The notes under the pieces are model-generated. The model was not told the origin of the DNA, made no database searches, and saw nothing but the letters and a program-made list of their open reading frames with translations. From Melioribacteraceae bacterium (lineage in GTDB: Bacteria > Bacteroidota > Ignavibacteria > Ignavibacteriales > Melioribacteraceae): 64,000 nucleotides of DNA. Both the position numbers and the translations under genes were made by a program. Location of the stretch: the NCBI GenBank assembly GCA_021740785.1, contig JAIOZI010000011.1, positions 1 to 64,000 of the forward strand, written 5' to 3'. Positions 1 through 64,000 of the stretch are shown here, in pieces; the stretch's first letter is position 1, and each line of letters begins with the position of its first letter.

Positions 1-168
1 GAGAAACAAGTACCGTACCTCACTACAATCACGAAACAGCATCACCAACAACGTTTTTGGAGCATAATCGCATTGTTTGGCAGCCACCTTCCTCGATTTT
101 CACTGGTTTTTTGCTGCTAATGGCCAAGTTGGGTTAAAATTTACCAAACGTAACAATTAGTGAAGTTT

Positions 169-190
169 GGCTACGGTGGACAGGTCGGTT
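169..190 (+). repeat. Dispersed repeat, partial copy
   Basis: This stretch contains CTACGGTGGACAGGTCGGT, the reverse complement (one mismatch) of the end of a longer repeat found at 4604-4641; a third copy lies at 417-448. The three copies sit only in the gene-poor accessory part of the window, which suggests a dispersed non-coding repeat family rather than a coding motif. Confidence 0.55.
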
Positions 191-264
191 GGTAAAAATT
201 AGCGGATTAGCGAATCCACGCATTAGCGGTTTCATGAATTTTAAATTACTGTTTTATTCTTGGA

Positions 265-325
265 CGTCAAGGCCCACGCCTTGACGATAAAACATAAAGC
301 AAGTGTCGGGAAGTGGTTCCCGACA
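265..325. repeat. Pair of 9-bp hairpins with complementary tetraloops
   Basis: Two perfect hairpins lie in tandem. The first has arms CGTCAAGGC (265-273) and GCCTTGACG (278-286) around loop CCAC. The second has arms TGTCGGGAA (304-312) and TTCCCGACA (317-325) around loop GTGG. The loops are reverse complements, so the second hairpin is a relative of the first in the other orientation. Each is followed by ATAAARCATAAA (287-298 and 332-343). This looks like a REP-like palindromic element; no function can be assigned. Confidence 0.6.
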
Positions 326-416
326 TCCGAGATAAAGCATAAATCACTATCGATAACTAAAACGAGGCATATCATAAACCATTTAATTAAAAAAATGATT
401 GAAGACATGCAGCTTT

Positions 417-448
417 ACGCCTGTCCGCCATAGTTTTAACGAAGGCGG
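417..448 (-). repeat. Dispersed repeat copy
   Basis: The plus strand reads CCTGTCCGCCATAGTTTTAA and continues CGAAGGCGG. It matches the 4604-4641 copy over this length with a few substitutions. The ends CCGCC and GGCGG are complementary, so the element can form a short stem. It lies just upstream of a decayed recombinase fragment. Confidence 0.6.
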
Positions 449-463
449 GGCTTTTCTCAATGA

Positions 464-628
464 ACTCAAGAGACATACATTTATCGTGTAAAGAAACCAC
501 TTGAATATTTCAACAAACCACCCGAACAAATTTCGAATGAAGAAATAAGACAATATTTTCTTTATCTGAAAAACGATAAAAAATATGCTAGAGCTACGCA
601 AACTATCGCACTATGCGGATCAGCTTAA
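464..628 (+). pseudogene. Decayed N-terminal fragment of a tyrosine recombinase (SAM-like core-binding domain)
   Basis: The plus-strand frame starting at 464 is open to a TAA at 626-628 and translates to about 54 residues. The core KPPEQISNEEIRQYFLYLKN is followed by KKYARATQTIALCG. This has the pattern of the core-binding (phage integrase SAM-like) domain of XerC/D-type recombinases, particularly those that accompany IS91-like transposons: a helix ending in an aromatic pair, then S/T-EE-I-R-Y-LLYL, then a basic residue and a T-x-x-x-AL helix. There is no start codon in frame, and the reading stops where the domain should continue into the catalytic domain. No R-H-R-Y catalytic residues remain nearby. 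It is on the opposite strand from the cassette genes and at their 3' side, so it is not a canonical intI position. Assignment rests on pattern recognition only. Confidence 0.6.
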
Positions 629-846
629 TGCCAACAATATTTTTTTGAGGTAAACGGATATCAATATTTAATTTCTAAATACATCAACAAATTTTTACCA
701 TTTTGCTTTAATTATATGTTCCTATTTTCAAAAATATTACAACAATGTTGTTTTTACTCCGCTTATTTCACACTAACACTAAATTCTAAAGCTCCGTAAT
801 ACTTTATCCAAATTCCAAATCGTGCCCTAAGTCGCTTTGCGGTTTA

Positions 847-903
847 GTTCAACACTGGATTAAAACTCGGTATACTTCGTTTTAATCCTTTAGTACGTTA
901 TAT
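847..903 (-). other. attC-like recombination site A (57 bp)
   Basis: Read on the minus strand, the R'' box is ATATAAC (903-897) and the R' box is GTTGAAC (853-847), which fits GTTRRRY exactly. Between them are perfect 10-bp arms (GGATTAAAAC at 857-866 and its complement at 879-888 on the plus strand) around a 12-base loop, plus an outer ACT/AGT pair. Three unpaired bases lie on the R'' side only. The R'' box starts three bases after the stop codon of the TIR-like gene. At 57 bp it is at the short end of known attC lengths. Confidence 0.7.
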
Positions 904-906
904 GGC

Positions 907-1650
907 TTATTTAAAATATACTTTTAACTCCCTAGATAGTGAACCAAATGTTGCAGAAATAATACTTTTGGGAAATGGTATATAAACTAAACCGTGAATA
1001 TTACTTGGTATATTTGTTCCTTCTTCATATAAAAGACATACCTTTTCTAATCCATACTTACCTTGAAAATATCCAATTTCGTGCATCACATTTTCTCTTG
1101 CTCTTGTCTCACCGTCTGAAATAACATCATCACCAGTCATTACAACTACTGCATATGAACATTTATCAGATTCTTCATTTAGCTTTTGCAATACTGTTCT
1201 TCCTTTGTTTGGTTCTTGAGCAAGTTCCAATGTATTTATTTCTAAATCCTTTTCAATATAATTTTGGATTTGCATCCAATCTTTACTCGAACCGTGACTT
1301 ATAAATATTCTTTGAGGAACCATATTTTCTTTTGAATCTGTTGCAGTATACTGTGCATTTAATTCAAAAATATAATCCATATCCCTTTGTAAAGTTTCTA
1401 AAAAAGACCTATCAATACTGCCACCTTCAGATGGTTCAGGCATTTTTCTTTCAGGCAAATCAGAATAAAGTTCCGGTATTAATTCTTTTAAAGAATTAGA
1501 TAGTTTTATATAATTATCAAAAACTTCTTGAACAACTTCAGGTCTAAAATGTAAGTGTAATCTTTGTCTATTGCCTTGAGGTCCTAAAATGGTATCAAGG
1601 GTCTTATATGTTCCAGCTAACTTTGCAAAAACTAAAGCTTTATTATCCAT
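907..1650 (-). CDS. TIR-like predicted nucleotide-binding protein (PF10137/CAP12 type), integron cassette gene
   Basis: A 247-residue protein with two parts. Residues 1-110 form an alpha-helical N-terminal region that I do not recognise. Residues 113-247 look like the TIR-like nucleotide-binding domain seen in bacterial immune effectors: strand RIFISHG (114-120), the helix around residues 150-158, strand AVVVMTGDD (167-175), and the signature RARENVMHEIGYFQGKYG (183-200), where E191 occupies the place of the conserved Glu expected to act in NAD+ cleavage. This family includes nucleotide-activated NADases of CBASS and Pycsar defence; whether this protein cleaves NAD+ is inference. No cyclase gene accompanies it, so a solo TIR effector or a differently triggered one is possible. 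The gene has its own attC downstream and starts 24 bases after the previous R' box, with AAAGGATAAAA as ribosome binding region. Confidence 0.8.
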   Translation of the reverse strand: MDNKALVFAKLAGTYKTLDTILGPQGNRQRLHLHFRPEVVQEVFDNYIKLSNSLKELIPELYSDLPERKMPEPSEGGSIDRSFLETLQRDMDYIFELNAQYTATDSKENMVPQRIFISHGSSKDWMQIQNYIEKDLEINTLELAQEPNKGRTVLQKLNEESDKCSYAVVVMTGDDVISDGETRARENVMHEIGYFQGKYGLEKVCLLYEEGTNIPSNIHGLVYIPFPKSIISATFGSLSRELKVYFK

Positions 1651-1673
1651 TTTTATCCTTTAATTTTTTTGCC

Positions 1674-1752
1674 ATATAACGCCAGTTTCAGCTGCATTTC
1701 CCAGAGCGAGGAACGAGCGGCGGGTAACGTCAGCTGGAAACACTCGTTATGC
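1674..1752 (-). other. attC-like recombination site B (79 bp)
   Basis: On the minus strand the R'' box is GCATAAC (1752-1746) and the R' box GTTATAT (1680-1674). The stem pairs 1685-1702 (GTTTCAGCTGCATTTCCC) with 1722-1741, which is two bases longer; the extra bases again lie on the R'' side, as expected for extrahelical bases that set recombination polarity. The 19-base apical region is GC-rich. It fills the gap between the DUF3883 gene and the TIR-like gene almost exactly. Confidence 0.75.
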
Positions 1753-1755
1753 TAT

Positions 1756-2979
1756 TTATTTTGTTTTGAAATTAATTTTGTAAAGAATTGGTATCTTTTC
1801 TATGTTTGTATCATTTAAGAAATCACAACCATTCACTTTCCAAATTTTTGGTTTTTTATCCCCAACATTGTAAACTATATAAAAATAATAATTTTCTATG
1901 CTTTTTGCAGTTGATAATTCATTCTTTGAGATATAAATATCCCTAATGCCTATATCTTTAAGTGTTGACTTAACCTCAATAAACTTTGCTTTTCCATCAA
2001 GATCATAAGAATTTATATCATAACCAACACTATCATCTCTCTTGGAAATATGATCGACCTTTTTGGCTAAATCTGGTCGCCCGTTTTTAGTTAATATTTG
2101 ACGTTCTGCCAGTACAACTATTTGTTCTCCTCTATCTCCAATCCTTTTATACTTTTTTGATTGAGCAGAATAATCGGTTTTTTCTCTTTTTTTAATATTT
2201 TTACCTTCCTTTGTGGGAAGTTGATCTGTTTTCAATTCAATAAATTCGAATTTCACAGTTTCAATAGGAGGGAAATCTTCTAATTTAAACCTTCTAAGGT
2301 CTTTTGATAGATCTCCTTCTTTAAGATCAATATTTGGCGTGCCAAAAGAAGAGTATAAAAAGGCATTAAACTCAAAAACACTCCATTCTTTCATAACGGA
2401 ATCTTCCTTTTTGAACTCTAACAATATGTTTTGTTTATCTAATGCTGATTTTGAATTGTTCTCCAGTCCTAACATGTTAATGAAATAGTCCAAATATTTA
2501 GCAGAAAAGGTATTTAGGAATTTATCAGGGTGATAAATTGATAAGATTTTCCCCTTAAACATAGGGGAAATAGGATTGTTTTTTAATCTTGCAAAATCAT
2601 TTTCATTTTCTATTAGTTCAATTATAGAGTCCTTTATCTTTTTAAAAGCTACATCAATTGAAGCGCCAAACTGTGCTTTTCCAATTCTATACTTCTCCTT
2701 TTTGTCTTCTCCCTCAACTCCATAATATATTCCAAATTTTTTTGCAGGACTTCCATGAATATTGCCCCATTCATTTAATTCATTTTCTATTCTATTGCAG
2801 AATGATGGCTTGCCTTTACCTATGACATAATCATCAAGTTTGAATGAAGAAATTGCTTTTACAGAATAGTCTTTTGTAAACTGATCTCTCTTTTTAAACA
2901 ATTCTTTGAATTTTGATGGGATGGTGCTTCTCACCTTTTCAAAATCTACTTGATATTCTCTTAATTCATTTATTTGCAT
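1756..2979 (-). CDS. DUF3883 (NO VEIN C-terminal) PD-(D/E)xK nuclease-like protein, integron cassette gene
   Basis: A 407-residue protein. Residues about 278-375 form a DUF3883-type domain with a restriction-endonuclease-like core: E285 in GDRGEQ, D321 in GYDI, then E335-V-K337 in FIEVKS, followed by the strand YYFYIVYNV. These residues match a PD-(D/E)xK catalytic pattern. Residues 1-240 are not recognised with certainty; they contain a segment (about 55-165) with IHGSPAKKFGIYYG and ISIYHPDKFL that resembles the N-terminal part of other DUF3883/McrB-like proteins. The linker 250-278 is very basic. DUF3883 domains are common in restriction and defence loci, so a role against foreign DNA is likely but unproven. 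The gene starts 15 bases after the upstream R' box (GAAGG before the ATG) and is followed by attC site B. Confidence 0.75.
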   Translation of the reverse strand: MQINELREYQVDFEKVRSTIPSKFKELFKKRDQFTKDYSVKAISSFKLDDYVIGKGKPSFCNRIENELNEWGNIHGSPAKKFGIYYGVEGEDKKEKYRIGKAQFGASIDVAFKKIKDSIIELIENENDFARLKNNPISPMFKGKILSIYHPDKFLNTFSAKYLDYFINMLGLENNSKSALDKQNILLEFKKEDSVMKEWSVFEFNAFLYSSFGTPNIDLKEGDLSKDLRRFKLEDFPPIETVKFEFIELKTDQLPTKEGKNIKKREKTDYSAQSKKYKRIGDRGEQIVVLAERQILTKNGRPDLAKKVDHISKRDDSVGYDINSYDLDGKAKFIEVKSTLKDIGIRDIYISKNELSTAKSIENYYFYIVYNVGDKKPKIWKVNGCDFLNDTNIEKIPILYKINFKTK

Positions 2980-2994
2980 TTTTTCCTTCTATGA

Positions 2995-3158
2995 GTATAA
3001 CGGCGTTGCGTTTAAGCGGACGCCAAAAGGTTTCCGCTACTAATTAAATGATTTACTGACAATGTTACCATAGGTGCACAATGAATAAAAAACAGGACAA
3101 AGCCAAACTGCAAATGAAACGACCGGCTACAGCGTTCCGCTTGAGACGCTGGTTATAT
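2995..3158 (-). other. attC-like recombination site C (164 bp)
   Basis: On the minus strand the R'' box ATATAAC (3158-3152) overlaps the stop codon of the membrane-protein gene, and the R' box is GTTATAC (3001-2995). The stem pairs GCGTTTAAGCGGACGC (3008-3023) with GCGTTCCGCTTGAGACGC (3132-3149); the two extra bases are again on the R'' side. The central part of about 108 bases is long, like the large attC sites of sedentary chromosomal integrons. A short plus-strand ORF across it (3081-3338) is treated as noise. Confidence 0.7.
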
Positions 3159-3590
3159 TTGCGTCTTAACATACTCAATAGCTTCATTAATTTTATACTG
3201 TTGATTAGAAGCTGGATCACAAAAATTTATACGATGATTACAACCATGACAAAAAGGATAAGTATTATTCTGAATATCAAGTTCATCACCACAATAAGGG
3301 CAATATGGTTTGAGTCGATGCCAGTATGTCCCCAATAAATAAATACGCTTGTAATTAAATTTACTTTGGAGGTTCCGTGTTCGAACAATTAAAAAAAGAA
3401 TAACTACAAATAATAGAAACGTGGTTGTTCCCCATAATTGTAGGATTAAGTTGGGCGACATTTTCAAAGCCATCTCATTCAAAACAATTCCCGCAAATGA
3501 CTTTAGAGGGATTACGAATAAACCGAAAGCGATTCCTAATATTATATATAGTATCTTTTCCAATAGCTTTGTTGATTGAAAATATTGCAT
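3153..3590 (-). CDS. Small two-helix membrane protein with C-terminal zinc ribbon, integron cassette gene
   Basis: A 145-residue protein from the ATG at 3590, preceded by TTTAGGATTAGCA; a TTG at 3629 would add 13 residues but lacks a ribosome binding site. Two hydrophobic helices (about residues 10-33 and 50-70 of this start) are followed by a basic stretch (RTRNLQSKFNYKR) and a four-Cys zinc ribbon: CPYCG, then CHGC with histidines nearby. The topology suggests a membrane anchor with a cytoplasmic zinc-binding tail. I do not recognise a family and assign no function. Its TAA stop lies inside the R'' box of attC site C, a packing seen in integron cassettes. Confidence 0.65.
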   Translation of the reverse strand: MQYFQSTKLLEKILYIILGIAFGLFVIPLKSFAGIVLNEMALKMSPNLILQLWGTTTFLLFVVILFLIVRTRNLQSKFNYKRIYLLGTYWHRLKPYCPYCGDELDIQNNTYPFCHGCNHRINFCDPASNQQYKINEAIEYVKTQI

Positions 3591-3640
3591 TGCTAATCCT
3601 AAATCTATTATAAATTTTTGTGTTAGCAAAAAAGCAGCAA

Positions 3641-3723
3641 ATATAACTCTATAGAATTTTATCCGGGAATGAGCAAAAAAATATTAGAAATTAGTATAAA
3701 CTCAAAACTCATTTCCGGATAAA
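3641..3723 (-). repeat. R'-like box plus 16-bp inverted repeat (possible degenerate attC or MITE-like repeat)
   Basis: GTTATAT (minus, 3647-3641) matches the R' box of site B. Beside it, TTTATCCGGGAATGAG (3658-3673) and CTCATTTCCGGATAAA (3708-3723) are inverted with one G-T mismatch around a 34-base AT-rich loop. Longer arms, the 10-base gap to the R'-like box and the lack of a clear R'' box differ from the three attC sites, so this may be a degenerate fourth site or an unrelated palindromic repeat. Confidence 0.4.
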
Positions 3724-4440
3724 AGTCAGTTGTCCCGCAGGGATAAATGCAAAACCATCCCGCCTTGTATTATGGGTATTTAATCGCTTTTTATTTTTTC
3801 TTAATAAAACATTATTTGTCATGTTCGTAATTTATCCTGGTTCGGTAACTATTCATCTAATGGTTTTTCAACTCCCATCCCAAAACTTGTAGTTCGTGTA
3901 TAATTTATATTCATTCCTCAAAACCAAGCGTGTGCTGCCCGGCAAAGTTTGAGTCCGCTTAATTGCTGTTTGTAAAAGTTTATAATTATCTATTAGATTA
4001 GTCAGGTTTATTTCGAAAGGTAAATCAAGAAGAAAAGTAAATGGATTCAAGTTCCAACTCCCTTAAATTCAAGTCTAAATACAACATAGTGTAAATCTTA
4101 TTTAATTTCAAACCCTTTTTAACTAAAATCAATATTGAACTTTAGTTTCACGCAGAGCCGCCGAGACCGCAGAAAAAGGCGAAATAAAAATGGATTGTGG
4201 ATTTGGAGGTTGCAACTTATTCCCACTGATAAAACCTTTCCGTGTTTTTCAGTGTAGTCGGTGTCGTTCGTGTTCTATTCAATACTAAATTACAAACAAC
4301 AAATAAATCACAAGAAACCCGTCTTCGTCAAAAACCGACTACGCCGTGGCATGCATCATGCAATCATGCAATTTTAACTCCCGATTTATCCACCGAAGCT
4401 TGGCTAAATCAGAATTTCATGCTTAAGTTTCAGCGTAGGG
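3724..4440. other. Gene-poor stretch with one weak ORF
   Basis: No convincing gene is seen. A 60-codon minus-strand ORF (3868-4050) begins with ATG but lacks a clear ribosome binding site and has no recognised homology; it could be a decayed cassette remnant. Further right the sequence loses coding character and becomes dominated by short repeats. Confidence 0.5.
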
Positions 4441-4441
4441 T

Positions 4442-4595
4442 GTCATTCGTCAATAGTCAATCGTCAATCGTCAATCAACAATAGTCAATTTTAATCGCCG
4501 CTACTTTAGCGAAGGTGATCATCAATCATCAATCATCAATCATCATTCGTCATTCGTCAATCATCATTCGTCAATCATCATTCGTCATTCATCAT
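4442..4595. repeat. Short-period TCAATCG / TCATTCG / TCAATCA repeats
   Basis: About 150 bases consist largely of 7-8-base units such as TCAATCG, TCAATAG, ATCAATC and TCATTCG, interrupted by a copy-like segment CGCCGCTACTTTAGCGAAGG (4497-4516) related to the dispersed repeat at 4604. Any ORF across it is a product of the repeat. Confidence 0.75.
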
Positions 4596-4603
4596 TTTTA
4601 ATC

Positions 4604-4641
4604 ACCGACCTGTCCTCCGTAGTTTTAACGAAGGAGGAAGC
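4604..4641 (-). repeat. Dispersed repeat, longest copy
   Basis: The plus strand reads ACCGACCTGTCCTCCGTAGT then TTTAACGAAGGAGGAAGC. The CCTCC and GGAGG parts can pair. The reverse complement matches 169-190 and the same orientation matches 417-448. It sits between two tracts of short tandem repeats. Confidence 0.65.
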
Positions 4642-4747
4642 TTTGCGTAGGTGATAGTCAATATTCAATTCGTCCTACCTCAATCACTTAATCCCTCTAT
4701 CACCTAATAACTCAATAACTATCAGGGAATTGGCGAATTAACGAATT

Positions 4748-4843
4748 GGCGGATTTGCGAATTGGCGGATTTGCGAATTGGCGGATTTGCGAATTGGCGG
4801 ATTTGCGAATGGGCGGATTTGCGAATGGGCGGATTTGCGGATT
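4748..4843. repeat. Six tandem copies of a 16-bp unit (GGCGGATTTGCGAATT)
   Basis: Units start at 4748, 4764, 4780, 4796, 4812 and 4828. The first three are identical; later ones change the last bases (AATG, then GGATT). There are no spacers, so this is a minisatellite and not a CRISPR. The unit contains the smaller ATTTGCGAA / GGCGGATT words that recur up to 4950. Confidence 0.85.
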
Positions 4844-4867
4844 TACGGATTAGTGGATAAATGGATA

Positions 4868-5048
4868 AAAACATGGATGCGTTAATGGATTACGGATTCT
4901 CGAATTAACGAATTGGCGGATTTGCGAATTGGCGGATTTTCGGATTGGCGTCCGATAAAAGTCATCGGGATGTCGCAAAAAACGCTCCAGATGAATGGAT
5001 GAAAACATGGATGCGTTAATGGATTACGGATTCTCGAATTAACGAATT
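4868..5048. repeat. 47-bp direct repeat, two copies 134 bp apart
   Basis: 4868-4914 and 5002-5048 are identical over 47 bases, beginning AAAACATGGATGCGTTAATG and ending CGAATTAACGAATT. A truncated third copy starts near 5073. The repeat indicates recent local duplication within the repeat tract. Confidence 0.8.
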
Positions 5049-5133
5049 AACGAATTAATGGATAACGGGATTAAAACATGGATGCGTGTTTGTCTGTTTT
5101 TCAATAGTCAATTGTCAATATTCAATAGTCAAT

Positions 5134-5271
5134 TCGTCCTACCTCAATCACCCAATCACTCAACCACTCAATCACTCAATCACTCAATCACCCAACCACC
5201 CAATCCCTCAATCACCCAACCACCCAATCACTCAATCACTCAATCCCTCTATCACCTAATAACTCAATAAC
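5134..5271. repeat. Expanded 8-bp tandem repeat (CAATCACT / CAACCACC family)
   Basis: A block bounded by TTCGTCCTACCTCAATCAC and a 29-base segment (5243-5271, beginning ATCCCTCTATCACC) occurs here and also at 4669-4719. In the left copy the two ends are almost adjacent; here they are separated by about a dozen 8-base units. This looks like repeat expansion in one of two paralogous blocks. The 70-residue ORF read across it is proline/threonine/asparagine noise. Confidence 0.8.
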
Positions 5272-5367
5272 CATCAACAATTCCCCCTTTGCGCCTTAGA
5301 GTCATTGCGGTGTTCTTCCCGGTTTCACAATAATCGTTAACGAGATGAGGAAAATTGAAATCATGAA

Positions 5368-6735
5368 TTATTGGTAAACGATATTGTACTTATTAATCAG
5401 CCGGTGGATTGTTCTTCTATCGATACCGCAAACTTCAGCAGTCTTAGTGATATTCCCATCGTTTTGTTTCAAATGATATGTTAGGTAGTTCACTTCAAAA
5501 TTCTCAATTAGATGTTCTTTTGCCTCACCAAACTTTAGGGATAATAATTTTTCATCAACTGTGGAATCATTATCGCGGCATTGTATCGGTAAATCAGCTT
5601 TTTGAATTACACTGGAAGTTGAGAGGAAATATGCACGTGAAATTATATTCTGCAGCTCCCTAACATTACCTGGCCAAGAATACAAAAGCATTGCCTGCTC
5701 GGCTTCGGAAGAGAAACCGCGAACTATTTTATCATTCTTAGAATTCAGATCACTTAAAAAATGATTTGCTATCGGAAGAATATCCGTCGTGCGTTTTCTT
5801 AACGGCGGAAGTTCAATCTGCATTGTAGTTAAACGATAAAATAAATCCTCGCGAAATTTCTTTTCAGCGACGGCTTTTTCAAGATCAACATTTGTTGCGG
5901 CAATTATTCTCACATCAATCTCAATCTCCTGCTGACCGCCGACTCTTCTTATCTTTTTATCCTCAAGCATTCTGAGTAATTTTACCTGAAGCGATAAACT
6001 CATCTCACTAATTTCATCAAGAAAAAATGTACCGTGATTAGCAAACTCAAGCAATCCCGGTTTTGTTTTTACTGCACCGGTAAATGCTCCTCTTTCATGA
6101 CCGAAAAGTTCACTCTCAAAAAGAGCTTCCGGTAATGCCCCGCAATTAACCGGAACAAACGGTTCCAGACTTCGTTTACTTAAATTATGTATCGCCCTTG
6201 CAATTAATTCTTTTCCCGATCCGCTCTCACCTGTTATTATTACATTCATATTCCCGGGGGAGATTTTTTTAACAGTGCTAATAAGAATCTCCATCACCTC
6301 GCTTTGATAAATAATTGCATTAAGCTTTTCATTTGATTTCTTTTTATTAATGATATCTTCTTTGTGTGCAAATTTTTGACGGAATGCTCTCTCAATACAG
6401 TCGAAAAGTCTTTTTGATGTAAATGGTTTCTCTACAAAATCAAAAGCGCCTTCGCGCATAGCGTCAACACTTGCATCTATTGTCCCATATCCTGAAATCA
6501 TAATAACAGGTGTTTCGGGATAAACACTCAGAACCGCTTTCATAACATCAAGTCCAGATACATTTTTCAATTTCAAATCAGTAATTATCAAATCGTACTT
6601 ATTAGTTTTTACTTCCTTTAATGCTTCTTCCGGATCACTCATTAAAAACAATTTATAATCTGCATTCCTCGATAAAATTTTATCCAGACTTTCGAGCATT
6701 TCCCTTTCGTCATCAATAATCAATATTTCTTTCAT
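5368..6735 (-). CDS. NtrC-family sigma-54-dependent response regulator
   Basis: A 455-residue activator. The receiver domain (1-120) has the acidic pair D8-D9, phospho-acceptor D53 and K103. The AAA+ domain (about 140-370) has Walker A GESGSGKE (169-176), the sigma-54 contact loop GAFTGA (216-221) and Walker B FFLDE (237-241). The C-terminal Fis-type helix-turn-helix ends with TAEVCGIDRRTIHRLINKY. It therefore opens promoters used by sigma-54 RNA polymerase after phosphorylation. Its ATG overlaps the TGA of the upstream kinase gene (ATGA, 6732-6735), which makes that kinase the natural partner. The divergent operon at 8522 has a good -24/-12 promoter, so it is the likely target. Confidence 0.95.
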   Translation of the reverse strand: MKEILIIDDEREMLESLDKILSRNADYKLFLMSDPEEALKEVKTNKYDLIITDLKLKNVSGLDVMKAVLSVYPETPVIMISGYGTIDASVDAMREGAFDFVEKPFTSKRLFDCIERAFRQKFAHKEDIINKKKSNEKLNAIIYQSEVMEILISTVKKISPGNMNVIITGESGSGKELIARAIHNLSKRSLEPFVPVNCGALPEALFESELFGHERGAFTGAVKTKPGLLEFANHGTFFLDEISEMSLSLQVKLLRMLEDKKIRRVGGQQEIEIDVRIIAATNVDLEKAVAEKKFREDLFYRLTTMQIELPPLRKRTTDILPIANHFLSDLNSKNDKIVRGFSSEAEQAMLLYSWPGNVRELQNIISRAYFLSTSSVIQKADLPIQCRDNDSTVDEKLLSLKFGEAKEHLIENFEVNYLTYHLKQNDGNITKTAEVCGIDRRTIHRLINKYNIVYQ

Positions 6736-8243
6736 TCCTGCTTCCCTTGTAAGTTGAACTTAATTTTAAATTCCGTTCCTTCATTTACTTTACTTTCACA
6801 AAAAATTTCTGCGTTGTGGTTATTAATAATATTTTTTACGATGTAGAGTCCTAAACCGGTACCCTTTTCCGCAGACTTAGTTGTAAAAAACGGCGAAAAT
6901 ATTTTTTCAATATTGTATTCATCAATACCAATTCCGTTATCTTTAATAAATACAAATACATCATCATTCTCTTCCTCAACTTTTAAGGTAAGCTTTCCGC
7001 CGTTTTCCATTGCATCAATTGCATTTATAATCAAATTTGTAATTGCCTGCTCAAGTTGAAAAGGATCGCCATAGATAATTAACTCTTTTTCCGGAATAAT
7101 TTTAGTCAAAATTATTTCTCTTTTTCTTAAAATCGGCTCAATTATATTCAAACCGTCTTCAATCACTTTGTTTATTGAAATATCATGAAACACTTTTGAG
7201 AGTTTTTTGCCGTGCTTTAAAATACTGCCGGTTATTTTCGATACATTTTGAATTTGATTAACAATTACATCCAAATCCTCGTTGTATATATTCATCTGGG
7301 CATTATCCTCGATTTCCATTTGAAGATAATCGGCTCGAGACATAATAATACCGACATGATTATTAATTTCGTGCGCCATTTCCGCCGTCAATTCACCTAG
7401 TGTTACGAGTTTATCTGCTCTTTGCAATTGCTCATAATGCAATTCCTCAATTTCTTTTTTTGAATTTTGAAGATTATTAACCATTCGATTGAAATGCTTT
7501 TCGACAGTACCAAATTCATCTTCTGATTTAGCAGGCATTCTAATTGAAAGATCACCAGCTTCAACGGCATCAAGTGCAACAAGGAATCGTTGAACCGGTT
7601 TGTTTACGAAGAAATTAAAGATAAGATAATACCCGACTATCAAGACAAGAATCACAGCGCCGATCAAAAATGTAATGTGAGCAGAACCAGTATAAAAGTA
7701 TACCTCGGCTAAAGTTAAATCCGTATCTACATCAAGATAAGCAAGTATAGGCTCGGAGCCGTGGCAGTCCTGGCACTCCGGCAAATTTTTGATCGGTGAG
7801 AAAGCAGCATATACTTCATCATCACTTTTTAAGTAGAGACTTCTTTCAGTAATTTTTTTTAAATCTTTTTCAATGTGTGATGGAGATAGTATATATATAT
7901 TCCGCCCAACTTCATTAACATCGTTTGCGTATTTAATTAAACCGTTTTTATCAATAATTCGTATATGTTCAATGTTATTGTTTGATGATAACTTCTCAAC
8001 TATGTGCTGAACATTTTTTGTGAATCCCAGCATCATCGCATTGTTCAAACCGTAATTCAGCATATCAAGTGTCGTATCCAGCATCACCTGAGATCTTTGA
8101 TGAAAATTTTCTCTGAATTGAACGGTAAGAAAATAAAACGGAACAGCCATACAGGTAATAATAAACAAGAGTGAATAAAATATAAATTTGCTCTTGACTG
8201 TCTTAAGCATTAAATTATTTTCCTCAATTATAATTTGATTCAC
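6732..8243 (-). CDS. Membrane histidine kinase with a c-type haem motif in the sensor domain
   Basis: A 503-residue kinase. Transmembrane helices lie at about 19-41 and 188-212. The extracytoplasmic domain between them contains a single CXXCH motif, CQDCH (157-161), just before the second helix, so it probably binds haem c covalently after export. A HAMP domain (about 213-265) leads into a HisKA helix with H291 in EMAHEINNH, then an ATPase domain with N box NLIINAID (403-410), DNGIGI (435-440) and GTGLGL (461-466). Related haem-bearing sensors respond to redox state or to gas ligands; which applies here is unknown. It is coupled to the NtrC-type regulator and lies divergent to a multihaem cytochrome operon, which fits redox control of that operon. 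Confidence 0.9.
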   Translation of the reverse strand: MNQIIIEENNLMLKTVKSKFIFYSLLFIITCMAVPFYFLTVQFRENFHQRSQVMLDTTLDMLNYGLNNAMMLGFTKNVQHIVEKLSSNNNIEHIRIIDKNGLIKYANDVNEVGRNIYILSPSHIEKDLKKITERSLYLKSDDEVYAAFSPIKNLPECQDCHGSEPILAYLDVDTDLTLAEVYFYTGSAHITFLIGAVILVLIVGYYLIFNFFVNKPVQRFLVALDAVEAGDLSIRMPAKSEDEFGTVEKHFNRMVNNLQNSKKEIEELHYEQLQRADKLVTLGELTAEMAHEINNHVGIIMSRADYLQMEIEDNAQMNIYNEDLDVIVNQIQNVSKITGSILKHGKKLSKVFHDISINKVIEDGLNIIEPILRKREIILTKIIPEKELIIYGDPFQLEQAITNLIINAIDAMENGGKLTLKVEEENDDVFVFIKDNGIGIDEYNIEKIFSPFFTTKSAEKGTGLGLYIVKNIINNHNAEIFCESKVNEGTEFKIKFNLQGKQE

Positions 8244-8320
8244 AATTTAACAAATTTCTCAGAAATAAGAACTTATTATCCTGATATCCATAGAGTTTAC
8301 TTTGATATTAGTTGCATTGA

Positions 8321-8346
8321 TGTCGCATAGTGACAATGTTGTCGCA
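8321..8346 (+). promoter_or_regulatory. Candidate upstream activating site (TGTCGCA half-sites)
   Basis: TGTCGCA occurs at 8321-8327 and again at 8340-8346, with an inverted TGTCAC (plus strand GTGACA) at 8330-8335. The group lies about 150 bases upstream of the -24 element at 8493, the usual distance for an NtrC-type enhancer. Assignment to the adjacent regulator is inference. Confidence 0.5.
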
Positions 8347-8492
8347 CATTTAATTTTTCTTAAAAATTTATAAGATTTTAGGCTGTTTGAAATAATCAGA
8401 TTTTAGTCCAAAAATAACTAAAAAACAAATATTTTTGATATTTTCAGGTACGCCATGAACCTAATCAATATAAATAAGTCCTATTATCATTT

Positions 8493-8508
8493 TGGCACAT
8501 ACTTTGTT
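8493..8508 (+). promoter_or_regulatory. Sigma-54 (-24/-12) promoter
   Basis: TGGCAC (8493-8498), five bases, then TTGTT (8504-8508) matches the sigma-54 consensus TGGCAC-N5-TTGCW with one change, and the -24 GG and -12 TG have the required spacing. Transcription would start near 8519, only about three bases before the ATG at 8522. Confidence 0.8.
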
Positions 8509-8521
8509 TTTAGTATCTACT

Positions 8522-8914
8522 ATGAGAGTACAGTTAATTTCAAACGATCCAAATTTAGTAGAGCTTTTTAATAATCAGGATGTGATTAATAAAGAGTATG
8601 TGATAATAAAAGACAAAGATCCAGATGCTCTCGAAATTTTATCAACTATATGTACTGAAAATCCAAATTTAGTGATATTGGATGATGATTTCATTAAACC
8701 GAAATCATGTCATTTGATCAGGTCGATTAAGAAAATTCGATCGAATACGTTAATTGTATTTCTAACAGGTAATTCAAGCTTAGACCTCGGTAGAGAGATT
8801 AGTCAGTTAGGAATAGAATATTACGGAATTAAGCCATTACAAAAAGAACAGGTAATAGATTTGTTAAGATCAATAAACAACAGAATTAATAAAAACAATC
8901 AATATATCATTTAA
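8522..8914 (+). CDS. Stand-alone receiver-like domain protein
   Basis: A 130-residue protein from the ATG at 8522. A TTG at 8492 was rejected because it lies within the promoter, upstream of the predicted transcript start. It has the alternating pattern of a response-regulator receiver domain: strand MRVQLIS, candidate phospho-acceptor Asp in LVILDDDF, Thr in VFLTGN and the Lys in YGIKPL. The usual N-terminal acidic pair is reduced to one Asp (SNDPN), so Mg2+ binding and phosphorylation may be altered. No output domain follows. It lies 17 bases upstream of the cytochrome gene and is the first gene of the sigma-54 operon, so it may tune the kinase/NtrC pathway, but this is speculation. Confidence 0.75.
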   Translation: MRVQLISNDPNLVELFNNQDVINKEYVIIKDKDPDALEILSTICTENPNLVILDDDFIKPKSCHLIRSIKKIRSNTLIVFLTGNSSLDLGREISQLGIEYYGIKPLQKEQVIDLLRSINNRINKNNQYII

Positions 8915-8931
8915 AATACATGGAGGATTTC

Positions 8932-10461
8932 ATGAAACGCATATCTACAATATTTCTTCTTCTTTTCTTCGGCGTTTCCCTTTTACATGCCCAAAATTTT
9001 TATTTGGGAGATAACGGGACAACCGGCTGTGCATGTCACGGCGGCGATCAGGTCGCAAGCTGGTCAGGAACTAAGCACGCAGTAGCTCAGGATTCACTTT
9101 CAACAATTCTGGGTTATAGTTGTTTACAATGCCACAACACAGGCTGGGATGAATCAGTTGATAATTATGGCGCAGATGAATACGTTAGCGAAGGCGCAGA
9201 CAATGCCTACACAATTGATGATCCAACCAATTTCAACAAAGTGAAAAATGTACAATGTGAAACTTGTCACGGACCGCTGGCAGATTCTGAAAGAGCATTT
9301 GTCGGCTTCACAGAGCATCAGTCACAGGCAATAATTGATCTTTCTGCTGAATCATGTGGGACCTGCCATGAAGGCAGCCATCATCCAACTTACAGCGACT
9401 GGTCAATGTCTAAGCATGCATTCGCAAAATTCACAACAATACCGGGCGCGTTTGAATTTATAGCCTCAGATCCTAACTGTTCGGCATGCCATACTGCGGA
9501 AGGATTTTTACAATTCCTGGAAACAACAGATTTGGAACCAAATGTTGAAGCTCCGGGACCGGACGGAAACGACCTCACCTGTGCAGCTTGCCACAATCCT
9601 CACGGAAGTGAATTTACAGCTCAATTGAGAATGGCTCCTGCCGAGTTATGCCAGAAGTGTCACAACCCTGAATATAACCCCGAAGATCCACCGGTGCCTG
9701 ACGGCTCGGAAGTTCATCATTCAACCGCTTATATGTTCGAAGGGCAAGGTGGTTTTGAATATGATGGATATGATTACACAAGTTCGCTTCACAATGTTGT
9801 CATTTCCGAAAAATGTGTTACCTGCCATGTTGCAATGAGAGATTATGTTGGCGGCGACCCTGAAATTCCTGCTTATACCGGTCATACATTCGAACCGCAA
9901 TTAGAACCGTGCGCCGAATGTCATGCTGATTTTGCAGTTGCCGACAGTACATTCGATTACAGGAATACGCAAACTTTAGTTGATAGTTTGATGACCGAAC
10001 TTCATACCAAACTTGATCTTGCTTCAAGTGAAGATTCATTAACCGATGATTTCTACCGGGCAAAATTCAATTATGATTTCGTTCATGCGGATGGAAGTAT
10101 GGGAATTCATAATACTAAATATGCAACTGCTTTATTGAATTCTTCACTCGAAAATTTTACTCCTACTTCAGTTGAAAAAGACGAGGATGCATTACCGGTT
10201 AATTATGAATTAAGCCAGAATTACCCGAACCCATTTAACCCGGTAACAAATATTAAATTCTCTATTCCTGAAGCCGGCGAAGTTTCTATTACGATTTATG
10301 ATGCTCTTGGTAAAGAAGTGAAAGTACTTTTGAGTAAATATCTTGACGCCGGTTCTTACACAACAAATTGGAATGCAGCCGGACAAGCATCCGGAATTTA
10401 TTTCTATAAGATGTCAAGCGATAATTTTGTTCAAATACGTAAGATGCTTCTTCTCAAGTAA
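8932..10461 (+). CDS. Multihaem c-type cytochrome with type IX secretion C-terminal domain
   Basis: A 509-residue exported protein. The start is the ATG at 8932, preceded by GGAGG (8922-8926). A signal peptide ends near LLHAQ. Eight canonical CXXCH motifs follow: CLQCH, CETCH, CGTCH, CSACH, CAACH, CQKCH, CVTCH and CAECH (about residues 64-331). An additional CACH (33-36) near the mature N-terminus has one residue between the cysteines instead of two. Residues about 425-509 form the type IX secretion tail beginning NYPNPFNPVTNIKFSIPE and ending in KMLLLK. The domain order suggests an octahaem electron carrier delivered to the cell surface or medium; extracellular electron transfer is inference. 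It is controlled by the sigma-54 promoter at 8493 and ends in a strong terminator. Confidence 0.9.
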   Translation: MKRISTIFLLLFFGVSLLHAQNFYLGDNGTTGCACHGGDQVASWSGTKHAVAQDSLSTILGYSCLQCHNTGWDESVDNYGADEYVSEGADNAYTIDDPTNFNKVKNVQCETCHGPLADSERAFVGFTEHQSQAIIDLSAESCGTCHEGSHHPTYSDWSMSKHAFAKFTTIPGAFEFIASDPNCSACHTAEGFLQFLETTDLEPNVEAPGPDGNDLTCAACHNPHGSEFTAQLRMAPAELCQKCHNPEYNPEDPPVPDGSEVHHSTAYMFEGQGGFEYDGYDYTSSLHNVVISEKCVTCHVAMRDYVGGDPEIPAYTGHTFEPQLEPCAECHADFAVADSTFDYRNTQTLVDSLMTELHTKLDLASSEDSLTDDFYRAKFNYDFVHADGSMGIHNTKYATALLNSSLENFTPTSVEKDEDALPVNYELSQNYPNPFNPVTNIKFSIPEAGEVSITIYDALGKEVKVLLSKYLDAGSYTTNWNAAGQASGIYFYKMSSDNFVQIRKMLLLK

Positions 10462-10490
10462 TCCGCATGTTTACGTATTCCCCTTTCGGA

Positions 10491-10523
10491 AAAAAAAGCC
10501 CGTCACAAATGACGGGCTTTTTT
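10491..10523. terminator. Intrinsic terminator (bidirectional)
   Basis: GCCCGTCA (10498-10505), loop CAAA, TGACGGGC (10510-10517), flanked by an A-run on the left and a T-run on the right. It closes the cytochrome operon and, in the other direction, can serve the minus-strand gene ending at 10583. Confidence 0.93.
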
Positions 10524-10582
10524 AATTTTTACCGGACTTACCAAGGGCTGTAGATAAATCCGGTAACAGCGGATGAGTGAAA

Positions 10583-12739
10583 CTACTTTAGCAATAATGC
10601 CTTCTTTGTGATCGAATAATTATTCGAGACCAATTTGTAAAAATATACTCCGCTTGAATATTGAGATGCATCCCAATTAAATTTATAATTGCCCGCCGGT
10701 ATTTCTTCATTAATTATAGATTCAATTTCCTGCCCGATTGAATTATATATCATTAGCTTAATAACTGATCTTTCCGGTATTGAGAACTCAATTGTGGTTG
10801 TCGGATTAAATGGATTGGGATAATTCTGTTTAAGATTATAATCAACAGGAATAACACTTCCATTAACCTCAACAGATAAAATATTATCGGTCGATCGTTT
10901 CCAGACGCCATCCCGGAAAGTACCGGCATAGAGATATCCGTCCATAATAACCGGCTGATAAACATTAACTCTCCTTTCAAATCCATCATTTAATTCTATC
11001 CAGGTTTCAGCCGAATCGGTTGAATAAAAGACTCCTTTATCACCGGTAGCCATCAAAATGTTATTATAAAAATTCATTGAATTAATTAAGTAATCATCAG
11101 GAAGCCCGTCTATAGCTTGGATCCACGTCGCTCCATTATCTTCCGTGTAGTAAACTTCCTTAGTTGTATACGTGGTGATGTGAGCAATGATCCTGTTGCC
11201 GGCTTTTGAAAACGGACCAATATTAGAAATATTTTCGATACCGGGACGCGAGATTATTGACCAATTATCACCGAAATCACTTGTGGAATAAATTGAATCT
11301 GAAGAAACAAAAAGAGTGTTCTCCGAATAACTCATCGTTGCGACATAAGTCCCGGGGAAAGTAAAACTCTCCCAGGTCACTCCGCCGTCAGCAGAATAGT
11401 AGAAAAGTGTTCCGTCCATATAAGCGCTGGCAATAATATAATCGCCTGAACTGATTGTTGTTCTAAAAGCAAAACCATCATCCTCAGATGGAAATTGATC
11501 AGAATTATCAATCCATGTTCCGCCGTTATCCGTCGAATAGTAAATTGTATAAGCATCTTTTAGAATTACATTACCTTGACTCGCCAATACCTGCATTGAT
11601 GTGTAATCTGATGCATGTGCCAATGTATCCCAATCTTCACCGTCATCGGAAACAAATAAGCGGCTCGAAGTATAAGCAAACAAATGTGTATTAGTTGCTG
11701 CAAGAGAAGGAACGAAGCCGTTATAATTAATGCCGTTATTTGCCGGTCCCCAATCTCCGCCCGTTGTTGCCATTCTAAAAATTCCGTTCAGAGTAGAGAG
11801 GAAATGATATTCATCGCTTATTCCGTAGATACCCTTCGAAGTAAGAACCGGGAAATGCGGATAAATTGAATGAACATCATTCCATGTCTTTCCGAAATCT
11901 GAAGATTTAACGACAGCCGGCGTCATTCCTTCGGAATCGTTCGTCATTACCGCCCATAATTCATTATTAATCCATCTTAAATTCTTTAGATTGGTTCCAT
12001 CAGGATATCCGTTTAAATTTCTCTGAATCCAGTTTTCACCGTTATCACCGGAAAGATAGATATTAAAAAATCCCCAGCCTCCGCTTGTTGCCATCACTGT
12101 ATCATTTTCCAATACAGTAAGTGTTTTCAAATCCGTGAAATCCGGGATACCATTCAGCGCTGCGGCAGTCCAATTTACTCCTCCATCATTTGATTTATAT
12201 AGATAATCATACCCGGAAGCGAAAAGAAAGCTGCCGTTTTGAGTCATATCATTTACGAGTGAAACTCCTTCAACACCGGGTGCCGCATTCCATGATTGTC
12301 CATAATCATTCGAATACCACAACGATTGATTTTCAAAATCATATCCCGAAGCGAATACGGTCCCGTTAAATGAATCAATGAAATAATAATTAGTCGAAGG
12401 TAATCCCGGAGCTTTGGACCAGTTCATTCCCTTGTTGTAAGAATAATAAATACCCGCTCCATCGCCTCCGCCCTGTGTAGCTGCGAACAGCGTATCTCCA
12501 ATTGCATGTAGATTTTCAAGAATCGTATTTCCCGGAATGCCTTGATTCGCTTCATCCCACCATTTCCCCTCATTTTCCGATATATAAATTCTACTGCTGT
12601 CAATTGATGCGTATAGAACCTGATCGTCGACATGCCACAGAACAACCGGACCTCTTGTTCCGTAAGTCTGCATCCACTGTGCGTTAATAGTTATAAGTGA
12701 TAAAATCAATATCGACATTGTGATTATTGTCTTTTGCAT
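10583..12739 (-). CDS. Secreted BNR/Asp-box beta-propeller protein with type IX secretion tail
   Basis: A 718-residue protein with a signal peptide ending ITINAQ. Most of the chain is made of repeats with the Asp-box pattern S-x-D-x-G-x-x-W, for example SYNKGMNW, SNDYGQSW, SNDGGVNW, SGDNGENW, SADGGVTW and TEDNGATW, spaced about 40-60 residues apart, as in sialidase/sortilin-like propellers. Residues about 640-718 are a type IX sorting tail (NYPNPFNPTTTIEFSIPE ... KKALLLK). The repeats give a structural, not catalytic, assignment; related proteins in this group often bind or process extracellular polymers. Convergent with the cytochrome operon. Confidence 0.88.
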   Translation of the reverse strand: MQKTIITMSILILSLITINAQWMQTYGTRGPVVLWHVDDQVLYASIDSSRIYISENEGKWWDEANQGIPGNTILENLHAIGDTLFAATQGGGDGAGIYYSYNKGMNWSKAPGLPSTNYYFIDSFNGTVFASGYDFENQSLWYSNDYGQSWNAAPGVEGVSLVNDMTQNGSFLFASGYDYLYKSNDGGVNWTAAALNGIPDFTDLKTLTVLENDTVMATSGGWGFFNIYLSGDNGENWIQRNLNGYPDGTNLKNLRWINNELWAVMTNDSEGMTPAVVKSSDFGKTWNDVHSIYPHFPVLTSKGIYGISDEYHFLSTLNGIFRMATTGGDWGPANNGINYNGFVPSLAATNTHLFAYTSSRLFVSDDGEDWDTLAHASDYTSMQVLASQGNVILKDAYTIYYSTDNGGTWIDNSDQFPSEDDGFAFRTTISSGDYIIASAYMDGTLFYYSADGGVTWESFTFPGTYVATMSYSENTLFVSSDSIYSTSDFGDNWSIISRPGIENISNIGPFSKAGNRIIAHITTYTTKEVYYTEDNGATWIQAIDGLPDDYLINSMNFYNNILMATGDKGVFYSTDSAETWIELNDGFERRVNVYQPVIMDGYLYAGTFRDGVWKRSTDNILSVEVNGSVIPVDYNLKQNYPNPFNPTTTIEFSIPERSVIKLMIYNSIGQEIESIINEEIPAGNYKFNWDASQYSSGVYFYKLVSNNYSITKKALLLK

Positions 12740-12922
12740 TTATCCTCCTCTTTGTTGATTTTGCATTAAGAGCCAAATAGAATGCCAAAACAAAATGAGT
12801 TGAAATTGAGTTTAATTATTGATAAAATTAGAAAGTGTTGTTTTGATACAACAGATTAAATAATTATTTGTCGTTAATAAGAGACATCACAATTATTAGC
12901 GTTTCATAAAAAAGATCTCTGA

Positions 12923-13384
12923 ATGAAAAATTTCTTCGTGATTTTATATTTTATCTTATTTTTTTCGCTGCTCATTCCCTCAACCTACCGGGCTCAGAAG
13001 TTAGAAGAACATGCTGACTCAACTCTTACACTTGAAAAAAACAGTGAATTAACTTTTTACAAATTGAACAGTGAAAATGTTATTGAGAACAACTACAACA
13101 ATCTCTCATTCCTAAAATTAAGGATGATTCAAAATCCATCATTAAATTTTGCTAATAATTTCTTAGTTGAAAATTTTTATGACAATCACCGAACAAAAAC
13201 AAACGAGGAATTACTAGCCGATTCGAAAGTAGAACTGCGGAAATTTATCAACCAACAGTTGATGTTTAAAAAGAAACGTGATCTTGGAGTAATCGGTGAA
13301 ATTTTAGGTTACACAAATACTGCGGCAACAATAGGACTGGCAATCTATTCTTTGATTAAATATAAAGATGAGTACTTTAAGTGA
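12923..13384 (+). CDS. Small secreted protein of unknown function
   Basis: A 153-residue protein beginning with an N-terminal hydrophobic signal segment (about 3-23, ending TYRAQ). The rest is polar with a basic helix (KVELRKFINQQLMFKKKRD) and a weakly hydrophobic C-terminal stretch (TAATIGLAIYSLI) that could associate with the membrane. I do not recognise a family. It is convergent and end-to-end with rluD, and divergent from the BNR protein across a 183-base gap. Confidence 0.6.
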   Translation: MKNFFVILYFILFFSLLIPSTYRAQKLEEHADSTLTLEKNSELTFYKLNSENVIENNYNNLSFLKLRMIQNPSLNFANNFLVENFYDNHRTKTNEELLADSKVELRKFINQQLMFKKKRDLGVIGEILGYTNTAATIGLAIYSLIKYKDEYFK

Positions 13385-14371
13385 TCATTCGGCATACTTC
13401 AGGTTGGCAATCAACTTTTTCATATCTTCGGGTAATTCAGAATTGAATTCCATCACTTCTTTTTTATGAGGATGATAAAAGCCGATTGTTTTAGCATGCA
13501 GAGCTTGGCGCGGAATTATTTCCAACAAATTATTCACACGACTTTTAATTTTCGGCAGGTTCGAGCCGTAAATTATTTTTCTTCCGTCGTAAGTAGGATC
13601 ACCAAATACAGGATGATTAATAAACGACATGTGAACTCTAATTTGATGGGTTCTGCCTGTTTTCAATCTTAGTTTTACAAGAGAGGCAAACTCATATTCC
13701 TCAATTACTTCATAGAAAGTATGTGCATGCTTGCCTTCATCAGTACTTACACTGAATACTTTTCGATCTTTTTTACTCCGGGCAATATTCCCGGTAATCT
13801 CACCGGTTGAATCTTTAAAAATTCCCCAGCAAACAGCCCAGTATTCTCTTTTAATTGAGTGAGTAGAAAATTGTTTTGCAATCCGGGAATGTGTCCATTC
13901 ATCCTTTGCGATTACAAGAAGTCCGCTTGTATCTTTATCAATTCTATGAATAATTCCGGGTCTGCCCGGTTCATTAAGATCACTGAGTTTTTTTGTATGA
14001 TGAAGCAGTGCATGAACCAATGTCCCGGTATGATGACCGAGTGAAGGGTGCACAACCATTCCTGGCGGTTTATTTAGGATGAGTAAATATTCATCCTCAT
14101 AAACAATGTCAAGCGGAATTTCTTCCGGTTCAATTACATCCGGTCTTGGCGAAATGGGAATTGTAACTTCAATCAGATCACCGGGGTTTACTTTATAATT
14201 CGGTTTTTCAAAAATGTTGTTAACGGTTACACAATAAGCTTTAATAAGCTTCTGAACTCGTGATCTGGTTGCATTTTCAATTGAATTAGCTAGGTAGGTA
14301 TCCAGTCTTTCTTTCTTCTTACCATCCGGAATTACAATCTTAAGTTTTTTCTCCGTTATTATTTTCGCCAT
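13385..14371 (-). CDS. rluD: Ribosomal large subunit pseudouridine synthase, RluD type
   Basis: A 328-residue enzyme. An N-terminal S4 RNA-binding domain (about 20-75, RLDTYLAN ... VTVNNI) precedes the catalytic domain with motif HRIDKDTSGLLVIAK, where D145 is the catalytic Asp. The C-terminal motif GRTHQIRVHM is also present. It converts specific uridines in 23S rRNA helix 69-like sites to pseudouridine if it follows RluD; RluC/A-type specificity cannot be excluded from sequence alone. Its start lies 32 bases inside the end of lspA, so the two are co-translated. Confidence 0.92.
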   Translation of the reverse strand: MAKIITEKKLKIVIPDGKKKERLDTYLANSIENATRSRVQKLIKAYCVTVNNIFEKPNYKVNPGDLIEVTIPISPRPDVIEPEEIPLDIVYEDEYLLILNKPPGMVVHPSLGHHTGTLVHALLHHTKKLSDLNEPGRPGIIHRIDKDTSGLLVIAKDEWTHSRIAKQFSTHSIKREYWAVCWGIFKDSTGEITGNIARSKKDRKVFSVSTDEGKHAHTFYEVIEEYEFASLVKLRLKTGRTHQIRVHMSFINHPVFGDPTYDGRKIIYGSNLPKIKSRVNNLLEIIPRQALHAKTIGFYHPHKKEVMEFNSELPEDMKKLIANLKYAE

Positions 14372-15041
14372 CTTCTAAGTTCGTCTTATCATTGAATTCC
14401 GTTTCCGGCTCAGTTACTTCCAAAGGTATTTTTTTGGTTTCATTTGTTTCTTCAGGAAGATCCGATTCAATTTCCTTTAAATGATCATCCGTTTTTGATT
14501 TATCCGAATGATGATCACTAAAAAATATCAGTAAAACAACCCCGATTGTAACTGCTGAATCGGCAACATTAAAAATCGGCCATCTGTCATAAGTTCTTCC
14601 GAGGATGGAAAAATCGAAAAAATCCACATTAATAAAATCAACTACCTTACCAAAAAATAGTGGTGCATAACCATAAATCACCCCGTAAAATGCTCTATCG
14701 ATAAAATTTCCGATCGCCCCTGCAAGAATAAGAGCAAGAGCCAACCGAAGAATAAATTTCTCATCACGAACACGGTACATATAATAAGTAATTCCTAAAC
14801 TCGCAGCGAGCGAAAACAGCGTTAGAAAAAACTTGGTGCTGCTGCCGAGGTCTATCCCGAAAGCCATCCCGGGATTCTCAACAAATGTGATTTGAAGAAA
14901 TGTGCCGAGAACATCAAAACTTTGTCCGTATCTCATTCCTTCTAAATTGATATTGAAAATAGGCAGGGAAATACCCTTTACTAATAATTTAGTAACTTGA
15001 TCAATTATCACAACGGCTAATGTTATAAATATAACTCTCAA
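14340..15041 (-). CDS. lspA: Lipoprotein signal peptidase II with an acidic C-terminal tail
   Basis: A 233-residue inner-membrane aspartic protease that removes signal peptides from prolipoproteins. Four hydrophobic helices are visible. Conserved motifs are NPGMAFG (56-62), GAIGNFIDR (108-116), VVDFI with catalytic D135, and FNVADSAV with catalytic D161. The start is TTG. Between the two catalytic Asp residues there is a somewhat long insert (FFDFSILGRTYDRW). After the last helix a hydrophilic, Glu/Asp/Lys-rich tail of about 55 residues extends beyond the usual length of the family. It is encoded between rluD and a DksA-like gene. Confidence 0.93.
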   Translation of the reverse strand: MRVIFITLAVVIIDQVTKLLVKGISLPIFNINLEGMRYGQSFDVLGTFLQITFVENPGMAFGIDLGSSTKFFLTLFSLAASLGITYYMYRVRDEKFILRLALALILAGAIGNFIDRAFYGVIYGYAPLFFGKVVDFINVDFFDFSILGRTYDRWPIFNVADSAVTIGVVLLIFFSDHHSDKSKTDDHLKEIESDLPEETNETKKIPLEVTEPETEFNDKTNLEDGENNNGEKT

Positions 15042-15058
15042 TTATTAAGAATACTCCT

Positions 15059-15751
15059 CTACTTTCCCTGCATTTTTTGTTTAATCTGCAAACAATGCTG
15101 GGTATGAGGAACAGCCATTAATCTTTCTTTTGGAATCAACGGGCAGGTCGGACATAAATTCTGCGGTTCGTCAATGCATTCAATGCAGATTCCATAAGTG
15201 CCGTTATCAATTCTCTGAAGAGCATCTTCTAAATAACCTAAGAATTTATTTTCTCTTTGTGCCCACAGATAAAGCTTTTCTCTCTCCTGAGCATCAGTTC
15301 CCTGCTCAGCCATGTGAAGTGAATACGGTGAACTTTCATTCACGTATTGACCGGTTGTGGGATCCATCATCTGATCTTTCAGATTCTGAAGCTGCTCAAT
15401 GATTTCTTCCCTTTTCGCCATTATAACTTTTTTGAAATCTTCAAGATCACTCTTTCCGTAGCCTTGAATCTTTTTTACTTTTTTACTCGGCGATACTATT
15501 TCCACTTCTTTTGTTGGACTTGCTTTTTTCATCGTTGAAGCTTTGGAAGAAACGCTCTTTGTTTTCTTCGTCGTTTTTTTCTTTTCAACGGGTTTACTTG
15601 CCGATGTTTTTGCTTTTGCCGTAGTTTTAGCCTTCGCTGTAGTTTTGGACTTTGCTGCCGGTTTAACTTTCGCTGTTGTTTTTTTTGCCGCAGACTTTTT
15701 TTCAGTCTTTGTACTCGACTTTGAACCTGCTTTCGTAGTTCGTTTAGCCAT
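15059..15751 (-). CDS. DksA/TraR zinc-finger protein with a histone H1-like Lys/Ala-rich N-terminal tail
   Basis: A 230-residue protein. Residues 1-95 are low complexity, rich in Lys, Ala, Thr and Ser with AKTTAK-type repeats like bacterial histone H1-like proteins. Residues 100-185 form the coiled-coil region of the TraR/DksA family (DLEDFKKVIMAKREEIIEQL ... EREKL). The zinc finger starts YGICIEC (C189, C192), then has an inserted CPTC (C200, C203), continues KERLMAVP, and ends with a single Cys (C220) where the family usually has CxxC. Thus the zinc ligands appear rearranged. DksA-type proteins bind RNA polymerase; the basic tail suggests added nucleic-acid binding. It lies directly downstream of ileS. 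Confidence 0.85.
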   Translation of the reverse strand: MAKRTTKAGSKSSTKTEKKSAAKKTTAKVKPAAKSKTTAKAKTTAKAKTSASKPVEKKKTTKKTKSVSSKASTMKKASPTKEVEIVSPSKKVKKIQGYGKSDLEDFKKVIMAKREEIIEQLQNLKDQMMDPTTGQYVNESSPYSLHMAEQGTDAQEREKLYLWAQRENKFLGYLEDALQRIDNGTYGICIECIDEPQNLCPTCPLIPKERLMAVPHTQHCLQIKQKMQGK

Positions 15752-15775
15752 TATATGCCTCCGATATTTCCCAAT

Positions 15776-18700
15776 TTATTTTGATTTTTTTATAGCAATT
15801 TTACAATTAATATTATTGAGTTCCCACTCCTGTACAAATTCTCCTTCAGAACTGCCAGGCTTAATATTATCAGCAAGTACTTCGTTTTTAATGTAGTCTT
15901 CATACGCTTTAATATACCGATAAAGTTCTTCATTTCCTTCATAAGTTATATTTATTCTGTCAATAACATCAAAGCCCGCATCCTTACGCATATTTTGAAC
16001 TCTGTTCACAAATTCTCTTGAGTAACCTTCGGCAATTAAATCGTCTGTCAATTCCGTATCGATTGCAACAGTTATGCCTTCCTCTGTTTCGACCAGCCAA
16101 CCTTCTATCTCGGTACTGATTATTTCTACATCGGTTATATCAAGTGTGATTTCACTATCATCGATATTTACTGTAATATTCCCTTCCGATTCAAGTTGTG
16201 AAATTTGCTTACTATCAAATGAAGCGATAGCTGCCGCAATTTTCTTAACAAGCTTTCCGTATTTCGGTCCTACGGATTTGAAATTCGCTTTTGCCGATTT
16301 ATTCACAACACTTGAATCATCTTCAAGAATAACAAGTTCTTTAATATTAAGTTCCTCGAGAATTACATCTTTCATATATCTTACTGCTTCCCGCCTTGTT
16401 TTATCAACTGCGACCATTATTTTCTTCAGCGGTTGACGAACTTTAAGATTTGATTTAGCCCGCATTGATCTTCCTAAATAAACAACCCGCTGAGCTGTAT
16501 CCATCTTTTCTTCCAGGGATTTATTTATAAAAGTTATCTCAGGAAATTCAACAAGATGAACTGATTCCGATTTATCGCCGCTCAAAGGTTCACTCAAAAG
16601 CTGATATATTTTTTCAGAGATGAACGGCGCAAAAGGTGAAGCTAATTTAGAAATTGTTGTCAAGCATTCATGCAAAGTCTGGTAAGCAGAAATTTTATTT
16701 TCATTAACTTCCGATTTCCAAAAACGTCTCCTGTTCCTTCTCACATACCAATTTGATAGTTGATCGATGGTAAAATTTGATACAGCTCTTGCAGCTTTTG
16801 TAATATCATATTTATCCATTAATTCATCATACTCTTTAACGAGTGAATTCAATTTTGAGATTATCCACCTATCAATTTCAGGACGTTTTTCATAATCAAT
16901 ATTATCTTTTGTAAAATCGTAATTATCAATATTAGCATAGAGAGCGAAGAAGGAGTAAGTGTTGATAAATGTACCAAAAAACTTTCGCTGAACTTCAGCT
17001 AAGCCTTCCAAGTCGAAGAGGGTTGGTTTCCAGGGCGGACTTGTAGTTACAAGATACCAGCGCACGGTATCGGCGCCATATTTGTCAAACAGTTCAAACG
17101 GATCAACAGAATTCCCTTTTGACTTGGACATTTTCATCCCGTCTTTATCCAGAATAAGTTCGTTGACCATCAAATTTTTGTAAGCAACATTATCGAATAG
17201 CATCGTACCGATCGCATGCATCGTATAAAACCATCCGCGTGTTTGATCTATACCCTCACAAATAAAATCCGCCGGATAATTTTTTTCAAACAACTCTTTG
17301 TTTTCAAACGGATAGTGATATTGCGCAAAAGGCATTGCACCGGAATCGAACCAAACATCAATCAATTCAGGTGTGCGGATATAAGTTTTACCGTTCCGCT
17401 CAAATTTCACTCCGTCAACAAAAGGTTTGTGCAAATCGATTTCCGTCAGTTCAGAAACCGGAACTCGCTTTCCATCTTTTTCAATAAATCCTTCCTTCAA
17501 TTCATCCATACTGCCGACGGCAAACATATCTTCACCATCCTCGCTTACCCAAATCGGAAGAGGAGTAGCCCAGAACCTATCCCGTGAAAGAGCCCAATCT
17601 TTATTCTCTTCAAGCCAGTTGCCGAATCTACCGCTGCCAACTTCTGGAGGGAACCAATTGATTGTTTTATTCAGTTCAATCATTCTATCGGCTACTTTAG
17701 TTGTTCTAATAAACCATGATTCGCGCGCATAATAAATTACCGGTACGTTATCGAATCGCCAACTGAAAGGATAGGAGTGAACAATAGTCTCTTTTTTATA
17801 AAGCTGACCCATTTCACGAAGCTTTGTAATAATACCGGGATCAGCATCTTTAACAAACTGACCTGCAAAATCATTAATATCCTCGGTAAACAATCCTCCG
17901 CGAGTTACAGGCTGAAGAAACGGGAGGTTATACTTCTTCGAGATTTCATAGTCATCGGCGCCGAAAGCAGGAGCAATATGAACAATACCGGAGCCGTCTT
18001 CCGTGCTGACAAATTCACCTTCAATCACATAGAAAGCTTTTTTATCTACTTTGAGATATTTGAAAAGTTGATCGTATTCGGTTCCGGCTAAATCGCTGCC
18101 TTTAAATTCCTGTACAATTGCATATTCTTCTCTGAGAACTTCTAGTCTTTCTTTTGCCAAGATTAGATATACACCCTCGGTCTTAACTTTAACATAATCT
18201 ATATCAGAACCGACAGCGAGAGCGACATTAGAAATAAGCGTCCACGGGGTTGTAGTCCAAACTAAAAAGTATGTATCGCCGTCTTTACTTAATTCCGAAT
18301 TAATTAGTTTCATCAATACATAAACGGAAGGATCTTTGGTTTCCTTATAGCCAAGTGCGAGTTCATGAGAAGACAAAACGGTTTCGGATCTTGGGCATTG
18401 CGGAACAATTTTATAATCTTTGTAAATCAATCCCTTTTCAAAAAATTGCTTCAGCGCCCACCATACGGATTCAATATATTCGTTTGTACAAGTAATATAT
18501 GGATTCTCGAGATCAATCCAGTATCCCATCCGGTCTGTCATTAGATCCCAAAGATCTTTATATGTAAAAACCGATTCACGGCATGCAGCATTATATTTTT
18601 CAATTCCGAATTCAGGCACTTCACTTTTACTCTTAATTCCCAGAGCTTTTTCAACTTCAATTTCAACCGGGAGTCCGTGTGTATCCCATCCGGCTTTTCT

Positions 18701-18940
18701 GTTTACCCTGTAGCCTTTTAATGTTTTATACCGGCAGACCAAATCTTTTAAAGTTCGCGCCATCACATGATGAATACCGGGTTTACCGTTAGCAGTCGGA
18801 GGTCCCTCATAAAAAGTAAATGGTTTTGATTCATCTCGTGTTGAGATGCTTTTTTCGAATATCGAATTATCTTTCCAATATTGCAGGATATCTTTTTCAA
18901 TTTCAGGATATATGACTTTGTCGTTAAATTGTTTGAACAT
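15776..18940 (-). CDS. ileS: Isoleucyl-tRNA synthetase, long (IleS2/eukaryote-like) type
   Basis: A 1054-residue class I synthetase that charges tRNA-Ile. The HIGH-type motif lies in GPPTANGKPGIHHVM (46-60), followed by GWDTHGLPVE. KMSKSKGN lies near residue 603. The editing (CP1) insertion contains TTTPWTL. The C-terminal half has anticodon-binding and long trailing domains, and the total length exceeds the roughly 930 residues of the E. coli-like type. Features such as ESVWWALKQFFEKGLIY and the absence of a C-terminal Cys4 zinc site suggest the eukaryote-like IleS2 group, known in other bacteria to be less sensitive to mupirocin. The gene is followed 25 bases later by the DksA-like gene. 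Confidence 0.95.
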   Translation of the reverse strand: MFKQFNDKVIYPEIEKDILQYWKDNSIFEKSISTRDESKPFTFYEGPPTANGKPGIHHVMARTLKDLVCRYKTLKGYRVNRKAGWDTHGLPVEIEVEKALGIKSKSEVPEFGIEKYNAACRESVFTYKDLWDLMTDRMGYWIDLENPYITCTNEYIESVWWALKQFFEKGLIYKDYKIVPQCPRSETVLSSHELALGYKETKDPSVYVLMKLINSELSKDGDTYFLVWTTTPWTLISNVALAVGSDIDYVKVKTEGVYLILAKERLEVLREEYAIVQEFKGSDLAGTEYDQLFKYLKVDKKAFYVIEGEFVSTEDGSGIVHIAPAFGADDYEISKKYNLPFLQPVTRGGLFTEDINDFAGQFVKDADPGIITKLREMGQLYKKETIVHSYPFSWRFDNVPVIYYARESWFIRTTKVADRMIELNKTINWFPPEVGSGRFGNWLEENKDWALSRDRFWATPLPIWVSEDGEDMFAVGSMDELKEGFIEKDGKRVPVSELTEIDLHKPFVDGVKFERNGKTYIRTPELIDVWFDSGAMPFAQYHYPFENKELFEKNYPADFICEGIDQTRGWFYTMHAIGTMLFDNVAYKNLMVNELILDKDGMKMSKSKGNSVDPFELFDKYGADTVRWYLVTTSPPWKPTLFDLEGLAEVQRKFFGTFINTYSFFALYANIDNYDFTKDNIDYEKRPEIDRWIISKLNSLVKEYDELMDKYDITKAARAVSNFTIDQLSNWYVRRNRRRFWKSEVNENKISAYQTLHECLTTISKLASPFAPFISEKIYQLLSEPLSGDKSESVHLVEFPEITFINKSLEEKMDTAQRVVYLGRSMRAKSNLKVRQPLKKIMVAVDKTRREAVRYMKDVILEELNIKELVILEDDSSVVNKSAKANFKSVGPKYGKLVKKIAAAIASFDSKQISQLESEGNITVNIDDSEITLDITDVEIISTEIEGWLVETEEGITVAIDTELTDDLIAEGYSREFVNRVQNMRKDAGFDVIDRINITYEGNEELYRYIKAYEDYIKNEVLADNIKPGSSEGEFVQEWELNNINCKIAIKKSK

Positions 18941-18955
18941 GGTGCCTTATTAAAT

Positions 18956-19567
18956 TTATTCTTCTGATTCGTATTTGTTAATTAATTCTTTTTCTGTTTG
19001 TATCAATTCTTTTAGTTGAGTCTCAATCTTTTCTTTTTGTTGAATCACACTATTTGCTTGTTTCTTAGCTTCGAACATTATTTTATCTGATTTTAATTTT
19101 GCCTCGTTAATAATCAATTCTGATTCTCTTTTAGCCTGTTGAACCAATTCCTCGTGATTAAATTTCAAATCATTTTCCATTGCATTTTTAGATTCGTTAG
19201 CAACAGCTTCCGCAACCGCCATCCCGAAAAATCCCATTGAACCAAGCATTATATTTCTTAACGTATACAAGATTAGATTTTCGGTCATCATATTCTTATA
19301 GCCGAAATAATCACTAAAGAATGATACTAAGAAAATTCCAATCACAGATGATGCAACGATAACCGCAAAAACGACTTTTCCCCCATGCACCCATCCCAGC
19401 GTCCTTTGTATCAGCCAGCCGCATGCAAATGCAAACACTGAAAGAACAAACCAAACCGTAAAATTCTGAACGCCGTCGCCAAATAAATTTGTATTCAAAA
19501 AATTCGATGCGAACATAAAAACGCCGAGTAAAACAGCAGTCATGTAATATATTGTTTTCTTTTTCAC
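18956..19567 (-). CDS. Membrane protein with C-terminal coiled coil, unknown function
   Basis: A 203-residue protein with four predicted transmembrane helices (about 7-25, 36-54, 64-85, 100-122) followed by a charged coiled coil (about 125-203) rich in Ala, Lys and Glu (EELVQQAKRESELIINEAKL). The coiled-coil composition resembles the DivIVA-like protein encoded upstream. Its ATG overlaps the stop of the purine nucleoside phosphorylase gene by four bases, so it is in the yggS-divIVA-punA operon. I do not recognise a family; a membrane scaffold is possible. Confidence 0.7.
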   Translation of the reverse strand: MKKKTIYYMTAVLLGVFMFASNFLNTNLFGDGVQNFTVWFVLSVFAFACGWLIQRTLGWVHGGKVVFAVIVASSVIGIFLVSFFSDYFGYKNMMTENLILYTLRNIMLGSMGFFGMAVAEAVANESKNAMENDLKFNHEELVQQAKRESELIINEAKLKSDKIMFEAKKQANSVIQQKEKIETQLKELIQTEKELINKYESEE

Positions 19568-20385
19568 AGTTTTTTTATTACTTCTTTCATTATTAATGTC
19601 ATTTTGGGTTCAGCGCTCATTGCTGTTGCAATAATTTCTTCAACATTTACAGGCTGTAATGATTCCGGGAAACATTCATCTGTTATGATGCTAATTCCTA
19701 GTACTTTAATACCCATGTGGTTGGCAACAATATTCTCAGGTATTGTTGACATTCCGACTACATCGGCGCCGATACCTCGTAAAAATCGATACTCTGCTTT
19801 TGTTTCAAGATTTGGTCCGGGTACGGCAACATATACACCTTTCTGTACTTTAATTTTATTCTCCAGCGCAACTTCTTCAGCAAGCCTGATCAATTCTTGT
19901 GAATACGGTTCGCTCATATCGGGAAATCTCGGACCAAGTTCATCTTCATTCGGACCGATTAGCGGGTTATCACCTATTAAGTTTATGTGATCCTGCATCA
20001 GCATTACATCGCCCTTTTTATAAATTGGGTTCATACCGCCGCATGCATTTGAAACAAGCAAAGTTTCAACTCCGAGAAATTTCATAACACGCACGGGATA
20101 TGTGATCTGCTTCATTGAATATCCTTCATAAAAATGAAATCGACCCTGCATTGCAACAATCTTTTTGTCTCCAATTTTTCCAAATATTAATTTACCCGAA
20201 TGAGATTCTACTGTTGAAAGCGGGAAGTGAGGCAATTCCTTATAATCAATTTCGTGTTCAATTTCAATTTCTCTAACTAAACCGCCTAAACCTGTGCCGA
20301 GTATAATACCCACAGGGTACTCATCTTTAGTATAGCTTCTAATCGTATCTAGGGTTTCGTTTATCATCTGCATTAGCTTGGTCAT
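19564..20385 (-). CDS. punA: Purine nucleoside phosphorylase (trimeric type)
   Basis: A 273-residue enzyme that splits purine nucleosides with phosphate to the base and ribose-1-phosphate. Signatures of the trimeric family are ILGTGLGGL (28-36), VESHSGKL with the catalytic His, QGRFHFYEGY, NACGGMNP and VGMSTIPENIVANHMG. A C-terminal ITDECFP segment contacts the purine. The length matches the family. It starts at the last base of the divIVA-like stop codon, so translation is coupled. Confidence 0.93.
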   Translation of the reverse strand: MTKLMQMINETLDTIRSYTKDEYPVGIILGTGLGGLVREIEIEHEIDYKELPHFPLSTVESHSGKLIFGKIGDKKIVAMQGRFHFYEGYSMKQITYPVRVMKFLGVETLLVSNACGGMNPIYKKGDVMLMQDHINLIGDNPLIGPNEDELGPRFPDMSEPYSQELIRLAEEVALENKIKVQKGVYVAVPGPNLETKAEYRFLRGIGADVVGMSTIPENIVANHMGIKVLGISIITDECFPESLQPVNVEEIIATAMSAEPKMTLIMKEVIKKL

Positions 20386-20927
20386 TATAATTTCTCCACG
20401 ATATCGTCAATATCAATATCATCATCTTTATTTTTTCTTTTAGACGATGATTTATTTTTAGAATTGTTATCTAAATATTCTTCTCTTAATTGTTCGTTTA
20501 AGACTTCCGATTGCGTTTCAATCATAGCTTTAATTCTTGCAATCAGATAGGACTTCTCCTCTCTTAATTTCAATACCGATTCACGAATTCTATCCGCATC
20601 GTTCTTAGCTTTATCAACTATTTGATTCGCTTTTAACTCTGCTTCTTTCATTATCAGAGCCGTTTGTTTTTTTGCCGATTCTACTGCTTTAGTAGAAGAC
20701 TCATGCGCATTAAGCAAGGTACTCTGCAGGTTCTTTTCAATTTTCTTGTATTCTTTTATCTGTTCGGAATTATATTCAAATTCTTTCTTTAGACGTTCGT
20801 TTTCCGAATTAATTTTTTCAACCTCGTCGGCTAATTTTTCAAGGAAGGCACGCACCTCATCCTTATCATAACCGCGAACGCTTTTGTTAAATTCTTGAGT
20901 TTTAATTGCAAAGGGAGTGAACTTCAT
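20385..20927 (-). CDS. DivIVA-domain protein
   Basis: A 180-residue coiled-coil protein. The N-terminal segment FTPFAIKTQEFNKSVRGYDK followed by DEVRAFLEKLADEVEKI is a clear DivIVA membrane-curvature-binding domain. It continues as a long coiled coil and ends with a basic/acidic low-complexity tail (KNKSSSKRKNKDDDIDIDDI). DivIVA proteins act as polar or septal scaffolds in Gram-positives; in this lineage its role is less clear. It directly follows the YggS gene, an arrangement (yggS ... divIVA) shared with cell-division clusters elsewhere. Confidence 0.9.
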   Translation of the reverse strand: MKFTPFAIKTQEFNKSVRGYDKDEVRAFLEKLADEVEKINSENERLKKEFEYNSEQIKEYKKIEKNLQSTLLNAHESSTKAVESAKKQTALIMKEAELKANQIVDKAKNDADRIRESVLKLREEKSYLIARIKAMIETQSEVLNEQLREEYLDNNSKNKSSSKRKNKDDDIDIDDIVEKL

Positions 20928-21625
20928 TATTCATCTCCGTTTTTTGAATAATCTCTTTCACCGAAGATTGCCGTACCGATTCTTAACATTGTAGCACCTT
21001 CCTCGATTGCAATATCATAGTCGTTTGTCATACCCATTGATAATTCCGTTAAGCCGTAACCTTTTTTATTCAACCAATCTTTTTTATCACGTAATCCTCT
21101 AAAAGTCTTCCTTACGATTTCAGTATCTTCAGTATATGGAGCCATTGTCATCAAACCGACCAATTCAAGATTCCCGGAATTTTTACACGATTCCGCAACT
21201 TCTAATATTTCATCATCCCGTGATAAGCCGAATTTTGATTCTTCACCCGAAGTATTTAATTCAAGTAACACTTTTGGGATTCTATCAATTTTTCCCGCCC
21301 GCTTATCAATTTCATGAACCAGTTTTACTGAATCAACCGAATGAATATAATCAGCATATTTAATAACATATTTTACTTTATTCGTCTGCAGATGACCAAC
21401 AAAATGCCAAACAACATTTTCAGTTACATCAGGCGCCTTATTCTGAAATTCCTGAGCTTTGTTTTCTCCAAAATGTATAACCCCTGCTTTAAATGCATCA
21501 AGGATAGCAGAAACCGGATTCATTTTTGAAATTCCGATTAATGTTAAATCAGATCTGCTTCTGCCGTTATTTCGGCAAATTTCGCTGATTTTTTCTTCCA
21601 ATATTTGAAGGTTTTCGGCTATCAT
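20927..21625 (-). CDS. YggS/PLPBP family pyridoxal-phosphate homeostasis protein
   Basis: A 232-residue single-domain PLP-binding protein. The ATG at 21625 gives MIAENLQILEEKI, which matches the family N-terminus; a TTG at 21673 would add 16 unlikely residues. Key parts are LIGISKMNP with the PLP-lysine, HFGENKAQEF, WHFVGHLQTNKVKY, SVDSVKL and LSMGMTNDYDIAIEEGATMLRIG, the phosphate-binding segment. It buffers intracellular PLP and has no known substrate. It is the first gene of the yggS-divIVA-punA-18956 group and overlaps divIVA by one base. Confidence 0.93.
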   Translation of the reverse strand: MIAENLQILEEKISEICRNNGRSRSDLTLIGISKMNPVSAILDAFKAGVIHFGENKAQEFQNKAPDVTENVVWHFVGHLQTNKVKYVIKYADYIHSVDSVKLVHEIDKRAGKIDRIPKVLLELNTSGEESKFGLSRDDEILEVAESCKNSGNLELVGLMTMAPYTEDTEIVRKTFRGLRDKKDWLNKKGYGLTELSMGMTNDYDIAIEEGATMLRIGTAIFGERDYSKNGDE

Positions 21626-21728
21626 AATTTTAATTAAGATTGAGAATGTAGGTCTTTTGTCAAATAAAGTCAACGAAAAAAGGCTTCAAACAATCCTCCG
21701 TATCTCTTTAATCTTTCTATTCTATCTA

Positions 21729-21753
21729 TAAAAAAAGGGCTCGAAATGAGCCC
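21729..21753 (-). terminator. Intrinsic terminator of nrdJ
   Basis: On the minus strand GGGCTC (21753-21748), loop ATTTC, GAGCCC (21742-21737) is followed by a run of eight T. It lies 27 bases past the nrdJ stop. Confidence 0.92.
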
Positions 21754-21779
21754 TTAAAATGAGTAATAAAATTATTAAT

Positions 21780-24700
21780 TTAGCTGCATCCGGTAGTAGC
21801 TCCGCACGTATTACATTTCAGGCAGGTTCCATTTCTTACCATTGTCATGCTTCCGCATTCGGGACAAATATCACCTGTGTAACCTCTTTCACGTGCTTTA
21901 ACAACATCGGAGTGCATGGACATTACTTTGCTTCGCTCCTGCCGGTCTGCACCGTTACCGTTGCTCCCGGATTCATCTGATTTATTTCCACCGCCATTCC
22001 TGGCTAATTGTATCGCCGGGTGATCATTTAATTCATAAGTTCTTTCACTTACAATCTCCTCGCTTTCGAAATCGGGTTCAGGAATAGTTGGTGACTTCTT
22101 ACTCATTTCTTCCAACTCCACGTGAGCGAGATCATTTCTTCCGAGATAGGTAACGGCTAATTCACGGAAGATGTAATCAATAACCGAGGTGGACATTTTA
22201 ATTCGTTTATTGCCTGTAACCACACCGCTTGGTTCAAAACGAGTGAATACAAATGCATCTACAAATTCTTCCAACGGCACGCCGTGCTGTAAACCTAGAG
22301 AAATTGAGATTGCAAAACTGTTAAGCAGACTCCTAAACGCCGCCCCTTCTTTTGCCATATCAATAAATATTTCACCGATCTCACCATTCTCGTATTCGCC
22401 TGTCCGTATGTAAACAGTTTGACCGTTTATTTTAGCCTTTTGCGTATAACCGGTTCTTCTATCCGGCAATCTTCTTCTTTTCGCTATGTATCGATGTATT
22501 ATTCTCTCAGCAATTTTAACAATATCATTTTCATCTTTCTTTTCAAGAAGTTCTTCATATTCTTCATCAGACATACTATTGAGAGGTTGAGACAACTTTG
22601 AACCGTCGCGGTAAAGTGCGTTGGCTTTTAAGCCGAGCCTCCAAGAAAGCATATAAGCATTCTTAGTATCCTCTAGCGAAGCATTATTCGGGAAATTTAT
22701 GGTTTTGGAAATCGCGCCGGAAATAAATGGTTGAGCAGCGGACATCATTCTGATGTGTGCTTCCGGTTTGATGAAACGGGTTCCCTTTTTACCGCACTTG
22801 TTAGCGCAATCAAAAACCGGGTAGTGTTCATGCTTAAGGAAAGGTGCCCCTTCCACAGTCATTGTTCCGCAGACATAATCATTTGCCGTTGCAATTTCCT
22901 CTTTTGTAAATCCCAGTGCTTTCAATAAATCGAAATCATAATTGTTCAATTGTTCTTCAGTAAATCCGAGAGTATTCTTGCAAAAGTCTGCCCCGAGTGA
23001 ATGCATATTAAAGGCAAAACCGATTTCAAATACCGATGGAAGCATTCCTTCAATTTTATTAATTATTGTATCCGTAAATCCTTTCACTTTCAGAGATTCG
23101 GGATTAATGTAAGGACATCCCTGAAGAGAACCGGATCCTTTTGCATATTTAACTATCTCTTTTATCTGCTCGTCATTGTAACTCAGCTTTTTTAATGCAG
23201 GCGGTATCGACTGATTTATTATTTTGAAATAACCGCCCCCTGCTAATTTCTTAAATTTTACAAGAGCAAAATCAGGTTCAATTCCGGTAGTATCGCAATC
23301 CATCACAAGTCCGATTGTTCCGGTTGGTGCAATAACGGTTACCTGGGCATTTCTAAATCCATTCTTTTCACCAATTTTTAATGCATTATCTGCATCTTCG
23401 CGAGCTGCTTTTAATAAATCGGAAGGGCAATGCTTAGGATCAATCCCAACTGGATAAATTGATAATTGCTCATATTCTTCTTTCGGAACATTGTATGCTG
23501 CTCTTTTATGGTTACGAATCACGCGAAGCATGTGCTCTTTGTTTTCTTCATATTTGGGGAATGTACCTATTTGCCCTGCCATCTCAGCAGAAGTTGCATA
23601 TGAACGCATATGCATAATTGCAGTAACTGCCCCGCAAATTGCGAATGCCTGCTTGCTGTCGTATGGAATTCCCTGCCGCATTAACAACGAACCTAGATTT
23701 GCATAACCCAAACCTAAAGTTCGGAAATCATAACTGCGCTGTGCAATTTCTTTACTGGGATATTGAGCCATCAGCACACTGATTTCTAGTACAATAGTCC
23801 ATAACCTGGTTACATGGCGGTAAGCTTCAATATCAAATTCATGTTTGTCGTCATTATAAAATTTTACTAAGTTTAACGAAGCGAGGTTACACGCCGTATC
23901 ATCAAGGAACATATATTCGCTGCATGGATTAGAGGCTTTGATCTCACCACTGTTTTTGCATGTATGCCATTCGTTTATCGTTGTATGATACTGCAGCCCA
24001 GGATCGGCACATGACCATGCAGCGTATGCAATATCTTCCCATAGTTCATTGGCTTTAAGAGTTTTGCCGGGTTTCGGCTCGCGATTCTCACGCTTAGCTT
24101 TTTTTAATTCAGTCCTCCAGAATAAATGCCAATCAGTATCATTTACAACAGCATCCATAAAATCATTTGTTACTCTAACAGAATTATTTGAATTCTGTCC
24201 TGATACCGTTGCATAAGCATCCGAATTCCAGTCGGTGTTATAAGTCGGGAATTCAATTGATTTGAATCCAAGCTTTGCAAGATGAATAACTCTATCTATA
24301 TAATTTTGGGAAATTTGAGCTTTCTTTGCTTCCAAGATTGCATCTCGAAGTCTAACGTTTGTTTTTTTATTAAACCTGTCATTTTCGGGATGTTCCATAT
24401 AACACGCTTTCATAATTTCGTTCAAATGAAAATTAGCGAGCTTGGATCCGGCAACAATTGCAGCAACTTTTTGTTCTTCTAAAACTTTCCAATTTATATA
24501 TTCATCAATATCCGGATGATCAATATCGAGTGAAACCATTTTAGCTGCTCTTCGAGTTGTTCCACCCGATTTAATTGCTCCTGCCGCCCTGTCGCCAATT
24601 TTTAGGAATGACATTAATCCCGAGGATCTGCCGCCGCCGCTCAACGGTTCATCAGCGCCGCGGATATCGCTGAAGTTTGTGCCTGTTCCGGAACCGTACT

Positions 24701-25376
24701 TGAATAACCGCGCTTCCCGAACCCACAAATCCATTATACCGCCTTCGTTAACTAGATCATCTTTAATAGACTGAATAAAACAAGCATGCGGCTGAGGATG
24801 TGTGTATGCATCAACCGAACTTGTTAATTCTCCTGTTTCAAAATCCACATAATAATGACCCTGAGCCGGACCATTAATTCCGTATGCCCAATTTAAACCG
24901 GTGTTAAACCACTGCGGACTGTTAGGTGCGGTCATTTGATTTGCAAGGGTATAAACCAGCTCATCATAAAAAGCTTTTGCATCATCCTCAGTATCAAAAT
25001 ATCCGGCTTTGAATCCCCAATAAGTCCATGTACCTGCAAGTCTGTGAAATACTTGACGCGAATCATTCTCCGAAGAGTATCTTTCACGTTCCGGTAATTC
25101 TTCTAATCTTTCTTTATCAGCCTCCGATGGCTGCAGCCATTTCGGTATATTTTTTTCTTTTATTTTTTTCAGCAGCCGCGGAACACCCGCTTTTCTAAAA
25201 TATTTTTGTGACAGTACATCGGTTGCAACCTGTGACCAGAATTTTGGTACTATTACTTCATCCATTCTAAAAACAATAGTTCCATCCGGATTCTTGATCT
25301 CGGAGGGTCGTTTTACAAATTCTATTGATTCAAATGGACTTGCGCCTTCTTTAGTAAAGTAGCGGGTTATCTTCAT
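21780..25376 (-). CDS. nrdJ: Vitamin B12-dependent (class II) ribonucleotide reductase
   Basis: A 1198-residue adenosylcobalamin-dependent reductase that makes deoxyribonucleotides without needing oxygen. Visible signatures are [20 protein letters not shown] (active-site Cys and the radical-site region), [20 protein letters not shown], and the C-terminal TSCPD region. The end carries a zinc-ribbon-like cysteine cluster (CPECGSM ... [14 protein letters not shown]), which contains the mobile thioredoxin-reducible Cys residues. It is the only ribonucleotide reductase in the window. No cobalamin riboswitch was recognised in the 260 bases upstream. Confidence 0.96.
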
Positions 25377-25637
25377 TTATTACTCCAATACTTTGAATTT
25401 ATCTTAAATACAATTTCATTTTTATTTAGAACAAGTAGTTCTTCGAAAAGACCTGCTTTCTTAATAGGGGGAGGCAAGTTAAACAAAAAATAATATTAAA
25501 GCAATTACCTGCCTGGAACCGAAAATATAAATCAATAAGTTTATCGTTACTTCCTATTCAATATAAAAAATTATTTGTATTATTTAGCATTGATTTTTTA
25601 TTTTTTTTGAAAACTAAAAGAATTGAGAGAACAAGAT

Positions 25638-27164
25638 ATGAAATCTGAAAGAATTGCCGGAGTATTGATTCATCCTACCTCACTGCCAAGCAAATATGGA
25701 ATTGGAGACCTTGGGAAAGACGCATATAAAATGATTGATTTTCTAGAACAATCGGGACAAAAATTATGGCAGGTATTTCCATTAGGTCCAACCGGTTATG
25801 GCGATTCTCCTTATCAGTGTTTTTCTGCTTTTGCAGGCAATCACCTTTTAATAAGCCCTGATAATTTGATTGAAGAAGGATTGCTTTCAACAGAAGATAC
25901 ACAGCCAATTCCCGGATCCGACCCTCATAAAATTGATTACGGAGCTGTGATTAATTATAAGACAGAGCTGCTGAAGAAAGCATACGAAACTTATAAAAGT
26001 AACGGCAGTGAATTACACGATGAAATAAGTGAGTTTTGTGAGAACAATAAATTTTGGATTTATGATTACGCTCTATTCATGGCCGTTAAGAATTATCATA
26101 ACGGTGTATTATGGACGCAATGGGCACCCGAAATTGCTTTCAGAGAAGAGCAGGGAATTAAAGAATGGTCTGATAAATTAGCTGATGAAATTAATTATCA
26201 TAAATTTATCCAGTATTTATTTTCCAAGCAATGGATGAATCTGAAAAAATATGCAAATGAAAAGGGTATTAAAGTAATGGGTGATCTTCCCATCTTTATT
26301 GCTTATGACAGCGCTGATCTCTGGGCAAACAAAGATCTGTTTTCTGTTGATGATAAAGGTAACTTAGAAACCGTTGCCGGAGTGCCGCCGGATTATTTCA
26401 GTGAAACCGGTCAGTTATGGGGAAATCCTCTCTACCGCTGGGATATAATGGAAGCGAATGGATTCCAATGGTGGAAGGAACGAATGGCTCAGATGTTTGA
26501 GCTGGTTGATATCGTAAGGATTGATCATTTTAGAGGATTCGAGGCTTACTGGGAAATTCCAGGAGATGCTGAAACCGCAATCATTGGTAAGTGGATTAAA
26601 GCCCCGGGTGCAAAGCTGTTCAATGAGATTAGAAATTCACTCGGCGATGTTCCTATTGTTGCCGAAGATTTGGGAGTGATTACAAAAGAGGTAACGGCAC
26701 TGAGAGAACAATTTGGTTTCCCGGGAATGAAAATTTTACAGTTCGCTTTCGGAAAGGACGGGGAAAGAAAATTTTTACCTCACAACTACGGTGAAAATTA
26801 TGTGGTTTATTCCGGGTCACATGATAATGAAACTACGAAAGGATTTTTTGATAATGCAAAAAAACAGGATAATGATATTTACGAATTTGCACAAAAATAC
26901 TTAAATTATTACGGTGATGATATGAGATTTGCCGTAATTATTGCTGCTTATTCTTCGGTTGCAAATACTGTTGTAATCCCGATGCAGGATATACTTAACC
27001 TGGGTAATGAAGCAAGAATGAATTTCCCCGGAAAGTTAGGAGGCAACTGGGCATGGCGATTTACATGGGACCAGGTAAAAGACCATCACGTGAAATTGTA
27101 TAAAGAAATGTGTATAATGTATGATAGACCATTTATTAATGACACTGAAACAGAAACTGAATAA
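25638..27164 (+). CDS. malQ: 4-alpha-glucanotransferase (GH77, amylomaltase)
   Basis: A 508-residue cytoplasmic enzyme that transfers alpha-1,4-glucan segments in maltodextrin and glycogen metabolism. The start is the ATG at 25638 rather than a TTG at 25623. It begins RIAGVLIHPTSLPSKYGIGDLG, typical of the family. Catalytic segments are IVRIDHFRGFEAYWEIP with the nucleophile Asp, VAEDLGVIT with the acid/base Glu and GSHDNETT with the transition-state Asp. It lies five bases upstream of a TerB-like gene. Confidence 0.95.
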   Translation: MKSERIAGVLIHPTSLPSKYGIGDLGKDAYKMIDFLEQSGQKLWQVFPLGPTGYGDSPYQCFSAFAGNHLLISPDNLIEEGLLSTEDTQPIPGSDPHKIDYGAVINYKTELLKKAYETYKSNGSELHDEISEFCENNKFWIYDYALFMAVKNYHNGVLWTQWAPEIAFREEQGIKEWSDKLADEINYHKFIQYLFSKQWMNLKKYANEKGIKVMGDLPIFIAYDSADLWANKDLFSVDDKGNLETVAGVPPDYFSETGQLWGNPLYRWDIMEANGFQWWKERMAQMFELVDIVRIDHFRGFEAYWEIPGDAETAIIGKWIKAPGAKLFNEIRNSLGDVPIVAEDLGVITKEVTALREQFGFPGMKILQFAFGKDGERKFLPHNYGENYVVYSGSHDNETTKGFFDNAKKQDNDIYEFAQKYLNYYGDDMRFAVIIAAYSSVANTVVIPMQDILNLGNEARMNFPGKLGGNWAWRFTWDQVKDHHVKLYKEMCIMYDRPFINDTETETE

Positions 27165-27169
27165 ATAAA

Positions 27170-27652
27170 ATGTTAAAATTTCTTAAAGAAATAATAACTA
27201 ACGATTCAACAGGTACCGGTGATAGCGGAGAATCAGTCGAACAACCGGTTGATGAATCACAAAAAGTTGAGATAGCAACCTGTGCTTTAATGATGGAAGT
27301 TGCCAATAGCGATGATGAATTTACGGATGAAGAAAAAGATGAAATCATCGCACTTATGAAAAACACCTTCAATCTCGATGATGAATATGTTGTTCAACTA
27401 TTAGAACTTTCCGAACAGCAAATTTCAAAGAGTGTTAGTCTTTATGAATTTACAAATGTAATTAACGATAACTTCTCCCCCGAGCAGAAATATATGGTTG
27501 TGAAAAATTTGTGGAGAATTATTTTAATTGACGAAAAGATTAACAAGTACGAAGAACATTTCATAAGAAAAATAAGCAGCAATCTACACCTGGATCATAA
27601 AGACTTGATTGCAGCAAAAATGGAAGTAAAGGAGGAAATGAATATTAACTAG
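27170..27652 (+). CDS. TerB-like (tellurite-resistance/DjlA-type) domain protein
   Basis: A 160-residue protein. After a low-complexity acidic linker (15-38), residues about 42-150 match the TerB-like helical domain: VEIATCALMMEVANSDDEFT, then EEKDEIIALMKNTFNLD, and the second half LWRIILIDEKINKYEEHFIRKIS, each containing the D-x-x/DE-E metal-binding-like acidic pattern. The biochemical role of single-domain TerB proteins is unknown. It follows malQ closely in the same operon. Confidence 0.85.
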   Translation: MLKFLKEIITNDSTGTGDSGESVEQPVDESQKVEIATCALMMEVANSDDEFTDEEKDEIIALMKNTFNLDDEYVVQLLELSEQQISKSVSLYEFTNVINDNFSPEQKYMVVKNLWRIILIDEKINKYEEHFIRKISSNLHLDHKDLIAAKMEVKEEMNIN

Positions 27653-27661
27653 CATTTCCTC
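27632..27661. terminator. Hairpin between convergent genes, probable terminator
   Basis: GAGGAAATG (27632-27640) pairs with CATTTCCTC (27653-27661) around 12 bases, followed by TTTT. The left arm is inside the end of the TerB-like gene, whose stop codon lies in the loop. Confidence 0.6.
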
Positions 27662-27670
27662 TTTTCGGTT

Positions 27671-28252
27671 CTACTTTGCTAATTCACTTTTTACAACAGC
27701 TAGAAATTCCTCGCTGGTTGGCTTTACTTTACTCCGGAATCTTTCAATTATATTGCCATCCTTGCTGATAATAAATTTTTCAAAGTTCCATTTAATATCA
27801 CCCTTTTCAACCGCTTCAGAATTGGTCAATCTTTCATACAACGGTGACTTTTCTTCACCAAGAACTTTGATTTTATCAAACAGTTTAAATGTAACACCGT
27901 AGTTGCTCGTACAAAATTCTTGAATTTCAGAATTTGTGCCCGGTTCCTGACCTCCAAAATCGTTGCATGGGAAAGCGAGAATTTCTAAACCTTTATCTTT
28001 ATACTCTGAATACACCTTTTGCAGATCAGCATATTGAGGAGTGTAGCCGCACTTACTTGCCACATTTACAATAATTAAAACCTTTCCGTTGTATTCGGAT
28101 AAATTAATATCATTCCCCGCCATATCTTTCACGGTTATACCGGTTATTGAACTAAACATTTTTTCTTCTTCACCTGATTTATTAACTTGTGCATTAATTA
28201 AAACTGCTGCAAAAAATAATGCGGCAACTAGGAAATTAAATCTATTTTTCAT
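27671..28252 (-). CDS. Glutathione peroxidase family protein, exported
   Basis: A 193-residue thiol peroxidase. The N-terminal 21 residues form a signal peptide ending VLINA, so the enzyme likely works in the periplasm. The catalytic triad is visible: C68 in ASKCGYT, Q102 in GGQEPG and W in IKWNFEKF. The active-site residue is Cys rather than selenocysteine, and such bacterial enzymes usually take electrons from thioredoxin-like proteins rather than glutathione. Convergent with malQ-terB. Confidence 0.92.
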   Translation of the reverse strand: MKNRFNFLVAALFFAAVLINAQVNKSGEEEKMFSSITGITVKDMAGNDINLSEYNGKVLIIVNVASKCGYTPQYADLQKVYSEYKDKGLEILAFPCNDFGGQEPGTNSEIQEFCTSNYGVTFKLFDKIKVLGEEKSPLYERLTNSEAVEKGDIKWNFEKFIISKDGNIIERFRSKVKPTSEEFLAVVKSELAK

Positions 28253-28306
28253 GTTTCACCTCAAATTTATTTTTAAAACCAAGATTTTGTTTATTAAGTT
28301 CATCTT

Positions 28307-28915
28307 ATGTTTTCTATAAAAAATATAATAAACTGGATTGCACTTATTCTCGTGACGATCAGTCTTATTTATACTGTAATAAATTATAAGCTATTCGGTT
28401 TATTTGAAATTTCAACCGGTGTGCTGTATGCGATAATTTTTATTTTTGCTAACCGGTACATGAACTCGGTTCTAGTAGATTATAAAAAATCATTCTCCGC
28501 TGTGTTTTTATCAATATTTATTTTCATCAATCCATTTTTTGCAATTCCAATTTTAGTTTTATGGACGTACATTTTCCGTTACAAACTAGGTTTTCTTTTT
28601 TTTAGCATTGTGTTGACGATAGTATTACTTCTTGCCAACAATTTATTATTGATAAATCTACATTCCCCTTTCATTGTAACTGCGGAACTAAATATATCAT
28701 TCACGATATTTATTTTGATTTCCATCATCGGAGGATGGTTTGCTGCAGACAATCAGGAAATCAAATTTTTCAGCGGAATATTACTTTTCATATTATTCTT
28801 AACGCAGGAATCAACTTTCCACAGAACTGTGACTATGGTAATGGCAGAAGTTATTTTAATAAGTTCAATAAAAAAATACAAGGTAGATAGATTTTTAGGA
28901 AAGATTTATGAATAG
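28307..28915 (+). CDS. Multi-pass membrane protein, unknown function
   Basis: A 202-residue, strongly hydrophobic protein with about six transmembrane helices, aromatic-rich and with few charges. Starts at ATG 28307, 55 bases from the divergent glutathione peroxidase. I do not recognise a family. Confidence 0.65.
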   Translation: MFSIKNIINWIALILVTISLIYTVINYKLFGLFEISTGVLYAIIFIFANRYMNSVLVDYKKSFSAVFLSIFIFINPFFAIPILVLWTYIFRYKLGFLFFSIVLTIVLLLANNLLLINLHSPFIVTAELNISFTIFILISIIGGWFAADNQEIKFFSGILLFILFLTQESTFHRTVTMVMAEVILISSIKKYKVDRFLGKIYE

Positions 28916-28936
28916 GCGGAGCGTAGATACTCCGCC
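28915..28936. terminator. Hairpin terminator between convergent genes
   Basis: GGCGGAG (28915-28921) pairs with CTCCGCC (28930-28936) around eight bases. It separates the membrane-protein gene from pta; the flanks are T-rich on the right. Confidence 0.7.
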
Positions 28937-28943
28937 TGTAAAT

Positions 28944-29924
28944 TTATTTTGCCATTAGAACGGCAATTGCAGCGGTGTTAACAATATCATCAACACTACA
29001 GCCGCGACTCAAATCAAATAAAGGTTTTTTTAATCCCTGTACAACAGGTCCTACAGCTTCTGCACCGCCTAATCTCTGAGCAATTTTATAACCGATATTT
29101 CCAGCTTGAAGATCAGGGAAAATTAACACGTTTGCCCTGCCTGCAACTGAACTTTCAGGCGCTTTTCTCTTACCGATAGAATCTACAATTGCTGCATCGA
29201 ACTGTAATTCCCCGTCGATATTAAGATCGGGTCTTTTCCCTTTTGCAATTTTTGTCGCTTCACGAACTTTATCAATCAGTTCATGCTCTGCACTCCCCTT
29301 TGTAGAAAATGACAGCATAGCCACATAAGGTTCTTCACCGGTAAGTATTTTATGATTATCTGCAGTTGTAACCGCAATATCGGAAAGTTGTTCTACGTCA
29401 GGATTAGGTACAACGGCACAATCCGCAAAACTGAAAACCCTTTCCGGGAAAATCATAAGGAAGAAACTTGAGACTATTGAAATTCCCTCTGGCATACCAA
29501 CACACTGCAATGCTGCGCGTAGTACATCACCGGTTGAAGCAGTAGAACCGGCTACCGATCCATCCGCCATACTTTCTTTAACTAACATCGAACCGAAAAA
29601 CAAATCTTTTTTAAGTGTCTCACGAGCTTGTTCAATCGTAACACCTTTGTGTTTCCGGAGATTAAAAAATATGTTTGCAAAGTCGCTTAATTTATCCGAC
29701 TTCTCCGGGTTGATTAATCTAACACCTGTTAAATCAACCCCCAATCTTTCGGCATCCGATCTTATTTTATCTTCATCTCCTAATGTTATTACATGTGCAA
29801 TTGCTTCTTTAGTCAATTTTTCCGCTGCTTTTAAAACTCTTTCATCATGCGATTCCGGGAGTACAATCGTTTTCCTCCTATTTGCAGCCTGCATCTTAAT
29901 TTTTTCAAGAATTTCAAGTTCCAT
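28944..29924 (-). CDS. pta: Phosphate acetyltransferase
   Basis: A 326-residue enzyme interconverting acetyl-CoA and acetyl phosphate, the short form without the N-terminal DRTGG regulatory part. Recognisable segments are IVLPESHDERVLKAA, DGSVAGSTASTGDVLRAALQ, FADCAVVPNPDVEQLSDIA and the end GYKIAQRLGGAEAVGPVVQGLKKP. No acetate kinase gene is adjacent here. It is single in its transcription unit. Confidence 0.95.
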   Translation of the reverse strand: MELEILEKIKMQAANRRKTIVLPESHDERVLKAAEKLTKEAIAHVITLGDEDKIRSDAERLGVDLTGVRLINPEKSDKLSDFANIFFNLRKHKGVTIEQARETLKKDLFFGSMLVKESMADGSVAGSTASTGDVLRAALQCVGMPEGISIVSSFFLMIFPERVFSFADCAVVPNPDVEQLSDIAVTTADNHKILTGEEPYVAMLSFSTKGSAEHELIDKVREATKIAKGKRPDLNIDGELQFDAAIVDSIGKRKAPESSVAGRANVLIFPDLQAGNIGYKIAQRLGGAEAVGPVVQGLKKPLFDLSRGCSVDDIVNTAAIAVLMAK

Positions 29925-30094
29925 ATCAAATCCTGTTCTAATTTTTATAATTTGGAACTATTAATATAATCATTTGATCATGATTTTGTTGGACACCTGC
30001 ATTCTATAATTTTAATTTTGTGTAAATTTTAGCTGATTGTTATCAATAGATTTCATATGTTTTATTTAATAGAAAACTAACTACTCAATTCTAA

Positions 30095-31153
30095 ATGCCA
30101 TTAACAGATCAGTTGACGAAAAAAATAATTAAAGGACTCGGGATCACGTTTTTAACAGTGATTGCTCTCTATCTTTCATTTATTCTTTTTGATATTCTGA
30201 TTGTACTTTCAGTCTCGATTCTTCTGGCAATGATTTTTAATCCGATTGTTAATTTTTTTGAAAAGCAGGGTCTAAACCGGCTGACGGCTGTATTCTTCGT
30301 CTTTGGTGCAAGTACAATTATTTTATTCTTTGGGCTCTCTGTCTTAATACCAAAAATTGCAAGACAGATGAACACACTTGCATCAACACTAAGCCAGGAT
30401 AATGTTAACGCGGTACTTTCGCAAGCACGTGAGTACATCGAAAATTATTTTCCATTCCTAAATGCGGAAAGCTTTATTGAACAACTCGGCGTATTTATTT
30501 CCGACATATTTTTTAGTTCGATTAATAATCTCTCTGGAATTGTATCGAGTATCTTTTCGGTTCTGGCTATTTTGGTTATTGTCCCTTTTATGACATTCTT
30601 CCTGGTGAAGGATAATCAACAGATTGTTAAAGGTATTATTAATATTATGCCGAATAAATATTTTGAAATGTCTTATGCAATTACTAAAAAGATTTCTATT
30701 GATTTAGGCAGATTTGTCCGCGGTTGGATTTTCGATGCGTTTTTAGTTGGGTTTTTAAGTGCGGTGGGATTAACAATTCTTGGGATTCAAAATTCAATTA
30801 CAATCGGATTTATTGCAGGTATCGGACATTTAATTCCGTACTTCGGTCCGATTATCGGCGGAATACCCGCTGTCATAATTTCATTAATTCAATTCGGCGA
30901 CCTTTCAATGCTCCCGAACATTACGATCATGTTTGTAATGATTTATACACTTGATAACGGATTTATTCAACCAAATGTATTTTCTAAATCCACAGATATG
31001 CATCCATTAATGATCATTGTACTAATTCTTGTCGGGAGTAAAATTATGGGAATATTTGGTATGCTGCTTGCAGTACCGTTGGCAACTGTAATCAAAACTG
31101 CTGCAAGGGAAATTTATTTTGGTTTCAAGAAATATCGAATTATAAAACTCTGA
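30095..31153 (+). CDS. AI-2E family (PerM/YdiK-type) membrane transporter
   Basis: A 352-residue protein with the seven-to-eight-helix layout of the AI-2E exporter superfamily: an N-terminal pair of helices, an amphipathic central region (about 90-140) and a C-terminal block with GFIAGIGHLIPYFGPIIGGIPA and GSKIMGIFGMLLAVPLATVIKTA. Substrates in this family range from autoinducer-2 to sodium/proton exchange, so the cargo is not predicted. Transcribed alone, divergent from pta. Confidence 0.9.
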   Translation: MPLTDQLTKKIIKGLGITFLTVIALYLSFILFDILIVLSVSILLAMIFNPIVNFFEKQGLNRLTAVFFVFGASTIILFFGLSVLIPKIARQMNTLASTLSQDNVNAVLSQAREYIENYFPFLNAESFIEQLGVFISDIFFSSINNLSGIVSSIFSVLAILVIVPFMTFFLVKDNQQIVKGIINIMPNKYFEMSYAITKKISIDLGRFVRGWIFDAFLVGFLSAVGLTILGIQNSITIGFIAGIGHLIPYFGPIIGGIPAVIISLIQFGDLSMLPNITIMFVMIYTLDNGFIQPNVFSKSTDMHPLMIIVLILVGSKIMGIFGMLLAVPLATVIKTAAREIYFGFKKYRIIKL

Positions 31154-31241
31154 CTTACCAAACAATTGATAATCATTTTTATGTAGAATGAATCAATTCT
31201 AAAAATTATCTTTACTTTCAATAGCTCAGCAAAGGAATATT

Positions 31242-32639
31242 ATGAAAATTAAATTTGTCGGCGCTGCTAAATCAGTAACGGGATCTATGCATTTAATCGA
31301 GACAAACGGAAAAAAGTTTTTACTCGATTGTGGTTTGTATCAAGGTAAAAGAAAAGAAGCGTTTGAACTCAATAGAAACTTCGATGAGTTTGATCCGGCG
31401 GAAATTGATTTTGTAATTTTATCACATGCACATATCGATCATTCCGGGAACCTTCCTACTCTTGTTCGTAACGGATTTAAAGGAAATATCTATTGTACTT
31501 TTGCTACAAGAGATTTGGCACAGGTAATGCTCCGCGATAGTGCACATATTCAAGAAAAAGATGTTGAGTTCGTAAATAAAAAAAGAAAAAAACACGGGAA
31601 AAATTTATTCGAACCTCTCTATACGGATGAAGATGCGCATAAAGCTTTAAAATTATTTGTGGGTGTTAACTATAATCACGAATTCCCTGTGGCGGAAGGT
31701 ATTGTCTTAACTTTTTTTGATGCCGGACATATACTGGGCTCTGCATCTGTATTTTTACAAATTAATGAAAATGGAAGAATTATACATTTTGGCTTTACCG
31801 GAGATCTCGGAAGACCAAATTTGCCGATACTAAAAGATCCCGTTAAAATTCCTGATGTGGAATACTTAATAAGCGAAAGTACTTACGGCGGCAGATTTCA
31901 TGATAATCCGATCGATACGGAAAAACGGTTAGTTGAGATTATAAAAAAAGCAATTGAGCGTAGGGCGAAAATAATTGTACCGGCGTTCAGCGTCGGAAGA
32001 ACTCAAGAAATAGTTTTTGCGTTGAATTCAATTTTTGACGAAGGGAAAGTTGAAAGGATTCCGATTTATGTCGATAGTCCCCTTTCGGTTAATGCGACTG
32101 AAGTATTTAGACTTCACCCTGAATGTTTTGATAATGACACAGCCCAATTTTTGATTAAACATCAGGACCCGTTCGGGTTTTACAAGCTTACCTACATCAG
32201 TGATGTAGAGGATTCAAAGAGATTAAACGAAGTTAAAGGTCCGCTGATGATCATTTCATCTTCTGGCATGTGCGAAGCCGGGCGAATTCTTCATCATCTT
32301 AGAAACAACATAGAAGATCCGAACAATATAATTTTAATTGTAGGTTATTCAGCCGAACATACACTTGGTCGGCGCATTGTTGAACGAGATGAATTTGTTA
32401 AAATTTTTGGTGAGGAATTCAAACTCAATGCAGAAGTAATAGTTATGAATTCATTTAGTGCCCATGCGGATTCCAATGAACTCGTAGATTATCTGAATAA
32501 GTTTGATAAGAGCAGGATGCAAAATTTATTCTTAGTGCACGGCGATTTTGATCAACAGGAAAAATTAAAAAATCGTTTAACTGAAATAGGATTCAATAAA
32601 ATTACAATACCTGAAAGAGGTGATGAGGTTGAGATATAA
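31242..32639 (+). CDS. Metallo-beta-lactamase/beta-CASP family nuclease
   Basis: A 465-residue cytoplasmic hydrolase of the RNA-processing beta-CASP group. The zinc site is SHAHIDHSGNLP (HxHxDH), the later motifs include DAGHILGSA and FTGDLG, and the beta-CASP block has IIVPAFSVGRTQEIV and SSGMCEAGRILHHL. The last motif VHGDFDQQEKL carries the terminal His. Similar to archaeal CPSF-like and bacterial YsH1-like exonucleases or endonucleases acting on RNA. It overlaps the following lipoprotein gene by 17 bases. Confidence 0.92.
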   Translation: MKIKFVGAAKSVTGSMHLIETNGKKFLLDCGLYQGKRKEAFELNRNFDEFDPAEIDFVILSHAHIDHSGNLPTLVRNGFKGNIYCTFATRDLAQVMLRDSAHIQEKDVEFVNKKRKKHGKNLFEPLYTDEDAHKALKLFVGVNYNHEFPVAEGIVLTFFDAGHILGSASVFLQINENGRIIHFGFTGDLGRPNLPILKDPVKIPDVEYLISESTYGGRFHDNPIDTEKRLVEIIKKAIERRAKIIVPAFSVGRTQEIVFALNSIFDEGKVERIPIYVDSPLSVNATEVFRLHPECFDNDTAQFLIKHQDPFGFYKLTYISDVEDSKRLNEVKGPLMIISSSGMCEAGRILHHLRNNIEDPNNIILIVGYSAEHTLGRRIVERDEFVKIFGEEFKLNAEVIVMNSFSAHADSNELVDYLNKFDKSRMQNLFLVHGDFDQQEKLKNRLTEIGFNKITIPERGDEVEI

Positions 32640-33615
32640 AATAATCGCAGTCTGTTTATTATCGACTTTCTTACTAACAAACTGCGATAGAAATGATCCG
32701 GGTATTGCCGAAGACGACGGACTGCCTCCGCTGGCTCCTGCAAATCTCTCGGTTTACCTTTCCCGTGATGGTGAGGTTGGAATTGAATGGGCAAAGAATA
32801 TTGAATATGATTTGAAAGGTTACAACATTTACAGAAGCGTTAATGATACAAGCAATTTTGAGTTTAGAAAATTCACAGCATCAAATTTCTATTACGAATT
32901 ATACCTGGCGTATGACAGCACTTATTACTATAAAATTTCTGCAATCGATAAACAAGAGAGGGAGAGTAATTATTCGGGAATTGTTTGGGCAAAACCAATG
33001 AACGTTTATCCTCCTTATCCCCCTCAGGGTGTTTCAATCAATGCTAGGAATTGGTACGATACATTATCTATAAGACTGAACTGGTATGCTTCTTACGATG
33101 CCGATATAAAACATTATGAAATTCATAAAAGTACAGTTGCCGGATTTTTCCCGGACTCGTTAACGCTTCTTGCATCCACAACTCAATTCAATTGGATTGA
33201 TAAAGATAGTCTGCAGCTTAACACAGATTATTCCTACAAAATAGTCGCAGTTGATAAAGGTGGTTTGAAAAGCAAACCATCTGCTGAAGTTAGCGATAAA
33301 TTATTGTCTGAACCGGTGCCGGTCTTCCCTGAAAATAATCAATCCTTGGATTTCTTTTATGAATTCCGGTTTCGTGCTGTGACATCAGCCGCAAAGTACA
33401 AAATTATTATTAAAACTGATGAAAGGTTTGGAACAGTTGATGAAATTGAATTTGAGACTTCGCAAATAAACACAGTCGTTTCTGTATATTATAATACCAG
33501 GGCATTGGAACCGTATCGAAAATATTATTGGCAGATTTTAACTTTTACTCAAAATATTGAGCCGAATTCTTTTTCAGATATTTATTCATTTACCATTTTG
33601 CCGGAATTTAATTGA
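32623..33615 (+). CDS. Lipoprotein with fibronectin type III domains
   Basis: A 330-residue lipoprotein. The lipobox LLTNC lies after a short hydrophobic segment. Two FN3-like modules follow (about 40-125 and 130-225; APANLSVYLS ... YKISAIDKQERESNYS and YKIVAVDKGGLKSKPS), then a beta-rich C-terminal domain. ATG 32623 is given; a TTG at 32629 has the better spacing to the GAGG at 32617-32620. It overlaps the beta-CASP gene and is followed by a barrel-like protein whose TTG overlaps its TGA, so the three form one operon. A role in envelope surface assembly is likely but not shown. Confidence 0.8.
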   Translation: MRLRYKIIAVCLLSTFLLTNCDRNDPGIAEDDGLPPLAPANLSVYLSRDGEVGIEWAKNIEYDLKGYNIYRSVNDTSNFEFRKFTASNFYYELYLAYDSTYYYKISAIDKQERESNYSGIVWAKPMNVYPPYPPQGVSINARNWYDTLSIRLNWYASYDADIKHYEIHKSTVAGFFPDSLTLLASTTQFNWIDKDSLQLNTDYSYKIVAVDKGGLKSKPSAEVSDKLLSEPVPVFPENNQSLDFFYEFRFRAVTSAAKYKIIIKTDERFGTVDEIEFETSQINTVVSVYYNTRALEPYRKYYWQILTFTQNIEPNSFSDIYSFTILPEFN

Positions 33616-35528
33616 GATTGGGAAAAAAATTCTTTTATATCGTTATAATTGTTTTGTTGAGTTATCTGTCAGTTAATGCTCAATCAACACGGGATAGTCT
33701 TAGTTTTATGCTGAATAAATATTCGCATAACAATCTTTTTACTTATTTCAATAAAGAATTGAATACCTATTCGCTTAACTCCGGAATCAGATACTCAACA
33801 TCATTCAATAAATTATTTGTAGGAGTTGATGAAAATTACAAATCAACATTTATCAGATCCGGTATTAATAATAAAAAGGATGAACAGTATTTATCATTCA
33901 TTAGCGAATATGAAATTCTACCCGTACTGAAATTTGGTTTATTGTTGAACAACTCCATTTATTCCGATGACCGTAAAATTGCAATCAATCAGGCATCCAA
34001 CTTTAACTCATCCATCTTCACAAAATTTTCCCCTGTTGATAAGATTAAAATTGTTCCGTTTGGAGGTATATCTAAAGACATACAAATTGGGGAAGATGAT
34101 CAAGGATATATTTACGGTTCAGAAGCAAGTGTTGATAAATTTAAAACAAGTGATTTGATGATCAGTTCTTCGATGAGATTTCAGAATGAGGATATTTCAC
34201 CGAGGAAAAATTCATTGAGACTGGTTAAACTTAATGTTGATAGTGAAATTGACGAATCCATAATAAATAGGGTAAGCGGTCATTATTCCGAACAAAGAAA
34301 GGACTTCTATTTTGAAGCCGATACATTAACGGCTACAAACTTCGGCGTCACTAATAATATTCAAAGCAGGACAGAATCCAATTATACTTTACAGAATCAA
34401 TTTTTGGTTGGCGTTCCGAATTCAAATTTTCGATTTGACGTAAATGGTAGAATAGGATGGCGAGACATTGAACGCGACACACGCTATATATTACTTGATA
34501 ATATCTCCTCATCAACTTTTGATACTAAGATAGAAGAATTCAAGCTTGATTTCAGTGCATTGACTTTATATAATTTTAGAGATTTTTCGGGTAACATAAG
34601 AATTTCATTTTCCGAAAGAGAAGAAAAACACCTGGCAAAAAGAATTGAAGGAGTGAATGAAATATTTTTTAACGAACGGGAAAAAATTGAGAGTCAAAAA
34701 AATAATAAATCACAGCAGACGGCAATTTCAGCAAGCAGCATAATCGATATTACAAATAAAGACAAAATTAATTTAAGTCTGCTTCACAGAAAATTAAGGT
34801 ACGATACACAAAGTGATGAAAACTATGACGACCGGGATGAATTGCTTACAATGTTTAGAGCTGCATACTTAAGATCGATTAACCCATTCTTTGACTTCTT
34901 TGTAAACTTGGAAGGAAGCTTCCATCATATTGTTTATATTTTTGCAGAAAGAAGTTCGAATAACAATATAAAAAGAGTACTAAAACTTTCTTCCGGAGGA
35001 ACGTACAGGGGAAAGAATATTTCATCCAGTAATTCCGTTGAAGTATCCGCGAATTATACAGTTTATGATTTCGAGGAATTTAATGCTTCCTTTAAAAGCT
35101 TTGCTTTTCGTCAATTCCAATTCAAAGACTCAACAAAAATTAATTTAACAAGAAGTATGTTTTTTGCCGTAACCGCTCACTTAAAACTTTCGGAACAGGG
35201 AGATTTTAAGTGGTCTCAATTCTCAAGTAAACCGGTGAGATTTTTGGCGGAAGGATACGGGGAGCCGAAATTATTTTACACATACAGAAATCTGAAAATG
35301 GGGGTTGGTATAAGATACTTCAGACTTACCACTTACGGCTATTCCGATAAAAATGTAAAACGGTTGGAAACCGATTACTCAAGTATCGGTCCGGTTTCCG
35401 AAATATCATTTAACATTATTAATAGGCTTCGGTTAAGAATTTACGGTTATTATGAGTTTATTAACAACGAAGAAAATGTTTCAAAGGAACTTGCAAATAT
35501 GAATCTTCGGCTGGACTGGCAGTTTTAG
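33612..35528 (+). CDS. Probable outer-membrane beta-barrel protein, unknown function
   Basis: A 638-residue protein starting with TTG (33612) overlapping the previous stop. A signal peptide ends VNAQ. The remainder is made of alternating aromatic/polar strands with turns rich in Asn, Ser and Lys, and the last residues are LRLDWQF, ending in Phe, as outer-membrane barrels do. I do not recognise a family. Co-transcribed with the FN3 lipoprotein, which may be its partner. Confidence 0.72.
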   Translation: MRLGKKFFYIVIIVLLSYLSVNAQSTRDSLSFMLNKYSHNNLFTYFNKELNTYSLNSGIRYSTSFNKLFVGVDENYKSTFIRSGINNKKDEQYLSFISEYEILPVLKFGLLLNNSIYSDDRKIAINQASNFNSSIFTKFSPVDKIKIVPFGGISKDIQIGEDDQGYIYGSEASVDKFKTSDLMISSSMRFQNEDISPRKNSLRLVKLNVDSEIDESIINRVSGHYSEQRKDFYFEADTLTATNFGVTNNIQSRTESNYTLQNQFLVGVPNSNFRFDVNGRIGWRDIERDTRYILLDNISSSTFDTKIEEFKLDFSALTLYNFRDFSGNIRISFSEREEKHLAKRIEGVNEIFFNEREKIESQKNNKSQQTAISASSIIDITNKDKINLSLLHRKLRYDTQSDENYDDRDELLTMFRAAYLRSINPFFDFFVNLEGSFHHIVYIFAERSSNNNIKRVLKLSSGGTYRGKNISSSNSVEVSANYTVYDFEEFNASFKSFAFRQFQFKDSTKINLTRSMFFAVTAHLKLSEQGDFKWSQFSSKPVRFLAEGYGEPKLFYTYRNLKMGVGIRYFRLTTYGYSDKNVKRLETDYSSIGPVSEISFNIINRLRLRIYGYYEFINNEENVSKELANMNLRLDWQF

Positions 35529-35629
35529 ACTTTACCGCTTGCAAAAATATTTACTTGCATTGCTTTATCTGTAATTATATTTTATTTCATTGATTCTGAA
35601 TCTAATCTATCAACATTGGAGATTTACTC

Positions 35630-36046
35630 TTGGCAAAGCAAGTCATTCAAAAAGTCATTCCAAGTGACCCGGATTTGATGCCGGATATAGAAGAATTCGT
35701 GTTGGAAAGCGTAAAACACCTGAACCTTTCTGATGATAAATTAAATAATCTAACTCTCTCAGTAGCCGAAGCCTCATCCAATAGTATCGTACATGGCAAC
35801 AAAGGTGATCTAAATAAAAAAGTATATATAACAATTGAAATTGATGAAGAATTTTTAACCATCAAATTAAAAGATGAAGGAGAGGGATTCGATCCGAAAA
35901 AAATTCCCGATCCCACCGCGCCTGAAAATATATTAAAAGACAGCGGTAGAGGTATTCATATTATGAAATCTTTTTTAGAAGATCTTAGATTTGATTTTTC
36001 AAAAAGTGGAACCGAAATAACATTGGTTCTGAGAATAAATGACTAA
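35630..36046 (+). CDS. Anti-sigma-factor-like serine kinase (RsbW/HATPase_c_2)
   Basis: A 138-residue ATPase-fold protein. N-box-like LSVAEASSNSIVHGNKGD (about 45-63), G1-like DEGEGFDP (82-89) and the G2 segment DSGRGIHIMKSF (about 104-115) match the RsbW/SpoIIAB group that binds sigma factors or anti-anti-sigma proteins and phosphorylates the latter. It starts with TTG, with GGAG eight bases upstream. No sigma factor or STAS-domain gene is adjacent, so the partner is elsewhere. Confidence 0.88.
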   Translation: MAKQVIQKVIPSDPDLMPDIEEFVLESVKHLNLSDDKLNNLTLSVAEASSNSIVHGNKGDLNKKVYITIEIDEEFLTIKLKDEGEGFDPKKIPDPTAPENILKDSGRGIHIMKSFLEDLRFDFSKSGTEITLVLRIND

Positions 36047-36081
36047 CTATCAAAATTATTTTTTCGATACTATCACTTCAT

Positions 36082-36111
36082 TTGACCATTTACCTTCCTA
36101 TTTGGTATTTT
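36082..36111 (+). promoter_or_regulatory. Candidate housekeeping promoter of mdh
   Basis: TTGACC (36082-36087), 18 bases, TATTTT (36106-36111), about 64 bases upstream of the mdh start. One -35 and two -10 mismatches. Confidence 0.4.
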
Positions 36112-36174
36112 GTAAATATCATTTTTATTCAATAAATATGTTCAATAATTTCATAAATCAATCAAGGAGTTAAA

Positions 36175-37140
36175 ATGGCACGAAAAAGAATCGCATTGAT
36201 TGGCGGTGGTCAAATTGGTGGAGTTCTCGCACAATTGATCGCACAAAAAGAGTTGGCTGACGTTGTATTGTTTGATATCGTTGAAGACATGCCTCAAGGT
36301 AAGACTTTAGACATTGCAGAAGCATCAAGAATTGACGGCTTTGATATTAAGCTAAAAGGTACGAACGAGTATAAAGATATCGAAGGTTCGGATTTAGTAA
36401 TAATTACCGCCGGGTTACCGAGAAAACCTGGAATGAGCCGGGATGATCTTTTAACTACCAATGCTAAGATCATGAAATCAGTTGCCGAAGGTGTAAAAGA
36501 ATTTGCGCCCGATTCAATTGTAATAATTATCTCTAATCCTTTGGATGCGATGGTTACATTATTCCAGAAAGTTAGCGGTATTCCGCATAGTCGTGTCATG
36601 GGTCAAGCCGGCGTTCTTGATTCATCAAGATTTTCGACTTTTATATCTTGGGAATTGGATATATCCGTTAAAGATGTAAATGCAATGGTTCTGGGCGGTC
36701 ATGGAGATACTATGGTTCCGTTGGTAAGATATGCAAATGTTAACGGTGTACCTGTAATGGAACTTCTTGAAAGAAAATACGGCGATGCTGCAAAAGCTAA
36801 AGAAGTAATGGAAGCAATGGTTAAACATACAAAAATGGCTGGCGGTGAAGTTGTTAAATTATTGAAGACCGGTTCTGCATTTTACTCTCCTGCTGCATCA
36901 GCAATTGCAATGGCAAAAGCAATATTAAATGATGAAAACCGGGTATTACCGACTTGTGCATTCTTACAAGGTGAGTTCGGTGTAGATGGTTATTATGTCG
37001 GTGTACCGGCTGTACTTGGCTCAGAAGGAGTTGTAAGAATTCTTGAATTATCTCTTAATGAAGAAGAAAAAAGTTCATTAGATAATTCAATTAATGCGGT
37101 TAAAAATTTAGTTGAAGATATGGAAAGACTAGGGTTTTAA
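36175..37140 (+). CDS. mdh: Malate dehydrogenase (LDH-like type)
   Basis: A 321-residue NAD-dependent enzyme of the citric acid cycle. The Rossmann motif is GGGQIGG (10-16) with D34 for the adenosine ribose. Substrate-binding arginines occur in [13 protein letters not shown], and the catalytic pair is Asp in [11 protein letters not shown] and His in [11 protein letters not shown]. The RKPGMSRDD loop has Arg where lactate dehydrogenases have Gln, which favours malate. A clear AAGGAG (36164-36169) precedes the start. Confidence 0.96.
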
Positions 37141-37162
37141 CTCTATGTGAAATATACTGCAT

Positions 37163-37193
37163 AAAAAAACCCTCTTGAACAAGAGGGTTTTTT
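37163..37193. terminator. Bidirectional intrinsic terminator
   Basis: CCCTCTTG (37170-37177), loop AA, CAAGAGGG (37180-37187), with an A-run before and a T-run after. It serves mdh on the plus strand and rplU-rpmA on the minus strand. Confidence 0.93.
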
Positions 37194-37211
37194 AATTTCT
37201 ATGTAAAAGAA

Positions 37212-37466
37212 TTAGTTTGGCAGAACGCTGACAAATTTTCTGTTATTTCTTTTAGTTTCAAATTTTACGAATCCGTCTGTAGTAGCAAACAATGAATCAT
37301 CACCGGCTTTTTTAACATTTACACCTGGATGAAACTTTGTACCTCTTTGACGAACAATGATAGAACCGGCATTCACCTTCTGACCACCAAATGTCTTCAC
37401 ACCTAAATACTGCGGGTTACTATCTCTACCGTTTCGCGATGAACCTTGACCTTTTTTATGAGCCAT
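37212..37466 (-). CDS. rpmA: 50S ribosomal protein L27
   Basis: An 84-residue ribosomal protein beginning [22 protein letters not shown], typical of L27 without the cleaved N-terminal extension found in Firmicutes. It also contains [15 protein letters not shown]. It lies 14 bases downstream of rplU. Confidence 0.97.
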
Positions 37467-37480
37467 AATATCCTCCGGTT

Positions 37481-37789
37481 TTATCCTATACTTGTTACTT
37501 CAATTTTTGTTAACTGCTGACGATGACCCTTAAATTTTCTATACGATTTTCTTCTTTTCTTTTTGAAGACAATCACTTTATCGTCTTTTGTATGTTCCAA
37601 TACTTTTGCGGTAACTGAAACGCCGTCTAAATTTGGCGCACCTACCTGAGTCTTCTTACTGTCCGATAATAATAATACTGATTCAAATTTTACTTCAGAA
37701 TCAACTTCCTGTGATAACTTCGGCACATAGTAATGACCATTTTTTTCTACCTTAAACTGTTGACCAGCTATATCAACAACTGCAAACAT
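37481..37789 (-). CDS. rplU: 50S ribosomal protein L21
   Basis: A 102-residue ribosomal protein ([20 protein letters not shown] ... [20 protein letters not shown]). The ATG at 37789 has GGAGG six bases upstream; a TTG one codon earlier is less likely. First gene of the rplU-rpmA operon with its own promoter at 37824-37852. Confidence 0.96.
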
Positions 37790-37823
37790 CAAAATCCTCC
37801 AATTGATCTGAATTAGACTAGTA

Positions 37824-37852
37824 AATATAAGAATTGAATTTTATTATGTCAA
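37824..37852 (-). promoter_or_regulatory. Housekeeping promoter of rplU-rpmA
   Basis: On the minus strand TTGACA (37852-37847), a 17-base spacer and TATATT (37829-37824). The -35 is perfect and the -10 has one mismatch. Transcription would start about 25-30 bases before rplU. Confidence 0.75.
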
Positions 37853-37907
37853 TAAAGATATTGGGAAAGAATTGGATTCGTAAAATAGTGAAAAAGTTCG
37901 ATTTTTT

Positions 37908-38936
37908 CTATTTTTTTAGCAAAAATGAAAATTCCGAACCTTTCCCCAGTTCACTTTTTACTTCAATTCGCGTTTTGTGAGCTTCTAATATATGTTTTAC
38001 AATAGCCAGCCCCAGACCGGTTCCTCCCACTGTTCTGGATCTGTCTTTATCAACACGATAAAATCTTTCGAAGATTCGATCAAGATTATCTTCCGAAATT
38101 CCCAATCCTGTATCCCTAACAATAATTCTACCGTGGTTTTTCTCCTCTTCAACAATTATCTCTACCTTACCCTTTTCGGTATACTTAATTGCATTGGAAA
38201 TTAGATTAGTCATAACTTGTTTCAAACGAATTTTGTCACCAAAGATTTGAAGATCTTTCCGCACTTTGTGTAAAATCAATTCTATATTCTTTAACTCTGC
38301 ATGCGGTTTCAAATCGTTTACAATTACTTGAAGATATTCGGCAATATTAAAATACCTAAAACTCATTCTCATTTGACCCGATTCGATCATTGATATATCA
38401 ATTAAATCATTCAGCAGGTTATTTAAATTTTGCGTGTGATGACTCGCCTTTTGAAGAAAGTTTTTATTGACCTTAGAATCATTAATCGCCCCGTCAAGCA
38501 GTGTTTCCAGATAACCTTGAATTGCAAAAATGGGTGTCCTCAATTCATGCGATACATTTCCTAAAAATTCAGTTCGAACCTGTTCCAATTTTTTTAGATT
38601 CTCAATATCATTCTGTGATCTTAAAAACATTGCTTTAATGTTGCCTTCTAGTTCTACAAGTGTATTCGATAATTTTATTTCATCCGGGGAGGTAAATTTA
38701 TTTTTTTGAATTGAGTTAATGATATTTTTAATGTCCTCTATTTCTTTTTTTCTTTTATCACCAATCAGATACAGTATTATTATATCAATCAAAAAAAACG
38801 TAATGGTATAAACGATTAAATTTGAGAGTGTGAAATGAAAGAAAAGTGAAGTAAGTATTACCATCACCAAACTGAGGAATATAATTTCTCTTAAATAGAT
38901 TTTGGAATTTGAGAGATTATCCCAGAAACTATTCAA
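37908..38936 (-). CDS. Sensor histidine kinase, PhoR-like
   Basis: A 342-residue kinase with two N-terminal transmembrane helices (about 15-35 and 39-58) separated by only a few residues, so it lacks a periplasmic sensor domain. HisKA has GNVSHELRTPIFAIQGYLE with the phospho-His. The ATPase has NLISNAIKYTEKG, DTGLGI and GGTGLGLAIVKHI. It overlaps the preceding regulator gene by eight bases. The short loop suggests it senses the membrane or a partner protein. A PhoR-type role in phosphate control is possible but no pho genes are adjacent. Confidence 0.9.
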   Translation of the reverse strand: MNSFWDNLSNSKIYLREIIFLSLVMVILTSLFFHFTLSNLIVYTITFFLIDIIILYLIGDKRKKEIEDIKNIINSIQKNKFTSPDEIKLSNTLVELEGNIKAMFLRSQNDIENLKKLEQVRTEFLGNVSHELRTPIFAIQGYLETLLDGAINDSKVNKNFLQKASHHTQNLNNLLNDLIDISMIESGQMRMSFRYFNIAEYLQVIVNDLKPHAELKNIELILHKVRKDLQIFGDKIRLKQVMTNLISNAIKYTEKGKVEIIVEEEKNHGRIIVRDTGLGISEDNLDRIFERFYRVDKDRSRTVGGTGLGLAIVKHILEAHKTRIEVKSELGKGSEFSFLLKK

Positions 38937-39618
38937 TAGATTTGAAGCGATATCCTACTCCCTTAACAGTTTCAATAAGATTGGAATGCTGTTCGAACTT
39001 CTCTCTGATTTTTCTAACATGAACGTCGATAGTTCTTTCAACAACAAAAACATCGGTGCCCCAAACATCCGTAAGTATTTGTTCCCGCGGAAATACTTTC
39101 CCGGGGTGAGAAGCCAGGTATGCTAAAATTTCGAATTCTTTTTTAGGCAGTATTAATGGTTTTCCAGCCAATGTTATTTCGTATCTGTCGTGATCTATTT
39201 CGAGCGGACCGACAACCAGCTTACCGCTTAGTTTTTTGCTTTTGCCTTTTTCGGATTTTCTTAAATTAGATTTTACTCTTGCAACCAATACTTTTGGTGA
39301 AATCGGCTTTTGTATGAAATCGCTGGCTCCGAGATTAAGTCCGTGTATTTCATCAATCTCACTTGATTTTGCTGTTAAGAAAATAATTGGGATACTTTCA
39401 AATCCGGGAGTTTCGCGAATTCGTTCAAAAGCTTTATAGCCATCTATTTTCGGCATCATCACATCAAGAATAATAATATCAGGCTTTTCAACTAATTTTC
39501 GAATCGCCTCTTCGCCGTCACCGGCGGTTATTACATTGAAATTTTCCTGCTCTAAATTATACTGTAAAAATTCAATTATATCTTTCTCGTCATCGACTAA
39601 TAAAATTCGTGATTTCAT
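38929..39618 (-). CDS. OmpR/PhoB-family response regulator
   Basis: A 229-residue regulator. The receiver domain has DDE near residue 8-10, phospho-acceptor Asp in IIILDVMMP and Lys in IQKPI. The C-terminal winged helix (about 130-229) includes LPKKEFEILAYLASHPGKVF, FPREQILTDVWG and RTIDVHVRKIREKFE. It pairs with the kinase directly downstream, sharing eight bases. Confidence 0.93.
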   Translation of the reverse strand: MKSRILLVDDEKDIIEFLQYNLEQENFNVITAGDGEEAIRKLVEKPDIIILDVMMPKIDGYKAFERIRETPGFESIPIIFLTAKSSEIDEIHGLNLGASDFIQKPISPKVLVARVKSNLRKSEKGKSKKLSGKLVVGPLEIDHDRYEITLAGKPLILPKKEFEILAYLASHPGKVFPREQILTDVWGTDVFVVERTIDVHVRKIREKFEQHSNLIETVKGVGYRFKSIE

Positions 39619-39624
39619 TTTATC

Positions 39625-40626
39625 CTAAAATATTATTTCTCTGTTTTCTTCTGCCGATTTATAAATATTATCAAGTATCTCCATCTGGGCTTTAACTTCC
39701 TGCTCGGAGGATAGCAAATGAACATTTCCAAGAATAGCGCCGACAAAATGTTTCAATTCATTTTCGTATGATTTTTTATAAAGATTTTTTGTGCTGAATG
39801 TCTGGACCGGTGTATAATCCAATTGTGAGGATTCAATTCTTTTGAAAGCTCTTAAAGGATTTAAATGCCCTGTTCCTTCTTTACCGAATGTTGTTAGGGA
39901 TAAACTATCCCTATCAGAATGAAGAGACCAGCTTACTTCCAAATTAATTGCGCTGTTGTTTTTTAATTTTATAAAGATTACCGCAGAATCTTCAACGCTC
40001 TTTGTGTATGTGGAAAAAGTTTTAACGGTAACGCTGTAAATTTTGGGATAGTTATTCAACCAAAGTGAGAGATCAAGAAGTCCGATGCCGAGATCAGTAA
40101 TTACTCCCCCGCCTGCTTCACTTTTTTTCGTAAACCATTTTTGACTGCTGCTCTGTCTTCTAAGCCAGCTTCCTTTTATGTAAAATATTTCACCTAATTC
40201 GTTGCTGTTTATCAAACTCTTTAAGATCATACTGTCGGGTCTGAAACGTGAATTCATACCAACCATAACACGCTTATTATTTTTTGCCGCAGTTTGATAA
40301 ATTGAATTAGATTCCTTGGAATTTAGCGCAATGGGTTTTTCAATTAAAAGATCTTTCTTAGCTTCGAGCAAATCGACTGCTATTGGAAGGTGTGTATTCG
40401 TAGGGGTTGCAATTACGGCGGCATCAAAGTCAGATCGTTTTATCATTTCTCTATAATCCGTAAAATGATTTTCGATCTTAAATTTTTCAGCCACAGAATT
40501 AAGCCTGCTTTTGTTTAATTCAGCTACTGCACTTAGTTCAACATTTTTCATCTTTGATAAAATAGGAAGATGAACAACTTGTGCAATACCACCCAGCCCA
40601 ACAATTGCAATTTTCAGTTTATTCAT
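39625..40626 (-). CDS. Gfo/Idh/MocA family NAD(P)-dependent oxidoreductase
   Basis: A 333-residue dehydrogenase. An N-terminal Rossmann domain begins IAIVGLGGIAQVVHLP, the nicotinamide-site motif is LIEKPIALNSKE, and the C-terminal half has the alpha/beta fold of the family with GGGVITDLGIGLLDL. The substrate is probably a sugar, inositol or sugar nucleotide but cannot be named. Its ATG shares one base with the dxs stop (TAATG), so it is co-translated with dxs. Confidence 0.88.
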   Translation of the reverse strand: MNKLKIAIVGLGGIAQVVHLPILSKMKNVELSAVAELNKSRLNSVAEKFKIENHFTDYREMIKRSDFDAAVIATPTNTHLPIAVDLLEAKKDLLIEKPIALNSKESNSIYQTAAKNNKRVMVGMNSRFRPDSMILKSLINSNELGEIFYIKGSWLRRQSSSQKWFTKKSEAGGGVITDLGIGLLDLSLWLNNYPKIYSVTVKTFSTYTKSVEDSAVIFIKLKNNSAINLEVSWSLHSDRDSLSLTTFGKEGTGHLNPLRAFKRIESSQLDYTPVQTFSTKNLYKKSYENELKHFVGAILGNVHLLSSEQEVKAQMEILDNIYKSAEENREIIF

Positions 40627-42542
40627 TACGCATGAACCTCTTGAGCAATTCCTTTATCTCTAATAAAGATTTCAACTTTTTCAACAATTCCTTCCGGATC
40701 AATGCCCAGCATCCTGTGCAGTTCAGTCTGTGTACCATGATCAACAAAAGCATCAGGTATTCCTATCCGTAATATATCATTTTTATATTTTTTGTCTGAA
40801 AAATATTCTAATACTCCGGTTCCAAAACCGCCTACAAGAGTATTTTCTTCAAGAGTAATAATCTTCTCATACTTAGCCGCAACATCCTCAAGAACTTCTG
40901 TATCCAAAGGTTTTGCGTATCTCATATTAATCACTTTACAATCTATACCCTTAGAGTAAAGAATTTCTGCAGCTGCTTTTGAATATTCAACCATTGAACC
41001 GACTGCAAGAAGCGCCACATCCTCACCATCACGAATGACTTCACTTTTTCCGATTTCCAATAGATCAAATCCTTCCTTTAACTCAACACCTAGCGCTGAA
41101 CCACGTGGATATCGAATAGCAACCGGACCATCTTTATAATTAACCGCAGTATATAACATGTTCCGTAATTCAGCTTCATCTTTCGGAGCCATGATTACCA
41201 TACCGGGTATCATACGGAGATATGTGAGGTCAAGCGTACCGTGATGAGTGGGACCATCAGCGCCAACTAAACCGGCACGATCCAATACAAATACAACATG
41301 AAGTTTCTGTAATGCAACGTCATGTACAATTTGATCGAAACCTCTCTGTAGAAAAGTTGAATAAATTGCAACTACCGGTACGATTCCCTGTGTTGCCATT
41401 CCGGCTGCAAATGTTACAGCATGTTCTTCTGCAATCCCAACGTCAAAATATTTTTCAGGAACTTCATTCTGCAAAATATTCAGTCCTGTTCCATCGGGCA
41501 TTGCAGCAGTAACGCCGACAACATCATCAGTATTTTTAATAATTTCAACAAGAGCTTCCCCGAATATTTTCGTATATGCAGGCGGACCGGCCTTTTTATG
41601 AGCTTTGCCGGTAAGTTTATCGAAAGGAGTTGATGCATGAAGTTTTTGAACATCCCCTTCGGCAGGTTTGTAACCTTTCCCTTTTTCTGTTAAAGCGTGC
41701 ACTAAAATTGGTCCGTTAAGATCTTTAATATATTCAAATAATTTTACGAGCTGGTTTACATTATGTCCATTTACAGGTCCGAAATATCTAAAACCAAGAG
41801 CTTCGAAAAGCATGCCTGGGGTGATAACGGCTTTAATTCCGGATTCCAACCTAGCGGCAACCTTTCTCAACCTGTCGCCGAAAGAATCGAGTTTTCCTGT
41901 AAGATCCCAAATGGCGCCCTTGAATTTATTATACTCCGGGTGAGAGATCATTTCCGTAAAATAGTTTGATATTTGCCAAACATTTGGGGCAATCGACATT
42001 TGGTTATCATTGAGAACGACAGTGACATTGGTTTTGATTATTCCAGAATTATTCATTGCCTCGTAAGCCATGCCGCCGGTCATAGCTCCATCCCCGATAA
42101 CCGCAATTACCTTCTGATCTGTTTTATTTGCGTCACGTGCAACAGCCATACCCAGCGCTGCTGATATAGATGTAGAAGCGTGACCGGCACCAAATGCATC
42201 ATATTCACTTTCATTTCTCTTCAGAAATCCGCTCAATCCACCTAATCTTCTAATCGTTGGCAGTCTGTCTCTTCTTCCTGTGATAATTTTATGTGGATAA
42301 GCCTGATGCCCGGTATCCCAAACGATTAAGTCTTTCGGTGTGTTAAATACTTTGTTCAATGCAACGGTTAACTCAACCGTACCTAATCCTCCGCCGAAAT
42401 GACCGCCGATCTGTGATATTACATCCACCATGTACTGTCGAATTTCTTCGCACAAATCTTTTAACTGCTGACCGTGTAATTTCTTTATGTCGGCAGGAGA
42501 ATCAATTTCGAACAAATATTTATAATTTTCTTTATCAACCAT
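40626..42542 (-). CDS. dxs: 1-deoxy-D-xylulose-5-phosphate synthase
   Basis: A 638-residue thiamine-diphosphate enzyme that starts the MEP isoprenoid pathway from pyruvate and glyceraldehyde-3-phosphate. Visible segments: VWDTGHQAYPHKIITGRRD, FGAGHASTSISAALG, the ThDP-binding GDGAMTGGMAYEAMNN, and the transketolase pyrimidine domain with DVGIAEEHAVTFAAG and DRAGLVGADGPTHHG. It lies between the exonuclease VII small subunit gene and the oxidoreductase gene. Confidence 0.96.
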   Translation of the reverse strand: MVDKENYKYLFEIDSPADIKKLHGQQLKDLCEEIRQYMVDVISQIGGHFGGGLGTVELTVALNKVFNTPKDLIVWDTGHQAYPHKIITGRRDRLPTIRRLGGLSGFLKRNESEYDAFGAGHASTSISAALGMAVARDANKTDQKVIAVIGDGAMTGGMAYEAMNNSGIIKTNVTVVLNDNQMSIAPNVWQISNYFTEMISHPEYNKFKGAIWDLTGKLDSFGDRLRKVAARLESGIKAVITPGMLFEALGFRYFGPVNGHNVNQLVKLFEYIKDLNGPILVHALTEKGKGYKPAEGDVQKLHASTPFDKLTGKAHKKAGPPAYTKIFGEALVEIIKNTDDVVGVTAAMPDGTGLNILQNEVPEKYFDVGIAEEHAVTFAAGMATQGIVPVVAIYSTFLQRGFDQIVHDVALQKLHVVFVLDRAGLVGADGPTHHGTLDLTYLRMIPGMVIMAPKDEAELRNMLYTAVNYKDGPVAIRYPRGSALGVELKEGFDLLEIGKSEVIRDGEDVALLAVGSMVEYSKAAAEILYSKGIDCKVINMRYAKPLDTEVLEDVAAKYEKIITLEENTLVGGFGTGVLEYFSDKKYKNDILRIGIPDAFVDHGTQTELHRMLGIDPEGIVEKVEIFIRDKGIAQEVHA

Positions 42543-42559
42543 CTTAAATCCTACCTTTA

Positions 42560-42790
42560 TTAATCTTCCGCATCAATTGAATCTACTTCATCATCCAATT
42601 GTGCTTTTAATTCTGTAATTTTTAGTTCGGCTTCTTTCAATCTCTTATAACAACTTTTGGATAAATTAATTCCTTCTTCATAGAGAGCTATTGATTCATC
42701 CAATCCAATATCCTCCGAATCGAGTAAATCCGATATTTCTTGAAGCCTGATTAACAATTCCTCAAACGATTTTGTTTTCTTTTTTACCAT
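42560..42790 (-). CDS. xseB: Exodeoxyribonuclease VII small subunit
   Basis: A 76-residue helical subunit (SFEELLIRLQEISDLLDSED ... SIALYEEGINLSKSCYKRL). It stabilises XseA in the exonuclease that degrades single-stranded DNA. Its start lies 29 bases inside xseA, giving translational coupling. Confidence 0.93.
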   Translation of the reverse strand: MVKKKTKSFEELLIRLQEISDLLDSEDIGLDESIALYEEGINLSKSCYKRLKEAELKITELKAQLDDEVDSIDAED

Positions 42791-43964
42791 TTGATTTTAT
42801 TCCCACTTCATCATCGTAAAATTTTATTTTGAAACTATCTGATAGACTAAGTTGTGATGCTCGCGTTACATATTGATTATTCTGTTTAACGATTGCAAAA
42901 CCCTTTGATAGAATTTTATCAATATTATGTGCTGCAAGTCCACTCTTTAACAGTTCTAATTTACTAATATTTTTTTGGAAATGATTATTGATATTTTTTT
43001 GAATTCTGTAAGCAATATTATCAAGCAACTGGAATTTAGTTTTAACCGAATCTTGCGGCAATCTAAATCCATAGGAACTAAGAACTTGATCGATCAACTC
43101 TTTTTTCTCAAAAACAGTCTCGCCCAACTTTTTAGAAGATGTAGATAAAAATTCGTCAATAAAGGTAAAAAAATCGTTTACATCAGGGGTGGCTAACTCC
43201 ATTGCGGCAGTCGGTGTAGGCGCTCTGAGATCAGCTACAAAGTCGGCAATTGTGAAATCAACTTCGTGACCTACACCACTAATTACCGGTATTTTTGAAT
43301 TAAAGATTGCTCTTGCAACAATTTCTTCATTAAACGCCCATAGATCTTCCAGTGAACCCCCACCGCGTGCAACAATTATTAAATCAATATCATCTCGTTT
43401 ATTCAATTTTTTAATTGAACTTACTATCGATTCGGCGGCACCATCACCCTGGACCTTTGAAGCAGCAATTACAAGTTCGCCTATCGGGTAACGGCGTTCG
43501 GCAACACTGATTATATCCTTAATTGCGGCGCCGTCAATTGCTGTTACAACACCGATTTTTTCAGGTAATTGCGGTATCTCTTTTTTGAATTCGGGATTGA
43601 ACAATCCTTCGTCGGATAATTTTCTTTTCAATTTTTCGAATGCAGCTTGAAGTTCACCTTCTCCAGCAGGCTTCATTGATCTTACATCAATCTGATAATT
43701 ACCCCGCGGTGGATATACAGTTATCTTACCACGCACAATTACTTTTATTCCATCCTGGGGAGTGAAGAATACATAATCATTTAAACCTCTCCACATAACG
43801 GCATTAATCTGAGCTCCGGAATCTTTCAAAGTAAAATACCAGTGACCCGAAAAATGTGCCTTAAAATTCGAGATTTCCCCTATTAACGTTATCTCAGAAA
43901 ATTCGTTTTCAACAATTCTTTTTATTTGTCCCGTAAGTTCAGAGACTGTTAAAAATTCACTCAA
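42762..43964 (-). CDS. xseA: Exodeoxyribonuclease VII large subunit
   Basis: A 400-residue nuclease subunit. An N-terminal OB fold (LTGQIKRIVENEFSEITLIG ... HWYFTLKDSGAQINAVMWRG) binds single-stranded DNA. The catalytic domain has GVVTAIDGAAIKDI, ARGGGSLEDLWAFNEE and SGVGHEVDFTIADFVADLRA, followed by a coiled coil. It is in one operon with xseB and dxs. Confidence 0.95.
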   Translation of the reverse strand: MSEFLTVSELTGQIKRIVENEFSEITLIGEISNFKAHFSGHWYFTLKDSGAQINAVMWRGLNDYVFFTPQDGIKVIVRGKITVYPPRGNYQIDVRSMKPAGEGELQAAFEKLKRKLSDEGLFNPEFKKEIPQLPEKIGVVTAIDGAAIKDIISVAERRYPIGELVIAASKVQGDGAAESIVSSIKKLNKRDDIDLIIVARGGGSLEDLWAFNEEIVARAIFNSKIPVISGVGHEVDFTIADFVADLRAPTPTAAMELATPDVNDFFTFIDEFLSTSSKKLGETVFEKKELIDQVLSSYGFRLPQDSVKTKFQLLDNIAYRIQKNINNHFQKNISKLELLKSGLAAHNIDKILSKGFAIVKQNNQYVTRASQLSLSDSFKIKFYDDEVGIKSNGKKENKIV

Positions 43965-43970
43965 TTTTAA

Positions 43971-44858
43971 TTAAACCTCTTTTCTAAAAATAAGGCAATA
44001 CTGATGATGACGGTTTCCTACCCATGCATTATTAACTCCGAGTGCAATAAGTGGTTTATCATCCTGAAGCCAAATTTTTTCATCTTTCAACGTCCAGCTA
44101 AATTCACCTCTTTTAGTAAGCGAAACCGCAGTATCAAATGCCAGCGGGTATAATTTACTCTGCCAATAAATATTATTTGTAATAATCGTAAGATAACCAT
44201 TCGGCTTTGTTAACTGAAAAACTTGATCAAATATTTTTGCTTGAATTTCAATGAACTCTTCGTAAGAATCCAGGTTACCGATATCATCTTTACTCTTCGA
44301 ATATTTCGTATCCAGACCTTTCTGCTTTCGATCTTTCTGCCGGATAGAATTTCGTTCCAATTGATTCCAGTAAGGAGGTGATGTGATTGTATAATCAAAT
44401 TGAATATCTTCTAATAATTTTTCTTTACGCAGCAATTTTAACATATCCAAAGATGAACCGCAAACCGGAATAATTTTATTTTCATAGTTTCCGTTTTTAA
44501 TTCTTTCCAAAGATATTTGATAATATTTTTTATTTATTTCTATCCCGGCAGCATTTCTATTCAACTTTCCTGCTGCAATTAACGTGCTAGCCGTTCCAAG
44601 GAATGGATCTAAAATCCAATCATTCTTTTTCGAAAAAAATCCAATAAACTCTTCAACCAAAGATTCAGGGAATTTTGCAGGATGAAGTATTTCGTTCTCT
44701 TTTCTTCTGGGCGGGCGATGAACAAACCAAGATTTTGAAAATTTGATCCACTCTTTGCCTGTTAAATCATTCAGTTTATTATTGAGATTGAGTTTTCCTC
44801 TCTCTCCCAGATCAATGTATTTATTTTTGTTAGATTCCTTCAAATTAAAATCTCGCAT
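43971..44858 (-). CDS. Orphan DNA methyltransferase (N6_N4_Mtase family)
   Basis: A 295-residue amino-methyltransferase. The ATG at 44858 has TTGGATTTA before it; a TTG at 44867 was not used. The SAM-binding motif DPFLGTAST (84-92) with the following GIEINKKYY comes before the catalytic TSPPYW (159-164), and a HPAKFPE segment precedes both. SPPY favours N4-cytosine methylation, though N6-adenine cannot be excluded. No restriction endonuclease gene is adjacent; it sits among core genes between xseA and a TonB receptor gene whose end it overlaps. It may be an orphan regulatory methylase or the remnant of a restriction system. Confidence 0.88.
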   Translation of the reverse strand: MRDFNLKESNKNKYIDLGERGKLNLNNKLNDLTGKEWIKFSKSWFVHRPPRRKENEILHPAKFPESLVEEFIGFFSKKNDWILDPFLGTASTLIAAGKLNRNAAGIEINKKYYQISLERIKNGNYENKIIPVCGSSLDMLKLLRKEKLLEDIQFDYTITSPPYWNQLERNSIRQKDRKQKGLDTKYSKSKDDIGNLDSYEEFIEIQAKIFDQVFQLTKPNGYLTIITNNIYWQSKLYPLAFDTAVSLTKRGEFSWTLKDEKIWLQDDKPLIALGVNNAWVGNRHHQYCLIFRKEV

Positions 44859-47406
44859 TAAATCCAATCGTTGGAAGAATTGGAAACATCGAAGTCGATT
44901 CCCTCTTCAGCGACAGATCATCGTCAATAAAATAATCATAACCAACAATATTTGATCGATTATATATGTTAATAACATCGAGATAAAAAGTCCAGTCAAA
45001 ATCCCAGAATTGTGTGAATGCAGACAATCTGAGATCAAGCCTGTGATAAGCCGGTTTGCGTGATTGATAACGGTTTGTGCGGTCACCAAAATCAACATCA
45101 TAGATTACCTCGGAGCCTCGTGATGAAATAATTGGAGAATCCGGTTCAAAATCTCCGTCAGTATCAATCAATGCAATTCTTGGTTTTATACCTTTTGCTT
45201 CGGTAATGGGGAACCCGGAACCATATTGAAATCGGACTCCCAAATCGAGCCAGTTATTTATCTTGTAATTCATTATAAAATTAAATGTATGTCTCTGGTC
45301 AAATCTAAAGGGTAGTTTAAGTCCCTCCTCAAAACGGTTTGCAAATGCATACGAATATGAAACCCAGCCATCAAATTTATTATTTCCGTCGATGTTTCTT
45401 TTCTCAAGTAAAAACTCCAAACCATAAGCTTCACCGAAAGAGTTGTTAACCGGAATTTGTGTTGCCGAATCAATCTTTGTCGGCACGGGGCGGGTCAAAC
45501 TTTCTGCATACTTTGGATCTTTACCGGGAATTGCTTCGGAATAATAACCGGTTCCGGCAACTAACCGCTGAACAATTAAATCGTCGAATTTCTTATAGTA
45601 ACCTTCGATTTTTGCAAACCATTCACTCGTCAGCCATCTTTCAAAACTCAGAACATAATGTACAGCCTTTTCTGCTTCAAGCGGATCGGTATATTGCGGA
45701 GAAAAATTCAAGAAGAGATTTCTGTCCCGCAGTTTTTCATATCCCGGTGATTGGTAATACATACCCCATGTTCCTCTGATTGTAGTTATTTCATTAAGAG
45801 CATACGACACGGACAAACGCGGAGCAACATATGATTTGTTAAGAATGTCGTAATGATCAAACCTAACACCCGGATTAATATACAGACTATTACCTATTCG
45901 GAAATTATTACTTAAGTAAGCATGATATCTTTTATATTCTTTTACTTCGCTCAAATCATCTATTGATGATCTTACATTAGAATTTGAATTCAAAAAAGCC
46001 TGGAGTTGTGGATCGAGATCGAAATCAAAATCAATAGTAGTCTTCATAAAATCGACACCTATACCGGCTTCGAGTTTGTAGTCATTACCCCATACATAAA
46101 GGAGTTCGTCACTTATAGATGATTTAGCAAATTTATAATTTGAGTTAAGTGAAAAACCTAATAAGTATGGTTTGAGTGTATCAGGCGCTACTTCTTCAAA
46201 ATTATCACGGTTCAATGAAGGATCAAGAAATTTAGAATCGAAATCAGAATCGCCGCTATTTCTATACCATGATACAATAACTTTATTAAGTAATTTATTA
46301 TTTGGTGCATAATGCCATGCAAAGCTGGCTAAATCATTTTTTGTCAGATCAAAAACTCCTATGCTATCGGGATTTGTTCTATTTTTTGCACTTACAATTT
46401 CCACTCCGTCCCTCGAGTAAATCCCATTAATAAAAAATTTATTCCCGCTGAAAGGACCGAATACCAGCTTAGTTTGGACATCATAAAAATTTGGGAAACT
46501 TACATTGTCTTCAACTAGTCCGGTGTTTTTAACAAATGGTTCAATGATAAGATCATAGTAAGTACGACGAGAATTAATCAGCCAACTTCCCGGAATATTT
46601 AATGGATTCTTACCTTCCAATACAACATTAGCGCTAACAATACTAGCATTAATATTTCCCGTAAAATTTTTAGAAATATTTCCCTGTCGATTAGTTATAT
46701 CCAAAACAGCCGACAGCCGGTCGCCGTATTTTGCAGGAAAACCACCGGTAATTAAATTTATATCCGCAACCGCTTCGGGATTAAACATGCTTATAACACC
46801 ATACAAACGATATGGATTAAAAATTTCGACGTCATCCATAACGATTAAATTCTGATCCGGACCGCTTCCCCTGACGATCAATTGCGAAGAGAAATCATTC
46901 GGCGCCAAAACACCCGGCATTGCCTGAAGAGTTCTGAAAACATCCGTAACCGCTCCCGGCAGCACCCTGGCGCTTGCCGGTTTTACATTCAGCAAACTCG
47001 CCCGGGTATCACTCTGTTCTTGAATTTTTCTGTCGGTTACTTTCACTTCTTCAACTTCGATAATATCGAGATCAAGAGTTATATCAATCCTTACGGTTTT
47101 ATTATCAAAAATCTTTTGCGTAATAAATATGGATTTATAACCTACGGCGCTGTATCGAATTTCATATTCACCAGCGGGAATATTGGTAATTTTGTAAAAA
47201 CCTTCAGACCCGGATATTCCCCCGATTGATGTATTCATTAAAAATACGTTCACACCCGGGATGGGTCCGTTATCATCGGTAATTATTCCCTCGATACTTC
47301 CTTTTTGAGCGAATGAATGTGATGTGATGACTAAAAAAATAATACTTGTGTAATAAATAATTTTTCTCAATGTAATCGACTTTTTATTGTGTTTCAAATA
47401 GAACAC
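44845..47406 (-). CDS. TonB-dependent receptor with carboxypeptidase-regulatory-like N-terminal domain
   Basis: An 853-residue outer-membrane receptor. A signal segment ends SHSFAQ. Residues about 36-115 form the beta-sandwich carboxypeptidase-regulatory-like domain (GSIEGIITDDNGPIPGVNVF ... YEIRYSAVGYKS). The plug begins around 150 (LPGAVTDVFRTLQAMPGV, LIVRGSGPDQNLIVMDDVEI), and the rest is barrel, ending in FNARF with a terminal Phe. Ligand unknown. The start is GTG at 47406; no better ATG is found. It overlaps the methyltransferase gene. Confidence 0.92.
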   Translation of the reverse strand: MFYLKHNKKSITLRKIIYYTSIIFLVITSHSFAQKGSIEGIITDDNGPIPGVNVFLMNTSIGGISGSEGFYKITNIPAGEYEIRYSAVGYKSIFITQKIFDNKTVRIDITLDLDIIEVEEVKVTDRKIQEQSDTRASLLNVKPASARVLPGAVTDVFRTLQAMPGVLAPNDFSSQLIVRGSGPDQNLIVMDDVEIFNPYRLYGVISMFNPEAVADINLITGGFPAKYGDRLSAVLDITNRQGNISKNFTGNINASIVSANVVLEGKNPLNIPGSWLINSRRTYYDLIIEPFVKNTGLVEDNVSFPNFYDVQTKLVFGPFSGNKFFINGIYSRDGVEIVSAKNRTNPDSIGVFDLTKNDLASFAWHYAPNNKLLNKVIVSWYRNSGDSDFDSKFLDPSLNRDNFEEVAPDTLKPYLLGFSLNSNYKFAKSSISDELLYVWGNDYKLEAGIGVDFMKTTIDFDFDLDPQLQAFLNSNSNVRSSIDDLSEVKEYKRYHAYLSNNFRIGNSLYINPGVRFDHYDILNKSYVAPRLSVSYALNEITTIRGTWGMYYQSPGYEKLRDRNLFLNFSPQYTDPLEAEKAVHYVLSFERWLTSEWFAKIEGYYKKFDDLIVQRLVAGTGYYSEAIPGKDPKYAESLTRPVPTKIDSATQIPVNNSFGEAYGLEFLLEKRNIDGNNKFDGWVSYSYAFANRFEEGLKLPFRFDQRHTFNFIMNYKINNWLDLGVRFQYGSGFPITEAKGIKPRIALIDTDGDFEPDSPIISSRGSEVIYDVDFGDRTNRYQSRKPAYHRLDLRLSAFTQFWDFDWTFYLDVINIYNRSNIVGYDYFIDDDLSLKRESTSMFPILPTIGFNARF

Positions 47407-47441
47407 AAAACCTTTCGAAAAAATTTCTTGTTTATGAAATT

Positions 47442-48272
47442 TTATAAATTGATTGAGAAAAATGTTGAATACAACCCGATTGAAATTTCATGAAAATCCG
47501 GATTTCCGCCGCTAGGTTTAATATTATATCGATATCTGCTGTAAACCGTGAATACATTGTATACCTTAAACCAACCAATTGATAATTCCGGACTGATACC
47601 GTTGAACCCATTGAAATCAGTAAAAACATTTAACCCGGGAGCAATATATTCAAGAGCATCAATTTGGAATATTTTTTTTCCGCCCAATCTTAAAAAATGC
47701 TCACTTGACGAATTGAAAATATATGAGTATTCAAGTGAGAAATAAAAATTAGGATAATTATAACCACCTGAGTAATAATTAAAAAGGGGTATCTCTTTCG
47801 AAAGTCCGAAATAATTTTCGCCGTCTGCATAAATATAAGTTGGTGACGGAAGACCAAAAATTACACCTCCCACACAGCACATAGTGAATAAACTAGAACC
47901 GCCGTCTTTACTAACAATCGTTCCAGACGGCAGCATAACTTCATACAGTTCACTTTGGACTATCGTACCCTCTTCATTTTCTACGGTTAAATAAAACGGT
48001 ACATAGAGGGAATCAAACTCAAAGTCTGTGAAATCAATCTCGCTACGATGATCTTCGGTGAAATCATCGGAAATCACGAGCTCATAATCATCAGCGATTA
48101 ATACTTTTGATTTACAGGAATCGCTGGTGAAAAAGGTCAGTTTGAATTTATGAGGCTTTTCCGGTGTTATGTATGAATCGATTAAAAATATTTCAATCTC
48201 GGGTTCTTCATAATCGACCTGCCCAAAATTGACGGTTACCGTCAGTAACATTATAATGAAAAGTATTCGCAT
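47442..48272 (-). CDS. Secreted protein of unknown function
   Basis: A 276-residue protein with a signal peptide (1-17, ending VTVNFG). Middle and C-terminal parts are beta-rich and aromatic (YYSGGYNYPNFYFSLEYSYI, VYSRYRYNI), ending in SIGLYSTFFSINL, suggesting an envelope-associated or small barrel domain. One CC pair (TMCCVGG) is notable. It lies 35 bases upstream of the TonB receptor and is probably co-transcribed. Confidence 0.65.
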   Translation of the reverse strand: MRILFIIMLLTVTVNFGQVDYEEPEIEIFLIDSYITPEKPHKFKLTFFTSDSCKSKVLIADDYELVISDDFTEDHRSEIDFTDFEFDSLYVPFYLTVENEEGTIVQSELYEVMLPSGTIVSKDGGSSLFTMCCVGGVIFGLPSPTYIYADGENYFGLSKEIPLFNYYSGGYNYPNFYFSLEYSYIFNSSSEHFLRLGGKKIFQIDALEYIAPGLNVFTDFNGFNGISPELSIGWFKVYNVFTVYSRYRYNIKPSGGNPDFHEISIGLYSTFFSINL

Positions 48273-48440
48273 ATCTCATTCGTTTATAAGTAAAATATAA
48301 AGTTACTAGAATTTACGGAAAAATGATAAACTATAAATTAGATAAAAAATTTTATGATGTATATTTGAGAGATACTTTTTAATGATAGACTTAATTAATT
48401 ATATTTGTTGTTTAGGTAAAATTGAAAAAGCGGAGAAAAA

Positions 48441-49202
48441 TTGAAAATACTGGTTAGTAATGATGACGGAATAACTTCACCCGGAATATATGAATTAGCA
48501 AAAGCATTAAGTGAAATCGGGGAGGTTACTGTAATTGCTCCTCATACCGAGCAAAGCGCTGTCGGACACGCAATTACAATGAAAATACCTTTGAGAATAA
48601 TTAAGCATTATATAAACGGCGAGTTTTTCGGATATGCTGTTGACGGAACACCCGCTGATTGTATAAAAATCGGTATCAGAAATATTTTAAAAGAATCCCC
48701 CGATATAGTTGTATCGGGAATAAATAACGGGGCAAATACTGCAATTAATATTATTTACTCCGGTACGGTTTCTGCCGCAAGAGAAGCAGCAATAATGGAT
48801 GTGCCGTCAATTGCAATTTCAGTTACTTCGCACGATGTGATGGATTTCAAATACGCAGGCAAGGTAGCTAAATCAATAGTTAAACTAGTTGCGGAAAATG
48901 GTTTGGAAACCGGAACACTTCTTAACGTAAATGTCCCGAACGTTCCGGAAGAAGAAATAAAAGGTATACTTCTGACTAAACAAGGCAAATCAAAATGGGA
49001 TGATGTTTACGAGGAAAGAACGGATCCTTACAGAAAAAATTATTACTGGCTTACCGGAAATTTAATTGACGTTGACGAGGATTTGGAAACCGATCATTTT
49101 GCAGTGAAAAACAAATATGTATCAGTAACACCGATTCATTTCGACCTCACTGATTATAAAACTTATGAAAAAATTAAATCATGGAAACTAGATACTGATT
49201 AA
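48441..49202 (+). CDS. surE: 5'/3'-nucleotidase SurE
   Basis: A 253-residue metal-dependent phosphatase that dephosphorylates nucleoside monophosphates. It begins MKILVSNDDGITSPG with the metal ligands D8 and D9. Other conserved parts are APHTEQSAVGHAIT, VDGTPADC and SGINNGANTAINIIYSGTVSAA. The start is TTG, preceded by GCGGAG. TATATTTG at 48400-48407 resembles the -7 element used in Bacteroidota promoters. Confidence 0.95.
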   Translation: MKILVSNDDGITSPGIYELAKALSEIGEVTVIAPHTEQSAVGHAITMKIPLRIIKHYINGEFFGYAVDGTPADCIKIGIRNILKESPDIVVSGINNGANTAINIIYSGTVSAAREAAIMDVPSIAISVTSHDVMDFKYAGKVAKSIVKLVAENGLETGTLLNVNVPNVPEEEIKGILLTKQGKSKWDDVYEERTDPYRKNYYWLTGNLIDVDEDLETDHFAVKNKYVSVTPIHFDLTDYKTYEKIKSWKLDTD

Positions 49203-49249
49203 AGTGTACAAAAGAGAAATTGTTTTTCGTTCATATTCCAATCTAATCT

Positions 49250-51379
49250 ATGCCTGATATCAATAGTATTGACCTAAATTTATCATTCAACCTCTGGTAT
49301 TTTATTATTGGGATTGCTGCGATTATCACTTATACGATTTTTTCGTACCGGGTTACTATTCCCGTTATATCTAGATCACTGAAAATATTTTTAATTTTTA
49401 CCCGGACTCTAGCTGTTTCGCTGATATTATTTTTGATTTTCGAACCGGTCGTGACTATTACATCAGAAAAAATTGATTTACCTGTAAACATGGTCTTCGT
49501 TGACAACTCTAATTCCATAACAGCAAAAGACAGTATCGAAAGAATGAATGATAGGAATAATTTGCTTGACGAATTAAATTCTTCCGGAGTTAATAACAGG
49601 TATTTTGTTTTCGGCAATCGAATTGATTCTATTCAAAACAGAGATTTGGAAAATCTTGGAACAACCGAACCTATTTCAAATTATCAATCGATTTTCGATT
49701 TTGTATCCGAAAGCAAATTGAACATTTCCTCAATCACAGTTATCGGCGACGGTATATTTAATACCGGAATTAACCCTTTGCATACAGCAGAAAAACTAGG
49801 CATCCCCGTTTATACTGTTGGTATTGGCGATACTGCGATTCGAAAAGATATCGGGATTAATAAAGCTATTTACAATCAGTACATGTACACAGGAAAGCCA
49901 GCTAAAATTACTGCAAGAATTTTTAATTACGGATTTGAAAATGAGCGAGTAAGAGTTTCTTTATTTGTAGATAACCGGCTGAACAAACAATCCGATCTAA
50001 CGCTAACTAACACCGGTTTGTCGGAAGTAGATTTTAATTTTATCCCGGATGAAAAAGGTGAACGGAAGATTTCAATTCAAGTTTCTCAGATTGATGGTGA
50101 ATCGACTTTTGAGAATAATTCAAAAATATTCTTTGTTGATGTCCTAGACAATAGGTTAAACGTTCTGGTAATTGGTACGCCCTCGCCTGATTTCTCATTT
50201 ATTAAAAACAGCCTGGCAATTGATAAAGATATTGATGTGAATGCATTTGCACAAATTTCTGAGGATATTTTCACACCGGGCGATAATTACATGTCTCTAA
50301 TTGACAGTGCGGATATTTTATTTCTTGTAGGATTTCCAAATTCCAACACACCGAATTCAATAATTGAAAGAGTTAAATCGAAGATAAGTAATGCTGCTCC
50401 TTTTTTCATAATCACCGCTGACGGTATCGACCTAAACCTGCTTTCAAATTTTGAAAATTACCTCCCAATGAAAACCGGAATGATTGATTATGGTTTTACC
50501 GAGGTTCAGCCTTGGATGGATGATTTCGGTTCAACGATATTTAATTCCGGTTCGTTTGATGAAAGTGTAATTAAAAATTTGCCTCCGTTGCTCAAATCAA
50601 ATTCCGAATTTATCCCAAAAGTTGAATCTGAAATTTGGATGAGAACTAAAATCAAAAATGTAAACTTTGAGGATCCGTTGATTTTGTCAAGAGCTGCCGG
50701 TAAATTCAGATCTGCTGCAGTTCTGGCTAAAAATATTTGGCGGTGGAAACTTGCGTATAACCCGGAAGGAGATAATGTTTATGATAATCTATTTTCATCC
50801 ATAACAAAATGGTTGAATATAAAATCCGATCAGAAACAGGTAAACGCTGCCGCCACTAAAAGAATTTATACGCAAGGTGAAAACATTGAATTTACCGGTC
50901 AGGTTTATGATCAAACTTTTAACCCGGTAGATAATGCCGATATGGTAATTAAGATAAAGTCCGATGGCAACAGCTATAATGTACCAATGAATTCTATTGG
51001 GAATGGAAACTATGAAGGGAAACTAGATATTAATAAACCCGGTGACTATACATTTATTGCAGCAGCTGAATTGGATGGATTTCAGCTAGGAAAAGATAAT
51101 GGTTCATTTACCATTACTGAAATTGATCTTGAGCAAACAGATTTAAGAATGAATAAAGATTTTTTACAGACACTCGCTAATGTAACTGCTGGAGATTTTT
51201 ATTATATTAATTACTCTGATGATCTTATACCAAAATTAGAAAAGAGAATAAACCAGTCTGAAGTAATCAAAATAAATAAAAGTGAATTCGAAATACTCAA
51301 TTCCGACTATATTTTAATAATCATAATTACTCTACTCGGAATCGAGTGGTTTTTACGTAAAAGAGCCGGCATGTTATAA
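49250..51379 (+). CDS. Membrane protein with VWA-like domain
   Basis: A 709-residue protein. Two N-terminal transmembrane helices (about 14-34 and 46-67) precede a von Willebrand A-like domain with metal site FVDNSNSIT (DxSxS type, near 85). Then come beta-sandwich regions and a Rossmann-like segment with LNVLVIGTPSPDFSFI. A C-terminal transmembrane helix ends the chain (YILIIIITLLGIEWFLRK). The layout matches the BatA/glutamine-amidotransferase-like membrane proteins of Bacteroidota. Function unknown; protein-protein interaction at the membrane is likely. Confidence 0.8.
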   Translation: MPDINSIDLNLSFNLWYFIIGIAAIITYTIFSYRVTIPVISRSLKIFLIFTRTLAVSLILFLIFEPVVTITSEKIDLPVNMVFVDNSNSITAKDSIERMNDRNNLLDELNSSGVNNRYFVFGNRIDSIQNRDLENLGTTEPISNYQSIFDFVSESKLNISSITVIGDGIFNTGINPLHTAEKLGIPVYTVGIGDTAIRKDIGINKAIYNQYMYTGKPAKITARIFNYGFENERVRVSLFVDNRLNKQSDLTLTNTGLSEVDFNFIPDEKGERKISIQVSQIDGESTFENNSKIFFVDVLDNRLNVLVIGTPSPDFSFIKNSLAIDKDIDVNAFAQISEDIFTPGDNYMSLIDSADILFLVGFPNSNTPNSIIERVKSKISNAAPFFIITADGIDLNLLSNFENYLPMKTGMIDYGFTEVQPWMDDFGSTIFNSGSFDESVIKNLPPLLKSNSEFIPKVESEIWMRTKIKNVNFEDPLILSRAAGKFRSAAVLAKNIWRWKLAYNPEGDNVYDNLFSSITKWLNIKSDQKQVNAAATKRIYTQGENIEFTGQVYDQTFNPVDNADMVIKIKSDGNSYNVPMNSIGNGNYEGKLDINKPGDYTFIAAAELDGFQLGKDNGSFTITEIDLEQTDLRMNKDFLQTLANVTAGDFYYINYSDDLIPKLEKRINQSEVIKINKSEFEILNSDYILIIIITLLGIEWFLRKRAGML

Positions 51380-51400
51380 TTTAATTTTTGGAGATTTCTT

Positions 51401-51805
51401 ATGACATTTATTGAATGGACAGAAAATGAAAGCGTGAGAATAAAAGAGATTGATGTCCAGCATAAAAATATTGCTGATATCATTAATCGACTTTACTTTA
51501 CAATTGGAACGAATAGAACGAATGAAGCCATAAGCTTAATGAAAGAACTGATGGAAGAATTGGAAGTACACTTTGAAACAGAAGAAAGACTGATGAAAGA
51601 AAAGAAATATGTAAACTTCTTTTCTCATAAAATGGAACACGATAGATTACTAAAAAAAGTATACGATTTTTATGATCAAATGACCGGCAGCAAAGTAATG
51701 CTGAATCTTGAATTTGCCAAGTCACTTAAGAATTGGTTCTTTAATCACATCGAATTGAATGACAAAAAATGCGGTGAGTATCTCTATTCGCACGGACTGA
51801 GATAG
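51401..51805 (+). CDS. Bacteriohemerythrin
   Basis: A 134-residue di-iron oxygen-binding protein. All seven ligands are present: H21, H57, E61, H76, H80, H116 and D121. The motifs are DVQHKNI, HFETEERLM, HKMEHDRL and HIELNDKKCG. It probably stores or senses oxygen, or protects oxygen-labile enzymes. The short GGAG precedes the ATG, and comF follows immediately. Confidence 0.93.
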   Translation: MTFIEWTENESVRIKEIDVQHKNIADIINRLYFTIGTNRTNEAISLMKELMEELEVHFETEERLMKEKKYVNFFSHKMEHDRLLKKVYDFYDQMTGSKVMLNLEFAKSLKNWFFNHIELNDKKCGEYLYSHGLR

Positions 51806-51827
51806 TATAAATCAATCTGAGGGATTT

Positions 51828-52517
51828 ATCAGTAAACAACTATTAAAATCTTTTTCCGTTTTTTTTCTTCCGAGAATTTGTGTTGCGTGTGATTCGAAAT
51901 TAAATATCACCGAACACATCATCTGCACAAAATGTAACGATGAGATTGAAACCGCACCAGCCGATCTGATAAACTCCGAATTTGAAAGAAAATTTAAGGT
52001 AGAGAAAATTGTAAGTGATTTTCGAAGTCTATACATTTTTCATAAAGAGGGCGTGCTTCAAAATATTATTCATACTTTAAAGTACAATGGCAAATTTAAA
52101 GTGGGACTATATCTAGGCGGTTTGCTCTCACAAGAATTTTCCGATACGATTACTGAATGGAAGATCGACTATATCATTCCGGTTCCACTACATACATTGA
52201 AAAAGAGTGAGAGAGGATACAATCAATCATATTATATCTCGAAAGGTCTTTCTAAAAAAACAGGTATCCCGGTTGTTAAAAATTTATTAAGCAGAAATCG
52301 ATATACATCTACTCAAACAACACTCAATAAACAAGATAGAAAATTAAACATTGAAGGAGCTTTCAGGGTAAAATCAAAAAGAAATTTGAAATCAAAAAAC
52401 ATATTAATCTTAGATGACGTTGTAACAACCGGGGCAACCACACTGGAATGTGCGCGTCAGATTAAAAAACTCGGGGCAGATAAAATATTTGTAATATCAG
52501 TTGCTTTAGCCGAATAG
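51828..52517 (+). CDS. comF: ComF-family phosphoribosyltransferase with a non-canonical start
   Basis: A 229-residue protein if translation starts at ATC 51828 after GAGGG (51819-51823). The first ATG/GTG/TTG in frame is GTG 52053, which would remove the family's N-terminal zinc ribbon. The frame is open from 51801, and 51855-51935 encodes FFLPRICVACDSKL ... IICTKC, the typical CxxC-CxxC zinc ribbon of ComF. The C-terminal part has HTLKYNGK, the phosphoribosyltransferase pattern PVPLHTLKKSERGYNQS and the PRPP loop ILILDDVVTTGAT. ComF is required for DNA uptake during transformation. A rare start codon, a point mutation of ATG, or coupling to hemerythrin translation are all possible. Confidence 0.75.
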   Translation: MSKQLLKSFSVFFLPRICVACDSKLNITEHIICTKCNDEIETAPADLINSEFERKFKVEKIVSDFRSLYIFHKEGVLQNIIHTLKYNGKFKVGLYLGGLLSQEFSDTITEWKIDYIIPVPLHTLKKSERGYNQSYYISKGLSKKTGIPVVKNLLSRNRYTSTQTTLNKQDRKLNIEGAFRVKSKRNLKSKNILILDDVVTTGATTLECARQIKKLGADKIFVISVALAE

Positions 52518-54146
52518 TTACATTCTTTCCGGTGCGGTTAATCCTAAAATTGTTAGTCCGTTTTTAATAACTATTTTAACAGCCTTTACTAATGCAATCC
52601 TAGCTTCAGCCAGTTCCTTTCCTGAACCTATAATTCGGCAGTCGGTATAAAATTTATGAAATGCTGCGGCAAGTTCTTCAAGATAGTTTGCTAAACGCTG
52701 TGGTTCATATTGATCGATCGCAACATTTAATTCATCCTTAAATTGATGCATCTTTTTAATGAGATTCTGTTCGGAAGGATGAGTTAACAATTCCAGATTT
52801 TGAAAAGAACTCTTCAATCCTTCTTCTTCTGTCATTCGTAAAATAGAACAAATTCTTGCATGAGCATATTGAAGATAGAAAACCGGGTTTTCATCGGACT
52901 GTTTTCTTGCCAGGTCAATATCAAAATTCAAATGGCTGGAGATATTCCTCATAATAAAAAAGTACCTTACAACATCACTGCCAACCTTCTCAATTAATTC
53001 ATCCAGAGTAATGAAGTTTGCTTTTCTTGTAGACATTTTAACAACTTCACCGTTTTCCAAAACCGTAACAAATTGATGAATCAACACTTTCACTTTTTGC
53101 TCATCATAACCCAATGCCTTCACTCCTGCTAATACATCCGGATATGTTGCCGCATGATCAGACCCGAATAAATCAACAATTATATCATATCCCCTTTCAA
53201 ATTTCGTAAGATGATATGCAATATCCGGGAGCCTGTATGTCGGCTCCCCTGTCGATTTAACAATTACTTTATCATTCTCTTGCTCAAGCTCACTGAGCCT
53301 GAACCATATTGCGTTATCTTTCTCATAAGAAAGATTTGATTCTTTTAACCTATTGAGAACATCATCAATTTTTTTATCTTCATATAGTGTATGTTCGTTG
53401 AAGTAATTGTCAAATCTAATTCCAATTCCTTTCAATGTATTTTGAATTTCCGTAAAAATTTCTTTTTCTGCAAAATCTTTGAAAAATTCGATTGAGCTTT
53501 GTCCTGTATCAACAGATTTATTTTCAGCATATAATTTTTTTGCGATATCAATTAAATATTGACCTTGATAATAATCTTCCGGGAAATCAATATCTTCACC
53601 CTTTAATTGTAGATAACGAAGCCGCAATGAATCGCCAAGAACCCGCATTTGACGACCCGCATTATTAAAATAATATTCACGTTCAACATCGTAACCAGCC
53701 CATTCCAGAAGGTTTGCAACCGTATCACCAATAACTGCATTCCTACCATGACCAACTGTTAAAGGTCCGGTTGGATTTGCTGATACAAATTCAACTAATG
53801 CTTTTTTTCCCTTGAAGCGGTCGGATTTACCGAATGATTCATCTTCTTCATTAATTCTATTAATTATATTTGCCAGGAATTCCGGTTTAAAAAGAAAATT
53901 AATAAAACCCGGTCCGGCAATTTCAATCTTATCGATAATATTTTTATCGACTTCAAAATTATCAACAATTTCTTGGGCAATTTCTCTCGGATTTCTTTTA
54001 AGTTTTTTTGCCAGCAGCATTGCCGCATTCAAAGCTAGATCACCATGACTAGCAATATTCGGAACGGAAAATGTCAACTCTATTTCTTTCAGGTAAGGTA
54101 ATTTTGAGGCAAGCTTATCAAATGAATTTTCTAAATACTCTTTCAA
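52518..54146 (-). CDS. argS: Arginyl-tRNA synthetase
   Basis: A 542-residue class I synthetase. The N-terminal additional domain is followed by the HIGH-type motif in VEFVSANPTGPLTVGHGRNAV, then RLPDIAYHLTKFERGYD and VKMSTRKANFITLDEL in place of KMSKS. The C-terminal anticodon-binding helices end GLTILGLTAPERM. The start is TTG at 54146 with GGAG eight bases before it. It is downstream of rsfS and convergent with comF. Confidence 0.95.
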   Translation of the reverse strand: MKEYLENSFDKLASKLPYLKEIELTFSVPNIASHGDLALNAAMLLAKKLKRNPREIAQEIVDNFEVDKNIIDKIEIAGPGFINFLFKPEFLANIINRINEEDESFGKSDRFKGKKALVEFVSANPTGPLTVGHGRNAVIGDTVANLLEWAGYDVEREYYFNNAGRQMRVLGDSLRLRYLQLKGEDIDFPEDYYQGQYLIDIAKKLYAENKSVDTGQSSIEFFKDFAEKEIFTEIQNTLKGIGIRFDNYFNEHTLYEDKKIDDVLNRLKESNLSYEKDNAIWFRLSELEQENDKVIVKSTGEPTYRLPDIAYHLTKFERGYDIIVDLFGSDHAATYPDVLAGVKALGYDEQKVKVLIHQFVTVLENGEVVKMSTRKANFITLDELIEKVGSDVVRYFFIMRNISSHLNFDIDLARKQSDENPVFYLQYAHARICSILRMTEEEGLKSSFQNLELLTHPSEQNLIKKMHQFKDELNVAIDQYEPQRLANYLEELAAAFHKFYTDCRIIGSGKELAEARIALVKAVKIVIKNGLTILGLTAPERM

Positions 54147-54170
54147 TCTTTGTCTCCGTAAATTATTCTG

Positions 54171-54521
54171 TTATTCATCATCTTTTACTTCTGTAATTGT
54201 AGCATCGCCCCAAAGCTTTTCGAGGTTATAATACATCCTGGATTCATTTCTGAATATATGCACAACTACATCGAAGTAATCCATTAGTACCCAATTATTT
54301 GTTTCGGTACCTTCTTTGTGATAACACTTAATTCCTTCATCTCTCAATTTTTTATCCACTTCGTCAGAAATTGCTTTCACCTGTGTGTTTGAATCGGCAG
54401 AACAAATCACAAAATAGTCGGCGAGAGTTGTAAGTTTTCTCAGTCCTAAGATTTTAATATCATAACCTTTTTTTGATAAAATTAATTGAGAGATTTTTTC
54501 TGCAAGTTCAATAGCTTCCAT
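54171..54521 (-). CDS. rsfS: Ribosome silencing factor RsfS
   Basis: A 116-residue protein (LAEKISQLILSKKGYDIKIL ... TLADYFVICSADSNTQVKAI) of the RsfS/YbeB family, which binds L14 and blocks subunit joining in starvation. It starts on the last base of the upstream gene's stop codon. Confidence 0.92.
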   Translation of the reverse strand: MEAIELAEKISQLILSKKGYDIKILGLRKLTTLADYFVICSADSNTQVKAISDEVDKKLRDEGIKCYHKEGTETNNWVLMDYFDVVVHIFRNESRMYYNLEKLWGDATITEVKDDE

Positions 54522-55015
54522 TATCTTCCTGTTTTTAATGGTTGTAATTTGTGATAATCTTTACCGATAATAATCGAAACATCTAAGAAATAATCATCAT
54601 TCAATTGTTCAACAACATTCGTGTGCTTAACACCAAGTAAATCGGCAATTTTAATTGCATTTGCTTTTCTATCAATTCTATCGATTACAATTGTTTCATC
54701 AATATTAAATGAAGAATAATTATCGGATTTTACAACATCTACTTTATTGGATCGAAGATAGTCGGTAAATCTATCGGCAACACCTGAAACTCCGCAGCCG
54801 TTCAAAACTTCCACTTGAATAATTTCCGAAGCCGCCCCATAATTATTGTTAATAACTACCTCTTCACTTTTACCGCTTAACTTTATAAAAATCGAATACG
54901 TCATGTAGATAATTACCGCAGCAAGAATAAAGATTAGGATGTTGTAAAAGATATTTGCTGTGGAGGCTTTTATACTTTCGTCAGGATTATTTTTCTTAAC
55001 TTTCTTTGTACTCAA
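54521..55015 (-). CDS. LytR C-terminal domain protein, membrane-anchored
   Basis: A 164-residue protein with one transmembrane helix (about 24-46) and an external LytR C-terminal domain (about 68-158, IQVEVLNGCGVSGVADRFTD ... VVKSDNYSS). The LytR/CpsA/Psr catalytic domain is absent. Such stand-alone domains often occur with cell envelope genes. Directly upstream of rsfS, one base overlap. Confidence 0.85.
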   Translation of the reverse strand: MSTKKVKKNNPDESIKASTANIFYNILIFILAAVIIYMTYSIFIKLSGKSEEVVINNNYGAASEIIQVEVLNGCGVSGVADRFTDYLRSNKVDVVKSDNYSSFNIDETIVIDRIDRKANAIKIADLLGVKHTNVVEQLNDDYFLDVSIIIGKDYHKLQPLKTGR

Positions 55016-55034
55016 TGATTCGCATGTATTTAAA

Positions 55035-55065
55035 TAAAAAAATAACCGAGTGAAAACCCGGTTAT
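55035..55065 (-). terminator. Intrinsic terminator
   Basis: On the minus strand ATAACCG (55065-55059) pairs with CGGTTAT (55048-55042) around ten bases, followed by a T-run. It lies 22 bases after the gene ending at 55088 and before the LytR_C gene. Confidence 0.85.
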
Positions 55066-55087
55066 CAAAATTAATAAAAATTAGGAA

Positions 55088-55588
55088 TTATTTCTGCCAG
55101 GGTGTATCCTCAAATAGGAAGTTGCTTCCTCTGGATGAATAATCATACATTCCGAAAGGAGAATAACCTCCCGGAACCTGTCTGAATTGTAAAATCAAAT
55201 TCCAATTTTCTGCCGGTTTATAATTTATTTGCGCGCGGCTTAAGTAAAATCCATTTATCTGATCTGAAAATTCCCTTCCGAATGAACTATACGGTGAGTT
55301 AACCAGACTCGCATCCACTTCAACATTCAACTTATCCGAAATTTTGTAAGCCATACTGTTAGTATAAGTTCCCAGCGCAATTCCATTACCGCCGAATGAT
55401 GAATAAGACATTCCCACGGAATGATGCATACTGAAGTTCTGCGGATTGAAAAAACCGAATATTGAGCTGTTTGGTGTTGAGGATAAAATACCGCTTTTTA
55501 TATCAACTTTTTTGTTGTAATCCTCTTTAAACTGACCGTTTACCGTAACGAATGAGATAATAAATATTACTAACAATAATTTTTTCAT
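55088..55588 (-). CDS. Small exported protein of unknown function
   Basis: A 166-residue protein with a signal peptide (1-18, ending VTVNG). It contains a Ser/Gly/Phe-rich beta-pattern (GMSYSSFGGNGIALGTYTNS, SPYSSFGREFSDQI) and ends in YDYSSRGSNFLFEDTPWQK. The pattern suggests a surface or outer-membrane role. Monocistronic, with its own terminator. Confidence 0.65.
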   Translation of the reverse strand: MKKLLLVIFIISFVTVNGQFKEDYNKKVDIKSGILSSTPNSSIFGFFNPQNFSMHHSVGMSYSSFGGNGIALGTYTNSMAYKISDKLNVEVDASLVNSPYSSFGREFSDQINGFYLSRAQINYKPAENWNLILQFRQVPGGYSPFGMYDYSSRGSNFLFEDTPWQK

Positions 55589-55670
55589 AATCGCTTTTTG
55601 TGCTTTTTTTATAATCAGATAAATAATACACTTTTTATGATAATTTTACAAGTACAATCCGAATAAGTTT

Positions 55671-56129
55671 CTACCTGATTCGTGCGATCATCTCTATTTC
55701 AACAGCAGAATCTATCGGCAGTTCGCTTACTCCAACTGCACTTCTAACGTGTTTGCCTGCTTCGCCAAAAACTTCAACTAAAAACTCCGAAGCGCCATTC
55801 GCTACTTTAGGCTGATCAGTAAATCCTTCCGCACTATTTACAAAAACGGTTACTTTTACTATCCTCTGAATCTTATCGAGATCACCAATGACAGATTTAA
55901 CTACACTTAGACAATTGATTACACACAATTCAGCCGCAGATATTCCTTCTTCCAAAGTTAAATCTTTTCCAACTTTCCCTTTGTACTTCAGCGTTCCGTT
56001 AAGCATTGCAATTTGACCTGCAGTATAAACCAATTTTCCTTCAATTGTTGCAGGGATATAAGCTGCTAATGGTTTAGGAGCTTCTGGTATTTCACGTCCA
56101 AGTTGATTAATTTTGTCTTCGATTTTCAT
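55671..56129 (-). CDS. Rid (YjgF/YER057c/UK114) family protein
   Basis: A 152-residue protein ([58 protein letters not shown]). The Arg in HVRSAVG corresponds to the carboxylate-binding Arg of RidA enamine/imine deaminases. The length exceeds RidA by about 25 residues, as in the other Rid subgroups. Divergent from mazG. Confidence 0.88.
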
Positions 56130-56204
56130 TTAAGTACCTTAAATATAGTTTACAAATTAAGCAGATCAATAAAACAAAAATACCAAATAAAAGATTGGAA
56201 TGAG

Positions 56205-56966
56205 ATGAGCGGAGAAAAATTTTCGAAATTGATGGAAATAATGAGACGGCTGCGAGAAGAATGCCCATGGGATAAAGAACAAACCCACGATTCAATAAAA
56301 GCTGCTACTTTGGAAGAGGCTTATGAAGTAGTTGAAGCAATTGATGAAAATGATTATGACGAATTAAAAGGTGAACTCGGTGATTTACTGCTTCATATTG
56401 TATTTCACTCTACAATAGCTGAAGACAACAAGACTTTTACTATTGATGATGTAATTGACTCAATAACCGATAAACTGATTAGACGCCATCCTCATGTATT
56501 TGGTGACGTTAAAGTTAACGGCTCAGAAGATATTGTGAGGAATTGGGAATCAATTAAACTTTCTGAGGGAAGGAAGTCTTTGATGGAAGGTGTACCTAAA
56601 GCATTATCCGGGCTGCATCGTGCACACCGTCTGCAGGAAAAAGCATCAAAGGTAGGATTTGATTGGGAAAAGAAGGAAGACGTATGGGAAAAAGTGCTTG
56701 AAGAAATTAAGGAAATGCATGAGATGGAGGCTTCCGGTAATAAAGAAAAACTGGAAGATGAACTTGGAGATGTTTTTTTCTCACTTATAAATTATTCTCG
56801 TTTTCTTGGAATTAATCCAGAAAATGCCTTGCGTAAGACAAATGAAAAATTTATAAAACGATTCCAATACATTGAACAAAAACTAATAGAAAACGGAATT
56901 GATATTACGAAGACAACATTAACCGAGATGGATAAATACTGGGAAGAGAGCAAACAAGTTCTTTAA
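56205..56966 (+). CDS. mazG: Nucleoside triphosphate pyrophosphohydrolase MazG
   Basis: A 253-residue enzyme that cleaves NTPs to NMP and pyrophosphate. The ATG at 56205 fits the family N-terminus (FSKLMEIMRRLREECPWDKE); a more upstream ATG at 56103 would add an unlikely extension overlapping the divergent gene. Two all-alpha modules each carry the EExxE-type metal site: TLEEAYEVVEAI followed by ELGDLLLHIVFH, and LEDELGDVFFSLINY. Its last four bases overlap the convergent phoH gene. Confidence 0.94.
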   Translation: MSGEKFSKLMEIMRRLREECPWDKEQTHDSIKAATLEEAYEVVEAIDENDYDELKGELGDLLLHIVFHSTIAEDNKTFTIDDVIDSITDKLIRRHPHVFGDVKVNGSEDIVRNWESIKLSEGRKSLMEGVPKALSGLHRAHRLQEKASKVGFDWEKKEDVWEKVLEEIKEMHEMEASGNKEKLEDELGDVFFSLINYSRFLGINPENALRKTNEKFIKRFQYIEQKLIENGIDITKTTLTEMDKYWEESKQVL

Positions 56967-57943
56967 GTCTCTCCACCGTTATCACCATTCTGGAATTTTT
57001 CGTATGCATCAATTATATCTTTTACAAGTTTATGCCTAACTACGTCATCACGGTCAAAATAAACGAATCCAACCCCGTCAACATTTTTTAGAATTTCCCG
57101 GGCTTGAATCAACCCGCTTTTAGTGTTACGTGGCAAATCAATTTGAGTTATATCACCTGTTATTACGGATTTGGAATTTGGACCCAGCCGCGTTAGAAAC
57201 ATCTTCATCTGAAGCGCAGTTGCATTCTGGGCTTCATCAAGAATAACATATGCATTGTTCAATGTTCGTCCCCGCATATAAGCCAGAGGAACAATTTCAA
57301 TTACACCTTTTTCGATATGTGAACGCAACTGATCACTCGGAAGCATTTCCTGTAATGCATCGTACAGGGGACGGAGATACGGATCGATTTTCTCGCGGAA
57401 GTCCCCAGGTAAAAATCCTAAACTCTCTCCTGCTTCTACTGCAGGGCGGGCTAAAATAATTTTTCTAACAAGTCCTTTTTTTAATGCGGAAACAGCAAAA
57501 GCAACGGCGAGAAAAGTTTTTCCGGTGCCTGCAGGACCTATGGCAAAACAGATATCATTTCTCTGAGCAATTTCCAAATATTTAATCTGGGTCGGTGTTT
57601 TCGCTTTAATAACATCTTTCTTTGTATAAAGCACAATATTATCTAATTCTTTTTCAGGAATTATATCGGTGCCATGAATGGCTAAGTCAATAATTGTTGA
57701 GACATCGCCTGAATTTAATTTACCGCTTGTGTTCAGAACATACATCATTTCCTTTATCACTTTCTCAACAACTGCAACTTCCTCGTTAACGCCTTTAATA
57801 TAAACGACATCACCGCGCACTGTTATTGAAGTGCTAAAACTTTCTTCGAGTGGTTTTAAATTGACATCATTAAAACCGAGAAATGATAATAAATCAACAC
57901 CATCCAACTTAATAATTTTTTCTACTTGCGTAATTACCTCCAA
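56963..57943 (-). CDS. PhoH-family ATPase
   Basis: A 326-residue P-loop protein. An N-terminal KH-like region (about 20-95) precedes the ATPase with Walker A AIGPAGTGKTFLAVAFA and Walker B YVILDEAQNAT. The motif ITGDITQIDLPRNTKSGL is characteristic of PhoH/PhoL. PhoH-like proteins are linked with ribosome maturation and RNA turnover, often with YbeY, which is not present here. Confidence 0.92.
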   Translation of the reverse strand: MEVITQVEKIIKLDGVDLLSFLGFNDVNLKPLEESFSTSITVRGDVVYIKGVNEEVAVVEKVIKEMMYVLNTSGKLNSGDVSTIIDLAIHGTDIIPEKELDNIVLYTKKDVIKAKTPTQIKYLEIAQRNDICFAIGPAGTGKTFLAVAFAVSALKKGLVRKIILARPAVEAGESLGFLPGDFREKIDPYLRPLYDALQEMLPSDQLRSHIEKGVIEIVPLAYMRGRTLNNAYVILDEAQNATALQMKMFLTRLGPNSKSVITGDITQIDLPRNTKSGLIQAREILKNVDGVGFVYFDRDDVVRHKLVKDIIDAYEKFQNGDNGGET

Positions 57944-57956
57944 AAATAAAAAGAAA

Positions 57957-57988
57957 GAGCCCTAAACCGTAATAACGGAAAAGGGCTC
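57957..57988 (-). terminator. Intrinsic terminator of the LysM gene
   Basis: On the minus strand GAGCCCT (57988-57982) pairs with AGGGCTC (57963-57957), with an 18-base loop holding a minor CCGTTATTACGG hairpin, followed by a T-rich tract. It separates the LysM gene from phoH. Confidence 0.85.
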
Positions 57989-58034
57989 AAAATTTAATTT
58001 ACTAATAAGAATAAAGCAAGACTGATAAAACGAA

Positions 58035-58718
58035 TTATTGTTTTGGACCAGCTTTGTAATTTTTCATTGCTTTATCATATTTAGCTTTTTCTTCTTCGGT
58101 TAAATTAGGAATCTTGAAAATTTGTTTTGGATAAATCAAATCCGGGTTTTTAATTTGATCTCTGTTTGCATTGTAAATTTTTGGCCATGCAAATGGATTT
58201 GCATAATGCTCTTTTTTCTTAGCAATGTTCCACAGGCAGTCACCCTTTACAACTGTATAAAGAATTTCAGTCGGTTTTTCCTGCCATGCATCTAATTTTC
58301 TTTGAAGTTGATTATGAACTTTATCAAAAAATTCAGGTAATGCGCTAATTTTATTCGCTTTTAACTGATCCAATTCAGCTTGTCGATCATCTTTAGGTGA
58401 AACGCGATTATCGATTTTGCTGCTTAGTTCGTCAACTTTTTTTCTAAAATTCATGATATCAGCTTTAGTTGCACCAACCATTGCGTATAATTCATCCATA
58501 CATTCTTCATATGTCTGAAGTTCGGCATTGGTTTTTCTCAAATTTTCTACATCACTTTTTAACTGATCTAATTCAGTACTCAGAGAAGCTTTCTTTTCTG
58601 TTAATTGGTTAATTTGCTTCTGCCATTCTTCTTCCGTTAATTCTTCCTGCGCGAAAATACTAACTGAGAAGAGTAAAAGCAGTGTAAGCAATCCAGCAAA
58701 ATATTTATTGAATTTCAT
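58035..58718 (-). CDS. Exported coiled-coil LysM protein
   Basis: A 227-residue protein. A signal peptide (1-23, ending SIFAQ), a coiled coil (about 30-125, KASLSTELDQLKSDVENLRK) and a C-terminal LysM domain (about 150-212, YTVVKGDCLWNIAKKKEHYA ... DLIYPKQIFKIP) that binds peptidoglycan. The upstream gene encodes a small lipoprotein with similar coiled-coil composition, suggesting an envelope-spanning tether. Confidence 0.88.
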   Translation of the reverse strand: MKFNKYFAGLLTLLLLFSVSIFAQEELTEEEWQKQINQLTEKKASLSTELDQLKSDVENLRKTNAELQTYEECMDELYAMVGATKADIMNFRKKVDELSSKIDNRVSPKDDRQAELDQLKANKISALPEFFDKVHNQLQRKLDAWQEKPTEILYTVVKGDCLWNIAKKKEHYANPFAWPKIYNANRDQIKNPDLIYPKQIFKIPNLTEEEKAKYDKAMKNYKAGPKQ

Positions 58719-58749
58719 TGAAATCCTCCATTAAATTTAATTAAACTTT

Positions 58750-59025
58750 TTACTTATTCATTTTTTCTAAATTTGCTTTTGTTTGCTCTTTTTGACTGTT
58801 GCACTCATCAAGTTTAGCATTTTTCTCAGAAATTTGTCTTTCCAGTTTCGCTTTTTCATCTTTGAGAGACATAACTTCATTTTCGAGAGCGCTTACTTCT
58901 GCTTTCAAGGCTTCGAGTTCCGCCATTTGTTCTTCGCTTATCCCGCTACATCCGGTAAGCCCGGCAGAACCTGCTATTAAAATTGCTGCTAGACCTATGC
59001 CGAACCACTTTTTCATTTTGGTCAT
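58750..59025 (-). CDS. Small coiled-coil lipoprotein
   Basis: A 91-residue lipoprotein with lipobox LTGC (23-26) after the hydrophobic signal. The mature part is a continuous coiled coil (ALKAEVSALENEVMSLKDEK). The ATG at 59025 has GGGAGG six bases upstream. It resembles Lpp-like murein tethers in size and design. It precedes the LysM gene by 31 bases. Confidence 0.85.
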   Translation of the reverse strand: MTKMKKWFGIGLAAILIAGSAGLTGCSGISEEQMAELEALKAEVSALENEVMSLKDEKAKLERQISEKNAKLDECNSQKEQTKANLEKMNK

Positions 59026-59122
59026 TGAATCCTCCCTAATTAATTTGATTTTTAGTTAACAACGAAATATTACTGTAATATAAGCATTTTTTTTATATTT
59101 CGGAATAATTGAGTCGGGAATC

Positions 59123-59800
59123 TTAAATTATTTTCTTTTCAACAAAACTCGTATATCCATTATCCGCAATAATTATATGATCGAAAATAGCAATATCGAG
59201 AATTTTTCCCGCTTCAACAAGCTTTTTCGTAATTGAAATATCTTCATTACTCGGTTCCGGATTGCCGCTGGGATGATTATGAATTATAATTATATTTGCA
59301 GAATTATTATCGATTGCAACTTTGAATACCTCACGCGGATGAACAATGCTGGCGTTCAAACTTCCGATTGAAATCACTTCATATTTAATTATCTTATTAG
59401 CTGAGTTCAAACATACAACCATGAAGTGTTCCTTTATTTCGTCTCTTAACCTGGGGATGAAAATCTCTGCAACGTCCTGCGGCGATGTGATCTTTACATT
59501 TGAAAACCACTTACCCGTCAACCCAATTCGTCTTCCTAATTCGAATGCAGCAACAATTGTGGCTGCTTTATCTTTTCCAATTCCCGAATCCTTCGTTAAT
59601 GCAGGAACCGACAAAGTTGACATCAATGCAAGATTTTGATGTTTTATTAAAATTTCCTGTGCAAGTTCAACCACAGATTTTCCTTTCCTGCCTGTTCTTA
59701 AAAGAATCGCTATTAATTCCGCATCACTCAAACTCTGAGGACCACGTAAGATTAATTTTTCTCTTGGTCTATCGTCAAGAGGTAGATCTTTAACTTTCAG
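59123..59800 (-). CDS. radC: RadC-family (JAB/MPN) protein with a CTG start
   Basis: A 225-residue protein if translation starts at CTG 59800, preceded by AAGAGGGATAAA; this yields LKVKDLPLDDRPREKL, the conserved N-terminus of the family. The first ATG/GTG/TTG in frame is TTG 59731, which would cut off about 23 conserved residues. The C-terminal JAB/MPN+ metal site is HNHPSGNPEPSNEDI with FDHIIIADNGYTS. The role of RadC in DNA repair is debated. The gene follows the TPR gene and ends at 59123. Confidence 0.85.
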   Translation of the reverse strand: MKVKDLPLDDRPREKLILRGPQSLSDAELIAILLRTGRKGKSVVELAQEILIKHQNLALMSTLSVPALTKDSGIGKDKAATIVAAFELGRRIGLTGKWFSNVKITSPQDVAEIFIPRLRDEIKEHFMVVCLNSANKIIKYEVISIGSLNASIVHPREVFKVAIDNNSANIIIIHNHPSGNPEPSNEDISITKKLVEAGKILDIAIFDHIIIADNGYTSFVEKKII

Positions 59801-59810
59801 TTTATCCCTC

Positions 59811-60686
59811 TTATTTTTTTTCTGCTTTTAATTTACGTTCTAATGCTACCGGTTCATTTGGATTTAATTTTAATGCGCTCTCAAAATATTTTTCCGCTTC
59901 ATCCTGCATTTTCTGGTTTAACTTAATCAAACCCATTAGTGAATATAATTCTGCAATGGGCTGACCAAGTTGTAAATAATCATTAAAGTGCTGCTCTGCT
60001 TTGTTGAACTCACCGACTTTCATCAAAATTTTTCCCGCCCAAAAGTGCAGCGGCGGTTCGGCGGCATTCAATTTAATAGCACGTAAAATTGAATCGAACG
60101 CATTGTAATACATTTGCTTAAGATAATAAACAACAGCTTTTAAATGATGCACTTCATAATTGGCTTCAAATATTTTTTCAGACTGCTTTGCATACTCTAA
60201 AGCTGCATCTAAATTTTTTGTTTCTGCATAACTCTTTGCAAGATACAAATTAGCTTCATTCAGTAATTCCGACTTAGGATTCCTATCAATAAAATCTTTA
60301 AAGTTGATTATCGCAATTTCATGATCACCCAAATTGAAATTGGCTAATCCTAGCAGAAAATCAATATCACAGTTTTCCTTGATGCTGATGGTCCGTAATA
60401 AACCCAAAGCTTTTTCATAATATTTATACCGAAGCAGAAAATGTGCGTAAAGTTTTTTCACATCATTATCGTCATTGAATTGATTTACGTAATTTTCTAA
60501 TACATTTATAGAAGAATCAATTCTATCAACTCTTTCATATATTGACGCTAGTTTAATTGTAACCTTTCGTTTGTATGATGGCTCTTCCAACAGTTGTGAA
60601 TAAATTTGTATTGCGTGAAGATGCTGATTTGCTTTTTCGAAAGATTCAGCTTCTTCAAATTTTATTTTTAATTTCTCATCCAGCAT
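59811..60686 (-). CDS. Tetratricopeptide repeat protein
   Basis: A 291-residue soluble protein with about seven TPR-like units (for example ALGLLRTISIKENCDIDFLL, EIAIINFKDFIDRNPKSELL, LHFWAGKILMKVGEFNKAEQ, AEKYFESALKLNPNEPVALE). The ATG at 60686, just past the guaA stop, is chosen over a TTG at 60701 that overlaps guaA. A scaffold role is likely; partners unknown. Confidence 0.85.
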   Translation of the reverse strand: MLDEKLKIKFEEAESFEKANQHLHAIQIYSQLLEEPSYKRKVTIKLASIYERVDRIDSSINVLENYVNQFNDDNDVKKLYAHFLLRYKYYEKALGLLRTISIKENCDIDFLLGLANFNLGDHEIAIINFKDFIDRNPKSELLNEANLYLAKSYAETKNLDAALEYAKQSEKIFEANYEVHHLKAVVYYLKQMYYNAFDSILRAIKLNAAEPPLHFWAGKILMKVGEFNKAEQHFNDYLQLGQPIAELYSLMGLIKLNQKMQDEAEKYFESALKLNPNEPVALERKLKAEKK

Positions 60687-60687
60687 A

Positions 60688-62229
60688 TTATTCCCATTCA
60701 ATAGTAGAGGGCGGTTTTGAGCTTATATCGTAAACCACTCGATTAACTCCACGGACATTTCTAATTATTTTATTTGATACAATTTCTAAAAAGTCGCCAT
60801 CGAACCTATACCAATCTGCAGTCATTCCATCTGTTGATGTAACGGCACGAAGTGCAATTACATTTTCATAAGTTCTTGAATCTCCCATTACTCCTACTGT
60901 CTGTACCGGGAGCAATACGGCGAAGGCTTGCCAAATTTCATCATATAATCCGAAAGATTCAATTTCATTTGTGAAAATATGATCGGCTTCACGAAGAATG
61001 TCGAGTCTCTCTTTTGTTATTTCACCGAGAACACGCACCGCAAGTCCGGGTCCCGGAAACGGATGCCGCCGAATAAAGTTCACAGGCAATCCAAGATCTC
61101 TCCCGATATTTCTAACTTCGTCCTTAAATAATTCACGAAAAGGTTCCAGTAACTTCATGTGCATTTTTTCCGGTAATCCGCCCACATTGTGGTGAGTTTT
61201 AATGGTAACAGATTTACCTTTCACGGAAACAGATTCAATTACATCGGGGTAAAGAGTTCCCTGCACCAAATAATCAAACTGTCCTAATTTCTTTGCCTCA
61301 CTTTCAAAAATTTCAATGAATGCTTTCCCGATTATTTTTCTTTTTTCCTCTGGGTCTATTACTCCTTTTAATCTTTCAAGGAAAAGATCTTCTGCGTCGA
61401 CATGGATAATTTGCAAATTATAATCATCTTCAAACATTTTTTTAATATTTGCACTTTCATTTTTTCTCATCATCCCGGTATCCACATGTACGCAGACCAA
61501 ATTTTCCTTTACAGCTTCATTAACAAGTACTGCAGCAACTGATGAATCAACACCGCCGCTCAGCGCACAGAGAGCTTTGCTTTCTCCTAATTTTTCTTTT
61601 ATTTCGATTATGCTTGATTCAATAAAATTTTGTGAAGTCCAGCTTGCACTGCAGCCGCAAATTTCAAAAAGGAAATTATTAATAATTTGTTTCCCGTACT
61701 CGGTGTGTGCAACTTCGGGATGAAATTGAACTCCAAATATTTTTTTATGTGGATTAGAAATTGCACAAACAGGAGAATTTTCTGTTTTTGCTATCACGTG
61801 AAAATCCCGAGGGGTTTTTGTGATGTAGTCACCATGACTCATCCATACAATCGAATTATCTTTGATATGGTTTAAGAGAGAATTGGAATTTTCAATAATT
61901 ATTTTTGCCTTTCCGTATTCTCTATTTTCAGCGGGCTCAACAATACCGTCAAAATTTTTCGCAATTAATTGTAAACCATAGCAAATCCCTAAAACAGGAA
62001 TACCGAGTTCAAAAATTTCTTTCGATATTGAAGGGGCATCTTCATCGTAAATTGACATTGGACCGCCGGATAATATTATCCCCGACGGATTTATTTTTTT
62101 AATTTCATCAATTGAAAAATTATGGAGATGAATTTCGGAATAGACTTTTGCTTCACGAATTCTTCTGGCAATTAGCTGAGTATACTGCGATCCGAAATCA
62201 AGTATTAGAATTAATTCTTTGTGTTCCAT
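60688..62229 (-). CDS. guaA: GMP synthase (glutamine-hydrolysing)
   Basis: A 513-residue enzyme that makes GMP from XMP. The amidotransferase domain has the nucleophile Cys in GICYGLQL and the His-Glu pair in GVQFHPEVAHTEYG. The ATP pyrophosphatase domain has the P-loop ALSGGVDSSVAA, and the C-terminal dimerisation domain is present (RHPFPGPGLAVRVLGEIT). Length matches the family. Confidence 0.97.
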   Translation of the reverse strand: MEHKELILILDFGSQYTQLIARRIREAKVYSEIHLHNFSIDEIKKINPSGIILSGGPMSIYDEDAPSISKEIFELGIPVLGICYGLQLIAKNFDGIVEPAENREYGKAKIIIENSNSLLNHIKDNSIVWMSHGDYITKTPRDFHVIAKTENSPVCAISNPHKKIFGVQFHPEVAHTEYGKQIINNFLFEICGCSASWTSQNFIESSIIEIKEKLGESKALCALSGGVDSSVAAVLVNEAVKENLVCVHVDTGMMRKNESANIKKMFEDDYNLQIIHVDAEDLFLERLKGVIDPEEKRKIIGKAFIEIFESEAKKLGQFDYLVQGTLYPDVIESVSVKGKSVTIKTHHNVGGLPEKMHMKLLEPFRELFKDEVRNIGRDLGLPVNFIRRHPFPGPGLAVRVLGEITKERLDILREADHIFTNEIESFGLYDEIWQAFAVLLPVQTVGVMGDSRTYENVIALRAVTSTDGMTADWYRFDGDFLEIVSNKIIRNVRGVNRVVYDISSKPPSTIEWE

Positions 62230-63228
62230 TTAATTACCAATCATCGACATCATTTCTTTCATACGGGTTTCCATTTTATGATCCTTCAAACATCTCTCAT
62301 ATGAATTTCTCCCAATATTTTGCCGCTCTTCATTTTTATTGAGATAATATTCAATCTGTTCAACAGCTTCATTCCAATTTTCAAAGGCTGCAATCTCCTT
62401 CCCGATTTCAAAACGATTTTTCAAATCCGCCTGATTGTTTGTTATCTGAAAAGCTCCGCATGCGGCTCCTTCAATAACTCTCAAGTTCAATCCATTTCCG
62501 GATTCCTCAACACCCTCTTCAAAACCCTTATGAATATTCAATAATATTTTCACGGATTTCATTGCCTTCAACATATCAATACCATAAAGAGCGCTTCCTT
62601 GGTAAACATCCGAACATGATGAATTTTTCCAGCCTCTGCCCCATATTTTCAAATCGAACTTATCTTTAATTTGCTTCAGTAATTCTTCCCTTTTTGGATA
62701 ATGACTTCCAATAAATGCTACCTCGCTTGAGTATTTTTTCCTGTCAGTATCATTCAATTTAAGTTGTGATGTCAACTCCATATCATAAGCATAACAGAGA
62801 TGATGTGCATTCATCTGACCTATTTCATTATAGAGTTTGATTGAATAAGGATCGTATGTAAAAAAGTGATCGTAAAAATTGGCAACCTTTCCTGAGAAAA
62901 CCGGGAACTCCCATGGATCATCACCAAACCAATTAAACATTACCGCACCGGTAGATTTCTTAATTTCACTAAGAGTCTCAGTAAATATCGGCTCACCTTT
63001 TAAAATAAAAACAAAATCCGGTTTAACTGATTTTGCCTTTTTTAGTAATTCATGATTAATCTTTTGGTTAACCTTTTCGGACGAAAAGACTTTTACGACT
63101 TTGTTAAATGAATAAATTGTATTCCAATCAAATTCAATAACTTCATAACCAATCTTTCGTAACGCATTTGGAATGAGTTTATTGAATAAGACCATCCGGG
63201 AATATCCCGAAACATACAGTATTTTCAT
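62230..63228 (-). CDS. CgeB-like glycosyltransferase
   Basis: A 332-residue GT-B-type protein related to the CgeB/DUF3880 family. The N-terminal half has a Rossmann-like fold with MKILYVSG and FVFILKGEP, and the motif FNWFGDDPWEF. The C-terminal half has AFIGSHYPKREELL, IKIWGRGW-like KIWGRGWKN, and ESGNGLNLRVIEGAACGAFQ, the donor-binding region. Substrate unknown; related enzymes decorate surface glycans. It starts within the last bases of gcvH and ends next to guaA. Confidence 0.82.
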   Translation of the reverse strand: MKILYVSGYSRMVLFNKLIPNALRKIGYEVIEFDWNTIYSFNKVVKVFSSEKVNQKINHELLKKAKSVKPDFVFILKGEPIFTETLSEIKKSTGAVMFNWFGDDPWEFPVFSGKVANFYDHFFTYDPYSIKLYNEIGQMNAHHLCYAYDMELTSQLKLNDTDRKKYSSEVAFIGSHYPKREELLKQIKDKFDLKIWGRGWKNSSCSDVYQGSALYGIDMLKAMKSVKILLNIHKGFEEGVEESGNGLNLRVIEGAACGAFQITNNQADLKNRFEIGKEIAAFENWNEAVEQIEYYLNKNEERQNIGRNSYERCLKDHKMETRMKEMMSMIGN

Positions 63229-63605
63229 TGTCCAATTTGATCTTTGTAAGCGCCGGCATCCATAAGGTTCTTCAATTCATCTAAATTGGTAAGTTCAAAT
63301 TTTGCAATCCAGCCGTCTCCATACGGATCCGAATTTACAAGTTGAGGCTCATCTTGTAATTTTTCATTTACTTCAACAAGCTTTCCTGAAACAGGTGCGA
63401 ATAAATCACTTACTGTTTTAACAGCTTCAATTGTTCCAAACGTATCACCTGATCCAACTTCACCTTGATCCGGATCGATATCAATAAACACAATATCTCC
63501 AAGTTCACCCTGTGCAAAATCAGTAATCCCAATTATCCCTGTACTGCCTTCAACTTTAATCCATTCATGATCATTAGTATACTTCAAATCTTCGGGAATA
63601 TTCAT
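63225..63605 (-). CDS. gcvH: Glycine cleavage system H protein
   Basis: A 126-residue lipoyl carrier protein. The lipoylated Lys lies in TIEAVKTVSD, and the surrounding ITDFAQGELGDIVFIDI is typical. It shuttles the aminomethyl group between the P, T and L proteins, none of which are in this window. It follows the biotin carboxylase gene and overlaps the glycosyltransferase gene by four bases. Confidence 0.96.
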   Translation of the reverse strand: MNIPEDLKYTNDHEWIKVEGSTGIIGITDFAQGELGDIVFIDIDPDQGEVGSGDTFGTIEAVKTVSDLFAPVSGKLVEVNEKLQDEPQLVNSDPYGDGWIAKFELTNLDELKNLMDAGAYKDQIGQ

Positions 63606-63617
63606 ATTTACCTCTGC

Positions 63618-64000
63618 TTATTTTTTTAATAGTTTGTCGATAAATGATGTATCGTAATTTGAATTAATAAAATCTTCGTTTTCAAGGACCTTCATGTGAA
63701 AAGGAACTGTTGTTTTAATTCCTTCTATTGAGAATTCTTCGAACGCTCTTTTCGCTCTTGCTATAGCATGCTGCCTATCGGTTCCCCAAACAATTAATTT
63801 CGCAATTAATGAATCATAAAAAGGTGGAATAACATAATCATTGTAGACATGAGAATCGATTCTTACACCAAATCCACCCGGAAAGTGGAGGTATTCAATT
63901 CTACCGGGAGATGGTCTGAAATTAAAATCAGGATCTTCAGCGTTGATTCTAAATTCAAAGCTGTGACCCACAGGTTTTCTCGGTTTATTCTCAACTTCGA
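63618..64000 (-). CDS. accC: Biotin carboxylase (acetyl-CoA carboxylase subunit), C-terminal part, cut by the window edge
   Basis: The frame runs open to the right edge; about 127 C-terminal residues are present. GHSFEFRINAEDPDFNFRPS followed by PGRIEYLHFPGGFGVRIDSH and YYDSLIAKLIVWG-like PFYDSLIAKLIVWGTDRQ matches the biotin carboxylase C-terminal domain. The N-terminal ATP-grasp part lies outside the window. A related carboxylase (propionyl- or pyruvate-type subunit) cannot be excluded from this fragment. Confidence 0.9.
   Translation of the reverse strand, partial: EVENKPRKPVGHSFEFRINAEDPDFNFRPSPGRIEYLHFPGGFGVRIDSHVYNDYVIPPFYDSLIAKLIVWGTDRQHAIARAKRAFEEFSIEGIKTTVPFHMKVLENEDFINSNYDTSFIDKLLKK

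Follow-up and report, generated by a model that had tools for sequence, protein, structure and literature searches.

Where does translation begin in a gene whose conserved amino-terminal domain lies ahead of every ATG, GTG and TTG codon of its frame? The question is raised by comF in the stretch of DNA analysed here (“the window”: 64,000 nucleotides, positions 1 to 64,000 of contig JAIOZI010000011.1 from a Melioribacteraceae bacterium). On the plus strand, the comF frame opens at 51801, directly behind an in-frame TGA, and the first ATG, GTG or TTG that it offers is a GTG lying within the protein (Table 1); an in-frame ATG at 51759 and a GTG at 51774 precede the TGA and are unusable as comF starts. 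The original prediction, made from the DNA alone, held that the frame has no canonical start codon before 52053 and that an in-frame ATC at 51828, following GAGGG, would give a product of 229 residues; the sequence bears out the former, and the ATC, the GAGGG (at 51819–51823) and the product length proved right. Our favoured reading, to which we assign a probability of about three in four, is that comF would be translated from this near-cognate ATC with the help of a compensating Shine-Dalgarno (SD) sequence, giving full-length ComF at a low level behind a hemerythrin gene.

Table 1. Features of the hemerythrin–comF region; positions are those of the window.
Feature	Position	Strand	Basis
Bacteriohemerythrin gene, 134 aa, ATG start, stop codon TAG at 51803–51805	51401..51805	+	PF01814, NF033749
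TGA closing the comF frame upstream	51798..51800	+	sequence
Shine-Dalgarno-like GAGGG; GAGG-to-ATC gap 5 nt	51819..51823	+	sequence
Proposed start codon ATC; first zinc-ribbon Cys 17 codons on	51828..51830	+	position and SD
comF, 229 codons plus TAG (52515–52517)	51828..52517	+	TIGR00201, E 1.8e-34, 119.3 bits
Four-Cys zinc ribbon, CVAC 51879–51890 and CTKC 51924–51935	51879..51935	+	alignment
First canonical in-frame codon, GTG, 75 codons inside the protein	52053..52055	+	sequence
PRPP loop of phosphoribosyltransferase, ILILDDVVTTGATT	52401..52442	+	translation; PF00156 stretch below cut-off

The comF frame and its amino-terminal region

TIGR00201 (comF) was the top family for the window protein in a search of NCBIfam profiles, with a match over profile positions 1–188 of 190; since it is the best family and yet stays below its curated cut-off (119.3 bits against 233.55), we regard the protein, from its profile match, as a relative of the ComF family rather than a curated member. 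All four zinc-ribbon cysteines are present in the arrangement CxxC...CxxC, and a phosphoribosyltransferase (PRTase) domain is recognizable from PF00156 (E 2.2e-5; 24.3 bits, narrowly missing the cut-off of 26.3) and from the loop DDVVTTGATT, the ComFC loop being given as DDIITTGTTL (PMC9005727). A search of solved structures by sequence returned one match, a stretch of PRPP synthetase. The window protein thus has the same four-Cys ribbon and carboxy-terminal PRTase with a PRPP loop as the ComFC/ComF family, and differs from it in its start codon.

The region ahead of the GTG has the appearance of ordinary protein-coding sequence. In 108 aligned frames the four ribbon columns are Cys in 107, 107, 106 and 107, respectively, and the ratio of amino- to carboxy-terminal identity (residues 10–84 versus the rest) is 0.73 for the window protein, which ranks 40 of 83 homologs; from this rank we judge that the stretch before 52053 is evolving as it does in relatives. 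The intact amino-terminal zinc ribbon of the original prediction is thereby upheld, with four Cys kept and conservation like that of relatives. A start at GTG 52053, to which a gene finder limited to ATG, GTG and TTG would resort, shortens ComF to 154 residues and loses the zinc ribbon; for Helicobacter pylori ComFC, the zinc finger and the PRPP-binding domain are each described as essential in vivo (PMC9005727).

The canonical-codon gap is by itself not very improbable: given a combined coding frequency for ATG, GTG and TTG of 4.2% in this genome, a run of 84 codons lacking all three is expected in about 2.8% of cases for any one gene, and what matters is the place of the gap over a conserved domain. 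We scanned 375.6 kb, about 7.7% of the genome (contig C26, which contains the window, and 280 kb of C34), with a codon model and obtained 309 gene-like frames; in none but comF did the coding signal extend 12 codons or more upstream of the first canonical start. The power of this survey was 198/209 for extensions of 75 codons, 149/209 for 40 and 69/209 for 20, so that it misses genes with a short extension, infC among them.

Start codons of comF in the window and across the order

For comparison, comF frames were taken from 145 of the 150 genomes of the order with a comF match, leaving out the partial matches of G041, G061, G079, G116 and G139; removal of L115, in which the Cys pattern failed, and of L203 and L227, which are cut by contig ends, gave 142 frames. 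The start position was counted in the 69 order-wide frames that have only one canonical codon before the first ribbon cysteine (Cys1), a tally of the codons nearest to −16 being biased, and this single codon lies 15 to 18 codons ahead of Cys1 (−15 to −18) in 56 of them. ATC 51828, at −17, falls inside this cluster and has GAGG at a gap of 5 nt, so that an AUH codon (AUU, AUC or AUA) and an SD are found together at the family start position. Its position, its SD spacing, its likeness to infC and the comF precedents set out below support ATC 51828 as the best start for comF, in agreement with the prediction that it follows GAGGG at a workable distance.

A 4-nt SD is a modest signal, with a chance match of about 6%, and random 8-codon windows of contig C34 hold an AUH codon paired with an SD in 5.8%. 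Because canonical comF frames have a 4-nt match in only 17/102 cases (23/136 in a larger set), the SD at AUH comF starts looks like compensation. A search of the assembly for 16S rRNA, from which the anti-SD might be read, gave no match, and RNA folding around the comF start site was unremarkable (z −1.12 and −0.67).

Between −10 and −30, ATG is found in 87 of the 142 frames, only GTG or TTG in 49, and none of the three in 6. Three frames lack a canonical codon anywhere before Cys1, namely that of the window and those of G090 and G094, and all three have ATA or ATC with an SD at −16 or −17; among the remaining 139 frames, 10 have such an ATH-plus-SD pair between −13 and −20 (Fisher p = 0.0006, rising to 0.007 when the two sister species count once). 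Under a looser rule (no canonical codon from −10 to −30) the counts are 4/6 and 9/136 (p = 0.0006, rising to 0.004 when the sister species count once); both comparisons were framed after the cases had been seen. G090 and G094, sister species of another genus, have a common ATA at −16 that follows AAGGAG and overlaps the TAG of hemerythrin; two separate base errors are an unlikely source of a codon common to both. Between L102 and L103, the 22 codons from the ATA to the first canonical codon hold 2 synonymous and 2 non-synonymous changes, and the further 207 codons 41 and 36, the former counts being too few to be decisive. G005, perhaps a precedent from a third genus, has ATC-ATA at −17/−16 behind GAGGTGA, plus a TTG at −8 as a possible start.

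Two further frames, from G073 and G155, have neither a canonical codon from −10 to −30 nor an AUH codon or SD; each keeps a TTG at −8, and G073 also has a GTG at −31. They weigh against our reading, as start-poor comF frames arise in other ways too, perhaps through error, decay or misassembly. The G155 frame (L216) has GTA at −16 and an out-of-frame ATG just before, and the G073 frame (L111) has TCG at −17; these two may be errors or broken starts, or may begin at a late TTG or at an even odder codon. The AUH label (four frames including G005) requires 3 changes on a comF tree built from 90 rows, without L015 and 17 distant loci, and the placement of the window on this tree is not firm. At this position in relatives, near-cognate codons recur in G090 and G094 (ATA) and possibly in G005, whereas 136 of the 142 frames have a canonical codon from −10 to −30.

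L086 and L091 of genus g49 were considered as further near-cognate starts and dropped, an upstream TTG being common to both. L113 (G068) has an in-frame CTG one base past the hemerythrin TGA, behind AAAAGGGG, and ATG and TTG codons are also found upstream of it.

The gene ahead of comF encodes a bacteriohemerythrin, matching PF01814 (4.1e-12) and NF033749 (6.8e-30) over both cut-offs. A hemerythrin gene is found upstream of comF in the window and in 53 of 60 distinct frames of the same family, with ends often touching or overlapping; in the 14 frames tested from other families of the order, no hemerythrin gene was seen next to comF. Across the 60 frames with the pair, the hemerythrin stop precedes Cys1 by 35–89 nt in 59 and by 281 nt in one; in the window, 22 nt separate this stop from the ATC. 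In 58/58 hemerythrin loci an ATG stands between 12 codons before and 10 codons after the expected start (2 of the 60 were set aside as cut by contig ends), and on the codons present the comF starts are weaker than those of hemerythrin. Since in most pairs the hemerythrin stop coincides with the comF start or lies close to it, reinitiation by ribosomes terminating at hemerythrin is plausible.

Alternative explanations

A sequencing or assembly error could account for the missing start codon, ATC at 51828 being a single base from ATG; with an error at 51830, the third base of the proposed start, or nearby, the gene would have an ordinary start. The genus of the window is represented by a single genome in the comparison set, and G073 and G155, in which the start region is empty of both canonical codons and AUH-plus-SD pairs, are perhaps examples of error. 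However, we saw no second defect in the window comF, and a random error brings no SD, a feature that few canonical comF frames possess (just 17/102); the ATA of G090 and G094 and the ATC-ATA of G005, each with an SD, suggest moreover that comF has genuine near-cognate starts. We consider a base error unlikely. Initiation at another near-cognate codon of the comF frame, either ATA 51807 or ATT 51876, is a very improbable variant: the ATA lies at −24 without a 4-nt SD match, the ATT immediately precedes Cys1, so that a start there would cost the protein its conserved FFLPR segment, and neither conforms to the cluster at −15 to −18 seen in relatives (56/69).

Equally little credence can be given to a comF in decay, or to a PRTase-only protein of 154 residues begun at GTG 52053; this is the earliest canonical codon, but the 75 codons upstream of it are open, the four Cys are kept and conservation is ordinary (rank 40 of 83), and the activity of H. 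pylori ComFC is described as needing its zinc finger (PMC9005727), which argues against the short protein. The adjacent frames of the two genes also allow for a +1 frameshift near the hemerythrin end, since slippage anywhere from 51801 to the TAG would yield a hemerythrin–ComF fusion. Judged by eye, no known slippery site is visible here, and the hemerythrin of each of the 60 hemerythrin–comF pairs has its own stop, 35–281 nt before Cys1; we regard such a fusion as next to negligible. A frameshifted start inside hemerythrin had been named with the original prediction as an outcome that could overturn it, and on this inspection and these 60 pairs it has nothing in its favour.

Near-cognate starts in infC and other genes

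The closest likeness to the proposed comF start is found in infC of the same genome, where GAGG precedes ATC by 6 nt; the two sites are alike, GAGG-GATTT-ATC in comF and GAGG-TACTAT-ATC in infC, with an SD gap of 5 versus 6 nt. Of the 74 family genomes in which infC was matched, we examined 35 loci (L122–L156; 34 parsed, plus that of G005), and the codon at the start position is ATC or ATT in 35/35, mostly behind an SD of the GAGG or GGAG type; we take these codons to be the infC starts from their position and from general knowledge of infC. No canonical codon occurs up to the conserved motif in 32 of the 34 parsed loci, and the remaining two, one of them from the window's own genome, have a GTG alone, which encodes the Val of the motif itself; the G005 locus (L153) has ATT in the same layout plus an in-frame GTG four codons above. 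The genes differ in that infC encodes IF3 and has ATC or ATT throughout these family loci, whereas comF encodes no translation factor, the trait being seen in 3 or 4 of its 142 frames. Genes with AUU, AUC or AUA starts, infC apart, are rare.

Among them, cvfC1 (AUU) and ccpN (AUA) of Staphylococcus aureus, together with infC (AUA) of that species, are described as having sites with a predicted extended SD, and reporters of cvfC1, ccpN and citZ as giving about 10% of the AUG level in poor medium, ccpN reaching up to 30% in rich medium (PMC13009471). ccpN and cvfC1 resemble comF in joining a near-cognate start to an SD, which is strong in S. aureus. Their starts were shown by initiation profiling and reporters, that of cvfC1 being conserved among Staphylococci and that of ccpN between S. 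aureus and B. subtilis (PMC13009471), whereas the near-cognate start of the window comF is argued from sequence evidence and has a patchy distribution. The pcnB gene of E. coli, with its AUU start, is a chromosomal gene other than infC that is limited by a near-cognate start, as proposed for comF; it is a different gene in a different phylum, and is known here by its description in PMC4245954 and PMC13009471.

If comF is translated from ATC 51828, the initiator fMet-tRNA would read AUC despite the third-base mismatch, and the GAGGG would make up for the weak codon. comF would be the second cistron, and ribosomes ending hemerythrin may reinitiate 22 nt downstream; the product would be a full-length ComF, with four-Cys ribbon and PRTase domain, made at a low level that, like the output of infC, may respond to IF3 activity. 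We infer that initiation at the ATC, low level, translational coupling and IF3 sensitivity may all apply to this locus. The expectation of low output and IF3 dependence is drawn by analogy with ccpN, cvfC1 and infC of S. aureus (PMC13009471) and with in vitro work in which IF3 is described as excluding weak third-base pairs, with initiator drop-off and truncated peptides (PMC10158994). As its proposed start is of the same weak kind as that of infC, ComF is perhaps kept at a low level.

The evidence supports placing the window comF, as a candidate, among the few bacterial genes that begin with an AUH codon. In the literature library searched, judged from titles and the beginnings of abstracts, which make for weak evidence of absence, we found no report of an AUH start for comF, nor any literature joining hemerythrin, ComF and Ignavibacter. 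A broader idea, tentative and in our view rather doubtful, is that comF has repeatedly taken an infC-type start in this family (in two, perhaps three genera), with an AUH codon and a compensating SD beside the stop of hemerythrin, tying ComF and DNA uptake to IF3 and the state of the ribosome; if true, the IF3 regulon would extend beyond infC to a competence gene. Weak starts recurring in comF beside an ATG-started hemerythrin offer a natural comparison for when weak starts persist, and the same lineage comparison also bears on whether IF3 controls genes besides its own.

At the other end of the gene, the comF stop (52515–52517) touches the end of a convergent minus-strand gene at 52518–54146, presumably argS-like, with zero intergenic bases.
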